Shown here in pieces: positions 1 through 64,000 of a stretch of 64,000 nucleotides of DNA. Each line of letters starts with the position of its first letter. The first letter of the stretch is position 1. Source of the DNA: Opitutaceae bacterium EW11 (GTDB lineage: Bacteria; Verrucomicrobiota; Verrucomicrobiia; Opitutales; Opitutaceae); assembly GCA_003054665.1 (NCBI GenBank), contig QAYY01000002.1, positions 186,001 to 250,000 of the forward strand, read 5' to 3'. The notes under the pieces were generated by a model, which was not told where the DNA came from, did not search any database, and saw only the letters and a program-made list of their open reading frames with translations. A program made the position numbers and the translations under genes.

Positions 1-507
1 TTTTGGGACGATCAGGGCAAGGGGGACGCTGACGAGGAGCTCCCGCTTCAGGCGCCCGGCGACGCGACGATCGAGCGGCGAGAGGGCGATGTCGATTTCG
101 CCCGCGGCGAAAAGCGGATCGATTTCCGTCGCGCCCATCGCACGAAGCCCGAGCCGGAACGGAGGCTGATGGGCTTTGAGGCGCTGCAGAATCGGCGGCA
201 GATAGTCGGAAAGCACGGCCTCGGCGGCGCCGATGCGAAGGCGCGGGGTGGACTTTTTCCCGATCCTCGCGGCGAGTCCGTCGAGACTGTCGAAGAACGG
301 CCGGATGGCGGAGAACAGCTCCTCGCCCGCGGGGGTGAGCCGAAACGGAGTGCGTTCGAAAAGCCGCGTGCCGAGTTCTTCCTCGAGGGCGAGGATCTGG
401 CTGCTGACCGCGGGTTGCTGAATGCCGTACGGCATGTGGCGCACGGCGCGGCTGATGCCGCCATGAGTCGCCACGTAATAGTACAGTTCCAGGTGGTGGA
501 TATTCAT
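1..507 (-). CDS. LysR-family transcriptional regulator (3' end cut by window edge)
   Basis: The frame is open from an ATG whose complement lies at 505-507 to the window edge, giving the first 169 residues. It begins MNIHHLELYYYVATHGGISR and continues with an alanine/glutamine-rich recognition helix region (IQQPAVSSQILALEEELGTRLFER, residues about 29-52), the standard LysR winged helix-turn-helix. After residue 90 the LysR substrate-binding domain starts (PRLRIGAAEAVLSDYLP). LysR proteins are usually about 300 residues, so a little under half is missing. The gene points away from the small frame at 686 and from lplT. LysR regulators often control a divergent neighbour, but no target can be named here. 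The family call is secure; effector and regulon are unknown. Confidence 0.93.
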   Translation of the reverse strand, partial: MNIHHLELYYYVATHGGISRAVRHMPYGIQQPAVSSQILALEEELGTRLFERTPFRLTPAGEELFSAIRPFFDSLDGLAARIGKKSTPRLRIGAAEAVLSDYLPPILQRLKAHQPPFRLGLRAMGATEIDPLFAAGEIDIALSPLDRRVAGRLKRELLVSVPLALIVPK

Positions 508-685
508 CGGAGCGCCGGACCGGGGCGCCGGTATCGCCGCAGACCGGCGCGGGTGGGGCAAGAGAGCTTTTCGAGCTGCGCCGTGGGGAGGCGGCCTCGC
601 CGGCGCCGTATCGCCGCCATCAATAGCCGGCATCGGATTTATCGATTAACGCCTCGGAAGGCTCATCGGGTACCTTGTCGGCGTC

Positions 686-973
686 ATGAAAACGACTCCT
701 CGAAGCTCTTCCCGCCGTTCCCACCTCGTTGGCGCCCGCCGCTTCCCCCGTCCTCTTTCCGGCCGCGGTGCGCTCGTCTCGGAACCCGAGGTGCGGGCCC
801 GTGGTTGGATGGTCGCGCTGGCCGTGGTGCTGGTCGGCTTCCTCGGTCTCGTCACCTGGGAATTGTGCCGGACCAGCGCGTTGGTCATACCCGCATCCGT
901 CCAGGAGATGGGCTATGCGCCGGCCTGCGACAACCCCGTCATCCAACCCTTCTACGGCATCTCGGCCTCGTAG
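686..973 (+). CDS. small hypothetical membrane protein (doubtful gene)
   Basis: A 95-residue frame with a basic N-terminal 40 residues, one clear hydrophobic segment at about residues 41-60 (WMVALAVVLVGFLGLVTW) and a short polar tail containing two cysteines. It resembles no family I recognise. It lies between the divergent LysR gene and lplT, 21 bp before the lplT start, so it could lead that transcript. No Shine-Dalgarno sequence is visible. The opposite strand is also open here, so coding potential is not proven; the transmembrane segment and position are the only support. Confidence 0.35.
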   Translation: MKTTPRSSSRRSHLVGARRFPRPLSGRGALVSEPEVRARGWMVALAVVLVGFLGLVTWELCRTSALVIPASVQEMGYAPACDNPVIQPFYGISAS

Positions 974-994
974 CCGGTCCGTCGCCCGCTGATC

Positions 995-2272
995 ATGTAC
1001 GCGAAACGCAACTACCCGCTGCTGCTGGCCGGCCAGTTCCTCGGCGCCTTCGGCGACAACGCCCTGCTGGCGGTGATCGTCGGCCAGCTCACGTATCTCC
1101 AGCAGTCCGGCGCGCTCAGTGCGGGCGGGCTCCGCACCGCGAATACGATCTACACGAGCCTACTGTTCGTGCCGTACGTCGTGCTCGCGCCGCTCGCAGG
1201 ATACCTCAACGACCGCCACGGAAAGGCGGTTTGGCTGGCGGGCGGTAACGCCCTGAAGCTCCTGGGCGCCGCGATCTGCGCCGCGGCGGTGGGCGCCGGG
1301 CCGTTCTGGACCGGCGTCGGTTACCTGGTCGTCGGAGTCGGGGCGTGCGTGTATGGTCCGGCGAAATACGGCATTCTGCCCGAGATCCTTCCCCGGGAAA
1401 AACTGGTCCGGGCGAACGGCACGGTCGAGTTGCTCACGCTGGTGGCGATCCTCACGGGCGCGATCGGCGGAGCGGCGCTCTCGGACCGTTTCCACGAAAC
1501 TGTCTTCGTCGCGTATGCGATCGTTTCGGGCGTCTTTGCCGCCGCCCTCGGATGCAGTCTCCTGATGCAGCGCACGCCGGGCCGTTCCGAGGTGCGGCTG
1601 AGCGAGAGCCTGGGCGCCTTCGCGTCGCATTTCCGCGACTTGGCGCTTTCTCCGCGGCTGGGCCGGATTCTGCTCGGCACGGGTCTCTTCTGGTTCTGCG
1701 GCGCCACGATGAAGATCAACTTCCAGCCTTGGGGGCTGGATACGCTTGGGCTTTCCAACAACACGGCGATCGCGCTCCTCGGACTCTGGCTGAGCATCGG
1801 CGTGATGATCGGCAGCGTCCTCGCGGGGCGGCTGCACCGGATCGGGGACCTGCGGGCCACCCCGGCCTACGGTTGCGCGCTCGCCGCGATGCTGGCGGTG
1901 CTGTTCCTCGTTTCTCCCTCCGGCTTCTGGCTGCAGCCGCGGCTCGAGTGGGGCGCGATCGCGGTCGCGGTCCCGGTGGCGGCGGTCTTGGCGCTGGCGG
2001 GCGTCGCGGCGGGGCTCTTCCTCATCCCGCTCAACGCCGCGCTCCAGTCCGAGTCGGACCCGGCGAAGCTGGGCAAGACGATCGCGGTCCAGAATCTCGT
2101 CGACAACATCGGCATGTGTGTGGCGGCCGGATACGTTTTCGGCGCGGTTCGCGTCGGTCTGAGCCCCAGCGCGGTGTTCCTTGGCCTCGGCGGCGTCGTC
2201 GCGCTGGCGATGGCGGCCTTCCGCGCCCGCACCGGGCGTTCCGCCGCCGTGGCGGTCAATCTCCAGAAGTAA
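995..2272 (+). CDS. lplT: lysophospholipid transporter LplT-like (MFS)
   Basis: A 425-residue major facilitator with about 12 hydrophobic segments. It opens with YPLLLAGQFLGAFGDNALL, the characteristic LplT start, and has the MFS loop motif GYLNDRHGK after segment two and VYGPAKYGILPEILP in the middle. LplT flips lysophospholipids, mainly lyso-PE, from the outer to the inner leaflet of the cytoplasmic membrane so that Aas can re-acylate them. The next gene encodes exactly that Aas and starts 4 bp after this stop, so the two almost certainly form one transcription and functional unit, as in Escherichia coli. Length matches the family (about 400). Identification rests on both sequence and partner. 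Confidence 0.9.
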   Translation: MYAKRNYPLLLAGQFLGAFGDNALLAVIVGQLTYLQQSGALSAGGLRTANTIYTSLLFVPYVVLAPLAGYLNDRHGKAVWLAGGNALKLLGAAICAAAVGAGPFWTGVGYLVVGVGACVYGPAKYGILPEILPREKLVRANGTVELLTLVAILTGAIGGAALSDRFHETVFVAYAIVSGVFAAALGCSLLMQRTPGRSEVRLSESLGAFASHFRDLALSPRLGRILLGTGLFWFCGATMKINFQPWGLDTLGLSNNTAIALLGLWLSIGVMIGSVLAGRLHRIGDLRATPAYGCALAAMLAVLFLVSPSGFWLQPRLEWGAIAVAVPVAAVLALAGVAAGLFLIPLNAALQSESDPAKLGKTIAVQNLVDNIGMCVAAGYVFGAVRVGLSPSAVFLGLGGVVALAMAAFRARTGRSAAVAVNLQK

Positions 2273-2276
2273 TTCC

Positions 2277-4433
2277 ATGCGCAAGCTCCTCCGTTTTTTT
2301 CTCCGCCTCCTCTATGGATTTCGCTGCGAAGGCGAAGCGTGCCTGAACGAGCCGGGGCCGCTTATCCTCGCGCCGAATCACGTGTCCTGGCTGGACTGGC
2401 TTTTCCTCGGCGTCGTGCTCGGGCGGGATTGGAAGTTCGTCACGTCGCGCACGACGGCGAACACCTCCTGGATCCTTCGGCGCGTGATGATCAACGACCG
2501 GACCTTTCCGGTCGATCCCGCCTCTGCCTACGCGGTGCGCGAGATGGCGGATTTCCTGCAGCAGGGCGGAAAACTGGTTCTGTTTCCGGAAGGGCGGATT
2601 TCGCGGACCGGCGGCATGATGAAGGTCTACGACGGGATCGCGTTTCTCCTGCACCGCAGCGGCGCCCGCGTGATCACGGCTTACCTGCGTGGGGCCAACC
2701 GGCTGCCCTGGGTCGTGCATCCGGGGTGGACGCAGCTTTTCCCGCGCGTGTCGGTGCATTTCGATGCCCCGAAAAAGGCACCGGACTTCCCCGGCTTGGC
2801 GGCGACCGTCTGGCGGCAGCGCGCGACGGCGTGGTTGCGCGATCAGATGATCGAGCAGCAGTTTCGGGTCGATTCCGCGGAGGGCGCCGCCTCGGTGCCT
2901 GCGGCTTTCGGCGAACTCGCGGCGCGCGTGCCTTCGCGGCTGGGGCTCGAGGACGCCGCCGGCGTTCGTCTTACCTGTCGCGAACTTTGCACCGCCGCGG
3001 AGGTGCTGGCTGGAGCCTGGAAACGTCGGCTCGGCGGAATGGGCGGCGAGCACGTCGGCGTGCTCCTGCCGAACGTCGCGGCGACGCCGGTGACCCTGTT
3101 CAGCCTGTGGTCGGCGGCCAAAGTCCCCGCGATCCTGAATTTCTCCAGCGGTGTCGCGACCATGCGGGCCTGTGCGCAGCTGGCCGGCGTGCGGGATCTG
3201 GTGACCTCAAGGCGTTTCCTCGAAATGACCAAGCTCGATCTCTCTCCGCTCGTGGCGGACGGCGTGCGCGTGCATCTGCTCGAGGACGTGCGGGGCTCGC
3301 TATCGCTGGCGGGCAAACTCGGCCCGTGGCTGCGCAACCGTCTGCGTCCGGGCGCGCTCCAGCGCCAAGCGCGCGTCCAGCCGTCGGATACCGCCGTGAT
3401 CCTGTTCACCAGCGGATCGGAGGGCGTGCCGAAGGGCGTCGAGCTCACCCATGCCAACCTCCTGGCCAACGTGCGGCAGATCGCGGCGGCGATGGATATC
3501 ACGGACCAGGAGCGTTTTTTCAGCGCGCTTCCGCTCTTTCACAGCCTCGGTCTGGTCGGTGGGCTGCTCTTTCCGCTCCTGCGCGGCTGCTACACGTTCC
3601 TGTATCCGTCGCCGTTGCACTACCGGATCGTTCCCACGCTCGTCTACGAGCACGACTGCACCGTGATGCTGGCGACCAACACCTTTCTTAACGGCTATGC
3701 CCGGAAGGCCAACGCGTACGACTTCTGCACCCTGCGTTTTCTGGTCGCGGGCGCGGAGAAGGTGCAGTCGACGACATTCGACACCTGGGCACGTCGCTTT
3801 GGCGTGCGTGTGCTCGAAGGCTATGGCGCCACCGAGTGCAGTCCGGTGGTCAGCGTGAACAGCCGTGTCGCGCCGAAACTCGGGACGGCCGGCAAACTTC
3901 TGCCCGGAATGGAATGGCGCCTCGAGGCGGTGGAGGGAGTCGCCGACGGTGGACGGCTCTGGGTGCGCGGTCCGAATGTGATGAAGGGCTACCTCAACCC
4001 GGACGCGCAGGTGAAATTCGCGCGGGGCGGAGGCTGGTACGACACCGGCGACATCGCGCAGGTGGACGACGAAGGTTATGTGACGCTGCGCGGACGCCTG
4101 AAGCGGTTTGCCAAGATCAGCGGCGAAATGGTCAGCCTGACCGCGGTCGAGGACGCGCTGGCGGGCGCCTTCCCGGTCTTCGGGCAGCGCCTTCAGATCG
4201 CGATCATCGCCGTGCCGGATGCCGACAAGGGCGAAAAGCTCGTCGCGGTGACGAACGACAGCCGAGTTGCGCTCGCGGAGATCCGCGCGGTGTTGCGGGA
4301 AAAAGGATACAGCAATCTCAGTGCGCCGCGCGAAGTGCGGGTCGTGAATGCGATCCCGAAACTCGGCACCGGCAAGGTCGACCACCGCAAACTCCAGGAA
4401 CAGCTCAAGGAGCAGGCCGCGGTCCCGGCGTGA
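2277..4433 (+). CDS. aas: bifunctional acyltransferase/acyl-ACP synthetase Aas
   Basis: 718 residues, essentially the length of E. coli Aas (719). The N-terminal 200 residues are a PlsC-type 1-acylglycerol-phosphate acyltransferase with the catalytic HX4D motif in NHVSWLD and the FPEGRISRTG block. From about residue 230 an AMP-forming acyl-ligase domain follows, with the P-loop-like ILFTSGSEGVPKG motif and, further on, VLEGYGATECSPV and YDTGDIA. The protein activates fatty acid with ATP and transfers it to 2-acyl-glycerophosphoethanolamine imported by LplT. I chose the ATG at 2277 because MRKLLRFFLRLLYGF fits the family start and lies 4 bp after lplT; an in-frame upstream start at 2181 would overlap lplT. 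Aas and the convergent serine hydrolase are only 10 bp apart. Confidence 0.92.
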   Translation: MRKLLRFFLRLLYGFRCEGEACLNEPGPLILAPNHVSWLDWLFLGVVLGRDWKFVTSRTTANTSWILRRVMINDRTFPVDPASAYAVREMADFLQQGGKLVLFPEGRISRTGGMMKVYDGIAFLLHRSGARVITAYLRGANRLPWVVHPGWTQLFPRVSVHFDAPKKAPDFPGLAATVWRQRATAWLRDQMIEQQFRVDSAEGAASVPAAFGELAARVPSRLGLEDAAGVRLTCRELCTAAEVLAGAWKRRLGGMGGEHVGVLLPNVAATPVTLFSLWSAAKVPAILNFSSGVATMRACAQLAGVRDLVTSRRFLEMTKLDLSPLVADGVRVHLLEDVRGSLSLAGKLGPWLRNRLRPGALQRQARVQPSDTAVILFTSGSEGVPKGVELTHANLLANVRQIAAAMDITDQERFFSALPLFHSLGLVGGLLFPLLRGCYTFLYPSPLHYRIVPTLVYEHDCTVMLATNTFLNGYARKANAYDFCTLRFLVAGAEKVQSTTFDTWARRFGVRVLEGYGATECSPVVSVNSRVAPKLGTAGKLLPGMEWRLEAVEGVADGGRLWVRGPNVMKGYLNPDAQVKFARGGGWYDTGDIAQVDDEGYVTLRGRLKRFAKISGEMVSLTAVEDALAGAFPVFGQRLQIAIIAVPDADKGEKLVAVTNDSRVALAEIRAVLREKGYSNLSAPREVRVVNAIPKLGTGKVDHRKLQEQLKEQAAVPA

Positions 4434-4443
4434 ACCGGCGGAG

Positions 4444-5940
4444 TCAGTTTTCCGGAGAGCCGGACACCTCGACGGGCTCGTTTTTGCCGAAAGCGACGTT
4501 GGCTTGGACGCGGACGTTGAGCTTGCCGTCGACGAAGCGAAGCGTGGCGAGGTGAACGAAAGGAGTGCGGCAGAGGACCAGTTTGGCGGAGAACGTCCCG
4601 TCGGCGGTCCATGCACCGCAGCCTGCGACCGGCTCGCTTGTCCCCATCTGCGAAAGCGAGCCGCCCCGCCTCCACACGCCAGCGCCGCAGGGGAGCGCTA
4701 CGGACTGACCGGAAATCGTGGCGTGGATCGTGTATCCGTCGGGGGTTGGTTCGAGGCGGAGCGCTTCGAGTTGAAGCGGGTTGCCGGAGAATTTGTAGGT
4801 TTTAGCGAGAGCGTCGGCCGGGGCCGCTTTGGCGGTTCCCTGGACCGTCGGCAGCGAAAGAGAGGCGAGCTTCTGGCGCAGCTGAGCGACGGAGGCGTCG
4901 TCCGCAGGCAGGGCAACGGGCCGTAGCTCGGGCAGCAGCCGTTCCCAGAGGACATTCATGACGGACGCCATGTCGGACGTGCCGCTCGTGATCGCGATGA
5001 CCGTGTCATGCTCGGGCATGACGATGCAGAATTGGCCGAAGGCGCCGTCGCCGCGGTAGAATCCGTGGCGGCAGCGCCAGAATTGAAAACCGTAGCCCTG
5101 GTCCCAGTCGCTGTCGGGATTGCTGCCGTTGGAGGCTTGGCGCGAAGTCGCGAGGTCGACCCACGCGGCGGGCAGGATGCGTTTACCCTTCCACTCGCCG
5201 CGCTGGAGGTAGAGCTGACCGAAGCTGGCGATGTCTTCGGTGCGCAGACTCAGACCGAAACCACCGAGCGAGATACCCTGCGGGCTTGTTTGCCAGACAG
5301 GATCCTGGATACCGAGCGGCGCGAACAGACGGGGGCGGAGGTAATCGAGCGTCGTCTGGCCGCTCACGCGCTGGACGATGGCGGACAGCACGTAGGAAGC
5401 CGCCGTGTTGTAATAGAACAGCGTGCCCGGCTTGTGCGGGACCGGCATGGCGAGAAACTGTTTGGTCGCGGGTACGGGCCCGAAGAAGTCGACCCGATCG
5501 ATATCCTCCGCGTGCTGCCCCGTGGACATCATGAGCAGATCGCGGACGGACATCGCCTTCAGGTTCTCCGACGGCTGCGCCGGCGCCTCATCTGGGAAGA
5601 ACTTCAATACGGGGTCTTCTAGACGCAATTTGCCTTCAGCGATCGCGAGTCCCACGGCCGTCGACGTGAAACTCTTGCTGAGGGAATAGAGGACGTGCGG
5701 TTCCTGGGCCGCGTAGGGCGACCACCATCCCTCTGCGATGACACGGCCGTGCCGCACGATCATCAGGCTGTGGACCGCATCGACGCGGCTCTCGAGTTCG
5801 TTCACCAGGCTGAGGATGGCCGCCGACGGAACGCCTTCCGCCTCGGGCGTGCTGCGGACAAAGCGGGCTTCGGGAGGCTCAGCGGACATGGAAACGGTGC
5901 ATACAGCGGCGGCGATCATCGCCAGAATCCGGCATTTCAT
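4444..5940 (-). CDS. secreted serine hydrolase (beta-lactamase / penicillin-binding-protein fold)
   Basis: 498 residues from the ATG at 5940, where a signal peptide begins (MKCRILAMIAAAVCTVSMSA). Reading further upstream gives an arginine- and proline-rich extension without family character, so the longer frame to 6132 was not used. The catalytic SxxK is SLSK, Ser86 and Lys89, inside YSLSKSFTST. A YxN-like motif follows in FYYNTAASYVL, and GYGFQFWRC belongs to the conserved C-terminal half of the domain. About 130 residues follow the catalytic domain and show no domain I know. The family includes class C beta-lactamases, D-aminopeptidases and esterases, so the substrate cannot be named. It is divergent from the TonB receptor across a 370-bp gap. 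A paralogue lies at 29512-31659. Confidence 0.88.
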   Translation of the reverse strand: MKCRILAMIAAAVCTVSMSAEPPEARFVRSTPEAEGVPSAAILSLVNELESRVDAVHSLMIVRHGRVIAEGWWSPYAAQEPHVLYSLSKSFTSTAVGLAIAEGKLRLEDPVLKFFPDEAPAQPSENLKAMSVRDLLMMSTGQHAEDIDRVDFFGPVPATKQFLAMPVPHKPGTLFYYNTAASYVLSAIVQRVSGQTTLDYLRPRLFAPLGIQDPVWQTSPQGISLGGFGLSLRTEDIASFGQLYLQRGEWKGKRILPAAWVDLATSRQASNGSNPDSDWDQGYGFQFWRCRHGFYRGDGAFGQFCIVMPEHDTVIAITSGTSDMASVMNVLWERLLPELRPVALPADDASVAQLRQKLASLSLPTVQGTAKAAPADALAKTYKFSGNPLQLEALRLEPTPDGYTIHATISGQSVALPCGAGVWRRGGSLSQMGTSEPVAGCGAWTADGTFSAKLVLCRTPFVHLATLRFVDGKLNVRVQANVAFGKNEPVEVSGSPEN

Positions 5941-6310
5941 ACGAGTAGGGGAGGATTGGAGACACGAAGAGTGACGGGGCAGGGGAAGCCGGCGGGGGAT
6001 CGCCCAAAGAGGACGATGAATACTCGCTACCCAAGCTCCGTGACGCAGCAACGTGCGCGGGCCGCGTGGTGTATTCGAGAAATATGACAGGCAAAGGATC
6101 TCCATTCTGCAACTCGGAATTCTCAACGGCACTACGTACCTAAAACAGGGTGAGAATTCACTTTCCCTAGGTAAACGAGCGGCCGAGCGTGCTCCGCGCC
6201 GAGAAAAATCTCCTTCCCAACGAAGGACAAAGACGTTTATTTACCGCTAAATTCCTTTCGCGCTGCTATCAGTGCGAGGGGAACCTAGCCCCGTTCAGCT
6301 ACCCTTAACT
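5941..6310. promoter_or_regulatory. divergent intergenic region between serine hydrolase and TonB receptor
   Basis: 370 bp without a convincing gene. It is visibly richer in A and T than the flanking genes, especially from about 6110 to 6260, as expected for a promoter region serving the receptor and perhaps the hydrolase. I see no strong paired -35/-10 hexamers and no riboswitch or operator motif that I can name. The short frames that cross it are low-complexity and were not accepted. Confidence 0.4.
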
Positions 6311-9300
6311 ATGAACCGTAAAGAAACCTCGGCGAGGTATGCCCTCGCACTTCTGTTGCTTGCGGCTGCGCCTTCACTACGGGCGCAAACAGCGGCAACA
6401 CCCTCCAGCACCGCACCGGCTGCTGACGATGAAACGATCGAGTTGTCTCCGTTCACGGTGACGGCCACGGAGGATAAAGGCAGTTACCAAGCGACTGCCA
6501 CCCTCGCAGGCTCCCGTATCCGTACGGAACTACGCGACGTCGGATCCGCAGTGTCCGTTGTGACGGGCCAGTTCCTCAAGGACACTGGCGCGACCAACAA
6601 CGCGACGTTGCTTCAGTATACTGTGAGCACGGAAGTCGGCGGCGCCCAAGGCAACTTCGCGGGCCTCGGCGACACGGCGACGCTCGACGAAACCAGCAAG
6701 TTGATGAACCCGCAGTCGAACACGCGCGTTCGTGGACTGAGCCAGGCGGACAATACCCGTGACTTTTTCCTCACGGATATCCCCTGGGACTCGTTCAACG
6801 TAGGCCGCGTCGACCTGCAGCGTGGTCCCAATGCCATCCTCTTCGGCATGGGCGCGCCCGCTGGTATCATCAACGCCTCTGTCAACGGTGCGGCCTTCCG
6901 CACCAGCGGCACCGCTGAAGTTCGCGTCGACAACTACGGCACGATTCGCGGCTCGGTGGACTACAATCACGTCCTCCTTCCCGACGAGTTGGCACTGCGC
7001 ATTTCGGGCTTGGACGACAACACCAAGTACCGCCAGAACCCGGCCTATCAGCACGACCAGCGTCTCTATGTCGCGGGCCGTTGGGATCCGAAGTTCTTCC
7101 GCACCGAGAGCGCTCGCACGAGCTTCGAGGTGAAATTCGAGAAGGGTCGTATCCGCGCGAACCGTCCTCGCACCCTCCCGCCCGGTGACTTGATCACCGC
7201 GTGGTGGCGTGTTCCGAGCCTCTCCGCCATCCGTCAGGCTGGTGGCATGAGCCTGCAGACGCTCGCCGCCGGCGACACGGCTTTGATCGAAGCGGCGCGC
7301 GCCAAGGGCGATCTCGGCGCCGGCGTTCGTGGCTCCAACTCCGCCTACGTCAACAAGGCAATCGGCTCCTTCGGCCGCAACTACGGCGGCATCGTCGCTG
7401 TGTTTGATGATCCGAACTCGAGCAACGGCCACCTGATGACCACCGACATTTCGAAAACGGTGACCTCAGTTGTGACCGGGTTCCCCTGGACGATCATGTC
7501 GGGTGTCATGACCCGCTCGCAGATCGAGGGCGCTCTCAAGACCCTTCCGAACTACGACTTCTACCGCGACGAGACGTTGAAGGATAGTTCGATCTTCGAC
7601 TTCTACAACAAGCTGCTCGACGGTCCGAACAAACACGAATGGTCGAATCACGAGGCGTTCAACGCCCGTGCGTCCCAGACGTTCTTCAACAACCGCTTTG
7701 GTATTGAAGCGGTCGTCGACCAGCAGCACGTCGATCGTGGTCAGACCAACCTGATGTCGAATTTCGGCCAGGCCATCACGCTCGACATGAACAACACGTT
7801 GATCGATGGCTCGAAGAATCCGAACTACGGCAAGGCGGCCATCATCTCCGATCAGTTCGCGAACAACAGCTTCAAGTCGAAGCGCGAGTCCTGGCGTCTG
7901 ACGAGCTTTGCCGAGCTTCGGGGTGACGACATCACGAAGAACGACACGGTGGCCAAGATCATCGGCAAACACGTGATCACCGGCTTGTGGAGTTCGGAAG
8001 ACTATCACACCGAGACGCGTGGCTGGTTGAAGGCCGCTGCCGACGGCAGTTGGGGCGTGTACATCAACGACCCGATGCTCTCGAGCCGTTCGGTCAACAC
8101 GCTGAACTACCTCACGACCTCGAGCATTGCTGGGCTCTCGTCCCTCTCGGGCGCGAACATCGGCAACCTGCGCGCGGTGCAGAACCCGAGTGCGGGCTCG
8201 TTGACCGTGTTCGACATGACCTGGAAAGACTCGAGCGTCGACCCGAAGGCTTCGTGGGTTAACCCGCAGAATCCGAGCGACACGAAAGCGACCCAGGCTC
8301 AGAATCCGGCCAACTACAAGGGCTGGACCACGCGTGGCATCGGCCTTCTCAGCGACAGTGCGGGTGACCGCAATGCGCTCACGACCAACGCCCAGCTGAC
8401 GCGCACGATCACCGACTCCTATGCCGGTAACTGGCAGGCCTACTTCTTCGACGGCGTGCTGGTTCCCAGCGCGGGTATCCGCGTCGACAAGCAGAAGTCC
8501 TATGCTCTGAACCAGGGACAGATGCCGATGATGCCGGACGGCTCTCGTGTCATCGACTTCACCTCGTCGAAATACAAGCTGCCGGATGAGCCGGACAACA
8601 TCGTCACGGGCCGCACGAAGACCTACAGTGTCGTGCTCCACACCCCGAAGCGCATCCGCGAGAAGATCTGGGGCAACACGGGAATCTCGCTCTTCTTCAA
8701 TAAGTCCGAGAACTTCCAGCCCGCCGCCGGTCGTATCGACATCGTCGGTGACTCCCTCCCCTCGCCGCAAGGCAAGACGAAGGACTACGGCATCATGATC
8801 GAGACTCTGGACGATCGTCTGAGCCTCCGTATCAACCACTACAAGACCACCGTCACGAACGCCCAGCTGGCGGACTTCGGCGGTTCTTACATGACGTGGG
8901 GTGCTGAGGCCTGGGCCTACAACTTCGGCAAGGCCAATCAGCTCCGCATCGCCGCAGGTGGTTGGGCCGACTTCACCAAGGGCTATGATCCGCTGGGTAT
9001 CGTTGCCCAGGATACGCCTGCTGGTGGATGGACTGCCGATCAGGTCTCCCAGGCGCAGGCCGCGGGTGACGCGATCGTGGCCGCCTATATGGCCCACGCT
9101 CCGTCTGCCCAGTGGTTCAAGCTCTGGGGCATCAACACCGCCGAGGCCGACAAGGGCGCCTTCATCGCCGGAAATGCCCCCGCGGGTTTCACGATCACGG
9201 GCGACACCGAGTCCAAGGGCTGGGAATATGAGCTGAACGCTCAGCCGACGAAGAACTGGAACATCGCCATCAACGCTGCCAAGACGGATGCCCAACGCAC

Positions 9301-9940
9301 CAACATGGCCGGCTCGATGGTCAGTTGGGTCGAGGCTCGCTGGAAGGTGTACAACACCCCGGTGACGATGAACGGCCAGCCGCTCATGCTCCAGATCCCG
9401 GATCGCGATGGCGGACCGCGTCAGGCCATCATCGGCGACCTGCGTTTCTGGAACGGTGGCTACGGCGCGGGCGAAACGCTCCACGACAAGTACCTGCGTG
9501 AGTTCATGTCGGGCTACTGGCTGTACCGCATCCAGGAAGGTTCGAACGTTCCTGAGCTCCGTCCGTGGCGCTTCAACCTGATCACGAACTACAACTTCGA
9601 CCACGGCTTCCTCAAGGGGGTCAACGTCGGTGGTGGTTATCGTTGGGAAGATAAGCAGGTCGTTGGTTACCCGGTTCTCCCCGGTGCAACCCTGTCCGAT
9701 CCTCGCTCGTTCGATCTCGCGCATCCCTACAAGGCCAAGTCCCAGGACGCGATCGATCTGTGGGTCGGCTACAGCCGCAAGATTACCCGTAAGCTCGAGT
9801 GGCGTGTTCAGCTGAACGTCCGCAATATCTTCGGCAGCGATGACCTCATCCCGGTCACGGTTCAGCCGGATGGCAGCGTGGCTGTGGGACGCATCCCGGA
9901 GCCCACTGTCTGGACGCTCACCAATACGGTCTCGTTCTAA
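6311..9940 (+). CDS. TonB-dependent outer-membrane receptor (Opitutaceae type)
   Basis: 1209 residues. A signal peptide (MNRKETSARYALALLLLAAA..., cleaved near residue 25) is followed by a low-complexity Ala/Thr/Ser linker and ETIELSPFTVTAT (residues 41-53). This is the position of a TonB box and the motif typical of Opitutaceae receptors. The plug domain follows (SRIRTELRDVGSAVSVVTGQ, then DFFLTDIPWDSFNVGRVDLQ and RGPNAILFGMGAPAGIIN). The rest is the beta-barrel, with a C-terminal segment ending in aromatic Phe as outer-membrane proteins require. It imports a ligand across the outer membrane using TonB energy; the ligand is unknown, though saccharide-linked genes lie downstream. The ATG at 6311 was chosen because the signal peptide starts there; a start at 6272 is possible. 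No SusD gene is adjacent. Confidence 0.93.
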   Translation: MNRKETSARYALALLLLAAAPSLRAQTAATPSSTAPAADDETIELSPFTVTATEDKGSYQATATLAGSRIRTELRDVGSAVSVVTGQFLKDTGATNNATLLQYTVSTEVGGAQGNFAGLGDTATLDETSKLMNPQSNTRVRGLSQADNTRDFFLTDIPWDSFNVGRVDLQRGPNAILFGMGAPAGIINASVNGAAFRTSGTAEVRVDNYGTIRGSVDYNHVLLPDELALRISGLDDNTKYRQNPAYQHDQRLYVAGRWDPKFFRTESARTSFEVKFEKGRIRANRPRTLPPGDLITAWWRVPSLSAIRQAGGMSLQTLAAGDTALIEAARAKGDLGAGVRGSNSAYVNKAIGSFGRNYGGIVAVFDDPNSSNGHLMTTDISKTVTSVVTGFPWTIMSGVMTRSQIEGALKTLPNYDFYRDETLKDSSIFDFYNKLLDGPNKHEWSNHEAFNARASQTFFNNRFGIEAVVDQQHVDRGQTNLMSNFGQAITLDMNNTLIDGSKNPNYGKAAIISDQFANNSFKSKRESWRLTSFAELRGDDITKNDTVAKIIGKHVITGLWSSEDYHTETRGWLKAAADGSWGVYINDPMLSSRSVNTLNYLTTSSIAGLSSLSGANIGNLRAVQNPSAGSLTVFDMTWKDSSVDPKASWVNPQNPSDTKATQAQNPANYKGWTTRGIGLLSDSAGDRNALTTNAQLTRTITDSYAGNWQAYFFDGVLVPSAGIRVDKQKSYALNQGQMPMMPDGSRVIDFTSSKYKLPDEPDNIVTGRTKTYSVVLHTPKRIREKIWGNTGISLFFNKSENFQPAAGRIDIVGDSLPSPQGKTKDYGIMIETLDDRLSLRINHYKTTVTNAQLADFGGSYMTWGAEAWAYNFGKANQLRIAAGGWADFTKGYDPLGIVAQDTPAGGWTADQVSQAQAAGDAIVAAYMAHAPSAQWFKLWGINTAEADKGAFIAGNAPAGFTITGDTESKGWEYELNAQPTKNWNIAINAAKTDAQRTNMAGSMVSWVEARWKVYNTPVTMNGQPLMLQIPDRDGGPRQAIIGDLRFWNGGYGAGETLHDKYLREFMSGYWLYRIQEGSNVPELRPWRFNLITNYNFDHGFLKGVNVGGGYRWEDKQVVGYPVLPGATLSDPRSFDLAHPYKAKSQDAIDLWVGYSRKITRKLEWRVQLNVRNIFGSDDLIPVTVQPDGSVAVGRIPEPTVWTLTNTVSF

Positions 9941-9954
9941 GCGCTGTTGAATTC

Positions 9955-9983
9955 GCGATTGCGGCCCGTCGGGTCGCAATCGC
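9955..9983 (+). terminator. hairpin directly after the TonB receptor
   Basis: A perfect 9-bp stem, GCGATTGCG with CGCAATCGC, encloses a loop that itself can pair (CCC with GGG). It starts 14 bp after the receptor stop. There is no T-run, so it may stabilise the mRNA end or act together with the next hairpin. Confidence 0.55.
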
Positions 9984-10007
9984 TTCCAAAACAGCCTGAA
10001 TCTCTCA

Positions 10008-10041
10008 GCGGCGCCGGTTCACTCCGGCGCCGCTTTTCGTT
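10008..10041 (+). terminator. rho-independent terminator of the TonB receptor
   Basis: A perfect 10-bp GC stem, GCGGCGCCGG with CCGGCGCCGC, loop TTCACT, followed at once by TTTTCGTTTCG. It is the clearest intrinsic terminator in the first 15 kb and ends the receptor transcript. Confidence 0.85.
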
Positions 10042-10348
10042 TCGCGGCGCGAACTCCGACGCCGCGTCAGCCGGCGGCCCGCTCGTTGCCGAACGAGCCG
10101 CGCCGTTCTCTTGCCAGCTCGCTGGAGCAGCCTTTTCTCACGGGACCGCGCCGGTATCCCCCGTTTCGCCGGTGTCGCGGTTTTGCCAACAGCCGAAGAC
10201 TCGAAGCATCCGATCGGACGGTGTCGCTCGGAAGGTCGCCGGGGCGACGATGTATCCGGGCGATCGACTCGCTCGAGGAACGGACTCAGCTCGGCGCTAG
10301 TTTTGGCGTTTGTTTTCTTTCGAAGTAGCTACGCTTCCACCACGTCTC
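10042..10348. other. intergenic region without recognised gene
   Basis: 307 bp between the receptor terminator and the next lipoprotein gene. Several overlapping frames are open, but all are arginine/serine/proline-rich as expected of noncoding GC-rich DNA. The last 40 bp are T-rich, probably the promoter side of the next gene, but I cannot define hexamers. Confidence 0.4.
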
Positions 10349-11674
10349 ATGCGGGACTCCTCCTGCCAGTCTTCTTTCCGCCGCATCTTGCCCCTCGCCG
10401 CCGCCCTGACTCTCATCGCGGTTTTGATTTCCGCCGCCGGGTGCAACCCTCCGCCTCCGCGGCGCGCGGCGCGTGGTGCGGCGAGATCCGCCGCAGCGCC
10501 GGCGCAACCCGTGCAGATGCTCGACTACCTGCATCCGGAGCATATCGGCGCACCGATCGGCAAGATGCCCTGGATCGCGCACCTGATCGCGGTCGATCTC
10601 GACCAGGATGGCTTGCTCGATGTCGTGGCCTGCGAGGGGCAGGAGAACAAGGTGGTCTGGATACGCCAGGTCTCTCGGGGGAAGTACGAGGAACAGGTGC
10701 TCCCGTGCGATGTGAAGGCGCCCGTTCACGTCGAAGCTGCCGACATGGATGGCGACGGCGACCTCGATCTCCTGATCTCCTGCATGGGAGTGGTCTTTCC
10801 CAACAACGATCAGATCGGAACCGTGACCATCCTGGAGAACCTGGGCGGCGGGCGCTGGGCGCAGCACGATGTGCTCGAGCACACCTCGCGCGTCACCGAT
10901 ATCCGTGCAGGCGACCTCAACGGCGACGGCAAGATCGACCTCGCTGTCGGACAATTTGGATACGACCAGGGCGAGATCCGCTGGCTGGAGCGCACCGGAC
11001 CGTGGGAGTTCAAACCTCACGTGCTGCTCGAGCTTTCGGGCGACATCAATGTCGGCATCGCCGATTTCGACGGCGATCACCGGCCCGACATCGTTGCGCA
11101 GATCTCGCAGCAGTGGGAGGAGATCTATCTTTTCCAGAATCGGGGCGGAGGGGAGTTCGAGCGAAAGCGGATCTGGAGCTCCTCGAACGAGGACTACGGA
11201 AGCAGCGGCATGGTCGTCGTCGACCTCAACCGCGACGGCAAACCCGACGTGCTCTTTTCGAACGGCGACGGCTTCGGCCCGGCCGTCGTCCCGGGCCCGC
11301 GGCCCTATCACGGCGTCCAGTGGCTGGAAAACCGGGGGCAGGGCAACTTCTACTACCACCGAATCGGCGACATGTACGGCGCGTACAACCCCGTCGCGAT
11401 CGATCTCGACCAGGACGGCAATCTCGACGTGGTCGTCGTCTCCGCGTTCATCGAGAAAGACAGCCAGGGGAATCCGCTCCCGAGCCTGGCCTGGTTCCGC
11501 AATGACGGGCGCCTCGGTTTCGAGAAACGAATTCTCGCCTACCGCCCGCAGGACCAGTTGACGCTCGCGGCCGGCGATTTCGACGGCAACGGGAAGCCGT
11601 GCCTCGTCACGGGCGGCTTCTACGTGTTCAACCCGGCCGAATACATGGGGCGCGTGACGCTTTGGAGGCGTTGA
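10349..11674 (+). CDS. FG-GAP/VCBS-repeat lipoprotein
   Basis: 441 residues. An N-terminal hydrophobic segment ends in the lipobox-like SAAGC with Cys32, so it is probably lipidated and exported. After a Pro/Arg-rich linker it carries seven calcium-binding-like repeats of the form DxDxDGxxD: DLDQDGLLDVV, DMDGDGDLDLL, DLNGDGKIDLA, DFDGDHRPDIV, DLNRDGKPDVL, DLDQDGNLDVV and a degenerate DFDGNGKPCLV. These FG-GAP/VCBS blades usually build a beta-propeller like that of integrin alpha chains. It leads a tandem set: a TPR protein follows 5 bp after the stop, then a spermidine-synthase-like membrane protein. The ATG at 10349 was chosen for the signal peptide; a start at 10310 is in frame. Function unknown. 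Confidence 0.85.
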   Translation: MRDSSCQSSFRRILPLAAALTLIAVLISAAGCNPPPPRRAARGAARSAAAPAQPVQMLDYLHPEHIGAPIGKMPWIAHLIAVDLDQDGLLDVVACEGQENKVVWIRQVSRGKYEEQVLPCDVKAPVHVEAADMDGDGDLDLLISCMGVVFPNNDQIGTVTILENLGGGRWAQHDVLEHTSRVTDIRAGDLNGDGKIDLAVGQFGYDQGEIRWLERTGPWEFKPHVLLELSGDINVGIADFDGDHRPDIVAQISQQWEEIYLFQNRGGGEFERKRIWSSSNEDYGSSGMVVVDLNRDGKPDVLFSNGDGFGPAVVPGPRPYHGVQWLENRGQGNFYYHRIGDMYGAYNPVAIDLDQDGNLDVVVVSAFIEKDSQGNPLPSLAWFRNDGRLGFEKRILAYRPQDQLTLAAGDFDGNGKPCLVTGGFYVFNPAEYMGRVTLWRR

Positions 11675-11679
11675 AGCGA

Positions 11680-13122
11680 ATGAAGCCGTCGAACAAACGA
11701 TTCCGCTGGATCCTGATCGCCGTCGTCCTCTGCGCGATCGGCGCCGGCGGCGCGGGCTGGTGGTGGCGCAGCTACCGCCCGAAGGCGATCGCCACGGCGG
11801 CCCTTCCGCCGCGGCCGGATCTGGCCGGCATGCCGTCGCAGCTGCGAGATCGGATACGCGAGGCGGACGATGCCGTCGTCGCGGGCCGGGACTCGATCGA
11901 GTCTCTGGCCGAGCTTTCCCGGCTCTACCACGCCAACGGCCATCTCGCGGAGGCCCGGCAGTGCTACGAAGGTTTGGAGAAACTCGATCCGCGCGAGGGG
12001 CGCTGGTATTACCGCCACGCGATGATCGTGGCCGGTTTCGGCGAAATGGATTCCGCCGTCGCGCTGCTGCGGAAGGCGACCGAAATCGATCCGAGTTATC
12101 TCCCCGCGCGGCTTCGTCTGGGCGACATTCTTCTCAAAGACAACAAGGTCGACGAGGCGATCGCCGTGTTCGACGGAGCGCAGAGCCGCGACCCCGGTGA
12201 GCCGTACAGCCTCCTGGGCCTGGCGCGTTGCGACATGGACCGCGCGCTCTGGCAGGCGGCCCGGGAAAAACTCGAGCGCGTCGTGCAGGCCACGAATTAC
12301 GCGCTTGGATACGATTTGATCGTCCCCGTCTACGAACGGCTCGGCCTGCAGGATCGCGCTGCGGAAATCCGCGGACGGATGAAGGCATGGGGTGCGTTTC
12401 GCGACATGGCCGATCCGTGGATGGAGGAGCTGAACGCCGACAGTTACGACGCATTCCAGCTCTCGGTCGTCGCAGGTGCGATGAAGGTTCGGGGAGACCG
12501 CAACGCGGCGCGTACCCTGCTGGAGCGTTCGGTCTCTCTGGCGCCAAACAACGCCGCCCTGCATTTCCAATACGCGATGCTCCTCGTCGATCTCTCGGAG
12601 TTGCCCAAGGCGAAGACAGAATTGGAGCGCTGCACGGTTCTCGATCCGACCTTCGCCGACGGCTGGGCGTACCTCTCCGGCGTGATCTCCACGATGGGCG
12701 ACAACGTGGGCGCGCAGCGGGTCTTCGCCGAGGGCTTGGCCCGGTGCCCGAATTCTCCGGGCCTGCACCGGATGCAGGCGAATCAGCTGAGGGCGATGGG
12801 CCGCATCGACGAGGCGGTCCGTGAATACCGGGAATCGATCCGTCTTCGTCCGACCGAGGCCGAACCGTACATCGAACTCGGCATGACCCTCATGTCGGCC
12901 GGTCGCACGGCGGACGGATTGAAGGAGTTCGAAAACGCACTGGTGGCGGAACCGGAAAACCCGATGGTGCTGACCACCCTGGCGTTCAACGCGATCCAGA
13001 CGCACGACGAGACCGCCGCACGCCAATGGCTGGATCGCGCCAGGAAGCAGCCTCGCGTTTTGCCGGACGACATCCAGCGCCTCGTGGGCGCTTTCCGCCA
13101 GACCTTCGGCCGCGAGCCTTGA
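11680..13122 (+). CDS. membrane-anchored tetratricopeptide-repeat protein
   Basis: 480 residues. A single N-terminal membrane segment (about residues 9-27, ILIAVVLCAIGAGGAGWWW) is followed by a long helical region with many TPR-like units, such as SLAELSRLYHANGHLAEARQCYEGLEKLDP, AVALLRKATEIDPSYLPARLRLGDIL and EAVREYRESIRLRPTEAEPYIELGMTL. TPR arrays are protein-binding scaffolds; the anchor places this one at the outer face of the cytoplasmic membrane. GGAGG at about 11664 stands 11 bp before the ATG and supports this start over the longer overlapping frame. It sits 5 bp after the VCBS lipoprotein gene and is probably cotranscribed with it. Partner unknown. Confidence 0.86.
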   Translation: MKPSNKRFRWILIAVVLCAIGAGGAGWWWRSYRPKAIATAALPPRPDLAGMPSQLRDRIREADDAVVAGRDSIESLAELSRLYHANGHLAEARQCYEGLEKLDPREGRWYYRHAMIVAGFGEMDSAVALLRKATEIDPSYLPARLRLGDILLKDNKVDEAIAVFDGAQSRDPGEPYSLLGLARCDMDRALWQAAREKLERVVQATNYALGYDLIVPVYERLGLQDRAAEIRGRMKAWGAFRDMADPWMEELNADSYDAFQLSVVAGAMKVRGDRNAARTLLERSVSLAPNNAALHFQYAMLLVDLSELPKAKTELERCTVLDPTFADGWAYLSGVISTMGDNVGAQRVFAEGLARCPNSPGLHRMQANQLRAMGRIDEAVREYRESIRLRPTEAEPYIELGMTLMSAGRTADGLKEFENALVAEPENPMVLTTLAFNAIQTHDETAARQWLDRARKQPRVLPDDIQRLVGAFRQTFGREP

Positions 13123-13237
13123 GCGGTTCGTGAACCCCGCCGCGATTCGGCTGGACCGGATACCGGCGCGTCGGCTTGCGCGATTGCGAGTTCGATGGAC
13201 TTTGGTCCCGCGGTCCGAGACGTTTTCGGCGCCCCGC

Positions 13238-15502
13238 ATGCTTCCCTACGCCATCAGCATCTTCACCGGCGCGTTCCTTCTTTTCCAGGTTCAGCCGCTC
13301 ATCGGGAAATACATCCTGCCGTGGTTCGGGGGCAGTCCGGGAGTGTGGACGACCTGCCTTCTGTTCTTCCAGACGCTGCTCCTGGGCGGCTACGCCTACG
13401 CGCATGTCTCCTCGACTCGGTTGAAGCCGCGGACGCAGATGATCGTGCACGTGGCTTTGCTCGCGCTCTCGCTCGTCTTCCTGCCGATCACGCCGTCGGA
13501 ATCGTGGAAGCTTCAGGAAGGCGGAAATCCCGCCTGGAGAATTCTCCTTCTGCTCAGCGCCACGGTCGGCGTTCCGTACCTCGTGCTTTCGGCCACGGGG
13601 CCGTTGCTCCAGCACTGGTTCAGCCGCACGCACCCCGATCGATCGCCGTATCGCCTGTATGCACTTTCCAACTTCGGTTCGCTGCTCGCGCTGCTGAGCT
13701 ATCCGTTCTTTTTCGAACCGCGCCTGACGCGCCACGACCAGGTGCTCCTTTGGTCGGCCGGCCTGGTGGTTTTCTCGGCGGTGTGCGCGTATTGCGCGAT
13801 CCTCGCGGGCCGCCGTCCGCTGTCGGCGCCTCCGGTCTCCGTCGAGACCGAACCGGTGCCGGATCGCGCCGACGCGACGGGGTGGAAGGAAAAGGCGCTG
13901 TGGGTGACGTTTCCCGCTGTCGCCTCGGTCCTGCTCCTCGCGGTGACCAACAAGCTTTCCCAGGACGTGGCGGTGATTCCCTTCCTCTGGGTCCTGCCGC
14001 TCAGCCTGTATCTCCTGAGCTTCATCCTCTGTTTCGATCATCCACGGTGGTATTCGCGCGGCGCCTACGCCGCCGCCCTAGTCGTGGCGGTGGGAGGGAT
14101 CGGCTCGCTCCTGGCGGAGGGAAACTCGGTGCGACTGTGGATCCAGGTGGCGGGGTATTCCGCGGCTCTGTTTGTCGCCTGCATGATCTGCCACGGCGAA
14201 CTCTACCGCTTGCGTCCGTCGTCCGCGCGGCTGACGCAGTATTACCTCGCGATCTCGGCGGGCGGTGCGCTGGGCGGATTCCTCGTTGCGATCGTCGCGC
14301 CCCTCGTGCTGAACCAGCTGCTCGAGCTTCAATTCGGCCTTTGGGTACTCGTCTACCTGGTCGGCCTTGTCTGCCTTCGCGCGAAGTCGCGGGCGCTGGC
14401 GTTGGGCACCGTTCTCGGAACGCTCCTGGCGGTTCCCGTCATGCTCGCGATCAGCGCCTCCACCACAGCGAGAACGGTCGGCTGGAGCGTGGCCCTCAGG
14501 AGCGAAACTCGCGAGATGATCGCCCAGCACGGCGTGTTCGGCTTCGGCGTGATCACGGCCGTGCTCCTCTTCGCTTTTGGCGGAAAACCGTCCTGGCCGC
14601 GCGAATGGCGCATGCGGCAGGCGGGGGCCCCTCTTTTCCTGCCGATGGCGGTGGCCGTGGCCTTCCTTATCCAGGCTCGCGGGGATTCGGCGGCGCTCGT
14701 CGAGGCGGTGCGAAATTTCTACGGCACGCTCAGCGTAGCCGAGCGCAACACCGACTCGGGGGACCTCCGCTACTATGCTCTGACTCACGGCACGATCACC
14801 CACGGGATCCAGTTCGCCGAGTCGCCGCAGACGAAGCTGCCGACGACCTACTACGGGCTGCACAGCGGAGTGGGACTGGCGGTGTTGAACAGCCTCAGCC
14901 TGGGCGGACGACGGGTGGGCATCGTCGGGCTGGGCACGGGCACCATCGCGGCCTACGGCGCGGCGGGGGACAAATTTCGGTTCTACGACATCAATCCCGC
15001 GGTGGAGCATCTGGCGCGAACCCGCTTCAAATACCTGGAGGAATCGGCGGCGGAGGTGACGGTGGTGCTGGGCGACGCGCGCATCTCGATGGAAAAGGAG
15101 CTGAGCGAGGGAGAACTGCAGCAATTCGACGTTCTCGCGTTGGATGCGTTCAGCAGCGACGCGATCCCCGTTCACCTTCTCACCCGCGAAGCGTTCGAAC
15201 TCTACCTCAAGCATCTGGCATGGTCTGGCGTGATCGCGGTGCATATCTCGAACCGGTACCTCGACCTCGAACCGGTCGTCTACAAGGCGGCGCGCAGCCT
15301 CGGGCTTCAGGCCGTGACGATCTCGGACAATCCGCCCAAGGAGGACTGGTGGCTGTACCGAAGCACCTGGGTGCTTGTCAGCCGCACGACGGAGCCGTTC
15401 TCCCAAACCGACATCGCGAAGGTGGCGGAGCTTCCCCTGAAGCAGAAGGACGTGCGCCTCTGGACGGACGACTACGCCAGCCTTCTTCCGGTGCTGCGAT
15501 AG
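13238..15502 (+). CDS. polytopic membrane protein with C-terminal spermidine-synthase-like domain
   Basis: 754 residues. The N-terminal 480 residues form many transmembrane segments and begin with the family signature FLLFQVQPLIGKYILPWFGGSPGVWTTCLL. The C-terminal 230 residues are a class I methyltransferase/spermidine-synthase fold with a glycine-rich loop (GIVGLGTGTIAAYG), an acidic turn (FYDINPAVEHLA) and GDARISME followed by DVLALDAFSSDAIPVHLL. This arrangement is widespread in Bacteria as 'fused MFS/spermidine synthase', but its reaction is not established and polyamine synthesis should not be assumed. The ATG at 13238 matches the family start; a GTG at 13130 would add 36 arginine-rich residues. 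It is the third gene of the VCBS-TPR set and converges on the nicotinate phosphoribosyltransferase gene with 18 bp between. Confidence 0.87.
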   Translation: MLPYAISIFTGAFLLFQVQPLIGKYILPWFGGSPGVWTTCLLFFQTLLLGGYAYAHVSSTRLKPRTQMIVHVALLALSLVFLPITPSESWKLQEGGNPAWRILLLLSATVGVPYLVLSATGPLLQHWFSRTHPDRSPYRLYALSNFGSLLALLSYPFFFEPRLTRHDQVLLWSAGLVVFSAVCAYCAILAGRRPLSAPPVSVETEPVPDRADATGWKEKALWVTFPAVASVLLLAVTNKLSQDVAVIPFLWVLPLSLYLLSFILCFDHPRWYSRGAYAAALVVAVGGIGSLLAEGNSVRLWIQVAGYSAALFVACMICHGELYRLRPSSARLTQYYLAISAGGALGGFLVAIVAPLVLNQLLELQFGLWVLVYLVGLVCLRAKSRALALGTVLGTLLAVPVMLAISASTTARTVGWSVALRSETREMIAQHGVFGFGVITAVLLFAFGGKPSWPREWRMRQAGAPLFLPMAVAVAFLIQARGDSAALVEAVRNFYGTLSVAERNTDSGDLRYYALTHGTITHGIQFAESPQTKLPTTYYGLHSGVGLAVLNSLSLGGRRVGIVGLGTGTIAAYGAAGDKFRFYDINPAVEHLARTRFKYLEESAAEVTVVLGDARISMEKELSEGELQQFDVLALDAFSSDAIPVHLLTREAFELYLKHLAWSGVIAVHISNRYLDLEPVVYKAARSLGLQAVTISDNPPKEDWWLYRSTWVLVSRTTEPFSQTDIAKVAELPLKQKDVRLWTDDYASLLPVLR

Positions 15503-15520
15503 GCGAACGGCAGCCGCGGA

Positions 15521-16987
15521 TCAGCCTGGCTGGGCGGCCCGGTTTTCTTCGATGAGGCGGAGCCGGAGGTCGTGAAGCCCGGGCTCGAGGCCGACCGCGT
15601 ATTCGTGCGGATTCAGCAGGCGCTTGATGCCGCCGTGCAGATGCGAGAGCTGCTCCTGGGTCCTTTTTCGAATCTCGTCGAGCGACGGCAGGACCGCGAC
15701 GCGTTTGCCGCCGCGGAAAACCGGCACGAGGAGGTCTTCGGCCGAACTGCCTGCCGGCATTGATTTGTGGCGGAGGGGATTGTTGGGGTCGACCAGGGTG
15801 CGCAGGTCCTTCGGCGGTTCGGCCTGATTGTAGATCACGTCGCCGGCGAATTCGCCGTCGCGCCGAAAGCGCCGCACCTGGAGTATCCCCGGCATCGATA
15901 CCTTGGCGGTTTGCTCCGAAAGCTTCAACCGGTAGCTCCAGGGCGCGCCGGATTCCCGGACGGCCGAGAGCTTGTACACGCCCCCGAGCGCGGGCTGATC
16001 GTGCGCGGTGACAAGCTTCGTGCCCACTCCCCAGACGGCGATTCTCGCGCCCTGCTGCTGAAGGCTCTCGATGATATGCTCGTCGAGATCGTTGCTCGCA
16101 TAGATCTTCGCCTTCGGAAAACCGGCTTCGTCGAGCAGGCGCCGGCTCTCGATGCTGAGGTAGGCGAGATCCCCGGAGTCCAGGCGGATGCCGATCATCT
16201 CGTGCCCGTGCTCGCGCAGCCAGCGCCCGGCTTCGATTGCACGGCGGACGCCTTGCAGGGTGTCATAGGTGTCGACGAGGAACACGCAGTTGTTCGGCAG
16301 CGCTTCTGCGTAGGCCTGGAACGACTCCGGCTCGGAGGCGAACGACATGACCCAGCTGTGGGCGTGCGTGCCGCCGACGGGGATGCCGAACATTCGGCCC
16401 GCGAGAACATTGGAGGTCGCGGCGCACCCGCCGATGTAGGCGGCTCGGCTGGCCGCAAGCGCGCCGTCGACGCCCTGGGCCCGCCGCAGGCCGAACTCGA
16501 ATACCGGCTCTCCCCGGGCCGACTGGCAGATGCGCGCGGCTTTGGTCGCGATCAGGGTCTGGAAATTGACGAAGTTCAGAAGCGCAGTCTCGACGATCTG
16601 AGCCTGCACGATCGGTCCGCTCACGCGGAGCAGCGGTTCGTTCGCGAAGACGGCCGTGCCCTCGGGCACAGCGTCCACGTCGCAGGCGAATTCGAGCTTC
16701 TGAAGGTACGAGAGAAAGGCGGGATCGAAGAGCGGACGCCCGTCGTTTCCTTTGAGGGCCGAGAGATACTTCGTGTCGTCCTCCGTGAAGCGGAGCGTTT
16801 CGAGCCACTCGACGGCGTCGGCCAGACCGGCGGCGATCGTGTATCCACTGTGAAACGGCGCCCGGCGAAACGTGAGGTGGAAAACGGCTTCCTTCCTCGC
16901 CGTGCCCGATTTCCAGTAACCGTACGCCATCGTCAGCTGATACAGGTCGGTGAGGAGCGCGGAGGAAAGAAGTCGCTGCGATGGCAT
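15521..16987 (-). CDS. pncB: nicotinate phosphoribosyltransferase
   Basis: 488 residues. The start LLTDLYQLTMAYGYWKSG is the NAPRTase N-terminal signature. Further blocks are EFGLRRAQGVDGALAASRAAYIGG, GTHAHSWVMSF (containing the histidine phosphorylated in this family) and GIRLDSGDLAYLS, the phosphoribosyl-binding region. It makes nicotinate mononucleotide from nicotinate and PRPP in the Preiss-Handler salvage route to NAD. I chose the ATG at 16987; the frame continues to 17119, but those 44 residues are not family-like. The upstream region carries an inverted repeat and then a mobile-like element. Confidence 0.93.
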   Translation of the reverse strand: MPSQRLLSSALLTDLYQLTMAYGYWKSGTARKEAVFHLTFRRAPFHSGYTIAAGLADAVEWLETLRFTEDDTKYLSALKGNDGRPLFDPAFLSYLQKLEFACDVDAVPEGTAVFANEPLLRVSGPIVQAQIVETALLNFVNFQTLIATKAARICQSARGEPVFEFGLRRAQGVDGALAASRAAYIGGCAATSNVLAGRMFGIPVGGTHAHSWVMSFASEPESFQAYAEALPNNCVFLVDTYDTLQGVRRAIEAGRWLREHGHEMIGIRLDSGDLAYLSIESRRLLDEAGFPKAKIYASNDLDEHIIESLQQQGARIAVWGVGTKLVTAHDQPALGGVYKLSAVRESGAPWSYRLKLSEQTAKVSMPGILQVRRFRRDGEFAGDVIYNQAEPPKDLRTLVDPNNPLRHKSMPAGSSAEDLLVPVFRGGKRVAVLPSLDEIRKRTQEQLSHLHGGIKRLLNPHEYAVGLEPGLHDLRLRLIEENRAAQPG

Positions 16988-17124
16988 GTCAGCATCGTGG
17001 GCCAGCCAGGCGGGCGGTTCCAGTCGGTTGTTCGCGTTGTCGTAGTCGGCGGACCTGCACGAACTCCCGGGCCCCATTGTATCCGGGATATTGTGGCGGG
17101 TTTGTGAAACCCCGCTCACCGGAC

Positions 17125-17215
17125 AAATCAGAGATCAGGATCTCAGGTGCGGGATGCCAGAATTCGGACCACGGATTGCAGAAGCCAGCGTGTGTTGTCA
17201 GCTGGCCTCTGATTT
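17125..17215. repeat. inverted repeat upstream of pncB
   Basis: AAATCAGAG at 17125-17133 is repeated as its complement CTCTGATTT at 17207-17215. The left arm runs on with further ATCAG-like units (GATCAGGATCTCAG). It could form an imperfect stem around a 73-bp loop. It recalls the opposed short-repeat arms seen at three other gaps in this window, but is more degenerate. Confidence 0.4.
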
Positions 17216-17229
17216 CCGTCCGCTGCCCC

Positions 17230-17501
17230 TAGGGCGTGTTTTCAAAACGGGAAACGGAGCGCTGGGAGCGGAGCGAGCAGAGTGCAAGGCGGGAACAAGG
17301 GAGCTGGGCTTTCAGCCCTGCCCCTTGTTCACAACGCCGCACCGTGCTCGCTTCCGCCCCAGCCCTTCGGGTGGGAAAAGAATCGAGGCGGGCGGCGTTG
17401 TGCCGAAAAGCATGGGCCGCAGGCCCACCTCTTTTCGGCCCGCCTGGCCCCCCTCGATTCTTTCCTCCACGCTCTGCTTCCCATTTTGCAAACACGCCCT
17501 A
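17230..17501. mobile_element. 272-bp MITE-like element with terminal inverted repeats and nested hairpins
   Basis: The left end (TAGGGCGTGTTTTCAAAACG from 17230) and the complement of the right end (TAGGGCGTGTTTGCAAAATG, ending at 17501) match at 18 of 20 positions, and GGAA follows in both. Inside are several exact inverted repeats: GAACAAGGG/CCCTTGTTC (17293-17330, with GGGCT/AGCCC inside it), ACAACGCCGC/GCGGCGTTGT (17331-17340 and 17392-17401), AAAGAATCGAGG/CCTCGATTCTTT (17377-17388 and 17452-17463), GCCGAAAAG/CTTTTCGGC (17402-17439) and TGGGCC/GGCCCA (17413-17427). No transposase is encoded and no obvious target-site duplication is visible. It fits a non-autonomous transposable element or a structured repeat. 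Confidence 0.7.
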
Positions 17502-17517
17502 ACACCAGACCTCCGAA

Positions 17518-23234
<5,717 letters not shown>

Positions 23235-23275
23235 CGGAATCGGCCTCCGGTTCCTGCCGGACGCCCGAGCGATTT

Positions 23276-23305
23276 CGAAGGACGCGCCACCCGGCGCGTC
23301 CTTCG
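23276..23305 (+). terminator. terminator hairpin after the OPT transporter
   Basis: A perfect 13-bp stem, CGAAGGACGCGCC with GGCGCGTCCTTCG, loop ACCC, followed by TCGTATTTGG. The T content after the stem is modest, but the stem length and position 41 bp after the stop make it a likely terminator. Confidence 0.75.
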
Positions 23306-23527
23306 TCGTATTTGGCCGGCCGGATACATGCGGCCGCCGTCGGTCCGCGGCCCGGGTGCAAGGACCGGGCGGCTCCCCACCGGTTTCGGCGAGAGAGATT
23401 TTGGTTTGTGCGGTCCCTTCAGGGAAACGGGCGGACTGCGGCGGGGCGTGCGGAGGAGGTTGCTCCTTGTCTGCGCGATGCGCCGCTGTCCGCGTCCAAA
23501 AACAGAATTCCTCAAATCCGGACCATC

Positions 23528-24019
23528 ATGTCACAGACCGACCAAGTTATCAGCTGGCTCAACAGCGCCTACGCCATGGAGCAGGCGCAAATCCAAGTGC
23601 TCGAAAATCACGCCCAAGACGCCGGGGACTTCCCTAGCGTTCGCTCTCGTGACGAGCAGCATATCGAGGAAACCAAGCGGCACGCCGATCGCGTGAAGTA
23701 CTGCCTCCAGCTTCTCGACGCATCGCCGTCGACCACCAAGTCCGTCGTGGGAAGCATCACCGGCATGGTGCAGGGCGCGTCCTCCGGCATGTACAAGGAC
23801 GAGCTCGTGAAGAACTTCCTCTCAGACTACGCTTCGGAGCACTTCGAAATCGCCTGCTATCGGTCGCTCATCGCCGCGGCGCACGCCATTGGACGGCCGG
23901 AGATCGCCGAGATCTGTCGCGAGATCCTCCAGGACGAGGAAGCCATGGCGGAGTGGCTCGCCCAGAACATCCCCACGATGACGGAGACTTTCCTGCGACA
24001 GGAAACCGTGCGGAGTTGA
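23528..24019 (+). CDS. ferritin-like DUF892 (YciF/YciE-type) protein
   Basis: 163 residues, nearly all helical. It has the spaced Glu/His pattern of a four-helix ferritin-like di-iron bundle: MEQAQIQVLENHAQDA, RDEQHIEETKRHADRVKYCLQ, SEHFEIACYRSLIAAAHAIG and CREILQDEEAMAEWLAQNIP. The DUF892/YciF family is known from stress-induced proteins of unknown chemistry. I chose the ATG at 23528, which gives the usual family length; the longer frame from 23312 adds arginine-rich, unrelated residues. The 222 bp between the OPT terminator and this start hold no gene I can support and presumably its promoter. Confidence 0.85.
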   Translation: MSQTDQVISWLNSAYAMEQAQIQVLENHAQDAGDFPSVRSRDEQHIEETKRHADRVKYCLQLLDASPSTTKSVVGSITGMVQGASSGMYKDELVKNFLSDYASEHFEIACYRSLIAAAHAIGRPEIAEICREILQDEEAMAEWLAQNIPTMTETFLRQETVRS

Positions 24020-24190
24020 GGGCGACGGGGAGGACCGGAGGTTGGGAGCCGGACGCGGGGGAGGGCAGATGCCAGAGCTCTGAAGTCGGAGGCCCCGGGG
24101 GCGCACGTCCGAGAGGCGTGCTGGTGCCTCTGGGACTCCGATCCTGCCCGGCGAGTGAGGGTTGCCGATCTGCGGCCGGCGTCGCGGGCC

Positions 24191-24892
24191 TTATTTCTTT
24201 GCCTCGGGCAGGACGGCGACCGCGATCGTCTCGCCGTGCACGGGATGGACGACGAGCTGTTTTGGCGTTTTGGATACGACCTTCTCGTTGGCCGAGACCG
24301 GCTCGATGGTGACGCCGGGCAGGGCATCGAAGGTGATGACGAAATCCGCATCCTTCAGCTCGTGCGACGTCCGCAGCGGCTCGAGATTCGGCAGCCACGG
24401 CAGGTAGGCCGCGATCGTTTTCCCTTCGCGGTGATACACCGGCTGGAAGTGCGAAATCATCACCTCGAAACGAAGACGCGCCAGCTCACGAGGGATCTTG
24501 AAGACGATCCACGCGATCGCTCCGTCCTCCGGCAGCGCCTGAGTCGCGCCGAGTTCCTCGTCTGTGAGCTGCCGCGCCTCCGCGGCGGGAAACTCGCGGC
24601 CGCCGAGGACCAGTTTTGCCTGGGTTGTCTCCTGGATCGCGGCGTAGGTGCTGTCGCCCTTGGGGACGAAGACCGGATAGTAGACGGAGACGAGTTTGAT
24701 GTCCGGATCGTCGAACTTGCTCTCGTACTGGAGCCAGTACTGGCCGACGACGAGGGCCATCTTTTCGCCCACGCTGACGTTCACGTTTTCAGAGACCACC
24801 ATCACCGGCGGCTGAACCCAGTCGGCGGGAGCCGGGGTCGCGGCAAGTCGAGCGACCACGGCGGCGAAGAGAAATGCGAGGACGGGTTTCAT
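24191..24892 (-). CDS. secreted protein of unknown function
   Basis: 233 residues with a signal peptide (MKPVLAFLFAAVVARLAATPAPA). The mature part has mixed beta/alpha character, few cysteines and no motif I recognise. Its middle (VGEKMALVVGQYWLQYESKFDDPDIKLVSVYYPVFVPKGDS) and end (GETIAVAVLPEAKK) suggest a compact beta-rich periplasmic domain. It lies downstream of, and in the same direction as, the aldolase-like gene and the sugar kinase, 23 bp after the former, so it may be the last gene of that operon. No function assigned. Confidence 0.7.
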   Translation of the reverse strand: MKPVLAFLFAAVVARLAATPAPADWVQPPVMVVSENVNVSVGEKMALVVGQYWLQYESKFDDPDIKLVSVYYPVFVPKGDSTYAAIQETTQAKLVLGGREFPAAEARQLTDEELGATQALPEDGAIAWIVFKIPRELARLRFEVMISHFQPVYHREGKTIAAYLPWLPNLEPLRTSHELKDADFVITFDALPGVTIEPVSANEKVVSKTPKQLVVHPVHGETIAVAVLPEAKK

Positions 24893-24915
24893 GAGAGAGT
24901 GATTCTGGAGGGCCG

Positions 24916-25941
24916 TTAGCGCGCCGCTTTCAGTTCCGGAAGCGTCAGCTCCAAATCCGCAGCCAGGTCCCGCTTGGCGGGGATGCGGCGCTTGTCCAGG
25001 GCGTCGTGGTAGCTTCGCACCGCGTCCTCCGGGGAGATGCGGCTATCCGCGACGAGGCGGAGCAGGGCGACAAAACTGAGCGGATGTTCGGCGTCCTTGA
25101 TCCTGCGGCCGAAGAGCGCCGCCCGCGCTCCGTGCCGTTTCGCCTCCGCGACGAGCTTGAACGCGTCGAATGTCGTCCCGCTCGCGCCGCCGAGGATTCC
25201 GATGACGAGGCTCGGGTCGTAGTGGACCAGTTCTTCGAGCCAGGATGCGCCGAGATACGGAATCTTCAGGAAGATCGGACGGTGCTCGCGCGCCACTCCG
25301 GCGAGGGTCCGCGCGATCTGGTCGTTGAGGTAGGCCGGCAACAGCTCAGGTCCGATACCGCAGGAAACGTTCGGCGGGAAAACTTCGAGGAAATAGCGGA
25401 AACCCGCGCGGGCGCAGTCCGCCCGAAATTGTTTGAACGCCAGGAGCGTTTCCCGGTCGTGTTCGACGTCGTTCGTGAACGTCACCGAGTACAGCCCCAG
25501 GTTCACGGCGGGCGTGCTGGAGTCCGGGGCGCCGAGACGGCCGAACTGCGCTTCGGCCAGCGTGCAGGTGGAAAAGGGGCGCGAACGTTCGGAGGCGTAG
25601 CTCGAGCCGCGCGCCAGCCAGATGTCGGTCGTGTCGTTGGCGCGAATCGCAGGCGTGACCGGCGACGCCACGAAGCGGTGCTCCGCGTGGGCCAGTACGC
25701 TCATCGTGGATACCGACGCGAGGAGAATGTCGATCAGGCCTTGTTCGACGATCTCGCGGCCTTCCTGGATATACTCCTCCAGCGATCGGTGCTGCGGACC
25801 GTTGGGCCGCGGGGGCCAGGCTTTGCCCGGACTCGCAACGCCCCACGCCATGTCGGCGTCCCGCGCGTCGGCGAGGATGAACACGTCCGCTCCGGGATCG
25901 CGCCGCAGCTCGGCGAGTTTCTGGTTGAGGCTTTTGTCCAT
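24916..25941 (-). CDS. TIM-barrel class I aldolase-like protein
   Basis: 341 residues. The overall pattern resembles the DeoC/LacD/FbaB aldolase fold: strands rich in ILADARDADM, IDILLASVSTM and VNLGLYSVTF, then a lysine at a strand end (FLKIPYLGA), a good candidate Schiff-base residue. GILGGASGTT and GARAALFGRRI correspond to the phosphate-binding loops near the C-terminus of the barrel. I do not recognise the exact family. The adjoining upstream gene is a PfkB kinase, 2 bp away, so this protein probably cleaves or processes the phosphorylated sugar made by that kinase. The substrate is unknown. The start is the ATG at 25941; the longer frame runs into the kinase gene. Confidence 0.7.
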   Translation of the reverse strand: MDKSLNQKLAELRRDPGADVFILADARDADMAWGVASPGKAWPPRPNGPQHRSLEEYIQEGREIVEQGLIDILLASVSTMSVLAHAEHRFVASPVTPAIRANDTTDIWLARGSSYASERSRPFSTCTLAEAQFGRLGAPDSSTPAVNLGLYSVTFTNDVEHDRETLLAFKQFRADCARAGFRYFLEVFPPNVSCGIGPELLPAYLNDQIARTLAGVAREHRPIFLKIPYLGASWLEELVHYDPSLVIGILGGASGTTFDAFKLVAEAKRHGARAALFGRRIKDAEHPLSFVALLRLVADSRISPEDAVRSYHDALDKRRIPAKRDLAADLELTLPELKAAR

Positions 25942-25943
25942 GG

Positions 25944-26963
25944 TCAAAGTGGCGCGAACCCCTGCGAGCGCCCGTAGGCGAGGCACTCTTGCCACGGCCG
26001 GACGCCGCCGGAGCTGGTGAGATCGTGCAGGCAGGTCGCGGCGGCGCAGACGCCGAGCTCCAGACACTCGGCGGGCGACGCTTCGCGATGCCATCCGACG
26101 AGAAAACCGGCTGCGAGAGCGTCGCCGGCTCCGCACGTTCCGCGCACGGCGCTCGCCGGCACGCGCACGCAGCCCTGCAACACCGGAGCGCCGGACGGCG
26201 CGAGGCAGACGGCGCCTTTTGGCGCGTGGACAACGACGGCGCGGCGCACGCCGAGTCCGAGAAGGCCGGATCCCAATTCCACGAGCTGAGCCGGCGTCAC
26301 GACGTCTTCGGTCAACGGCGTCCGGCCCAGCAGGCGCGCGGCTTCCCATTCGTTAGCGAAGAGGACGTCGATTAGCGGAAGCGCTTGGGGCAGCAGCGTC
26401 CATTGAGGGGATTCGGCGCTCACGAGATCGACCGCCGTGATCATGCCCGACGAGCATGCAGACCGAAGTAGTGAAACCACGCCGGTCTCGCCGCCCATGC
26501 CGGCGGCATCGAGTCGGGGCAACAGGCCTGGATACCCGAGATAGAAAATGCGTGCCGCGGTGGCATCGAAGTCGAAATGCTCCGCTCCGAGCTGTTCGTT
26601 CGCTCCTGGCGAATAAAAAAAAGTGCGCCGGCCGGAGCCGGCTTCGGTCATCACGTCGGTGAACGCGGTGGTGGCCTTGGGCGTGGAGTGCAGCTGCGCG
26701 GTATCGATTTCGTGGTGACGCGCCGTTTCCCGGATCCAGGCGCCATCGGCGTCGTCGCCGACGAGCCCGACGCCTGCCAGAGGGATCCCCGCCTGCAGAC
26801 GGGACAGATCTACGAGGAGATTGAAGGCCCCGCCGCCGTTGGAGCGTACGGTCTCCAGGATTTTTGCCAGGCGGCTCGGCTCCGGGTAGTGATCGATGTG
26901 TTTGGTGGAATCGATCAGCCAGAGGCCGCCTGCGAGGATGCCGTTGCGGGAGACACGTTGCAT
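25944..26963 (-). CDS. PfkB-family carbohydrate kinase
   Basis: 339 residues. The N-terminal region GILAGGLWLIDSTKHIDHYPEPS and SNGGGAFNLLVDLSRLQAGIPLAGVGLVGDD are the ribokinase/PfkB start with the substrate-binding GG. Near the C-terminus VRGTCGAGDALAAGF is PfkB signature 2 with the catalytic Asp and the anion hole; the usual DTxGAGD is here RGTCGAGD. It transfers phosphate from ATP to a sugar or sugar acid. Translation coupling to the aldolase-like gene 2 bp downstream suggests a two-step pathway. Confidence 0.88.
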   Translation of the reverse strand: MQRVSRNGILAGGLWLIDSTKHIDHYPEPSRLAKILETVRSNGGGAFNLLVDLSRLQAGIPLAGVGLVGDDADGAWIRETARHHEIDTAQLHSTPKATTAFTDVMTEAGSGRRTFFYSPGANEQLGAEHFDFDATAARIFYLGYPGLLPRLDAAGMGGETGVVSLLRSACSSGMITAVDLVSAESPQWTLLPQALPLIDVLFANEWEAARLLGRTPLTEDVVTPAQLVELGSGLLGLGVRRAVVVHAPKGAVCLAPSGAPVLQGCVRVPASAVRGTCGAGDALAAGFLVGWHREASPAECLELGVCAAATCLHDLTSSGGVRPWQECLAYGRSQGFAPL

Positions 26964-27047
26964 CGGAAAGCGGCAGTGTCGGCCCGCCGGTCGGCTGCTT
27001 CAAGCTCCCGGTGGCGCGTCTGCGCCTCACTGAAGCGGCGCCATCCG

Positions 27048-27209
27048 TCAGGATCGGCCCCGCCGGAGGAAGGCGTATGCGACCAGGAGCAGCACGGCGA
27101 GCAGCAGCAGCCCCATGGCCGCGGCAGCCACCTTGATGGCCCAAAAGTAGATGGCGCCGATGCCAGCCAGCGCCGTCAGGGTAAAAAGGAGCAGGCGAGA
27201 TGCGGTCAT
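27048..27209 (-). CDS. small two-helix membrane protein
   Basis: A 53-residue frame, MTASRLLLFTLTALAGIGAI then YFWAIKVAAAAMGLLLLAVL and a short basic tail (AFLRRGRS). It consists of two hydrophobic helices and a positive C-terminus, as in many small membrane proteins. It lies in the gap between the kinase and the esterase, in their direction. No family recognised. Composition supports translation; length makes chance possible. Confidence 0.45.
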   Translation of the reverse strand: MTASRLLLFTLTALAGIGAIYFWAIKVAAAAMGLLLLAVLLLVAYAFLRRGRS

Positions 27210-27322
27210 CCTGCACCGGTGGACGGAAAGTCCGCCGCGGCAAGCCGGACCGCCAGATGGGAGAATTGGATACGCCCGCCGGCCGGATACGGACGTTCGG
27301 CGCCACGGTGGCGGACGCCGCT

Positions 27323-28384
27323 TCAGCCAACGCGGGAAAGCTCAGCGCGGAAAGCGGGTTCGAGCTCGTCGGCGATCCGGCGGTGTTCGTCGCCGGTCGG
27401 ATGCGCGTCGGCCGGCGTGCCCACGTAGTGCCCGATGGGCGCAAGCTGCACATTCGGCAAGCGCGCGGAGGCGATCGTATCTTCCAGGTACTCCCGCAAT
27501 CGCGTGCGTTTCGCCGGCTCGCCGGCGGCGTCGTGAAGGATGGGCGATTCGGCAAGAAGAATGGGCGCCCGCGGGGCATCCGCGCGGAGTTTTCGAAGGA
27601 AGCTCACGTAGGCGGAGACGAACTCGTTTCGCCCGGGGATTCCTGGGTTGAAATCGTTGGTGCCGAGTTCCACGCAGATCAGGTCGGGAACGTAGGAGCC
27701 GTGATCCCAGCGCGACGCCGGCTCGTCGGGAAGCGCCCGCTCGTAGAATTGGGCGGCGGTGGCAGTGTCCCGGTTGCCCTGCCAGTCGCGAAGGATGCCG
27801 CGGCCGCCGTAGCTGACCAGGTGGCACTGTGCGCCGAGGCGGCCGGCGAGTTCCATGCCGAACGAGAGGCGTGCATTGACCCGGTGGATACCGAGCGGTG
27901 CCTCACCCGGTCGAAGATCGGTGCTTTCGCCGTTCGTGACCGAGTCGCCGATGAAAAGAAGTTTCTTCTCCGGCGCCGGCGCGGGATGAAGAAGCCGCGT
28001 TCTCCCGGCCAAGACAAACCCGACAATCTTGCAGCAGCCCTGCCAGCTTTCGGTGCGGCGCAAAAGCGAGATTGTCAGCGGCTTGCCGGATCCCGGCGTG
28101 GCGAGCAGGTAGTCTCCGAGGCCCCGGCGCGCCCGGAAGCGGAGCCAGTCGCCGACGCCGGAGCGGACGTCGAAATAGACGTCGTCGCTCTCGGCATCGA
28201 TGCGAACGGCGATCGGACCTCCCTCGGCCAGAAGCCGCAGCGTCACTCCGGGAAAACCGAGGCGGAGCGCTCCGTCAACGGCCAGCGATCTGCCTTCGCA
28301 CCGGAGAGGAGCCGATCCTGCGGGCACGAATTCGGCTGTAGTGGAGAACTGGATTTCCTGACCGACGGACGAGGGAAGGGGCAT
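27323..28384 (-). CDS. SGNH/GDSL esterase, carbohydrate esterase family 2-like
   Basis: 353 residues. The C-terminal 220 residues are an SGNH hydrolase: block I LLFIGDSVTNGES with Ser148, YGGRGILRDW (block II Gly), VELGTNDFNPG (block III Asn) and DAHPTGDEH near the end with the catalytic His. Before it are some 130 residues of beta-sandwich character, as in CE2 esterases, which remove acetyl groups from xylan or glucomannan. No signal peptide is clear from the ATG at 28384; a longer frame to 28501 adds no clear one either. In-frame alternatives at 28465 and 28501 leave the start uncertain. Confidence 0.82.
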   Translation of the reverse strand: MPLPSSVGQEIQFSTTAEFVPAGSAPLRCEGRSLAVDGALRLGFPGVTLRLLAEGGPIAVRIDAESDDVYFDVRSGVGDWLRFRARRGLGDYLLATPGSGKPLTISLLRRTESWQGCCKIVGFVLAGRTRLLHPAPAPEKKLLFIGDSVTNGESTDLRPGEAPLGIHRVNARLSFGMELAGRLGAQCHLVSYGGRGILRDWQGNRDTATAAQFYERALPDEPASRWDHGSYVPDLICVELGTNDFNPGIPGRNEFVSAYVSFLRKLRADAPRAPILLAESPILHDAAGEPAKRTRLREYLEDTIASARLPNVQLAPIGHYVGTPADAHPTGDEHRRIADELEPAFRAELSRVG

Positions 28385-28570
28385 TGCGGAAATGAACGCG
28401 GAGCGGAGATGAGGACGTCCATTTTGCCTCGATGGCGCGCGCCCCGCAAGTCGTGCGGCGGCCATCAACGTCTCTTGGCCGCCCGCGAACCTTGTTCTCA
28501 TTCATCGTACAAAGCGCGCGCCGCAGGGTTGCTCCGGAGCCAGCCTGGAAATCTGACACGGCTGCACCTC

Positions 28571-29491
28571 ATGCATCGCACACTCGTCGTAATCCCTCTC
28601 TTCGTATCCGAACGAACCGTCTCGCGCGTGAACGACCTGCTGGATGCCATACGGGCCTTCGAGCGCGTCGACGATCTGCAACTGCTGTTCGTCCTGGATG
28701 GAGACCGGCAGGAACTTTTTCACCTCAGCGAAGCAAATGCGGCGTTTCGAGCGCACGTCTTGAGCAACCCTCGCGAAGGGCGGGGCAACGGCTGGAGCGG
28801 AGGTCTCGTCTGCGGGCTCCTGGCGGCGTTCCGGTACGCGCTCAGCCTGCCGGACTGGGAGATACTGCTGCGGCTCGACGACGATGCGATGGTGGCGCGG
28901 CCATTTTCCGAACGTGCGCGGCAACTGTTCGCGGAGAACGATCGGATCGGGGAGCTCGGCTACTACGAGTTCGGGCGCCGGCCGGCTCCGGGTGAGTATC
29001 ACTACTTTTTTGGTCCGTTCTATCGTCGGTCGAAGCTGCTGAGCCATCACGACGACGTGAATGGTCTTTGGTTTTCGCTCACCGGCTGGCGACGTTCCGT
29101 GCGCCTGATGATCCGCGACGCGTGCCGCAACGGCTACGTCTTTGGCGAATTCTGCCAGGGAGGCGCCTACTTTCTGTCTCGTCGGTGCCTCGAGCGGTTC
29201 GCCGCGTATCGCCCGTTCCGAAATCCCTGGCGTTTCGCCTATTGCGACTTCACGGAGGATTTCTTCTTCGCCATCGCCACGCGTGCCGTCGGCATGGACA
29301 TCCGGTACGTGGCGGACGACGACCGTTTCCTGAACTTGAAGTGGAAAGGACTGAGCAGGCCCGCGGAGGAGTTGCTCCGGGAGGGCTATGCCATCGTTCA
29401 CAGCGTGAAAGAGGAGGATGCCCGCGTCGAGGAGCGGCAGCGCGCGGCGTTCCGGCTGTGGCGGGACACGGCGTGGGCCGGAGCGGAGTGA
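28571..29491 (+). CDS. glycosyltransferase, GT-A fold
   Basis: 306 residues. It starts with a strand typical of GT-A nucleotide binding (RTLVVIPLFVSERTVSRVNDLL). It has EILLRLDDDAMVARPF at about residue 100, a DxD-type metal/nucleotide site, and a later DFTEDFFFAIA block that may carry the catalytic acid. No membrane segment is seen, so it is probably cytosolic. The donor and acceptor are unknown. It converges with the large serine hydrolase gene, 20 bp away. The ATG at 28571 was chosen because upstream sequence in the same frame is antisense to the esterase. Confidence 0.78.
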   Translation: MHRTLVVIPLFVSERTVSRVNDLLDAIRAFERVDDLQLLFVLDGDRQELFHLSEANAAFRAHVLSNPREGRGNGWSGGLVCGLLAAFRYALSLPDWEILLRLDDDAMVARPFSERARQLFAENDRIGELGYYEFGRRPAPGEYHYFFGPFYRRSKLLSHHDDVNGLWFSLTGWRRSVRLMIRDACRNGYVFGEFCQGGAYFLSRRCLERFAAYRPFRNPWRFAYCDFTEDFFFAIATRAVGMDIRYVADDDRFLNLKWKGLSRPAEELLREGYAIVHSVKEEDARVEERQRAAFRLWRDTAWAGAE

Positions 29492-29511
29492 ACGCGAACG
29501 CCGGTCGGCGG

Positions 29512-31659
29512 CTACTTCGAATAGATCTCGATCAGCGCGACGCCGCTCGCGCCCGCCTTCGCGGAGAGTTCGGCCGTGTAGGCGCCGGCGGGAAGGGTGG
29601 CCAGAATGACCGCCTCGGTGGAATCGTTGGGGAGCGGAAACGCGCCCATCTCCGCGATGGCGTCGCTCAGCTCCTGGGTCCCTCGCCAATCGTCGTTTGA
29701 GGCTAGGGTGGTTCGCGAGCCGTCGCGCAGCGTGAGCACCGGGTCCATCAAGTATCCGCTCACGCCATACTGGGCGAGCGACGGACCGACCGCCCGTATC
29801 AGCACCTGCTTCTGCCCTTCGCCGGAAACGATGAATCCCGCGATGAGGGCTCCTTCTCCGGAGGTCACCCCGGCGCGGGCGGAAAGATTGACGAGCTTCG
29901 CACTTCCCGCGGCCGGAGCTGCGGTGCCCTGGTAACACTCGCCCAGCGCGATGCCGGAACCGGAATCGGACGTGACGTGGAGCGTGTAGGCGCCGGGCCG
30001 AAGTACGGTGTGGAGCGCAGCGTCGCGGCTGCTGGCGTCGAGCTGGTATCCGCCGATCCGTGCCGTGCAGTCGCGGATGACGTCGTTTCCGTGCCAGTCG
30101 GTGTTCGCCTGAATCGGATTGGAGCCCTGGTAGAGGACGGCCGACGGATTCTCCAGGGGAGAAGCGATGCCGAAGCTGGAGAGCGTCGGCCCGAGGGCCC
30201 GGATCAGGCACGGCATGCCGGAGTCGGGGCCCGAACCCGACGCGATCAGTCCGATGATCAGGGTGTTTTCGCCGGAGCCGGCACGAGCGCGAGCGGAGAG
30301 ATTTGTCAGTCGGGCGCTGTTGTCCCGCTCGGCCAGCGCGAGCGTCACCGTGGCGGAATCGACCGAACCGTAGGCGTTGGTGATGCGGACGGCGTAGCTG
30401 CCAGCATCGGTCGCCGAGGCCGAGCGGACGCGGAGCGTGTCCGTGGTTTCGCCCGGAAGTGTCGTGCCGTCGTGCGACCACTGGTATCTCAGCCCGCCGC
30501 CGGTTGCGACGACATGGAAATCCGCCTCGTCTCCCGCGGTCACGATGGTCGATGCCGGTGCGAGGTGGATCGTGGGAAAGCCGTCGGCGCGGGAGACGCC
30601 GGGGAGTTCGTTGCCGGTGCGGAGGGCGGGCGCGATGTAGGTGCTCATCAGGCCCATCGTCGCCGTGCCGTCGGTGTAGCCGGCGGTGAAAACCGCCACT
30701 GCGTTGGCGTCCGGCAGGATGAAGATGTACTGGCCTCCGTAACCGTCCGCCCGATACCCGCCAAAATCGTTCAACCAGAATTGGTACCCGTAGCCGCTGC
30801 CCCATGGACCTTCGGTACCGTTGGCGATTTGCCGGCGCGACGATTCGTCGACCCAGCTGGCAGGCACGACCTGCCGGCCCTGCCAGACTCCCCGATTGAG
30901 GTAGAGGAGTCCGAATCTGGCCATGTCGCGCGGTGTGAGCGAGAGGCCCCAGCCTCCCGCCGTGACGTTTCCGGGCCCGGCGTCCCAGCTGTAGTTGCTG
31001 AGGATTCCGATCGGCGCGAAGAGATAACGCTCGGCGAAGGCGAGCAGGTTCATCCCGGACTGCCGTTGCACGGTCGCGGAGAGCATCATCGTGCCTCCGG
31101 AGTCGTAGGAGAAACGGGTGCCCGGCTGGAACGTGCAGGGGAGATTGAGGAAGGTTTGGACCCAATCGGAACTCCCTGTCAGGGCCGAGAAGGAGTCCTG
31201 CTCGTGGCCGGTCGACATCGTCAGCAGGTTGCGGAGCGTCAAGGCCCGCTTGAACTCGTTCAGGTTCGCGACGGTGCGATCGCTGTAGATATCGAGGAGG
31301 CGCTGATCGAGGCCTCCGATCAGGCCCTGGGACTTGGCGATGCCGAAGCAGGCCGAGGTGAAGCTCTTCGAGACGGAGTACAGGATGTGCCGGCTGTCCC
31401 GCGTGTAGCCGCCCCAATAGTTCTCGGCGACGATGTATCCATTTTTCACCAGCACGAAACCGTGCACGCGCATTCCGTCGTTTTGGATGCGGGCGACCAT
31501 CTGCTGAATGGGGGCCGGGTCGACTCCCTGTGCCTCGGGGGTGGAGGTCTGCCAGACGAAGCTATCCGGCGTCTGCGAGCGACCCGAGAGGGCGCTTGCG
31601 GCGAGCGCGAGCGCCAGAAAGGCGGTGCGGAAGGGGACAAGGCGGGGGCGGCGATCCAC
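29512..31659 (-). CDS. secreted serine hydrolase with Ig-like and C-terminal repeat domains
   Basis: 715 residues. A signal peptide (about 1-27) precedes a beta-lactamase-fold domain with SVSK (Ser95, Lys98) in YSVSKSFTSACFG, and GYGYQFWLNDFGGY later. The second motif reads YDS in FSYDSGGTMML, where class C enzymes have YxN. After residue 370 an Ig-like domain follows (DEADFHVVATGGGLRYQWSHDGTTLPG). Then come two copies of a domain of about 120 residues starting NLSARARAGSGENTLIIGLI and NLSARAGVTSGEGALIAGFI, each with LIRAxGPxL. These repeats are common at the C-termini of exported verrucomicrobial proteins. The enzyme is probably cell-surface attached; its substrate is unknown. Related to the gene at 4444-5940. 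Confidence 0.88.
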   Translation of the reverse strand: MDRRPRLVPFRTAFLALALAASALSGRSQTPDSFVWQTSTPEAQGVDPAPIQQMVARIQNDGMRVHGFVLVKNGYIVAENYWGGYTRDSRHILYSVSKSFTSACFGIAKSQGLIGGLDQRLLDIYSDRTVANLNEFKRALTLRNLLTMSTGHEQDSFSALTGSSDWVQTFLNLPCTFQPGTRFSYDSGGTMMLSATVQRQSGMNLLAFAERYLFAPIGILSNYSWDAGPGNVTAGGWGLSLTPRDMARFGLLYLNRGVWQGRQVVPASWVDESSRRQIANGTEGPWGSGYGYQFWLNDFGGYRADGYGGQYIFILPDANAVAVFTAGYTDGTATMGLMSTYIAPALRTGNELPGVSRADGFPTIHLAPASTIVTAGDEADFHVVATGGGLRYQWSHDGTTLPGETTDTLRVRSASATDAGSYAVRITNAYGSVDSATVTLALAERDNSARLTNLSARARAGSGENTLIIGLIASGSGPDSGMPCLIRALGPTLSSFGIASPLENPSAVLYQGSNPIQANTDWHGNDVIRDCTARIGGYQLDASSRDAALHTVLRPGAYTLHVTSDSGSGIALGECYQGTAAPAAGSAKLVNLSARAGVTSGEGALIAGFIVSGEGQKQVLIRAVGPSLAQYGVSGYLMDPVLTLRDGSRTTLASNDDWRGTQELSDAIAEMGAFPLPNDSTEAVILATLPAGAYTAELSAKAGASGVALIEIYSK

Positions 31660-31730
31660 TGTAACCCAAACACCGCCGCCGGCTCTTTCCCTTCCGCAAT
31701 TCGAGGATCTCGGCGCAGACGTTGCCGACG

Positions 31731-31750
31731 TTCCCGCCGCGGCGCGGGAA
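31731..31750 (-). terminator. hairpin after the GH-A glycosidase gene
   Basis: TTCCCGC at 31731-31737 pairs with GCGGGAA at 31744-31750, 8 bp beyond the stop codon of the minus-strand gene. No T-run follows, so its role as a terminator is uncertain. Confidence 0.4.
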
Positions 31751-31758
31751 GGCCGTTT

Positions 31759-34002
31759 CTACTGCGGCGCGATCAGGCCGACGACATCCTCGGAAAAGGC
31801 CGGCACGGGAAGAACCAGTGTGCCTCCCTTGGTGTTGGCCTCCGTGGTGCCGAGGGGCCGACCGCTCGTGGCGTCGAACCACTGGGCCGAATAGCCGCCG
31901 GGCTTGCACCCGGTCAGCGCGACTTTCTGGTTCTCCAGCAGCGGTGCGTTGTAGCGGAGGGCGCCGGCGGGCCACAGAATGTAAGGAGAAGTCACATACA
32001 CCAGTGCCCGTCCCTGTTCGTTGCGCAGTCCAAGGACGTCGGGGCGATGGTGCCAGCCGTCGGCGAAGCTGGCCGGGCGGACCTTCTCGAGGCGCAGGTT
32101 CTCGACGAACGCCCAGTGGGCGGTCGTGCTCGAAATCTCGATCGCGTGCGGGCCTTCCGGCAGCTCGACGGAAAAATCGCGGTCCATCTCGTGGTTCACG
32201 GCCTGCTGGCCGTCGCGGTCGAAGAGTTTGGTGCGCAACTTTTCGGCTCCGTCGACGGTGACGACCATCTCGGTGTCTCCGCTGACCGAGTTCACCCGGA
32301 AGCTCACCTTGCCCGCTTTTGCGAAATGGGCGGAGAGTCTGATGGCCCGTTGGGGCTCGGTGCCCTGGGCTCCCTGAACGTAGGCGGTCAGGTATTCGGC
32401 GCCGCGTTCGGCCGAAAGCGAATCGGCTACGGCGAGGGCTCCGCGCGGCGCCGTGCGGCGGTATCCGGAAAGCGCGATGGTTGCGGTGAAAGGAGTCGCG
32501 TTCGGAACGATTTCGCCGAGGCGCGTGGGGACGTCGTCGTTGTTCTCAAAGGAGATCGGAGTCCACGCTCCCTCGTACCACCCGCCCTTTCGGAGCAGGT
32601 CATGCATCACGGCGTAGAGCGGGTAGACGTTGTTGTCGTGCACGCTTTCCCACCACCAGCTCATGTCGGTGCCGACCGAACCGCCGAGCGCGCCGCCCCA
32701 GATGCCTTGGCGGAAACCGCGGAGGTGAGGGTCGCCGACGATGGCCCAGTCGCGCGCGCTGGTGCCGAATTCGCCGATCATCACCGGCTTTTGATAACGT
32801 TGATGGTAGTCTTCCGCGAGGTGTGCGGCTTTCCGACCCGGCGCAGCGTCGGCGTACGAGTGGTAAACGGCGAAGTCCAGCTCCGGGAGATTCCAGAACT
32901 CCGGACGATCGCTGCCACCGGTCAGGCTGGTGGAAATGAGGTGCCGGTACGGGTCGTTCTTCCGGAGCCACTGCGCCATCTCGCGATGCCAGGCGACGAC
33001 GTCGTTGCCGACGAGCGACTGGCCGGGCTGGAAGACGTTGTCGATCTCGTTGAAGAACTGCCACGACAGCAGGTGGGCGCTGTAGCCGTATCGAGCGATC
33101 AAATACCTGAGGCGTTTCTGGTAGATCCCCTTGGCTTTCGGATCGGTGAAAAAGTCGTTCGGCTGGGCGCACGGGCCGCCGTTTGCGGCATTGTACGGAT
33201 TCACGTTCCAGAAGTTGTTGCTCCCTCCCCAATTCTGGCTGGAGGTCTGGTACATCCCGTGGTGGTCGAACGAAATGAGGAAATAGATCCCATTTTGCTC
33301 GGCGAGGGAGACGACGTAGTCCAGGGACCAGGCGGCGTCCTGCCGGTAGCGGTTGAGGTAGCCTTGGCCGTGTTCGAGGCCCATGTCCCACGGGGACATC
33401 CAGAGACGCGCGAAATTCTCCCCGGCTTTTGCCATCGCGGGAAACCACTGGTCGTAATCGTAGGTGGCGTTGCTCTGCGCCCAGCAGACATTCTCACCGA
33501 TCAGGCGAAGCGGTGCGCCGTCGCTGGTTTGGAAATACCGGCGGTCGGGTCCCGTTTGCACCCAGCCGTGCGTCGGTTTCGTCGCGGCTGCGACGGCAAA
33601 CTGGCTCGAGGCAGTGCGGGCCGGGGCGGAGCCCGCGAGCTGCACGGCGACAGCGAGTTGGTATGTGCCGGTTTCCGTCGGAGTGAAGCGCACTCGCCAC
33701 TCCGGAGCGCCGGCCGGCGTCAGCTCCTGGAATCCGTTCACCAGGGATCGCGTGTAGTCCTGGAACCAGAACGCGGGCACCGTCGTGGTTTTTCCAGTCG
33801 GCGAAGTGAGGGTGGCATCGACGCGGATCTCGTCCGGATCGTAGGGGTTGTTTGCCGGCGGAACATCGGCGAGGCGAAACTCCGCGCGCTGCCAAAGCTG
33901 GGCGGAACCGATAAGCGTCGCGGAAAGGGCGGCGTTTGCGCCGGGGGAAAAGAAGGCGATCGATGCCAGTGCGAGAAGAAGGGAGGGGAAACGGAGGGAC
34001 AT
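31759..34002 (-). CDS. secreted GH-A clan glycoside hydrolase with DUF5060-like N-terminal domain
   Basis: 747 residues from the ATG at 34002, where a signal peptide begins (MSLRFPSLLLALASIAFFSP). About 90 residues of beta-sandwich follow (LWQRAEFRLADVPPANNPYD, resembling the DUF5060 domain before many glycosidases). A TIM barrel follows, with conserved HGWVQTGPDRRYFQTSDGAP, the acid/base Glu319 in WQFFNEIDN and the nucleophile Glu411 in VMIGEFGTSA. This spacing fits GH5/GH39-like members of clan GH-A. The last 200 residues are beta-rich, probably a carbohydrate-binding module. Specificity is not readable. It is divergent from the acetyltransferase gene. Confidence 0.85.
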   Translation of the reverse strand: MSLRFPSLLLALASIAFFSPGANAALSATLIGSAQLWQRAEFRLADVPPANNPYDPDEIRVDATLTSPTGKTTTVPAFWFQDYTRSLVNGFQELTPAGAPEWRVRFTPTETGTYQLAVAVQLAGSAPARTASSQFAVAAATKPTHGWVQTGPDRRYFQTSDGAPLRLIGENVCWAQSNATYDYDQWFPAMAKAGENFARLWMSPWDMGLEHGQGYLNRYRQDAAWSLDYVVSLAEQNGIYFLISFDHHGMYQTSSQNWGGSNNFWNVNPYNAANGGPCAQPNDFFTDPKAKGIYQKRLRYLIARYGYSAHLLSWQFFNEIDNVFQPGQSLVGNDVVAWHREMAQWLRKNDPYRHLISTSLTGGSDRPEFWNLPELDFAVYHSYADAAPGRKAAHLAEDYHQRYQKPVMIGEFGTSARDWAIVGDPHLRGFRQGIWGGALGGSVGTDMSWWWESVHDNNVYPLYAVMHDLLRKGGWYEGAWTPISFENNDDVPTRLGEIVPNATPFTATIALSGYRRTAPRGALAVADSLSAERGAEYLTAYVQGAQGTEPQRAIRLSAHFAKAGKVSFRVNSVSGDTEMVVTVDGAEKLRTKLFDRDGQQAVNHEMDRDFSVELPEGPHAIEISSTTAHWAFVENLRLEKVRPASFADGWHHRPDVLGLRNEQGRALVYVTSPYILWPAGALRYNAPLLENQKVALTGCKPGGYSAQWFDATSGRPLGTTEANTKGGTLVLPVPAFSEDVVGLIAPQ

Positions 34003-34218
34003 GCGGGAGGAACGTTGCTTGTCCAATTGCCCCGCGGTGGCGGGCAGCTTGGAACGCCTGGGGATCAGCGGTGGAAGGGGGACGGCAGGGTGCCTCCCGC
34101 GCGTCAGCCCGGAAAGCGGATTCTCGGCGGAGGGCTGTGAATGGTGATTCATTCGTTTCGATTCTTTGCGGCGAACGATACGCTGGACACCGGGATGGCT
34201 CGGGGACAGTCGTTCGCT

Positions 34219-34701
34219 ATGATCCGTCCCTGCTCCGCGGGAGACATTCCCGAAATCCTAACGATCATCAACGATGCCGCCTCGGCCTATCGGGGCGTTA
34301 TCCCCGCCGATCGCTGGCACGAGCCGTACATGCCGCGCGAAGAACTTGAGCACGAGATCGCCGCGGGCGTGGAGTTCTCGGGGTGGGACGAGGCGGGGCG
34401 GCTCGCCGGCGTCATGGGCTTGCAGCCGGTGAAGGATGTTCTGCTCATCCGTCACGCGTACGTGCGGACGGCCCAGCGACAGCTCGGTATCGGCGGAAAA
34501 CTACTGAAGCACCTCGTCGCCAGCGCCGATCGGCGAATGCTCGTCGGCACCTGGAAAGCGGCGAGCTGGGCCGTGCGATTCTACGAAAAGCACGGCTTTC
34601 GTCTGGTCGGGGACGAAGAGAAGAACCGGCTGCTGCGCACTTACTGGACCGTGCCGGACCGGCAGATCGAGACCTCCGTTGTCCTTTCCCTGGGAGACTG
34701 A
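34219..34701 (+). CDS. GNAT-family N-acetyltransferase
   Basis: 160 residues. MIRPCSAGDIPEILTIINDA is a typical GNAT start, and the acetyl-CoA pyrophosphate loop is RTAQRQLGIGGKLLKHL (Q/RxxGxG/A type). WAVRFYEKHGFRLVG forms the C-terminal motif B. It transfers acetyl from acetyl-CoA to an amine on an unknown substrate. The ATG at 34219 gives the usual length; a start at 34141 is in frame. The gap of 216 bp to the divergent glycosidase gene must hold both promoters, but none is definable. Confidence 0.85.
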   Translation: MIRPCSAGDIPEILTIINDAASAYRGVIPADRWHEPYMPREELEHEIAAGVEFSGWDEAGRLAGVMGLQPVKDVLLIRHAYVRTAQRQLGIGGKLLKHLVASADRRMLVGTWKAASWAVRFYEKHGFRLVGDEEKNRLLRTYWTVPDRQIETSVVLSLGD

Positions 34702-34741
34702 CTCCTCGGTCTGACACACCCGTCGCTCTCTCCAAACACGA

Positions 34742-34771
34742 GGGCCGCGCGACCTACCCGTCGCGCGGCCC
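34742..34771. terminator. bidirectional terminator hairpin between convergent genes
   Basis: A perfect 12-bp stem, GGGCCGCGCGAC with GTCGCGCGGCCC, loop CTACCC, lies between the acetyltransferase gene (+) and the Ser/Gly-rich gene (-). T-runs are weak on either side (GTGTTT on the minus strand). Confidence 0.65.
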
Positions 34772-34811
34772 CGACCTCAACTGACTTCACACTCAAGAGT
34801 CAGTCGGCTCG

Positions 34812-35351
34812 TCAGCGGTTCGTCTCGGAACCGGTCGAGCTGCCCGAAGTGCTCGAACCGGAACTGTTGTTCGATTTCTTGTGGTGCTTCTTTTTGTACG
34901 TGCCGCTGGAATCCATATCGCTGCTGGAGTTTCCCGAGCCGCGCGTGGAGGAGCCGTTCCCATACGAGCCGCTGCCGGAACCCGAGGTGCCGGAAGAACT
35001 GCCGGTACCCGAACTCGAGCCGCTTCCGTAGGTGCTGCCTGTGCCACTGCTGCTCCCCGTCGAACCCGAGCCGCTCCCGTACGTGCTTCCGGAATGGTTG
35101 CGATCGGTGGTGCTGCCGGAGTTGGTCGATCCCGAGTCGTAGGTCGATCCATTGGAGCCCGACATGCCGGACGAGCTGCTGCCGGAACCGGTCGTGCCGC
35201 TCCCCGATGTCGTTCCCGATCCGGACGTGCCGGAGCCCGAGGAGCCAGACTGCGCGAACGCCGGAGACAAGAGGCCGAGGGTGGTGGAGGCGGCGAGCAG
35301 GGCGGTCAGTCGGCCGAGCCGACGCGTCGTGATTTTCGTGGATGAATTCAT
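34812..35351 (-). CDS. secreted Ser/Gly/Thr-rich low-complexity protein
   Basis: 179 residues. A convincing signal peptide (about 1-33, with TALLAASTTLGLLSPAFA before the cleavage site) is followed by some 115 residues almost wholly of Ser, Gly and Thr, with YGSGSGS and TYDSGSTNSG patterns. The end is KKKHHKKSNNSSGSSTSGSS, with a basic cluster. No folded domain is visible. Such exported disordered proteins can be linkers, adhesive or matrix components; no function can be claimed. The start is the ATG at 35351 because the signal peptide begins there; the longer frame is arginine-rich. The gene ends before the bidirectional hairpin. Confidence 0.7.
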   Translation of the reverse strand: MNSSTKITTRRLGRLTALLAASTTLGLLSPAFAQSGSSGSGTSGSGTTSGSGTTGSGSSSSGMSGSNGSTYDSGSTNSGSTTDRNHSGSTYGSGSGSTGSSSGTGSTYGSGSSSGTGSSSGTSGSGSGSYGNGSSTRGSGNSSSDMDSSGTYKKKHHKKSNNSSGSSTSGSSTGSETNR

Positions 35352-35603
35352 ACGCCGGCACACTACCCCCGGGGCGGAGCCTCCGAAATCGGCGCGCCTC
35401 CCCGACGTGCGCCGGGGCCGCCGCCGGAAGGCGATCTCCCGCGGAGCCGCTTCCCGCTGGCCGTCGCGGTAAGCCGCGCCAACGGCCCTGTCGGACGGTT
35501 CCCTAGGCCGACTGCTTCCGGCGTGCGGCCCTCGCGGCGCAGCCGAGTAGAGTCTGGCTCGTAGTTGGTATTTGGGGATGGCTGACGCCGCAGACCCTTC
35601 TTG
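35352..35603. other. intergenic region upstream of the Ser/Gly-rich gene
   Basis: Together with the adjoining repeat element it makes a gap of 327 bp. Nothing gene-like is seen. It contains TAGTTGGT at 35562-35569, the complement of the CCAACTA array 40 bp further on, so the two can pair. Confidence 0.4.
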
Positions 35604-35678
35604 TAACCAACTACCAACTACCAACTACCAACTACCAACTGCCAATTTCCAACTTCCCCGCCGCCCGGTCGCGGGCGG
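35604..35678. repeat. stop-codon-abutting hairpin plus CCAACTA heptamer array (after ruvB)
   Basis: Read on the minus strand, the ruvB TAG is followed at once by a hairpin (CCGCCCG/CGGGCGG, plus-strand 35661-35667 and 35672-35678). Next comes a core beginning GAAGTTGGAAATTGGCAGTT, and then a tandem AGTTGGT array, seen on the plus strand as four CCAACTA units at 35607-35634 plus a partial fifth. The same hairpin-core arrangement follows the NERD gene at 60361-60408. Confidence 0.75.
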
Positions 35679-36722
35679 CTACAACAGCGTCTGTTGCGAA
35701 CCACCCGTTGCGGCCTTCAGGCCGACGGCGGAGTAGCCTTTTGCGGTGAGCATGCGGCCCTGCGGGGTTCGCTGGAGATATCCTTCCTGGATCAGGAACG
35801 GTTCGTGCACTTCCTCGAGCGTCTCCGCTTCCTCGCCGACGGCTACGGCGATCGTGCTCATGCCGACGGGGCCGCCCCGGTAGTTTTCCGCCATGACCCG
35901 AAGCATGCGCTTGTCCATCTCATCCAAGCCGGCGGCGTCGATCTCGAGGAGCTCGAGAGCCGCGGCCGCCACCGGCTGAGTGATGTGGCCCTTGGCCCGC
36001 TCCTGCGCGTAGTCGCGCACGAAGTTGATCAGGTTGTTGGCGACACGGGGTGTGCCGCGCGAACGGGCCGCGATTTCCCGCGCGCCGCCGTCATCGATCG
36101 CGACCTTCAGGAGAGAGCAGCTGCGCCGGACGATCGAGACCAGCGTGGCGACGTCGTAATACTCGAGGCGCGTCTGGAGCGTGAAGCGGGAGCGAAGCGG
36201 GGCCGTCAGAAGGCCCGCGCGGGTCGTGGCGCCGACCAGGGTGAAACGCGGGATCGAGAGGCGCACGCTGCGGGCGTTGGGCCCCTGGTCGATCATGATG
36301 TCGAGGCGGAAGTCCTCCATCGCCGAGTAGAGGTACTCTTCGACCGTCTTCGGAATGCGATGGATTTCGTCGATAAAGAGGATGTCGCCCTCCTCGAGAT
36401 TGGTGAGGAGTCCGGCCAGGTCGCCCGCCTTCTCGACGACGGGCCCCGATGTCACCCGCACGTTTTTGCCAAGTTCGTGGCCGAGGATGAACGCGAGCGT
36501 GGTTTTGCCCAGGCCCGGAGGTCCGCTGAGCAGGATGTGATTGAGCGGGTCACCGCGGCGTTTTGCGGCGCCGACCATCACCTGCAGACGCTCCACCGTT
36601 TTGGGTTGCCCGGTGAAATCCGCAAACGTCAGCGGCCGCAGCGCCGCCTCCGCCGGCGAGACAGGACCGGTCAGCGTGGACGTGACGTAGTTGACGCCTT
36701 TGGGTGGTTGCTCGGCGGGCAT
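35679..36722 (-). CDS. ruvB: Holliday junction branch-migration helicase RuvB
   Basis: 347 residues, the normal RuvB length. It has the RuvB N-terminal block [19 protein letters not shown], Walker A GPPGLGKT (67-74), Walker [10 protein letters not shown] (Asp118, Glu119), sensor 1 [21 protein letters not shown] with the conserved arginine-finger region, and the C-terminal winged helix ([20 protein letters not shown]). RuvB hexamers drive branch migration with RuvA, and RuvC cuts the junction; neither partner gene is adjacent. The start MPAEQPPKG at 36722 was preferred because the longer frame translates the octamer repeats upstream. Confidence 0.96.
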
Positions 36723-36732
36723 GGAGGAAAGA

Positions 36733-36861
36733 AGGCTGAAAGGCTGAAGGGCTGAAAGGCTGAAACGCCTGACATGAACGCGCAAGCTGCCGGAGAAAGG
36801 ACGGGGCGGCAGATCGCTTCCGGGGACAGTTCAGCCCTTCAGGCTTTCAGTCCTTCAGTCT
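36733..36861. repeat. opposed octamer arrays between ruvB and the MurA gene
   Basis: Four octamers at 36733-36764 (AGGCTGAA, AGGCTGAA, GGGCTGAA, AGGCTGAA) face four at 36830-36861 (TTCAGCCC, TTCAGGCT, TTCAGTCC, TTCAGTCT), which are near-complements. The two arms can form a long imperfect stem with a 65-bp loop. The right arm ends 7 bp from the stop codon of the MurA gene; the left arm begins 10 bp before the ruvB start codon. Confidence 0.75.
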
Positions 36862-36868
36862 TTTTCCG

Positions 36869-38158
36869 TCAGCGCCACTCCACCTCGGCGCCGAGAGCTT
36901 TGAGGTTCTCCACGAAGCGCGGATGCGCGCGTTTGATCGTGTCGGCATTCTTCACCACGCTCCGGCCGGGAATGCTCGCCGCGACCATGTAGAGCGCGAT
37001 GGTGGCGCGGATCACGTACGGCGAATCGACCACCGCGGGATGGAGCGGGCGGTCGCCGAAGACGATGATTCGATGCGGGTCGCTGGTGACGACGTGCGCG
37101 CCGTATTTTGCGAGCTCCGGGATCCAGGAAAATCCGTTTTCGTAGACCTTGTTCCAGAAATGGATCGTGCCTTTGCAGTGGGTGCTGAGCGCGATCATGA
37201 GCGGCAGCAGGTCCACGGAGAAATACGGCCACGGCGCGGCTTCGATCTTCGGGAGCAGATTGGTGGTGAACGGCTCCTCGATCACGAGCGACTGGTTTCG
37301 CCGCACGATCGCGGTGTCGCCTTCGTGCTCGATCACCACGCCCAGCTTCTTGAAGGCGCGCGTGATCAGGTCGAAGTGATGCGGGAGCGATTTCTGGACG
37401 CGGATCTCGCCGCCGGTGATCGCGCCGAGGGCCAGGAAAGTGACGACCTCGTGATAGTCGGTATTCACAACGACCTTACCGCCGGACAGCCGCTCCACGC
37501 CCTGGACGCGCAGCATGCTCGTGCCGACGCCCTCGATCTTCGCGCCGAGGACGGTGAGCGCGGCGCACAGGTCCTGCACGTGCGGTTCGCTGGCGGCGTT
37601 GATGAGGGTGGAGGCGCCCTTGGCCAGGACGGCGCACATGAGGAAGTTTTCCGTCACCGTCACTGACATGTAGTCCGACCAATGCCGCGCGCCCTGAAAA
37701 CCGCTGGGCAGGCCGATGACGAGCGGCTCTCCGGTCTCGATCACGGCGCCGAGCTTGGAGAACACCTCCAAGTGCGGGTCGATCTCGCGCACCCCGAGGG
37801 AGCAGCCGGTGGCGTTGGCGGCAATCTTGATTTTCTTCACCCGGTGCAGAAGGCCCGGATACATCAGCACGGTCGACCGCATGTCCTGCGGCAGCTCGTC
37901 GTTGACGAGTTCGTTGCGGAAGCCCGAGTGGTCGACGCGCATCACGCCCGCGGCTTTGTCCCAATCGATCCGCGAGCCCTGCTGCACCATGAACGCGACG
38001 ATGCGGTCGATGTCGGTGATCGCCGGCACGTTCGTGATCGTCACCGGGTCGTCGGTGAGCAGCGTCGCGCAGAGGATCGGAAGCGCGGAGTTTTTGTTGC
38101 CGGACGGAACGATGGTGCCGGAGAGCGGCTTGCCGCCGTTGACGATGAGGTCAGCCAT
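36869..38158 (-). CDS. murA: UDP-N-acetylglucosamine 1-carboxyvinyltransferase (MurA-type EPSP-fold enzyme)
   Basis: 429 residues against 419 for E. coli MurA. The active-site Asn21-Lys22 lies in SGNKNSALPIL, and the fosfomycin-target cysteine equivalent is Cys119 in ATGCSLGVREIDPHLE. It transfers enolpyruvate from PEP to UDP-GlcNAc, the first committed step of peptidoglycan synthesis. The cysteine loop departs from the common PGGCxIGxRPxDxH, and the preceding block reads MRSTVLMYPGLLHRV instead of RASxxxLGPLLAR, so this is a divergent branch or paralogue. The start MADLIVNGGKPLSG at 38158 fits the family. It is probably cotranscribed with ruvB across the octamer repeat. Confidence 0.88.
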   Translation of the reverse strand: MADLIVNGGKPLSGTIVPSGNKNSALPILCATLLTDDPVTITNVPAITDIDRIVAFMVQQGSRIDWDKAAGVMRVDHSGFRNELVNDELPQDMRSTVLMYPGLLHRVKKIKIAANATGCSLGVREIDPHLEVFSKLGAVIETGEPLVIGLPSGFQGARHWSDYMSVTVTENFLMCAVLAKGASTLINAASEPHVQDLCAALTVLGAKIEGVGTSMLRVQGVERLSGGKVVVNTDYHEVVTFLALGAITGGEIRVQKSLPHHFDLITRAFKKLGVVIEHEGDTAIVRRNQSLVIEEPFTTNLLPKIEAAPWPYFSVDLLPLMIALSTHCKGTIHFWNKVYENGFSWIPELAKYGAHVVTSDPHRIIVFGDRPLHPAVVDSPYVIRATIALYMVAASIPGRSVVKNADTIKRAHPRFVENLKALGAEVEWR

Positions 38159-38308
38159 GAAAAATCGAGGAGAAGGGCCGGAGGAAAAAGCTGGCTGAGA
38201 ATTCGGCTCCCGCGGCCCGTCACTCAAGAGAAAAGGTGCCCGCGTTGGTGGCCGAGGCGGCGCCGTTCGGGCTGTCCACCGTTGGAGGCTGGATACGCGA
38301 CGCGCGGC

Positions 38309-38341
38309 AAAAAAAAGACGCCCGCGGCAAAGCGGGCGTCT
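38309..38341 (-). terminator. rho-independent terminator of the RGG-rich gene
   Basis: On the minus strand a perfect 10-bp stem (AGACGCCCGC at 38316-38325 with GCGGGCGTCT at 38332-38341) is followed by a run of T, seen as AAAAAAA on the plus strand at 38310-38316. It lies 27 bp past the stop codon. Confidence 0.85.
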
Positions 38342-38367
38342 CGGAACGGATGCAGAAGCGGCGGGGC

Positions 38368-39561
38368 TTAGCTCGAGCTGCCGCTCGGACCGCCTTCGGA
38401 GCGCGGTTCGCCGCCGCGGTTTTCGCCGCGGAAACCTCCGCGACCGCGACCGCCGCGGTGACGACGATGACGGCCGCCTTCGAAGCGGCGTTCGCCGTTG
38501 AATTCGCCTCCACCTTCGCTGGCACCCTCATTGCGAGGTCCACGGTTTTCGCCACGGAAATCTCCGCGACCTTCGCCGCGGAAATCACGGCGATCGCCGC
38601 GATAGCCACCACGGCCACGACCACCGCGATGCTGGCCGCGATTTTCGCCTGCCGGACGATCTCCGGAAGCTGGCGCCGCGGGCTTGGGTGCTTCGGCTGT
38701 TTCTTCGGCGCCGGAGAAGATGCCCTTCAGCCAGCCAAAGAAGCCGCCCTTTTTCGGAGGTTCCGGCGTCGGCGCAGGGGCCGGCGTCGGACGAGGCTCA
38801 AACTGACGCGCCGGGCGATTCTCCCGGTTTTCGCGATTCTCACGATTGTCGCGATTCTCGCGGCCTTCCCGGCGATCGCGGCCGCCCTCGCGGCGAAACT
38901 CGCCTCGATCACCACGCTCGCCTCGATCGTTCCGCTCTCCGCGATCATCGCGGCGTTCGGGCCGGAAGGCGGGGCGATCCTCGCGACGCGCGCGAGGAGC
39001 TTCGCCTGCGGGCGATTGCGTGCTGGATGCTTGTGACGGGAACGAACTGCTCTCCCAGCTTTGCGCCGGGCGAGGATGATCTTCGGGCGGCAGTATCTTC
39101 AGTTCGGGTTTGGTCTCGGGAGACGCGGACGCGGCCTCGGCCGGAGCCGGGGTCGCCGCGGCAGGAGCCGCTGCGGGTTCGACGCGGACTTCAGGAGTTG
39201 CGGCAACAGGCGCGGGAGCCTGTGGAGCGACCGGGGTCTCGGCGGCTTTGGCAGCCGGGGCCGCGGGCTCGACGGGAGCGGCGGGCTGTTCTGGGGCGAA
39301 CGGGTTCTTGTACTCGCGTTCGACGCTGACGACCTGGATCGCGGTGGGTTGGTACTCGCCCGCAGGGGCATTGGCAGCGGTGGCCGTGGCGGATACGGAT
39401 CCGCGCTTTCCGCGCGCAAGGCCCGAACCGCGGCTCGTCCCAAACGTGAGTTGGGGGGCGGCGGCCTTCTCCGGCTCCGTGCTCTGCACGGGGGCGGGCG
39501 GCGCGCTGACAGTCTCGGCTGAGGCCACCGATGGCTCGCCGGACGTAGGTTGATCTGACAT
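38368..39561 (-). CDS. disordered Pro/Ala- and RGG-rich protein, possible RNA-binding factor
   Basis: 397 residues from MSDQPTSGEPS at 39561. Residues 1-170 are Pro/Ala/Glu-rich and disordered. A strongly charged Arg/Asp/Glu section follows (RRDDRGERNDRGERGDRGEF, then RENRDNRENRENRENR). A short hydrophobic insert (KKGGFFGWLKGIFSG) separates it from a C-terminal tail dense in RGG/RG motifs (HRGGRGRGGYRG, GGRGRGGFRGENRGG). RGG boxes bind RNA and promote phase separation; similar tails occur on RNA helicases and RNase E, but no catalytic domain is present. No family recognised. A strong terminator follows, so the gene is real and separately transcribed. Confidence 0.8.
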   Translation of the reverse strand: MSDQPTSGEPSVASAETVSAPPAPVQSTEPEKAAAPQLTFGTSRGSGLARGKRGSVSATATAANAPAGEYQPTAIQVVSVEREYKNPFAPEQPAAPVEPAAPAAKAAETPVAPQAPAPVAATPEVRVEPAAAPAAATPAPAEAASASPETKPELKILPPEDHPRPAQSWESSSFPSQASSTQSPAGEAPRARREDRPAFRPERRDDRGERNDRGERGDRGEFRREGGRDRREGRENRDNRENRENRENRPARQFEPRPTPAPAPTPEPPKKGGFFGWLKGIFSGAEETAEAPKPAAPASGDRPAGENRGQHRGGRGRGGYRGDRRDFRGEGRGDFRGENRGPRNEGASEGGGEFNGERRFEGGRHRRHRGGRGRGGFRGENRGGEPRSEGGPSGSSS

Positions 39562-39894
39562 GACGTGTATTTGTTGTTGGTTATCGCTCGCCAAACCGAA
39601 ACGGGGGAGCGGCGTGATTGCGGTGGGCGGAGCGCAAAAAAGATCGCAGTCGACGCCCACACGAACGCACAACATTCGTCAGCTGGCCTTTTTCCGCAAC
39701 CATTATCTACCCGGGCCTTCCGAGCGGAAAAGGGCCTCCGGAAGCCCGTTAAGCCGCTTGCGCGCCGCCCTTTTGCCACCGTTTCTTTCGAAAGCGTTCG
39801 CCCGGCGGGAAATCCACTGGCGAAGCTCCGCGGCACACCCTAGCAATCGTCCACGCCCAACACGCAATTCTCTGCGCCCAAGTGCGCGCCATTC
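39562..39894. other. intergenic region, divergent promoters
   Basis: 333 bp between the divergent RGG-rich gene and the YcxB-like gene. I find no tRNA, no known riboswitch and no supported frame. Near 39711-39752 an imperfect inverted repeat (GGGCCTTCCG with CGGAAGCCC) could fold. Confidence 0.4.
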
Positions 39895-40401
39895 ATGACG
39901 ATCGAGTGCAAATTGACGGTTCAAGATTACCTGGCGGCCCAGCGGCTTCACTTCCGCCCCAAGCCGGTGCTGCGCTGGGCGCTCATCGTCGTCGTCGGCT
40001 ATCTGGCGGCGATGCTGCTCCATCAGGCGTGGACGATCGCCCACGGCGGCGCGCTTCAGCGGGGCTGGTGGATGCTGCCGGCCGGCCTGGCCTACGGCGC
40101 CTTCATGTTTTTCATTCTGCTGCCGTGGCGCGTGGCGAAAATCTTCAAGGAGCGTCCGGCGCTCGCGCAGGCGAATCGATTCACGTTCAACGACCAGGGT
40201 ATGCTTCTGGAGGCCACGCGCGGACAGTTGCAGCTGAAATGGCCGGCGTTGAAACGTTGGAAACGGAATCGCGACTACATCCTCCTCTATCACACGGCGC
40301 TGCACTTCCACATCTTCCCCCGCCGGTGTTTTGCGCAGGCTCAGGAGTTCGACGCGTTTGCCGCGTTTCTCACCCAACACATCGGACCGGCACTCAAGTA
40401 A
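39895..40401 (+). CDS. YcxB-like membrane protein
   Basis: 168 residues. Two transmembrane helices (LRWALIVVVGYLAAMLLHQ and WMLPAGLAYGAFMFFILLPW, about 26-45 and 57-77) are followed by a small beta domain: FTFNDQGMLLEATRGQLQLKWPALKRWKRNRDYILLYHTALHFHIFPRRCF. The YcxB-like family has exactly this layout, usually 150-180 residues, and no established function. The stop is followed by about 120 bp with no feature before the convergent thioesterase gene. Confidence 0.8.
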   Translation: MTIECKLTVQDYLAAQRLHFRPKPVLRWALIVVVGYLAAMLLHQAWTIAHGGALQRGWWMLPAGLAYGAFMFFILLPWRVAKIFKERPALAQANRFTFNDQGMLLEATRGQLQLKWPALKRWKRNRDYILLYHTALHFHIFPRRCFAQAQEFDAFAAFLTQHIGPALK

Positions 40402-40520
40402 TGCAGGGCACGCGTCTCCCGTCAGGGTCGGCGCAATCGCAGCGCGAGATTGAGCCGAAGAGTCGGCTTTCTTGGGAACGAGGACGCCGAGTCCGACGTC
40501 GCTCGCGATGACGGCAAAGA

Positions 40521-40988
40521 TCAGGCGGCCGGCGTGCCCGCGGGGCGGGACACCACAAACGCTGCTTGAAAATCGACCGCGACCGAGCCGGCTTCGACGA
40601 CGGCGGCGCGCAGACGGAGTTTCGCTTTTCCGTAGCGGGCGAGCGCGGCTTTGAACTCCTCGAGCGCGGCTTTGGTCGGCCGATCACAGATGGCTCGAAG
40701 ATCGCCCAGCACCGGGCGGCGGTACGCGGTTTTGCTGTCCTTCACCACGATGTGCCACTCGGCACGTTCATTGCGCATGAGCTCCCACATGACGCCGTAC
40801 CCGGCCAACGTTGCGAGCGCCACCAGGCTGCCGCCGAACGCCGTATCGATGGAATTTCGGTTCGGCGCATGGGGCGCGGTGAGCACGAGCTTGTTTTCGT
40901 CGCTCAACTCGATGCGCACGCCCATGGCGCGCGCGAGTGGGATCATCTCGTGGAGAAACGTTTCGAGTCCTGGTGCTTTAACTTCCAT
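40521..40988 (-). CDS. YiiD C-terminal-type thioesterase-like protein (hot-dog fold)
   Basis: 155 residues from MEVKAPGLETFLHEMIPLAR at 40988. The blocks MGVRIELSDENKLVLTAPHAPNRNSIDTAFGGSLVALATLAGYGV and RAEWHIVVKDSKTAYRRPVLGDLRA match the hot-dog domain at the C-terminus of E. coli YiiD (FabY), annotated as a putative thioesterase. NRN...TAFGGS is the conserved substrate-pocket stretch. It stands alone without the GNAT domain of YiiD. It may act in fatty-acid synthesis or acyl-CoA hydrolysis; the substrate is unknown. A 14-residue in-frame extension upstream is not conserved-looking. Confidence 0.8.
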   Translation of the reverse strand: MEVKAPGLETFLHEMIPLARAMGVRIELSDENKLVLTAPHAPNRNSIDTAFGGSLVALATLAGYGVMWELMRNERAEWHIVVKDSKTAYRRPVLGDLRAICDRPTKAALEEFKAALARYGKAKLRLRAAVVEAGSVAVDFQAAFVVSRPAGTPAA

Positions 40989-41405
40989 CTGTCGTTCGGG
41001 AAAGTTGAGCGATTTTCGACGACAGGTCAAAGCTGTCCCGGCGGGGTGAATCCTCCAGAGCGCTTTTCACTAACCGCTGCGGGTAAGCATCTTGCTGGCA
41101 GATTGGTCCGCGGCCTGAGAAGCGGTTCGGCCGGCCCAGCCGCCGTTTCGCCGCCCCTCCGCGGATCCGGATTCGGCGCTGGTGCATACTGCGACATTCC
41201 GCAGGCATGGTGCCGGCGCCCGGATGCGTTTGTCTGAAGGACCGTGGTCTGTATCCGATCCTTGGTTACCAATCCCCGCGCGTTCGCGGGTTCGGCCGGC
41301 GGCGAACCTCGCGCTGCAATCCGGGTCTTCGGGCGAAGTCTGCAGACAGGCGGCTCAGCCATCGTCGACTTGCTAGCAGGCGGCTGACTTTCATATTCCT
41401 CGCCG
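40989..41405. other. intergenic region without recognised gene
   Basis: 417 bp between divergent genes. Frames here are short and low-complexity. Near 41344-41388 the string CAGGCGGCT occurs twice, about 40 bp apart. I see no RNA gene, no terminator and no definable promoter. Confidence 0.4.
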
Positions 41406-44400
41406 GTGACCACCCCGAACATTCGCGAACTGAGAAGGCAACGAGCCCGGCGTGACACGCATTGGCCGCTGGGCGTTAGATTGCTGCTGGCCGCAGCCGG
41501 TCTGTACGTGATCTACCTGCTCGTCGGGTTTTTCGTTCTGCCGTCGATTCTGAAGACGCAGATCGAGCGCCGGGCGTCCGCGCAGCTGAAGCGAGAGGTG
41601 CGGGTGGGCCGGGTGGCTTTCAATCCGCTGACGCTCTCGCTTCGGATCGAGAAGCTGATGGTGATCGATCACGACCACGAGCCGCTGATGGGATGGTCGA
41701 GCCTGTTCGTGAATTTCCAGCTCTTTGCCCTCCTCAGCGACGAGGTTCATTTTTCCGAGATCGAGCTGGACGGCTTTGCGGCGCGCCTCTCCGTATCCAA
41801 ACAGGGCGTACTCAACATCGCCGACATCACGGCGCCGCAGGGTTCCGCGGACAACCCCGGCAAGGCCTGGATTCTCCGCATCGACCGCCTGGCGGTCAAC
41901 CGCGCGGAATTCGACTACAGCGACGAAAGCCGGGCCGAGCCGTTCAAGACGCACCTCGGGCCGACGACGTTCGTGCTGCGCGAGTTTCGCACCAGCGGCG
42001 CCGGCGCGGGCGCTCCCGGCGTGTTTTCCGCCCGCACCGAGGCCGGCGAATCCCTGCAGTGGACGGGGCGCCTCGCGCTTGCGCCGCTCCGGTCCAACGG
42101 CGAGGTCCGGGTCGAGCAGGTCGCGCTCAAGAAATACGCTCCCTACTACTCCGGCCTGGTCCAGTTCGACATTCTCAATGGAACGCTCGACGCCCAGATT
42201 CCCTACGTCTTTTCGATCGAGCACAATCAGCCGCAGGTGAAACTCAGCGAAACGTCCGTGCAGGTGCGCAACGTCGAGCTCGCGGAGCGCCATCGGGCGG
42301 ACGCGATCGTCGTGCTGAAATCCATCGACGTCGCCCAGGGGGCGGCCGACTTGCAGGCGCGCACCGTGGAGGTGAACCGCGTGGTCCTCGCGGGCGGCCG
42401 GATCGTTGCCCGCCGGGATGCCAACGGCATCAATCTCGCGCGCCTCGCGGGTTCGACGGACGGCTCGGCGGGGAAATCCGCTTCCGCGGGCGGCGCCTGG
42501 AACGCCAAGGTCAACGAAGTTTCGGCGAAGGATTTCGCCGTTACCGTCGAGGACCGGACCACGCCGCGCCCGGCTTCGGTCGAACTGAACAATCTCGTCT
42601 TCTCCCTGAAGCGTTTCTCGCTCGCCGATCTCGGAGTGGCTCTGCCGGTGGAGCTGCGCGCGGGCATCGCCCCCGGCGGCGGTGAGCTTCGCGCCGAAGG
42701 CACCGTCGGTCTTCAGCCCCTCACCGCGGATCTCTCTGCTTCCGTCGAAGGCACGTCGCTCGCCCCGCTCAGCCCGTGGGTGGAGAGTCTTGCCAATGTC
42801 CGCGTGACCGACGGCGTCGCCAGCATCCGGGCCAAGGTTCGGCTGAAGCCCCCGGCGCAGGGAGCGATGAATCTCTCTGCCAACGCCGACGTCGACTTGA
42901 GCCTGGTCAAGTCGACCGATGCCGGAGGCGCCGATCTCGCCAGCTGGAAATCGCTCGCGGTGCACGGCATCGAGTATTCTTCGACACCGGCGAGGCTCAC
43001 CGTCGCCGATGTCACGCTCGCCGATCCCACCTTCAATGTCGTCGCGCGGGAGGACAAATCTCTCAACGTATCCACACTCCTGCGTCAGCAGGGCGAACCG
43101 GCTTCGCGCGGGGGCACATCGTCGCCTGAAGCCGCGGGGCCGTTCATCGCCATCGACCGGATCGCTCTCGCCAACGGCTCCGTCCTCTACGCCGACGAGT
43201 CGGTCCAGCCGAACGTCCGGACCTCGCTGGATCAGCTTTCGGGAACGGTTACCGGGCTCACATCCGCCGCCATCGACCGCGGCGAGGTGAATCTCAACGG
43301 CCGGATCGCGGGCGCTGCGTCGGTGAGCGCGACCGGCAAGGTCAACGTCTTGAGCGACCAGCCGGCGGTCGACGTGAGGATCGATATTCGCAACTCCGAT
43401 CTGTCGCCGCTCGGACCCTACATCGCCAAGTTCATCGGCTACAAATTGAGCAGCGGTTCCGCGTCGCTCGACGCGCGCGCCCGGGTGGCCAACCGCCGGT
43501 TGGACAGCAGTGCGAATCTGGTGGTGGAAAACTTCAACCTCGGCGACGCGACCAACAGTCCCGACGCGCCGCATGTTCCGATTCATCTGGCGCTTGCCCT
43601 CCTGCGCGATGCGCAGGGCAAGATCACGATCGATCTTCCCGTACAGGGCAGCCTGGACGATCCGAGTTTTCAGATCGGGCCGGTGGTCACTCACGTGATC
43701 GTGAATTTGATCACACGCGCCGCGACTTCGCCGTTTTCGCTCATCGGCGCGATGTTCGGCGGCGGTCGACCCGGGGAGGACCTGTCCGTCGTTTCGTTCG
43801 CCGTCGGCTCCAGCGAGCTCGATCCGAGCAATGCGAAGAAACTCGACGTCGTGGGCAAAGCCTTGCGCGAGCGTCCGGGACTTAGGCTTGCGGTGGTCGG
43901 CAGCGCCGATACGGCCAGCGATCTCGCCACTCTGCGCGATGCGGAACTCGAGCGGCGCATCCGCGAGGAGGTCTTCGTTCAGGCGCGGGCTCTCGATCCG
44001 ACGATCACCACGCCCGATCGGGCCGTCGTTTCCCGCGAAGCCGCCGATGCGGTGATCGCGCACCTCTACCGGGAACTCATCCTCAAACCCCAGGAGACGG
44101 TGATCGGCGCGCCGCCGCCGGCGAAGTCCGAGGCGCAACCCGAGCGCAAACGGAGTCGATGGTTCTTCGTGCGCTGGTTCTCACGCGATAAGCCCGAGCC
44201 TCCGGCTCAAGCGTCGACCAAACCCAAGCCGTCGCTGCCCGCGCCGAACAAGGCGCCGACGCCACTGCCCAACCTCGACGAGATGCGCGCCAAGGTGAAG
44301 CAGGCGCTTCCGATCGGCGAAGCGGAGTTGAACCGTCTCGCCAACGACCGCGCCGAGCGCGTCCGCCGATATCTTGTCCAATTCAACCAAGTCGACCCGG

Positions 44401-44462
44401 CGCGAATGGAAGTGGGACCGGCTGCCCGCGGCGGCGCCCGCGTGAACCTGCAGTTGCGTTGA
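41406..44462 (+). CDS. DUF748 envelope protein with C-terminal OmpA-like domain
   Basis: 1018 residues with a GTG start. One N-terminal membrane segment (about 22-45, VRLLLAAAGLYVIYLLVGFFV) is followed by the family start LPSILKTQIERRASAQLKREVRVGRVAFNPLTLSLRIEKL. This is the AsmA/DUF748 pattern, related to YhdP/TamB-like proteins that bridge the periplasm and help move lipids to the outer membrane. The middle is long beta-rich sequence. The end has OmpA-like peptidoglycan-binding elements (VVSFAVGSSELDPSNAKKLDVVGKAL, then LNRLANDRAERVRRYLV). The next gene overlaps its stop by 1 bp (TGATG). Location periplasmic, anchored in the inner membrane. Confidence 0.88.
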   Translation: MTTPNIRELRRQRARRDTHWPLGVRLLLAAAGLYVIYLLVGFFVLPSILKTQIERRASAQLKREVRVGRVAFNPLTLSLRIEKLMVIDHDHEPLMGWSSLFVNFQLFALLSDEVHFSEIELDGFAARLSVSKQGVLNIADITAPQGSADNPGKAWILRIDRLAVNRAEFDYSDESRAEPFKTHLGPTTFVLREFRTSGAGAGAPGVFSARTEAGESLQWTGRLALAPLRSNGEVRVEQVALKKYAPYYSGLVQFDILNGTLDAQIPYVFSIEHNQPQVKLSETSVQVRNVELAERHRADAIVVLKSIDVAQGAADLQARTVEVNRVVLAGGRIVARRDANGINLARLAGSTDGSAGKSASAGGAWNAKVNEVSAKDFAVTVEDRTTPRPASVELNNLVFSLKRFSLADLGVALPVELRAGIAPGGGELRAEGTVGLQPLTADLSASVEGTSLAPLSPWVESLANVRVTDGVASIRAKVRLKPPAQGAMNLSANADVDLSLVKSTDAGGADLASWKSLAVHGIEYSSTPARLTVADVTLADPTFNVVAREDKSLNVSTLLRQQGEPASRGGTSSPEAAGPFIAIDRIALANGSVLYADESVQPNVRTSLDQLSGTVTGLTSAAIDRGEVNLNGRIAGAASVSATGKVNVLSDQPAVDVRIDIRNSDLSPLGPYIAKFIGYKLSSGSASLDARARVANRRLDSSANLVVENFNLGDATNSPDAPHVPIHLALALLRDAQGKITIDLPVQGSLDDPSFQIGPVVTHVIVNLITRAATSPFSLIGAMFGGGRPGEDLSVVSFAVGSSELDPSNAKKLDVVGKALRERPGLRLAVVGSADTASDLATLRDAELERRIREEVFVQARALDPTITTPDRAVVSREAADAVIAHLYRELILKPQETVIGAPPPAKSEAQPERKRSRWFFVRWFSRDKPEPPAQASTKPKPSLPAPNKAPTPLPNLDEMRAKVKQALPIGEAELNRLANDRAERVRRYLVQFNQVDPARMEVGPAARGGARVNLQLR

Positions 44463-44752
44463 TGCCTCGTTCGGATCACGGCGCGGCGGGCTCGCAACCT
44501 TGCCGCGAGCGCTGTGGCGCGTGTTGTATCGCCCCCTCGATTACGAGTCCGCTTCCCGGCATGCCTGGCGGCAAGCCCGCCGGCATACCCTGCGTGCATC
44601 TGACGCCGGATTTCCGATGTGAATTGTTCGGCCGGCCGGAACGCCCCCCGTTTTGCTCGAGCCTGCAGCCCTCGGCGGAAATGTGCGGAGCGGACCGGGA
44701 GTATGCGCTGGCCTATCTCGCCAGGCTTGAGCATCTGACGGATCCGAAATGA
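44462..44752 (+). CDS. YkgJ-family cysteine-cluster protein
   Basis: 96 residues with the cysteine pattern CRERCGACCIAPSI, then IPCVHLTPDFRCELFGRPERPPFC and a final Cys in SAEMCGADREYALAYL. This is the CxxxCxxCC...C...C arrangement of the YkgJ/UPF0153 family, expected to bind zinc or an iron-sulfur cluster. Function is unknown. The ATG overlaps the DUF748 stop by one base, so translation is coupled. About 250 bp without any recognised feature follow before the macroglobulin gene. Confidence 0.87.
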   Translation: MPRSDHGAAGSQPCRERCGACCIAPSITSPLPGMPGGKPAGIPCVHLTPDFRCELFGRPERPPFCSSLQPSAEMCGADREYALAYLARLEHLTDPK

Positions 44753-45000
44753 GTGCTGCTAGGTCGTGCCTGCTCGCTCTTCGCGAACCCGTACCGGGCC
44801 CCGGTCGATCTCGGCCGAACGGCCGCCGCATTTTCTTCTGACGGGGGAGAGGAACCAAGCCGGCGTCGGCGGTCGGAGAGGTTGGCGATGCCGAACCTTG
44901 TAACCACGTCCGAACGAGTCGATTGTCGCGGACTGTTCCCGCCGTGACACACGACCCGCAGAGGGATGCGGAGGGTGCCTTCGGTTTTGTCCCCCACGTC

Positions 45001-48000
45001 ATGAACGCGCTTCTCGATTTCCGTCGGTCTCGTTGGGTTTGCCTGCTCGTCGCGTGCTTCTTCCCGATCGGCGCCTTTCTTTCCGGGTCGGAGCCGTCGG
45101 GCGGCGACTATCTGGCGCGTCTTGCCGCGGCGCGGCAGTTTGCCGCCGAGAAGTCCTGGTCGCTTGCGCGCGAGACCTACAAGCAGGCGCTCCCGCTGGC
45201 ACCGAGCGACGGCGAGCGGCGTTGGGTCGAGTTGTGGGAGGACGACGCGGCCTTGCGCGCGCTCGAGCCCGGGCGATGGGAAGAACGAGAGCCGGCTTGG
45301 AAGGAGCATCGCGCGCTTTTCGATAAGCTCCTGGCCCCGTATGCCCGCGAGCCGAAGAAAGACGCGTTCTGGTTCGCCGCGATGGAGAGCGAGGCGAACT
45401 GGACGGCGTATTCGAGGCACGGCGACGCCTGGGAGATTCGCAGGGAGGTGGCCGACGCGCTCGCGCTGCAGCCGCCGACGATCGAGAACGCCGACGCCTA
45501 TGTGGATTTTCTTCAGCGCAGCCTCTCGCGTTCCGCCGCGGAGCCGTGGGCCCAGATTCGCGACCAGGCGTTTTGGCGCGAGCATCTGGCCGCGGCTGCA
45601 CGAGCGACCAAGGATGGGACTCGGCGCGCCTGGTGCTTGTTGACGTTTGCGGAACTCACAATCGGGGACGATACGGTGGCGATTTCGGAGCGTCTCGCCG
45701 CGCTCGACGCAGCGATTTCCGCGGCGCATGGCACGGCGTGGGACGCGCTGGCGCGAACAACGGCCTTTGTCTGGAAGTCGCAACGCGGACTCGATGTCGA
45801 AGCCCCGCCGGGGAGTCGTCCGGATTTCCGTGAGCGTGTCCATATAGCCGACACTCTGCGGAACGATCTGGAGACGGCGCCGGACTCGCCGGGAAAGGAC
45901 CGGCTCCTGCGGGAGGTCACGCGCCTCCGCGACCATTGGCAGAAGCCGACGCTCAAAGTCCTCGCGCCTCAGCAGGCGTTTTCAGGAACCGTGTTTTCGT
46001 TCGGGGTGGGGGCGAGCGGAATCGGCCGGCTTCGAATGCAGCTTTTTCAGCTCTCGCCGCAGGAATTCGCCGCGAACGCACAACGACAGGATCGCCCGCG
46101 AACCAGGCCTCCGGGAAAACCGGTGTGGACTCTGGAAAAGCTCTTTCCGCATCCGGAGGACTTGAGCTGGCAATCGGACGTCGTCGGACCGCCTGACCGG
46201 TTGAAGTCCGGCCTCTACACCCTCGTCGTCGAGGCGATGGATCAGGACAAAGTGGCTCCGTTCATCTCCGACCTTGTTGTCTCCGATGTTCGTGTGACCT
46301 CTGTCGGCTCGCCCTCCGGACGTGCCACGCTCCTCTTCCAGACGGCGCGGGAATCGCGCCCTCTTGCGGGCGCTGACGTGAAGGCGGTGTTTTTTGGCGA
46401 CGAAGAATCGCGCGCGTTCGCCGGAAAGACCGACGCCGCCGGAACGGTTTCTCTCGAGTCCGCGCGACCGAAAGGCGGGGCGCTGCGGGTCGCCGGCGCT
46501 GTCGGCGATCAGTCGTTTTCCGCGCGCGTCGAGATGCCGCCGAAGGAACGCGACGAGTTCATGGTGGACCTGTTCCTCGATCGCGCTCTGTACCGGCCGG
46601 GTGAAACCGTTCATTGGAAAATGATCGTGCGTCAGCGGATCTCGGGGGCCCTGCGTGTTCCCGAACAGAAGGCGGGCTTTCGGTGGTCCCTGGAACTGGG
46701 CGACGAGACATTGAGCCCGGAGGCGGCCCTCGTCCTGAACGAATACGGGACGGCGCACGGCGAGGTGGTGATTCCGGCCACGGCCCGGCCCGGCGAAGCT
46801 GTGCTGCGACTTCGGCGCGACGCGGACGGCGAGGGGGAATGGAATCACCGGGAGGATGCCTTTCGCGTGGACAGTTTCCGGGCGCCGGCGATGCAGCTGT
46901 CGCTCGAACCTGCGAGCCCGCCGCAGTCGCTTCGGCCCGGACAGGAGGTCCGATTCCGCGCGCGACTCGGCTATTTTTCCGGAGGTCCCGCCGCCGGCGT
47001 GCCGATTCGGTGCGAGCTGCTAGCGACCGCCAATCACCTGCTCGCAAGCGCCGACGGGCAGCGGACGGATGAGAGTCTGAAAAGGCTGAAGAAGAACCTT
47101 GAAAGCGTGACAAACACTGCGGGCGTCGCCGAGTTCAGGGTCGCGCTTCCGCCGGATCTGCCCTCTCGTCTGACGCTCCTCGTATCCGCTACCGCGTTAC
47201 CGGATGGCGGAGAGCCCGTCCATGCGCTTCAGTCGATGACGATCACAGACTCCGGCTTGTTGGTGGATGCCGGCGACGAAACAACGAAAGCGCAGATTCG
47301 CGCTGCCGGGTCGGACGCGGTCTTTTCGGTGCGCATCGTCAACGGGATGATGGAACCGTCGCCGTTCCGGGGGCTGGTCGAACTGGTGGAGGAGCGTTGG
47401 GTGGGACTCTGGCTCGATGCGAACGGAACGATAGTGCCGAGCGAACCTCCGCTTGGGAGCGACGCGACGGCTCTCCACGAAGGCTGGGCCACGGTTCGCA
47501 TCGCGTGTCAGGAGGCGCAAGCCGGTGCCGATGGCTTGCTCAACACCGCATTTCGACTCCCTCACGCCGGCATCTTCCGGCTGAGAGTGCTGGGCCCGGA
47601 TGGCGAGACACCGCTGGAGCTGACGACGTCTGCGTTTGTCTGGCGGTACAACTTCGACGGGCGGCTGGCGGTCGTCGCGGTCGGCGAGCGAGATGCCAGG
47701 CTGTCGTTCCCACCCCAGGCGGCGTATCTATTCGGGCCGGAGCGGGAGAATGGCGACAAACCGCGGCGGCTGCTCTGCGTTCTCCCCGAGAAGGCGCCAT
47801 TCGGTGTCGTGACACTCTGGAACGGCGATGAGGAGAGTATTCAGTGGGTGGATGCCCGAGGGTCGCGCATCTGCTGGCTCACGCTGCCGAAAGGCATCTC
47901 GGGAGGTTCATGGCGGGCCGACCTTTCCATTCCGGGCAGCTCTTTCGGATCGTTGCGCACGGCGTTTTGGTCGGAGCCCGAACCTTCCCGTGAGTTGAAA

Positions 48001-50679
48001 CTCCAGATCGATCCGGTGGAGCGGGAGTCGAAGCCGGGGGAAGCGGTCGACGTGAGATTGCAGCTGAGCGACGCCAAGGGCCGTCCACGGCCAGGAGAGA
48101 TCGCGGTCGCGGTCACGGATGAATCCGTGAATCGGCTCACGGACAGAACCGTCGATAAACCTCGGTTCACGGCGGAGACCGAGCCCAGCGGCCGACTTTG
48201 GGTGACGTTTCCACCCGTTCCGCAGCCGTTCGTGCCCGCGTCGCCGCCTGACCAGCGTCCAGGAGCGGTCATCAGAAGCGCGCGACCCGACGCTTTAGGG
48301 GGAGATCAAGTCGTTCTCTCGCCCTTTGAAATCAACAGTCCCGGCGTTTCGATGGGCTACGCGTCAGGAGCCGGAGGCCGGATGAAGGCGAAAGCCGCCG
48401 ACGCTGCGCTTGGTCAAGGCAATGGCCTCGGAAGCATCGTTACCGTGCGGCGCCATTTTTCCTCCACGGCTTTTTGGGCCCCGGACGTGGTGGCCGACCG
48501 CGAAGGAGCCGCTGTCGTGCATTTTACCTACCCGGACAACCTCACCGAATGGCGCGTCGAAGCGTATGCCGTCGGTGCGGACGGTTCCTCCTTCGGGCGC
48601 GACGCCGTGTTCACAAAGACGTCGCTGCCGTTCCAGGCGCGGCTTCAAACGCCTCGCTTTCTCGTCACGGGCGACCGCGCGGAGATTTCGGCGCTCGTGG
48701 TGAACCGGACCGATGACAAGCTCGTGGCCAAACTGGGAATGCGGACCTCCGGCCCCGTGTCGCCTTTGGCCGACACCCAATCCTCGGTCGATGTCCGACC
48801 GCAGGGCGAGGCGAGGCACGGCTGGAGTTTGCAGGCATCCGGATTGGGTGACGCCGAGTTCACGCTCGAGGGCCGCAGCCGAGCGGGAGACGACGGCATG
48901 CACGTCAGCATTCCCGTCGTCGAAGACGGCCTCGTGCAACACACGGCGTTTAGCGGCCGGCTTGGCCCGGGCGAAACGGAACGCGCTTTCGATCTCGCGC
49001 TTCCCGAGCCGATGGACCCGGGGCGCACGCAGGCCGTCGTGCAGCTCAGCTCAAGCCGGGCCGCAGTCGTCCTCGATGCACTGCCGTTCCTGATCGATTA
49101 TCCGTACGGCTGCGTCGAGCAGACGATGAGCCGTTTTTTCCCGGCGGTGGCGGTGCAGCAGGCGCTCCAGCGTTTTGGGATCTCGCCGAAGGACCTCGAC
49201 GAGCGCCTTCTTCGGGAAACGGAGGCTCGCGGCGACGGGCCGGTGCCGGCCTGGAAGAAACTGGATGATGTCGTGCAGTATGGGATACGGCGCCTCGTGC
49301 AGGCCCAGCGGGGTGACGGAGGATTCGGTTGGTGGCCGGACGCACCCGATCGCGATCTGTGGATGACGAGTTACGTTGCCTGGGGCCTGGAGGTGGCGAG
49401 CGACGGCGGCGCGAATCCGCCGGACGAACTGCTCGAATCGACGCGCCAAGCCGTCATCGACGCGTTGAAAGTGACGAAGATCGCACCCGACGAAGCCGCA
49501 TTCGCCCTCGCCGCGCTGGCTCGCGGGCACGTCTCGGTCGCCGAAGTCGACGCCGTCCGCCCGGTCTTTGAGTCCCTTTACCGCGATCGCGAAAAACTGG
49601 GCGCATCCGGCCGCGCCTGCCTCGCTCTGGCCTCGATCGTGTGGGGAACGACGGATCAGCGCCGTGTCTTGCGGGACAACCTCGAGAACGGAGCCGACCG
49701 GAAAAAATCCGACGATGCCGGCGACACGGTCCATTGGGGGGCGACGGAAGGGTATTGGCTGAGTCGGGACAACGCAGCCGAGTGCACGGCTTTGTCGCTG
49801 CTCGCGCTTCTGAAGCTCGACCCAAAGGATCCGCTGATTGAGCCCGCGGCCAACTGGCTCGTGCTCAACCGTCGAAGCTCACGTTGGAAGAGCACGCGCG
49901 ACACGGCGTTTGCCGTTCTGGCGCTCACCGAACTGATGGCTGCCCGTTCCGAGATCGACGCCGAGGCGGAGATCGACGTCGAACTGGACGGTTATTCCGT
50001 CGGCCGTGTGCGGCTCAACCGGGCGTCCCTGCTCCAAGGCGCGCAGCAGGTTTCGCTGCCGGGAACGCAGCTGAAACCGGGGACCGTGCGGATCAATTTG
50101 CGGCGCACGGGTGGAGACGCACCAGTATACGCCGTCGGTCTGTCTTCTGCCTGGGTGCAGGGCGACGCGGTGAAACCGGAGGGCCATCTGGTTTCGATCC
50201 ATCGATCCTTTGTCCGGCAGGCTCCGCAACCGACGCTCTCCGGTTCGGTTCTTGTTGCGCCGGTCGAGCTTTCGTCCGGCGGCGCCTGCAAGACCGGCGA
50301 GGAATTGGACGCAAGGGTGCATATCTCCGTCTCCAACGATCTCGAGTACGTGATGGTCGAAGTGCCGCGCCCGGCAGGATGCGAGCCGCTGAATCCCTTG
50401 AGCGGATGGGACGCACGACTGCTCCGCGATCAGGGGGACTCCCCGGCAGAGAGGATGGACGGGCGGGATGCGGGCACGGCCGTGTATCGGGAAGAGCACG
50501 ACACAAAGAGCGTCTTCTTCATCCGGTCGCTCCCTGCCGGAAAGTGGACGCTTCGCTTCGGCCTGCGGAGCGTCACACCCGGAGATTACCGCGCGTTGCC
50601 GGCCCAAGTGTCGGCCATGTACGTGCCCGAAGTAACCGCCAACAGCGATGCGCAGCGGGTGAAGCTCGAGGCCAAATAG
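45001..50679 (+). CDS. bacterial alpha-2-macroglobulin with thioester
   Basis: 1892 residues. An N-terminal export segment (about 14-30, VCLLVACFFPIGAFLSG) may be a signal peptide or, with LVAC, a lipobox. After an alpha-helical stretch come macroglobulin domains: VDLFLDRALYRPGETVHWKMIVRQ (MG2, about 520-545) and RPGQEVRFRARLGYFSGGPAAGVPI. The A2M domain begins near residue 1150 (FSSTAFWAPDVVADREGAAVV), and the thioester is GCVEQ with Cys1371 and Gln1374 in YPYGCVEQTMSRFFP. The thioester domain continues to about 1650. Such proteins trap invading proteases covalently in the periplasm. Just before the A2M domain lies VVLSPFEIN (1104-1112), a motif known from TonB receptors. The usual partner gene for PBP1c (pbpC) is not beside it. 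The ATG at 45001 suits the export segment. Confidence 0.9.
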   Translation: MNALLDFRRSRWVCLLVACFFPIGAFLSGSEPSGGDYLARLAAARQFAAEKSWSLARETYKQALPLAPSDGERRWVELWEDDAALRALEPGRWEEREPAWKEHRALFDKLLAPYAREPKKDAFWFAAMESEANWTAYSRHGDAWEIRREVADALALQPPTIENADAYVDFLQRSLSRSAAEPWAQIRDQAFWREHLAAAARATKDGTRRAWCLLTFAELTIGDDTVAISERLAALDAAISAAHGTAWDALARTTAFVWKSQRGLDVEAPPGSRPDFRERVHIADTLRNDLETAPDSPGKDRLLREVTRLRDHWQKPTLKVLAPQQAFSGTVFSFGVGASGIGRLRMQLFQLSPQEFAANAQRQDRPRTRPPGKPVWTLEKLFPHPEDLSWQSDVVGPPDRLKSGLYTLVVEAMDQDKVAPFISDLVVSDVRVTSVGSPSGRATLLFQTARESRPLAGADVKAVFFGDEESRAFAGKTDAAGTVSLESARPKGGALRVAGAVGDQSFSARVEMPPKERDEFMVDLFLDRALYRPGETVHWKMIVRQRISGALRVPEQKAGFRWSLELGDETLSPEAALVLNEYGTAHGEVVIPATARPGEAVLRLRRDADGEGEWNHREDAFRVDSFRAPAMQLSLEPASPPQSLRPGQEVRFRARLGYFSGGPAAGVPIRCELLATANHLLASADGQRTDESLKRLKKNLESVTNTAGVAEFRVALPPDLPSRLTLLVSATALPDGGEPVHALQSMTITDSGLLVDAGDETTKAQIRAAGSDAVFSVRIVNGMMEPSPFRGLVELVEERWVGLWLDANGTIVPSEPPLGSDATALHEGWATVRIACQEAQAGADGLLNTAFRLPHAGIFRLRVLGPDGETPLELTTSAFVWRYNFDGRLAVVAVGERDARLSFPPQAAYLFGPERENGDKPRRLLCVLPEKAPFGVVTLWNGDEESIQWVDARGSRICWLTLPKGISGGSWRADLSIPGSSFGSLRTAFWSEPEPSRELKLQIDPVERESKPGEAVDVRLQLSDAKGRPRPGEIAVAVTDESVNRLTDRTVDKPRFTAETEPSGRLWVTFPPVPQPFVPASPPDQRPGAVIRSARPDALGGDQVVLSPFEINSPGVSMGYASGAGGRMKAKAADAALGQGNGLGSIVTVRRHFSSTAFWAPDVVADREGAAVVHFTYPDNLTEWRVEAYAVGADGSSFGRDAVFTKTSLPFQARLQTPRFLVTGDRAEISALVVNRTDDKLVAKLGMRTSGPVSPLADTQSSVDVRPQGEARHGWSLQASGLGDAEFTLEGRSRAGDDGMHVSIPVVEDGLVQHTAFSGRLGPGETERAFDLALPEPMDPGRTQAVVQLSSSRAAVVLDALPFLIDYPYGCVEQTMSRFFPAVAVQQALQRFGISPKDLDERLLRETEARGDGPVPAWKKLDDVVQYGIRRLVQAQRGDGGFGWWPDAPDRDLWMTSYVAWGLEVASDGGANPPDELLESTRQAVIDALKVTKIAPDEAAFALAALARGHVSVAEVDAVRPVFESLYRDREKLGASGRACLALASIVWGTTDQRRVLRDNLENGADRKKSDDAGDTVHWGATEGYWLSRDNAAECTALSLLALLKLDPKDPLIEPAANWLVLNRRSSRWKSTRDTAFAVLALTELMAARSEIDAEAEIDVELDGYSVGRVRLNRASLLQGAQQVSLPGTQLKPGTVRINLRRTGGDAPVYAVGLSSAWVQGDAVKPEGHLVSIHRSFVRQAPQPTLSGSVLVAPVELSSGGACKTGEELDARVHISVSNDLEYVMVEVPRPAGCEPLNPLSGWDARLLRDQGDSPAERMDGRDAGTAVYREEHDTKSVFFIRSLPAGKWTLRFGLRSVTPGDYRALPAQVSAMYVPEVTANSDAQRVKLEAK

Positions 50680-50736
50680 CCGGCGAGATTCAGCGAGCCC
50701 GGCTGCGCATGGGCGGAGCCGGCACTCGGGCCTGGT

Positions 50737-51840
50737 TCAGCGGTTCTGCAGCGCCAGGAAGATCAGGACGGCGATCAGCACGGCGAGGGCGGCCAGGGTG
50801 ATCTTGATCCAGCTCTTCGGATATCGCCCGGCAATCGCGCCGGTGTAGCCGTTGATCACGACCTGGAACGGCTTTCCGTGAAAATCGTAGGTGAGCAGCC
50901 AGACCGGCGCCAGGATGTGCTTGAACGTCTGCCCCGAATAATCGGCGTCGACCCGCAGATTCCTGTGCGTGTCGCCGGGCACCTGCGAGGCGCAGAGGGA
51001 CCGCAGCTTCATGTCCATGGCCGATCTCGCGCGCTGCGCCGCACCGACGAGGTCGAGTTGATAGCGCTCCACCACCCAGCCGGCGACGAAGCCGGGGTTG
51101 TACGGTTTCAGTTCCTTGGTGGGAAACGGCTCGACGCGTCCGAGCAGGTCCGGCTGCACGCCGCGCGAGGCGGCGACGAGTTCGTCGTCGAAAAAGTGAT
51201 TGAGCGATCCGGAGCTCGGCTGCCACCGGACTTTCAGCACCTGCCGGGTCTGTCGCCGGCCGTTGGAGTCGGTGTATGTCTCCGTCTCGTAATAGTGGTA
51301 TCCACTCTCTGCCGACCAGTCCGCGTGGACCTGTGCGTCGAACGTCCAATACGGGATGTACAGGCCGTGGACGGTATCGGTAAGCGCGCGGGTCTTCAGG
51401 GCGTTGGGTGCGAACCACCGCGAGCCGTACCATTTGCGGATGGTATCGCGCACGTCGACCTCGCTGACCTTGAACTCGAGCAGGCTCTCGGGGCGGAAGG
51501 CTTCCTTGACCTCCTCGTAGGGAACGAGCGCCGAGGAGCCGCAGAAATCGCAGCGTTGCCCGACCCGAGTCGGGTCGAACACCGAGATGGCTTGGCAGCT
51601 CTGGCAGCGGACCTGGGTCTTCTGCGCCTGCCAGCCGCGCGCGTCGTCGGGTATGCCGCGGAGGGCCGCCACCAGGTCGTGTTCGACGATCTTTTCTTCG
51701 CCCGACTCGGTGAGTTCGATGTTCGCGGGCGAGACCGTCCCGCAATACGAGCAGACAAGCGCCTTCTTCTCGGGATTCCATACAGCCTCGGCTCCACAGG
51801 ATGGGCAGGCGAACTTACCGCGGGCGATAACCTCGGGCAT
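50737..51840 (-). CDS. zinc-ribbon membrane protein (YdjG-like)
   Basis: 367 residues. Two zinc ribbons open the protein: FACPSCGAEAVWNPEKKALVCSYCGTV (about 10-36) and VRCQSCQAISVFDPTRVGQRCDFCGSSA (about 77-104). The middle holds aromatic-rich sequence (YIPYWTFDAQVHADWSAESGYHYYETETYTD). A single transmembrane helix sits at the end (IKITLAALAVLIAVLIFLAL). Bacillus subtilis YdjG has this plan and works with the flotillin-like YdjI and PspA in membrane stress. Here the SPFH gene lies just upstream in the same direction, 133 bp away. Databases sometimes mislabel this family as PriA or helicase because of the zinc ribbons. Confidence 0.82.
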   Translation of the reverse strand: MPEVIARGKFACPSCGAEAVWNPEKKALVCSYCGTVSPANIELTESGEEKIVEHDLVAALRGIPDDARGWQAQKTQVRCQSCQAISVFDPTRVGQRCDFCGSSALVPYEEVKEAFRPESLLEFKVSEVDVRDTIRKWYGSRWFAPNALKTRALTDTVHGLYIPYWTFDAQVHADWSAESGYHYYETETYTDSNGRRQTRQVLKVRWQPSSGSLNHFFDDELVAASRGVQPDLLGRVEPFPTKELKPYNPGFVAGWVVERYQLDLVGAAQRARSAMDMKLRSLCASQVPGDTHRNLRVDADYSGQTFKHILAPVWLLTYDFHGKPFQVVINGYTGAIAGRYPKSWIKITLAALAVLIAVLIFLALQNR

Positions 51841-51937
51841 AGAGATTCAGGGGAGGAATAACGGGCGAACCGGACCGGGTTTTCCGGACGCGCCAGAATG
51901 GAGGCGGTCCGGCGGGGAGGCGAGCGAAGGCGCTGCA

Positions 51938-51967
51938 CAGGTCGCGTGCGGAAACTCACGCGACCTG
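51938..51967 (-). terminator. hairpin after the SPFH gene
   Basis: A perfect 11-bp stem, CAGGTCGCGTG with CACGCGACCTG and an 8-base loop, lies 6 bp beyond the stop codon on the minus strand. No T-run follows; it may attenuate between the SPFH and zinc-ribbon genes. Confidence 0.5.
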
Positions 51968-51973
51968 GCTCGG

Positions 51974-53059
51974 TCAGTTCTTCAGAAACTCGTTCAGGGC
52001 AGCGCGGGTGATGCGCCAGGTCGAACCGATCTTTTTCCCCTTGAGCGATCCGTCATTGAGCGTCGCGATCACGTCGGCCTCGCTCACGCCCAGCGCCTGC
52101 GCGGCTTCGGCCGGGCTGAGCAACTCCGGAAGGCCGCTGGCTGCGGGAGCCGGATTGGCCACCTGTGCCGGAGCGCCGCCCGCGGGCGGGGTGCCTTGCG
52201 GGCTCAGAATGCCGCCGGGCTGATTCATCATTTGCTGCGCGAGGCCGAAGCCCATCGCGATCTCCGCCGCGGCTCCGCCCGGGCCGCCGCCGCCCTTGGC
52301 CATGCCCTCGGCCATCTGCATTTTGACGTAGTCGTTGAGGTTTCCGATCGCAGCCATGCTGGAGCGTTTGTCGATCGCCTGCTCGACCTCGGGAGGGACC
52401 GAGACGTTTTCCAGGATGAAGCTCGTCATCTGCAGACCGTAGCGGACCGTGATGATCGGGTTGATGATCGGCAGCAGGGCCTCGCCGAGCTCCCCGTAGC
52501 GCGCGGCGACGTCGAGAACCGGTACCTTGGCGGACGCGAGTGCGTCGGTGAACACGCTGACGATGCGGGAGCGCATCGTGTCGGCGAATTCATCGAGGCG
52601 GAAATGATTGTCGGTCCCGGCGACTTCCTTGAGGAACGTTTTCACGTCTACGATCTTGAAGTCGTAGGTGCCGAAGGCCCGGGCGCGGACGATCCCGAAG
52701 TCCGGGTCGCGGAGCATGACGGGATTCGACGTGCCCCACTTGTTGCCGGTGAAGAGGCGGGTGTTGACGAAATAGACGTCCGCCTTGAACGGGCTTTCCA
52801 GACCATACTTCCAGCCCTTCAGCGTGGAGAGGATCGGAATGTTGTCCGTGACGAGCGTGTGTTTGCCCGGGCCGAACGTGTCGCCGAACTGGCCCAAGTA
52901 GAGGAACTGGGCCACCTGGGACTCGCGTACGATCAGCTGAGCGCCGCGCTTGATTTCCTTGTCCTGATCCGGGAAGCGCCACGACAGCGTGTCGCGCGAG
53001 TCGTCCTCCCACTGGATGATTTCGAGAAACTGCGTCTTGAGGTAATCGAAGAGACCCAT
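51974..53059 (-). CDS. SPFH (YdjI-like) protein with C-terminal excisionase-type helix-turn-helix
   Basis: 361 residues from MGLFDYLKTQFLEIIQWEDD at 53059, the usual YdjI/virion-core-like start. The SPFH domain (about 25-235) includes ALIVRE-type sequence QLIVRESQVAQFLYLGQFGDTFGPGKHTL and ITVRYGLQMTSFILENVSVPPEVEQAID. A Gly/Ala/Met-rich linker (KGGGGPGGAAAEIAMGFGLAQQMM) follows. The last 50 residues (LLSPAEAAQALGVSEADVIATLNDGSLKGKKIGSTWRITRAALNEFL) read as a MerR/excisionase-type DNA-binding domain. In B. subtilis YdjI recruits PspA to the membrane. The DNA-binding-like tail is unusual beside an SPFH domain. Confidence 0.85.
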   Translation of the reverse strand: MGLFDYLKTQFLEIIQWEDDSRDTLSWRFPDQDKEIKRGAQLIVRESQVAQFLYLGQFGDTFGPGKHTLVTDNIPILSTLKGWKYGLESPFKADVYFVNTRLFTGNKWGTSNPVMLRDPDFGIVRARAFGTYDFKIVDVKTFLKEVAGTDNHFRLDEFADTMRSRIVSVFTDALASAKVPVLDVAARYGELGEALLPIINPIITVRYGLQMTSFILENVSVPPEVEQAIDKRSSMAAIGNLNDYVKMQMAEGMAKGGGGPGGAAAEIAMGFGLAQQMMNQPGGILSPQGTPPAGGAPAQVANPAPAASGLPELLSPAEAAQALGVSEADVIATLNDGSLKGKKIGSTWRITRAALNEFLKN

Positions 53060-53319
53060 GGCCGTGATGATTGAGGTTATTGCGCCGTGGCGCATTGGCC
53101 GCGCCACTACAGAACCGGCACACTAGCGTCCCGCCGCGGTTTGTGGAGAAGGATTTGGCGCGATGGAAAGATCGTTTGGCACTGTAAACTGGGCAGCGCG
53201 GCGCAGGTGATGCCCGTTGACCTGGACCGCGGGTATCTCGAGGTCCGAGACGGTCCGGCATCGGCGTCGTTTTCTCGCCCTTGTTGACGCCGGACGGCTC
53301 GCAGGTTGCTTTCTGCGCC

Positions 53320-55008
<1,689 letters not shown>

Positions 55009-55150
55009 GCACCTTCTTGGATGGGCAGTCTCGCGCCACGGCGATGGCTCGAGACGGTCGGCGAAATCGCGCCCTCGGTGGCGCAGATCGAGAAATCCAT
55101 TACGGTGGTGCACCCGCCGCACGGCCGCCGCCGCGACGGCGTACCGTCTC

Positions 55151-55750
55151 ATGAAAGGTTTTTTGCTCTTCCTCGCCATGGCTCTCGCTGCTCCGTTTTC
55201 CATAGCCGCCGATGCACCGTCGGCCGGTCGTTCTGAATACTTGGTCCTCGGTGGAGGATGTTTCTGGTGTACCGAGGCGGCCTATGAACTGGTGCCCGGC
55301 GTGAAATCCGTGGTGAGCGGCTACGCTGGCGGGCACGTGGTGAAGCCGACCTACGAGCAAGTCTCCGGTCATGACACCGGCCACGCAGAGGTCATCCGCA
55401 TCGAATACGATCCTTCTCAAACGAATCTCGAGACGCTGCTGGACTTCTTCTGGACGATTCACGATCCAACGACGCTCGACCGACAGGGCGCAGACGAAGG
55501 GCCGCAATACCGGTCGATCATTCTCTACGCCAATGAGGCCCAGAAAGCCGCGGCCGAGAAATCGAAGTCCAAAGCGCAGGCGAAGTTTTCCGACCCGATT
55601 GTGACGGAGATCGTGCCGCTGAAGGCCTTCTACCCGGCCGAGGAGTATCACCAGGACTATTTCCGGAAGAATCCCAACCAGGGATACTGCCGGCTCGTGA
55701 TCAAACCGAAGATCGATAAGGCGAAAAAAAGCCTCGGCGCCGGCCACTGA
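55151..55750 (+). CDS. msrA: exported peptide-methionine (S)-S-oxide reductase MsrA
   Basis: 199 residues. A signal peptide (MKGFLLFLAMALAAPFSIAA) precedes the MsrA domain. The catalytic Cys37 is in GGGCFWC; Cys40 sits in the same motif. SGYAGG, YEQVSGHDTGHAEVIRIEYDP and YRSIILY are family blocks, and AEEYHQDYF is the conserved C-terminal region. It reduces methionine sulfoxide in damaged proteins. Because it is exported, it must use a periplasmic reductant, or another thiol, rather than cytosolic thioredoxin. The gap before it holds no feature. MsrB is not adjacent. Confidence 0.94.
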   Translation: MKGFLLFLAMALAAPFSIAADAPSAGRSEYLVLGGGCFWCTEAAYELVPGVKSVVSGYAGGHVVKPTYEQVSGHDTGHAEVIRIEYDPSQTNLETLLDFFWTIHDPTTLDRQGADEGPQYRSIILYANEAQKAAAEKSKSKAQAKFSDPIVTEIVPLKAFYPAEEYHQDYFRKNPNQGYCRLVIKPKIDKAKKSLGAGH

Positions 55751-55854
55751 GCCGAACGCGGAGCGCTTCACGGCGAAAAGGCCATGGGCCGCCTCGCCTC
55801 GGTGCGAAGCGTCGGCAGATTGCACCTGCGTCGTGGCTCTCTTGGAATCCTCGC

Positions 55855-56889
55855 GTGTGTTTAGCTCCCGCTGTATCCGTCGTGCTTCCGGTTCGCGACG
55901 CGGTTGCCACCCTTGACCGTGCGATCGCGAGTATTGTCCGGCAGACGTTCCAGAAGTGGGAGATGTTGGTGGTCGACGACGGCTCGACGGACGGCAGCCG
56001 CGAGGTGGCGGCGAAATGGGCCTGCGCGGATCTGCGTATCCGAACGCTGGATGCCCCGGCACGTGGGATCGTTGCCGCACTGAACGCGGGTCTTGATGCC
56101 GCTCGCGCCCCGGTGATCGCACGCATGGACGCGGACGACGAGTCGTTGCCGGTGCGGCTGGAGGAGCAGCTGCGAGTGCTTGCAGCCGAGACGGATTTGG
56201 GTCTCGTCGGGTGCCGTGTGCGCTTCGGCGGCGACGCGGCCCGGCAGGCGGGATATGCCCTTCACGTCGCGTGGCTGAATTCGCTCACCACCTCGGAACA
56301 CATCCGGGTGAACCGATTCGTGGAGTCGCCGTTTGCGCATCCAGGCGTGATGTTTCGGCGCTCCTGCGCCGACCGGTTCGGGGGCTACCGCCACGGCGAT
56401 TTTCCGGAGGATTACGAACTCTGGCTGCGCTGGCTGGAGGCGGGTGTTCGGATGCGTAACCTTCAACGCGAACTGCTTGTCTGGCACGATCCGCCCGGGC
56501 GGCTCTCGCGCACGGACTCTCGCTACTCGCCGGATGCTTTTTACCGGCTCAAAGCCCGGTACGCCGCGTCCGAGGTGGCGAAGCTCCTGATCGATGGCCG
56601 GCCTGCCCGGCGTCGACTCTGGATTTGGGGCGCGGGCCGTCCTACGCGGAAGCGTGCGTCGCTCTTGGAGGAGCACGGCGTCTCCATTTACGGCTACGTC
56701 GACATCGATCCGAAGAAGTACGATCGAAGGTTGGGAGAGCGGCCTGTCGTATCTGAGAAAGCGCTACCATCTCCCCGTGAGGCGGTGGTGCTTGGGTACG
56801 TGGGGAGCCGGGGCGCCCGGGAGTTGACGCGCACGCGGCTGACTGCCGCCGGTTTTGTGGAGGGCGCCGACTTTCTCATGTGCTCTTGA
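55855..56889 (+). CDS. family 2 glycosyltransferase
   Basis: 344 residues with a GTG start. The GT2 domain opens VSVVLPVRDAVATLDRAIASIVRQTFQKWEMLVVDDGSTDGS and has the DxD site in ARMDADDESLP. GYRHGDFPEDYELWLRWLEAG holds the catalytic-base region (ED). The last 100 residues form a second small domain starting RLWIWGAGRPTRKRASLLEEHGVSIYGYVDIDP, which looks like a Rossmann-type nucleotide-binding fold. This may be a sugar-nucleotide or methyl-donor binding tail. The product, cell-surface or exopolysaccharide, is not readable. Confidence 0.88.
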   Translation: MCLAPAVSVVLPVRDAVATLDRAIASIVRQTFQKWEMLVVDDGSTDGSREVAAKWACADLRIRTLDAPARGIVAALNAGLDAARAPVIARMDADDESLPVRLEEQLRVLAAETDLGLVGCRVRFGGDAARQAGYALHVAWLNSLTTSEHIRVNRFVESPFAHPGVMFRRSCADRFGGYRHGDFPEDYELWLRWLEAGVRMRNLQRELLVWHDPPGRLSRTDSRYSPDAFYRLKARYAASEVAKLLIDGRPARRRLWIWGAGRPTRKRASLLEEHGVSIYGYVDIDPKKYDRRLGERPVVSEKALPSPREAVVLGYVGSRGARELTRTRLTAAGFVEGADFLMCS

Positions 56890-56983
56890 TTGCGGCCGGT
56901 CGCGGACGCCGGAGGTCGGCTGTGGGTCGTCCCGCCCCTGTACCTCCGCTTTACATTCGGGCGAGCTGCGCAAACTTGCGCGC

Positions 56984-57784
56984 ATGCCAGAATCGTCACC
57001 CGTCAACACAGCGGATGCTGGACTCGAAGTTCAGACGTACTTCGTACGCAATCGCAACGTGCTCGTTGCACGCGCACCGTTCAGCGAACTGTACGTCGAC
57101 TATTATCTCCACCTGAGCACGCACCACATCCAGGTGGACCCTGAACACGACGAGATCTTCAAGCGGGCGCTCGCCGCGTTCACGCTGCACTGCGCCTCGC
57201 GCCCTTGGAACGAGATGACGGCGTGGACGATTCATTTCCAGGAGCCGCTTCTGAATGTCTTCCTCACCGGAGACAACGAGACGGGCGCAGTCACGGGCCG
57301 GGTTTTCACCGAGAACATCAAGGAAATGGATCACCCGATCTTCTTTTCCGACATCGTGGTCCCGCGGCAGCCGAAGCGGCGCAGCGCCGTGGACTTTTCG
57401 GGCTCGGATCCCCTGAAGGCGGTGGAGGCGTATTATGCTCAGAGTGAGCAGCGCCCGGCGCGGTATTTCCAGATCGCCGAGGAGGAGTTCGTAATGGTAT
57501 CGGCGCATCCCGACTGCGACATGCGCTGGTTCGAGGATCTTTCTGTCGATCGCGTACGTTCGCTGGATCGGGACGAGACGTTGTCTCTGATGGAGCGCCG
57601 GATCTACCGCTGGCACTGCGGCTGCAATCAGAAGCGAATGATGGAAGTCCTCGCTCCGACGATGAAGGCTGACGCGGGAGGACTGTTTGGCGACGACGAC
57701 AAAATCGAGATCCGCTGTCCGCGTTGCGGTGCCCGCCACGTGATCACCCGCGAGGCGATGGAAGCGTTTGTTGCGGCGGCGTGA
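56984..57784 (+). CDS. hslO: Hsp33-family redox-regulated chaperone
   Basis: 266 residues from MPESSPVNTADAG at 56984. The C-terminal zinc switch is Cys212-x-Cys214 (WHCGCNQKRM) and Cys245-x-x-Cys248 (IRCPRCGA), spaced 30 residues apart as in Hsp33. Under oxidation these cysteines release zinc and form disulfides, turning the protein into a holdase chaperone. The N-terminal region is rather divergent from E. coli Hsp33, but the motif spacing is specific. The frame continues upstream to 56855 in Cys/Arg-rich, unlikely sequence. The stop codon is followed within one base by a GC hairpin and heptamer repeats. Confidence 0.87.
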   Translation: MPESSPVNTADAGLEVQTYFVRNRNVLVARAPFSELYVDYYLHLSTHHIQVDPEHDEIFKRALAAFTLHCASRPWNEMTAWTIHFQEPLLNVFLTGDNETGAVTGRVFTENIKEMDHPIFFSDIVVPRQPKRRSAVDFSGSDPLKAVEAYYAQSEQRPARYFQIAEEEFVMVSAHPDCDMRWFEDLSVDRVRSLDRDETLSLMERRIYRWHCGCNQKRMMEVLAPTMKADAGGLFGDDDKIEIRCPRCGARHVITREAMEAFVAAA

Positions 57785-57785
57785 G

Positions 57786-57950
57786 CGCCGCTGGGCGGCG
57801 GTCATGCCGCCTAAGGAAGAATGGAGAATGAAAAATGAAGAATGCGGATCCCGTCGATCCCGTTCTCGGGCGTCGCCGACCCCGCCTGACGCAGGCAAGC
57901 CGCTTGCGCTTCCGTCATTCTACATTCTGCATTCCGCATTCCTCATTAGG
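57786..57950. repeat. stop-adjacent hairpin and opposed heptamer arrays between hslO and tcdA
   Basis: One base after the hslO stop comes a 6-bp stem CGCCGC/GCGGCG with loop TGG (57786-57800). Four heptamers of type AGAATGA lie at 57818-57845 (AGAATGG, AGAATGA, AAAATGA, AGAATGC). They face five of type CATTCTG at 57916-57950 (CATTCTA, CATTCTG, CATTCCG, CATTCCT, CATTAGG), so the arms are complementary. The right array ends 2 bp before the tcdA ATG. Confidence 0.75.
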
Positions 57951-57952
57951 CC

Positions 57953-58747
57953 ATGTGCGCGGACTACATCGATCGTTTCGGCGGGGTTGCCCGTCTTCTG
58001 GGAACAGACGCCCTTCGGCGGTTAGCGTCCGCGCACATGGCCGTGGTGGGTCTCGGCGGGGTCGGCTCCTGGGCGGTCGAGGCGCTGGCGCGCAGCGGGG
58101 TGGGCCGGCTGACGTTGATCGACCTGGACGACGTCTGTGTCACGAACGTGAACCGCCAGCTCCCGGCGCTCGACGGCCAGATTGGACGTCCGAAGGCCGT
58201 AGTATTGGCGGAGCGGGTACAATTGATCAATCCGGGGTGCGTCGTTGAGGCGGTGACGGAGTTCCTCACCAAGGCCAGCTCCGACCGGCTGCTCGGCGGC
58301 GGATTCGACGTGGTGATCGACGCGATCGACGATCTGAACAACAAGTCCTTCCTGATCGCCGAGTGCGTGCGCCGGAAGCTGCGTTGCGTCACGGTCGGCG
58401 GGGCTGGCGGCAAACGCGATCTCACCCAGGTGCGTACCGCCGACCTCGGCGCCTCGAATGGCGACGACCTGCTGCGGCTTGTGCGCAAGAAACTGCGGCG
58501 CGAATACGGGTTCACCGCAGGCGAGCACGTGGTTTTCGGCGTCCGCTGCGTCTATTCCGGCGAGCATCCCGTGTATCCATGGAGCGATGGCTCCTGTTCC
58601 GCCGAACCGGAGCCGGGCAGTGATTCCAGCCTGAACTGCAACAGCGGTTTCGGAACGGCGACCTACGTGACAGGGACGTTTGGTTTTGCCGCCGCGCAGG
58701 AGGCGGTGGAGTTGGTGCTAGCCGCCGAGCCGGTCCGAAAAGGGTAG
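57953..58747 (+). CDS. tcdA: tRNA threonylcarbamoyladenosine dehydratase TcdA
   Basis: 264 residues, E1-like fold. The ATP-binding loop VVGLGGVGSWAVEALARSGVG and DLDDVCVTNVNRQ are the ThiF/MoeB/E1 signature. VIDAIDDLNNKSFLIAECVRRKL and GGAGGKRDLTQVRTADL are typical of TcdA (CsdL), which dehydrates t6A at position 37 of ANN-decoding tRNAs to the cyclic ct6A form with ATP. A SufE/CsdE partner supplies the sulfur relay in E. coli, and a SufE gene lies 1 kb downstream, on the other strand. The ATG at 57953 is separated from the heptamer repeat by 2 bp. Confidence 0.92.
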   Translation: MCADYIDRFGGVARLLGTDALRRLASAHMAVVGLGGVGSWAVEALARSGVGRLTLIDLDDVCVTNVNRQLPALDGQIGRPKAVVLAERVQLINPGCVVEAVTEFLTKASSDRLLGGGFDVVIDAIDDLNNKSFLIAECVRRKLRCVTVGGAGGKRDLTQVRTADLGASNGDDLLRLVRKKLRREYGFTAGEHVVFGVRCVYSGEHPVYPWSDGSCSAEPEPGSDSSLNCNSGFGTATYVTGTFGFAAAQEAVELVLAAEPVRKG

Positions 58748-58796
58748 GGCGGGCGTCGGTATACAACCGTCGACCCCTAGTCCGCGGAACGGACGT

Positions 58797-59798
58797 TCAA
58801 GCGTATCCGAAAAACCGCCGGAAGTTTGCGTCGACGATTTGAGCGAGCTCTTCGAGAGGCAGACCTCGCAGGGAGGCGAGTCCCGCGTAGACCGCCTCGA
58901 TATTGGCGGGATGGTTCACCGGCTGGCCATGGGCTGTCGGGGGCAATTTATAGGTCCGCCATGCCTGCGGAAGCGGCATCGAGGGCGCGTCGGTTTCGAC
59001 CAGCAGCCGGTCGAGTGGGATTGTGCGGAAGACCTCGCGTTGCCGCTCTTTCCTGTCCCCTAGAAAGTAACCGTTAAAAGAGAAATAGGCGCCGTGTCGC
59101 GCGAAGTGGTCGGCGAGCTCGCTCGAACCGCCATACGCGTGAAGTAGAAATCCGCGGGCTGGGAGCGGGGAGTTCGCCAGCACATCGGTCAGCATGCCCC
59201 AGGCATCGAGACAATGGATGGTGACTGCACGGTTCTCGGCGGCCGCGAGCTGCAGCTGAATCGTGAATACTTCGCGCTGTTCCTCGAGCGGCGCGCGGCG
59301 GAGGCCGGCGAGCCGCGGATCGTCGGGGCGGGCGCTGTCCAGGATCCAACGGTCGAGGCCGATTTCACCCACGCCGGCCGCCGCATCCTCTTTCAGGAGA
59401 GATTTCAGCGCTTCGAGCCAATGCGTCCCTCGATTTCCCACCAGCCAAGGATGAACTCCGTAGCTGGGCTTCACCCAGGAGAACCGGCGGGCGAGTTCGG
59501 CAACGGCGGACCAGTCGTTATCCACTGTCCCATTCACCACCGCAGCCCGGATCGGCAACGCCTCCAGTTGGGCGCAGACCCGCTCCAGATGTGGGGCGAG
59601 CCATACGTCCTGCAGATGATTGTGAGCGTCGCGGTAGGCGACGCGCCTGCGGTTCTGCGCGACAGGACTGGCGTCGACCGAAGCGAAAGAAGCGGGCTGG
59701 GGCGCCGGGACGGCCGTCGCGTGCGGCGAATTGCCCGGCCGGGCCGAGCGTTGATCTGCGGAGTTTCTGGAGTCCGACCTAGGCTCGCCGGCGGTCAT
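58797..59798 (-). CDS. TatD-family metal-dependent hydrolase
   Basis: 333 residues. The metal-site motifs of TatD follow in order: DAHNHLQD (HxH), GEIGLDRW, AVTIHCLDAW and LVETDAPSMPL, with SYGVHPW between. The family cuts DNA ends or hydrolyses related phosphoesters using two metal ions. Residues 1-45 are a low-complexity Ala/Pro/Ser leader unlike TatD. Nonetheless the start at 59798 is supported by an ATGA overlap with the SufE stop codon. A start near residue 50 is possible. The stop faces the tcdA stop with 49 bp between. Confidence 0.86.
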   Translation of the reverse strand: MTAGEPRSDSRNSADQRSARPGNSPHATAVPAPQPASFASVDASPVAQNRRRVAYRDAHNHLQDVWLAPHLERVCAQLEALPIRAAVVNGTVDNDWSAVAELARRFSWVKPSYGVHPWLVGNRGTHWLEALKSLLKEDAAAGVGEIGLDRWILDSARPDDPRLAGLRRAPLEEQREVFTIQLQLAAAENRAVTIHCLDAWGMLTDVLANSPLPARGFLLHAYGGSSELADHFARHGAYFSFNGYFLGDRKERQREVFRTIPLDRLLVETDAPSMPLPQAWRTYKLPPTAHGQPVNHPANIEAVYAGLASLRGLPLEELAQIVDANFRRFFGYA

Positions 59799-60217
59799 GG
59801 CTGCCCTTCTGCGAGCTTTGCCGCCGTGCGCCGGATGCGTGCGCGAATCGCGAGCAAACCATTGCGTCGGGTGGGCGACAATTCGTTCAGCAATTCGATT
59901 TTCTCGAAAAGGGTCGTATTCGTCGCGGCGATGTCCGCCGGCCGGTTTCCGTCGTACAAGAGGCAGAGCAGGTGCACGAACGCCTTCACCATCGGCGCCT
60001 CCGCGTCACCGCGGATGCGAAACAGACCGTCGCGAACCTCGGCAGCGAGCCAGACGGCGGACGAACAGCCTTCGACGCGGTTGGCCGGCGTGCGCTCGGT
60101 CGCGTCAAGCTTCGGCGCCCGCCGCGCGCGATCCACCAGAACGCCCATACGTTCCTGGCGATCCGGGATGGCGAGGAGTTCTTCGGCCAGCTGCTGTTCT
60201 TTCTCGGCGACGGTCAC
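59795..60217 (-). CDS. sufE: SufE-family sulfur-acceptor protein
   Basis: 140 residues with a GTG start at 60217, which gives the usual SufE length. Cys51 in NRVEGCSSAVWLAAE stands at the same residue as the sulfur-accepting Cys51 of E. coli SufE. KLDATERTPANRVEGC, LFRIRGDAEAPMVKAF and LLNELSPTRRNGL are family blocks. It takes persulfide from a cysteine desulfurase (SufS/CsdA) for Fe-S cluster assembly or, as CsdE, for the TcdA system nearby. The frame continues to 60367, but that part overlaps the repeat at 60243-60270 and has no family likeness. It overlaps tatD by 4 bp. Confidence 0.87.
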   Translation of the reverse strand: MTVAEKEQQLAEELLAIPDRQERMGVLVDRARRAPKLDATERTPANRVEGCSSAVWLAAEVRDGLFRIRGDAEAPMVKAFVHLLCLLYDGNRPADIAATNTTLFEKIELLNELSPTRRNGLLAIRARIRRTAAKLAEGQP

Positions 60218-60242
60218 GTTGCGCGCCGCACGGCGGCGCCAG

Positions 60243-60408
60243 TAGTGAGTTGTTAGGAGTTGGATCCTAGTCGCAAGCGCGCACTCGGACCGACGCATCC
60301 GGCACCGGGAATCGAAGATCGTTGTAGGGCCGGCTCTTGCGGCGCGCGGGATCCGCGATCGCACCAACTACCGATTCCCAACTTCTCCGCGGCGCGTCCG
60401 CGCCGCGG
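60243..60408. repeat. hairpin plus AGTTGGT-core element after the NERD gene, with opposed arm
   Basis: On the minus strand the TAG of the NERD gene is followed with no spacing by a perfect 10-bp hairpin (CCGCGGCGCG at 60387-60396, CGCGCCGCGG at 60399-60408). Next comes the core GAAGTTGGGAATCGGTAGTT (plus-strand complement 60365-60385), the same core as after ruvB with three substitutions. About 100 bp away, at 60243-60266, AGTGAGTTGTTAGGAGTTGG reads in the opposite sense and forms the other arm. Confidence 0.72.
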
Positions 60409-61293
60409 CTAAAACTCCACGTCGCGGCAACGGGCTTCCAGCTGCTTCGAAATCGTCTCGATCTGCTCCTCGGTGAGAAGCGGCCCCGCGCGGAGAATGA
60501 TTGCGGCGATCTGCTTAGGGTTGGCGACCCGCACGGTGCTGACGGCGTGCTCCTCGACCCACCACCCGGGGAAGACGAGGATCGGCTGCACCGGAACGCG
60601 GCGGCCGATGACCTGCACGACCCAGTTCTCCAGCCAGACGCCGTGGTCGCGCGCCTGATTGAGACCGTGAAAGTCTTCGCCCCACGGATACACGAGTTGC
60701 TGGCCGTCGAAGATGATCTTGTGCTCCTCGAAGCCCGGGCGGCCTTTGGCTTTTCGCCGGGTCTTGGTCTCGATGGCGAATACGCCGGTCGAGCCGACCA
60801 CGACGTGGTCGATGTCAAACGCGGGGGTCGCCTCGCTGGCAGGGACTTCGTTGAAGACGCGGAAGCCTTTCATCCGAAGTTCGTCGAGCGTCTCTCCCAC
60901 GACGCGTTCGCCGAAGTAGCCGAGGTAGTGGTCCCGGCGCTGCCCGAGGATCCGGAGCAGCCACCAGGCGGAGAAGTAGAGGACGCCCGCGAGAACGATC
61001 ATCAGGCCCACCAGCGACCAGGTGTGCGCGGTCGGCGAAAGCCCGTCGATGATCCAGAGCCCGGCCGCCATGACGAGGAGCGGGACGAGGGCGCTGCCTA
61101 CGAGATGAAAGAGGAGGACGTCGTCGAACTTCTCAATTTTGCGCCGGAGCGTCTCACCCGGCGTGCGTAGCAGTTTCTCAGATACGGGAGGGCGTTCTTG
61201 CCGCCGATTTTGCCGCCAGAGCCAGATTCCCGCGACAACGGCGAAATAGACAAACAGGTAACCCACCAAATACGCGTAGCCGGAGTAGTTCAT
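60409..61293 (-). CDS. membrane protein with NERD (nuclease-related) domain
   Basis: 294 residues from MNYSGYAYLVGYLFVYF at 61293. Three transmembrane helices (about 5-26, 62-84 and 92-113) precede a NERD domain: YFGERVVGETLDELRMKGFRVFNEV, then FDIDHVVVGSTGVFAIETKTRRKAKG. The latter contains the D...E-x-K arrangement of restriction-endonuclease-like folds. NERD proteins are thought to act on DNA, but their role is not established. Residues after 200 continue with VVQVIGRRVPVQPILVFPGWWVE. The stop is directly followed by the repeat hairpin. Confidence 0.86.
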   Translation of the reverse strand: MNYSGYAYLVGYLFVYFAVVAGIWLWRQNRRQERPPVSEKLLRTPGETLRRKIEKFDDVLLFHLVGSALVPLLVMAAGLWIIDGLSPTAHTWSLVGLMIVLAGVLYFSAWWLLRILGQRRDHYLGYFGERVVGETLDELRMKGFRVFNEVPASEATPAFDIDHVVVGSTGVFAIETKTRRKAKGRPGFEEHKIIFDGQQLVYPWGEDFHGLNQARDHGVWLENWVVQVIGRRVPVQPILVFPGWWVEEHAVSTVRVANPKQIAAIILRAGPLLTEEQIETISKQLEARCRDVEF

Positions 61294-61409
61294 GGGGAGA
61301 GCGGCCGGGATTCCCACGCTGCGCCCGGGGAATGTCGAGAATCGCACGGCGGTGGCGACGCGTTTGACTAGCCTTTGACGAGCAAGCGGTAGTCGATTTT
61401 CATCTAGGC

Positions 61410-61796
61410 GTGAACCCGTTTTCGGCCATCTCCTGGTTTTGGAAGGGCCTTCGAGGCCACAGCATTACATTCGCCGCACTGTTTGCCTCCGGGCTCATCG
61501 GGCTCTCGTTGATGCGCGGCTTGGTCCATCTGCTGGGGGAACTTGGCGTCCCCTGGCTCGGGCTCATTGTCCTGCCGATGGTGATCGTTGGCGTTTTGGC
61601 CAAGCGCGAGAAACAGTGGATTCCCGACGAAACCCGCCGCCGCGTTTGGGCTCGCAGCCTCCTTTTCGGTTCGATCGCTCTGGCCATCCTGATGGCGGCG
61701 ATCACCCGGCAGGTCGATCGATGGAGGCATCCCGAGAAGCAAACGGTTCCTTCCCAGACCGCGCCAGCGTGCCCTCACGGGCCCTCGGGCAAATAG
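61410..61796 (+). CDS. small membrane protein of unknown function
   Basis: 128 residues with a GTG start. Three hydrophobic segments are visible: about 18-40 (ITFAALFASGLIGLSLMRGL), 47-64 (VPWLGLIVLPMVIVGVLA) and 83-100 (SLLFGSIALAILMAAI). The tail is polar and rich in proline, glutamine and lysine. No family recognised. It stands alone between the divergent NERD gene and the TPR gene. Confidence 0.6.
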   Translation: MNPFSAISWFWKGLRGHSITFAALFASGLIGLSLMRGLVHLLGELGVPWLGLIVLPMVIVGVLAKREKQWIPDETRRRVWARSLLFGSIALAILMAAITRQVDRWRHPEKQTVPSQTAPACPHGPSGK

Positions 61797-61990
61797 CCGC
61801 TTCGGGACGAGCGACGTTGGGGCAGAAGCTGTCGGGAAAAAGTGGGGACACAGGTCGCCTCAGTTCCAGGATCGTGGCACGCGATCGCCCCGTTCCGTGT
61901 CGGTTGAGGTGGTTCCGTCAGCCGATGAGTATCTGCATCCAAGCCTCATACTTGCCTCGATCTGCGGCGCGCCTCATCGTGCGCCGGTCC

Positions 61991-64000
61991 ATGATATTTG
62001 TGCCGCGTCGCCTCGCCTGGATTGCCCTCGTCGCAGCTTTCGCCTGCAGCCTTGCTCTTGGCCGGGAGCCGCTTTCGTCCCCGGCACCGCTGTTGAATGC
62101 GCCGAACAACGGAGCGGCCGACTCGTTGCTGACGCATGAGGCGGCCCGGCGTGCGCTCGAACTCGGCTTCCCGACGCTTGCAGCCGAGCTCTACCAACAA
62201 CTCCTGGCAAAGGCCGGGCTGACGGAGAGCGAACACAATCTGCTCGTGACGGAGCTCGCGACCGCCTACCTGAACGACAATCGCGTCGCGGAAGCGCAGC
62301 AGGTGCTTCAACAGGTGATCGGACCGCCGGAGCCTGCGACGCGGCTGCGCCTCGCCATGGTCGAGGCTCGGCAGAAGCGTTTTGACGCGGCGCGCGGCGA
62401 GATCGGCACGATTCGCGTCAACGATCTGCCTGAAAGGGACCGGGGGTGGTACTTCTTCGTTCAGGGACTGCTCGCGGAGGCCGCCAACGATTTCAACCGC
62501 TCGGGGAGCCTCTACGAGCAGGCTGTCGAGAGCGCGAACTCGGTCGTTGAACGCGCACGGTTCATCCTCGCTCGGGAACAGGCGAAACTCTTCTTGGGCG
62601 GAGCCAGCGATGCCCAGGTGGCCACGTTTCGCCAAAACATGGAGCGGTATGCCGGAAAATCGCTCGGCTTTCGCGGTGCAAGCGACCTCGCTGTCGCGCT
62701 CTACACCCGGGGGGACCGCAGCGGTGCGATCAACATTCTCCAGAGTCAGCTCCAGAATCTTCCCCGCGAGCAGCGCGCGGTCGCCGACGAGTGGTCTCTC
62801 TTGCTCGGCTTGATCGCGGGGCCGACCGAAGGCGCCGGCCGGAACGCGTTGCGGAATCTCCTTACGAGCGGCGTCGATCGCGACAAACAACGCGTGGCGC
62901 TCCAGCTCCTTGCCCGCGCATCCGGCGACCAGACACGGCGAGACGAGTTCAAGAGCAAGCTGGACGAGCTTATCCAGGCGCCGAAGCCGCACGCGTTGCT
63001 CGAGGAGCTTCTGCTGTTTCGCGCCGAACTCGCGCTGGCCGATCGCAAGGAAGGTCAGGCGAATCTCACCCGGGCGGAAGAAGACGCGAATCAGCTCCTC
63101 GAACGGTTTCCAGGTTCGCAGCTCAAAGGACTCGCGTATGGCGTATTGACCAACGCCGCGTGGGAGCGCGGTCAGTACCGCAATGCGGCCAACCTGGCTT
63201 CGAGAGCGCGCGACGAATGGCCTCGCGGCGAGATGCGCTCGGAATTCAGCGTGCTTGTCGCCGAGGCGTATTTCCGCGGCAACGACTACGTCAGTGCGGC
63301 CGACGCCTACGGGGCTGCCCTGAACGAGCCGCCGTCCGGCGTGCCCTCCGGCAACCTGATGTTTCAGGAGATCCTGTCCGACATTCACGCCGAGCGCCTC
63401 GATGTCGCCGCAAAACTGCTCGACGATCGGAACAAGGATCCTCGTTTCGACGCTCGCAATCGCTGGCAGGCGGAATGGAACCTCACTCGTGCGCTTCAGG
63501 CGCACGGCAAGATCAACATCGCCTACGACCGCCTCAACCGGCTGCTGTCCGAATCGGGATCGGCAAACACCATCCCGCCGGAGCTCTTGGCTCGCATGCG
63601 TTGGCTCCAGGCGCGCCTGTCGTTCGATTTGGGAGAAACCCAGCGGACGCTGACGTTGACCGATACGCTGCTTGCGAGCGTGGAGGGGCTGGAGCCGACC
63701 CTACGTGCCGACATCGTCAGCACCACCTTGCTGCTGCAGGCCCAGGCCGCGTTTGCCTTGAACGACGACGCTTCTTCGGTACGTGCGACGAACCTGCTGA
63801 AGCGCCTGCGCGACGAGTATCCCACCACGGACGCGGCGGCCTATTCCTACATCGTCGAGGCGGACGCGGCGGCTCGAAAAGGGAACCTGGTCTTCGCGCA
63901 GTCCCAGCTCAACAATCTGCAGCGCACGTTCCCCAGGAGCCCCTACGCGCCCTATGCATTGTATCAGGCGGCAGGGTACGCGGAGCAGCGCGGCCAGTCG
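61991..64000 (+). CDS. exported TPR-rich protein (3' end cut by window edge)
   Basis: The frame is open from the ATG at 61991 to the last base, giving 670 residues. A signal peptide lies at the start (MIFVPRRLAWIALVAAFACS, cleaved near LALG). After it come successive helix pairs of TPR/Sel1-like periodicity: AARRALELGFPTLAAELYQQLLAKAGLTESE, ATAYLNDNRVAEAQQVLQQVI, and, at the end, ADAAARKGNLVFAQSQLNNLQRTFPRSPYAPYALYQAAG. The closing pattern resembles YbgF/BamD-type repeats that start 'F..SPYAP.A.Y..A'. It probably scaffolds proteins in the periplasm. An in-frame ATG at 61925 exists, but the signal peptide supports 61991. Confidence 0.85.
   Translation, partial: MIFVPRRLAWIALVAAFACSLALGREPLSSPAPLLNAPNNGAADSLLTHEAARRALELGFPTLAAELYQQLLAKAGLTESEHNLLVTELATAYLNDNRVAEAQQVLQQVIGPPEPATRLRLAMVEARQKRFDAARGEIGTIRVNDLPERDRGWYFFVQGLLAEAANDFNRSGSLYEQAVESANSVVERARFILAREQAKLFLGGASDAQVATFRQNMERYAGKSLGFRGASDLAVALYTRGDRSGAINILQSQLQNLPREQRAVADEWSLLLGLIAGPTEGAGRNALRNLLTSGVDRDKQRVALQLLARASGDQTRRDEFKSKLDELIQAPKPHALLEELLLFRAELALADRKEGQANLTRAEEDANQLLERFPGSQLKGLAYGVLTNAAWERGQYRNAANLASRARDEWPRGEMRSEFSVLVAEAYFRGNDYVSAADAYGAALNEPPSGVPSGNLMFQEILSDIHAERLDVAAKLLDDRNKDPRFDARNRWQAEWNLTRALQAHGKINIAYDRLNRLLSESGSANTIPPELLARMRWLQARLSFDLGETQRTLTLTDTLLASVEGLEPTLRADIVSTTLLLQAQAAFALNDDASSVRATNLLKRLRDEYPTTDAAAYSYIVEADAAARKGNLVFAQSQLNNLQRTFPRSPYAPYALYQAAGYAEQRGQS

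What the first reader, a model, noticed from the sequence alone, without database searches (positions are those of the whole stretch)
48301..48420. TonB-receptor-type LSPFEI motif inside the alpha-2-macroglobulin, before the A2M domain
Residues 1101-1112 read GDQVVLSPFEIN. The TonB receptor in this window has ETIELSPFTV at its N-terminus, and I recall this LSPF pattern as the standard TonB-box region of Opitutaceae receptors. In the macroglobulin it sits in a low-complexity Gly/Ala-rich stretch just before the A2M domain, where the protease-sensitive bait region is expected. Two ideas follow: the bait mimics the exposed N-terminus of receptors that proteases or phages would attack, or the region can bind TonB. 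Either would be a new link between the two systems. Chance resemblance of a six-residue motif is also possible.
Basis: partly seen in the sequence, partly recalled or inferred. Interest (0 to 1): 0.6.

Follow-up and report, generated by a model that had tools for sequence, protein, structure and literature searches.

The report
Receptor TonB-box segment in macroglobulin bait
A bacterial protease trap carries, in the flexible loop that proteases cut, a worn copy of the start of the cell's own nutrient receptors, and relatives in two phyla carry clearer copies, which hints at an unreported link between protease defence and the TonB energy system.

Summary
The motif is real and is not chance. The window's alpha-2-macroglobulin (A2M) has, just before its A2M domain, a divergent copy of the N-terminus of TonB-dependent receptors: about 34 residues (QVVLSPFEINSPGVSMGYASGAGGRMKAKAADAA), not six. 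A profile built only from 30 receptors of the same genome (Pfam Plug in 30 of 30) scores it above all 500 shuffles of the bait. The same test finds the segment in 27 of 47 Opitutaceae baits, 1 of 5 elsewhere in the order and 0 of 39 elsewhere in the phylum. Some relatives carry it nearly whole (up to 96 bits). Ereboglobus-type baits hold pieces of another plug class; an Aureibacter (Bacteroidota) bait holds a plug domain that Pfam recognises at 45.5 bits. The segment also sits in linkers of some VIT/DUF2135 and YfbK-type proteins. In one genus the A2M box resembles the genus-specific receptor box and is the best conserved part of the bait. The motif is predicted disordered, as a bait should be. 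Function is inferred: TonB docking on the bait is my first choice; neutral accretion and receptor mimicry are the main rivals. Six of 13 window-type baits lack a detectable segment, and the window's copy is eroded.

The parts
44923..50679 (+). alpha-2-macroglobulin gene (alternative ATG start at 45001)
   Evidence: Pfam MG2, A2M, TED_complement, bMG10 above cut-off
48169..48465 (+). bait region, predicted disordered (protein residues 1083-1181)
   Evidence: AlphaFold2 model residues 168-266 have pLDDT under 50 and no secondary structure
48307..48408 (+). segment homologous to the N-terminus of TonB-dependent receptors, divergent copy
   Evidence: receptor-only profile, 0 of 1000 and 0 of 500 shuffles reach the score
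48301..48336 (+). GDQVVLSPFEIN, TonB-box-like motif
48448..48459 (+). RRHF, comparable with the R..F that follows the bait in human A2M (R732, F735)
   Evidence: PMC9352918 passages; compared by eye
48466..48732 (+). A2M domain
   Evidence: PF00207, residues 1182-1270, 55 bits
49108..49122 (+). GCVEQ thioester motif (CXEQ)
   Evidence: CXEQ as given in PMC4498604
6272..9940 (+). TonB-dependent receptor used for comparison
   Evidence: Pfam Plug 36.5 bits
6431..6637 (+). receptor box and plug start, the donor-type sequence
   Evidence: C21:192431-192637

Best explanation
SHOWN: the bait of this thioester-containing macroglobulin contains a worn copy of the TonB-box and plug-start segment of the cell's TonB-dependent receptors. 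INFERRED: the segment was taken from a receptor gene and kept because TonB can dock on its box. TonB reaches across the periplasm and grips receptor boxes (established knowledge, recalled). A box in the exposed bait would bring the trap to energised TonB-ExbB-ExbD complexes near receptors, or let TonB act on the bait, whose release after cleavage fires the trap. Cleavage would also part the box from the trap. The same segment in linkers of VIT/DUF2135 and YfbK-type proteins would give them the same docking site. In the window protein only the box and traces of the plug start remain.
For: Homology: (27 of 47 Opitutaceae baits above all 500 shuffles; 1 of 5 elsewhere in the order; 0 of 39 elsewhere in the phylum). 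The profile comes from 30 own-genome proteins that all have Pfam Plug. Nearly whole pieces: L009 96 bits, L016 83, L021 72, L026 69. Pfam Plug in the Ereboglobus bait L205 at 27.2 bits, cut-off 23.9, and in the Aureibacter bait L332 at 45.5 bits. Box kept at the start: in 27 of 27 passing family baits the match begins at model position 1-4, while the end varies from 14 to 67. One genus, g41: 5 of 5 A2M boxes have F or Y at position 3, as do 29 of 29 receptor-type boxes parsed from 30 loci (of 82 matches in three of the five genomes); own-genome receptor rows have I, V or L in 30 of 30. In an alignment of those five baits the best conserved ten-column windows are the box (73%) and GYxAxxTLAGSR (70%), median window 29%. 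Other carriers: VIT/DUF2135 7 of 12 at 22 bits or more (no shuffles run), YfbK-type 8 of 27 above all shuffles. The genome has 33 TonB_C matches.
Against: No binding was tested, and that LSPFxV is the TonB box is inferred from position and pattern. Six of 13 window-type baits are not above shuffles, and over those 13 the segment is not among the best conserved windows. The segment is gained and lost within a genus (g10: L018 and L020 have it, L022 lacks it). One YfbK-type linker (L324) matches only past the box, at model positions 19-58, above its shuffles, and L305 and L310 look like plug-only remnants by eye but are not above shuffles. Ereboglobus-type baits keep plug peptides that TonB is not known to bind, in L262 in changed order. 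The genus match is one evolutionary event and could reflect acquisition from the genus's own receptors. In g41 the best ungapped ten residues after TLAGSR also average 71% identity (before the box 50%).
Confidence: 0.42

Rival explanations
1. Neutral accretion. Disordered linkers and baits tolerate any sequence. Receptor genes are numerous in these genomes, so stray pieces of receptor N-termini land in linkers, stay in frame and decay.
For: Human A2M works with its whole bait replaced by GGS triplets (PMC9352918 passages), so the site is permissive. Lengths vary widely and there is gain and loss within a genus. A match without the box in the YfbK-type L324 and a changed order in L262. 41 profile matches in the own genome. 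Segment not well conserved over the 13 window-type baits.
Against: In 27 of 27 passing family baits the match starts at the box. Within one genus the box and GYxAxxTLAGSR are the best conserved parts of the bait. The L009 segment is 76% identical in protein to a receptor-type sequence of its genome while only 17 of 52 shared residues use the same codon, which suggests an old copy whose protein sequence was kept. Recurrence in two A2M types, two phyla and the same few protein families. A background rate in other disordered exported proteins was not measured.
Confidence: 0.3
2. Receptor-mimic bait. The bait copies exposed receptor sequence so that proteases able to cut receptors in the periplasm are trapped by the macroglobulin.
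For: The segment is in the bait and predicted disordered in the window model, low confidence in the L141 model too. Ereboglobus-type baits string together conserved plug peptides, in L262 in changed order, as if the peptides themselves mattered.
Against: The same segment sits in VIT/DUF2135 and YfbK-type linkers, which are not known protease baits. Bacterial A2Ms are described as broad-spectrum inhibitors (abstract of PMC4498604 in the listing), for which a receptor copy is not needed.
Confidence: 0.2
3. Chance resemblance of a short motif.
For: The window copy alone reaches only E 0.31 in its own genome, and LSPF occurs in other reading frames of the window.
Against: Same place in relatives with up to 96 bits; shuffles and baits from elsewhere in the phylum negative.
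Confidence: 0.02

Closest known systems
Bacterial alpha-2-macroglobulin (ECAM/YfhM type, Pfam PF00207, PF17973)
   Same: MG2, A2M, TED and bMG10 domains, CXEQ thioester motif, disordered bait before the A2M domain
   Different: bait contains receptor-derived sequence; 0 of 39 baits elsewhere in the phylum do, many of them Met/Ala/Gly-rich by eye
TonB-dependent receptor N-terminus (TonB box and Pfam Plug PF07715)
   Same: box and plug-start sequence, clear in relatives; the window receptor aligns over this stretch with the enantio-pyochelin receptor 3qlb
   Different: no barrel and, in the window A2M, no recognisable plug domain; it is a segment inside another protein
SusC-type receptor N-terminus in Bacteroidota A2M and YfbK-type proteins
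   Same: in the A2M bait and ahead of vWF_A, from that phylum's own receptor class
   Different: different receptor class, so probably an independent acquisition; the Aureibacter protein L332 keeps most of a plug; 2 of 6 baits read (L327, L328) show nothing convincing
YfbK-type vWF_A proteins and VIT/DUF2135 proteins
   Same: carry the same segment in a linker in part of the Opitutaceae
   Different: not protease traps as far as known

Membership tests
bacterial alpha-2-macroglobulin | MG2, A2M, TED and bMG10 domains | tested here: met
   all above curated cut-off; bMG5 and A2M_BRD matched below it
bacterial alpha-2-macroglobulin | CXEQ thioester motif | tested here: met
   GCVEQ at 49108-49122
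bacterial alpha-2-macroglobulin | disordered bait just before the A2M domain | tested here: met
   pLDDT under 50 and no secondary structure over model residues 168-266; the alignment was distant (18-22% identity)
bacterial alpha-2-macroglobulin | periplasmic, anchored to the inner membrane | tested here: inconclusive
   N-terminal hydrophobic stretch seen by eye in the translation; no signal predictor was available
bacterial alpha-2-macroglobulin | traps proteases after bait cleavage | not testable with these tools
   needs an assay
TonB-dependent receptor | TonB box | tested here: inconclusive
   profile match at the receptor box position; binding not tested
TonB-dependent receptor | plug domain | tested here: not met
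   no Plug hit in the window A2M up to E 1; relatives L205 and L332 do have one
TonB-dependent receptor | outer-membrane beta-barrel | tested here: not met
   the Pfam matches of the window A2M are macroglobulin domains only

The most novel reading that the evidence does not exclude
TonB is not only a transporter motor. In Opitutales and Bacteroidota it also docks on, and may pull, a set of non-transport periplasmic proteins (macroglobulin traps, VIT/DUF2135 and YfbK-type proteins) through receptor boxes that these proteins took from the cell's own receptors and that follow changes in the receptor box, so that the arming or placing of the trap is tied to the proton-motive force.
Probability: 0.22. 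Interest if true: 0.92.

Novelty: new variant of a known kind. Interest (0 to 1): 0.72.

Why it matters
If TonB docks on macroglobulin baits, a motor known for nutrient import would also serve periplasmic defence, and the role of TonB-type boxes in non-transport proteins could be tested with a peptide pull-down. Even if the segments prove neutral, receptor N-termini recurring in the baits and linkers of the same few envelope protein families in two phyla is a pattern that needs explaining, and it gives a natural series of bait sequences from a plug domain to a bare box.

Tried and rejected
Chance was rejected by shuffles and out-group baits. Recent gene conversion was rejected for L009: 64% DNA identity and 17 of 52 shared residues with the same codon against its nearest receptor-type sequence. 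A search for one nearest donor was weak because the segments are short; L225, listed among receptors, lies in a YfbK-type open frame (note), and four fetched rows did not fit and were dropped. My regex anchors failed or misplaced some loci (L005, L012, L015, L025 misanchored; L001 spurious) and were redone. Dropped there: L002 and L004 (same genes as L003 and L001), L017 (bait off the contig), L116 (same gene as L023), L267, L277, L118, L128 (no anchor) and L216 (no bait in the locus); 3 of 30 loci without an anchor. One search misplaced one box (L030), corrected; there the TLAGSR identity of 93% is set by my search pattern and is not used as evidence, the unselected windows replace it. Fold search was not used; promoters, RNA families and phage records were not searched.

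Papers: searches (macroglobulin with TonB terms, TonB box with Opitut, TonB box with macroglobulin) found none. Searches listed papers; I saw titles and abstract starts of those listed (15 of 772, 12 of 4,485), none on the combination. I read passages of PMC9352918 and PMC4498604, not the whole texts. The library lacks most subscription journals and preprints.

Full report
What was checked. The motif GDQVVLSPFEIN lies at window 48301-48336 in the macroglobulin ORF 44923-50679. Pfam finds MG2, A2M, TED_complement and bMG10 above their cut-offs, and the thioester motif is GCVEQ. The A2M domain begins at residue 1182, shortly after RRHF (1176-1179), which I compare by eye with the R732 and F735 that follow the bait in human A2M (PMC9352918 passages). 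The motif therefore sits in the bait.

The receptor side. The window's receptor (6272-9940, Pfam Plug 36.5 bits) carries ETIELSPFTVTATEDKGSYQATATLAGSRIRTELRDVGS. A search of the genome with 80 residues from its box onward gave 38 matches. The 30 loci returned were aligned into a profile of 67 positions. All 30 open frames have Pfam Plug; two also match the barrel model in the part held. The window receptor aligns with the enantio-pyochelin receptor 3qlb over this stretch. That the ExVxLSPFxV part is the TonB box is my inference from position and pattern.

Is it more than chance? Scored with the receptor-only profile, the 130 residues before the window's A2M domain give 10.9 bits; none of 1000 shuffles reaches that and the best has 6.3. 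The longer cut gives 10.5 against a best of 6.0 in 500. In a profile search of the whole genome the place has only E 0.31, so on its own it is weak; the second A2M of the same genome has E 4.9e-9.

Relatives. One search found matches in 37 of 252 genomes of the family. I examined 47 baits of the family (rows dropped are told under Tried and rejected); 27 of 47 score above all 500 of their own shuffles. Some passes are narrow (L262 4.5 against 4.4), and some bare boxes fall just short (L019, L029, L115, L263, L276 with 1 of 500). Of the 13 baits of the window's own A2M type (L001, L005-L016), 7 pass: L001, L005, L006, L009, L013, L014, L016. The best of the family are nearly whole: L009 96 bits, L016 83, L021 72, L026 69. 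Elsewhere in the order 1 of 5 passes (L121, at model positions 21-35; its box is readable by eye). Elsewhere in the phylum 0 of 39 pass. In a scan of named genomes 5 of 79 pass (L141, L142, L143, L204, L219). A2Ms from Planctomycetes, Akkermansia and Kiritimatiellae in that scan do not pass.

Different receptor class, same place. Ereboglobus-type baits (L263 and L264 from G084, L262 and L265 from G083, same genus; read; Ereboglobus belongs to Opitutaceae) have a box followed by peptides of another plug class. Pfam Plug finds one at 27.2 bits, cut-off 23.9 (L205, the same gene as L264). The receptor of that class reads GEFMKYMPGV and then VRVGGLDPKYAGFSMDG; in L262 the two come in the reverse order. 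In Bacteroidota, six A2M baits were read (L325-L328, L331, L332). A profile of 12 SusC-type N-termini (7 of them annotated as TonB-dependent receptor, 5 without annotation) scores L325 13.3, L326 9.1 and L331 14.2 bits with 0 of 1000 shuffles; L332 5.9 with 3 of 1000; L328 0.5 with 16 of 1000; L327 nothing. Of 79 control baits 44 gave a score, the best 0.7. Pfam finds a plug in L332 (45.5 bits, profile 20-107 of 107) and a CarbopepD_reg_2 domain in L331 (58.8 bits), both ahead of the A2M domain.

Other proteins. Of 12 VIT/DUF2135 loci, 7 carry the segment at 22 bits or more, in a mid-protein linker; the own genome's L084 does not (no shuffles were run there). In G144 this gene lies on the same contig as the A2M, with a 296-residue ORF between that has the box alone. 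Of 27 YfbK-type linkers, 8 are above all shuffles (the 30 best loci were given, 3 had no anchor). Two Bacteroidota YfbK-type proteins have a CarbopepD_reg domain and a SusC-type box (29.6 and 7.5 bits, 0 of 1000 shuffles each). In the own genome the only non-receptor carriers that I recognised among 41 matches are the two A2Ms; 30 of the others were checked with Pfam.

Is it selected? In genus g41 five A2M baits were aligned. The best conserved ten-column windows are the box (73%) and GYxAxxTLAGSR (70%), against a median of 29%; the next is a structured stretch, SLDQYxxHxW, at 66%. By parts, the box averages 68%, the 40 residues before 26%, the middle 34% and the rest after 30%; but the best ungapped ten residues after average 71% and before 50%. 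All five boxes have F or Y at position 3. So do 29 of 29 receptor-type boxes that I could parse from 30 loci, which are the best of 82 matches in three of those five genomes. In the own genome 30 of 30 receptor rows have I, V or L there. Four of the five A2Ms have S at position 9, which none of those 29 receptors has, so they probably inherited one copy rather than each copying anew. L009 is 76% identical in protein to a receptor-type sequence of its genome while only 17 of 52 shared residues use the same codon, which suggests an old copy whose protein sequence was kept. Against selection: over the 13 window-type baits the best conserved windows lie in a structured strand and not in the segment; there is gain and loss within genus g10; one YfbK-type linker matches without the box; and the genus match is a single event.

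Structure. In the AlphaFold2 model of window residues 916-1435 (mean pLDDT 61.7; alignment rows at 18-22% identity) model residues 168-266 have pLDDT under 50 and no secondary structure; LSPF begins at 217. In the model of L141 residues 112-248 have pLDDT under 50, with a low-confidence helix at 211-234. The motif is thus not in a confidently folded strand.

How it may work. Human A2M needs no particular bait sequence, and its trap is proposed to fire when the cut bait retracts from a channel (PMC9352918 passages). [quoted passage not shown] TonB works in the same space (recalled). A box in the bait could place the trap at TonB. The presence of the segment in linkers that are not known baits favours docking over mimicry; the permissive nature of such linkers keeps neutral accretion close behind. 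I put docking at 0.42, accretion at 0.3, mimicry at 0.2.

Known or new. The domains are known; I found no paper on the combination in the searches named under Tried and rejected, in a library that lacks most subscription journals. I rate it a new variant of a known kind.

Noticed in passing
L064:1665-4847 and L064:5001-5888 (G144): A VIT/DUF2135 gene with the receptor segment in a linker, and a 296-residue ORF with a TonB-box-like motif and no Pfam match, lie upstream of the A2M on the same contig.
   Followed up: partly
L085:118-1449 (G143): A VWA protein next to the VIT/DUF2135 gene ends in a box-like sequence, LSPFEVLSQQAEDKGYKFNKK.
   Followed up: no
L064 around 8470 (G144): The A2M there is read as two open frames in the same phase parted by a stop codon; several other A2Ms of the family show open frames of about 1155-1277 residues. 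Split genes, decay, contig ends or assembly error was not decided.
   Followed up: no
L285, L293, L294 (G084, G083): Open frames of more than 3000 residues in Ereboglobus-type genomes contain a receptor plug signature, preceded by what looks by eye like a carboxypeptidase-regulatory stretch; what they are was not worked out.
   Followed up: no
own genome: 33 TonB_C matches, including single open frames with several copies (for example C4:267180-268418).
   Followed up: no
window 51974-53107, - strand: A Band 7 (SPFH) domain protein with a C-terminal helix-turn-helix match lies near the A2M.
   Followed up: no
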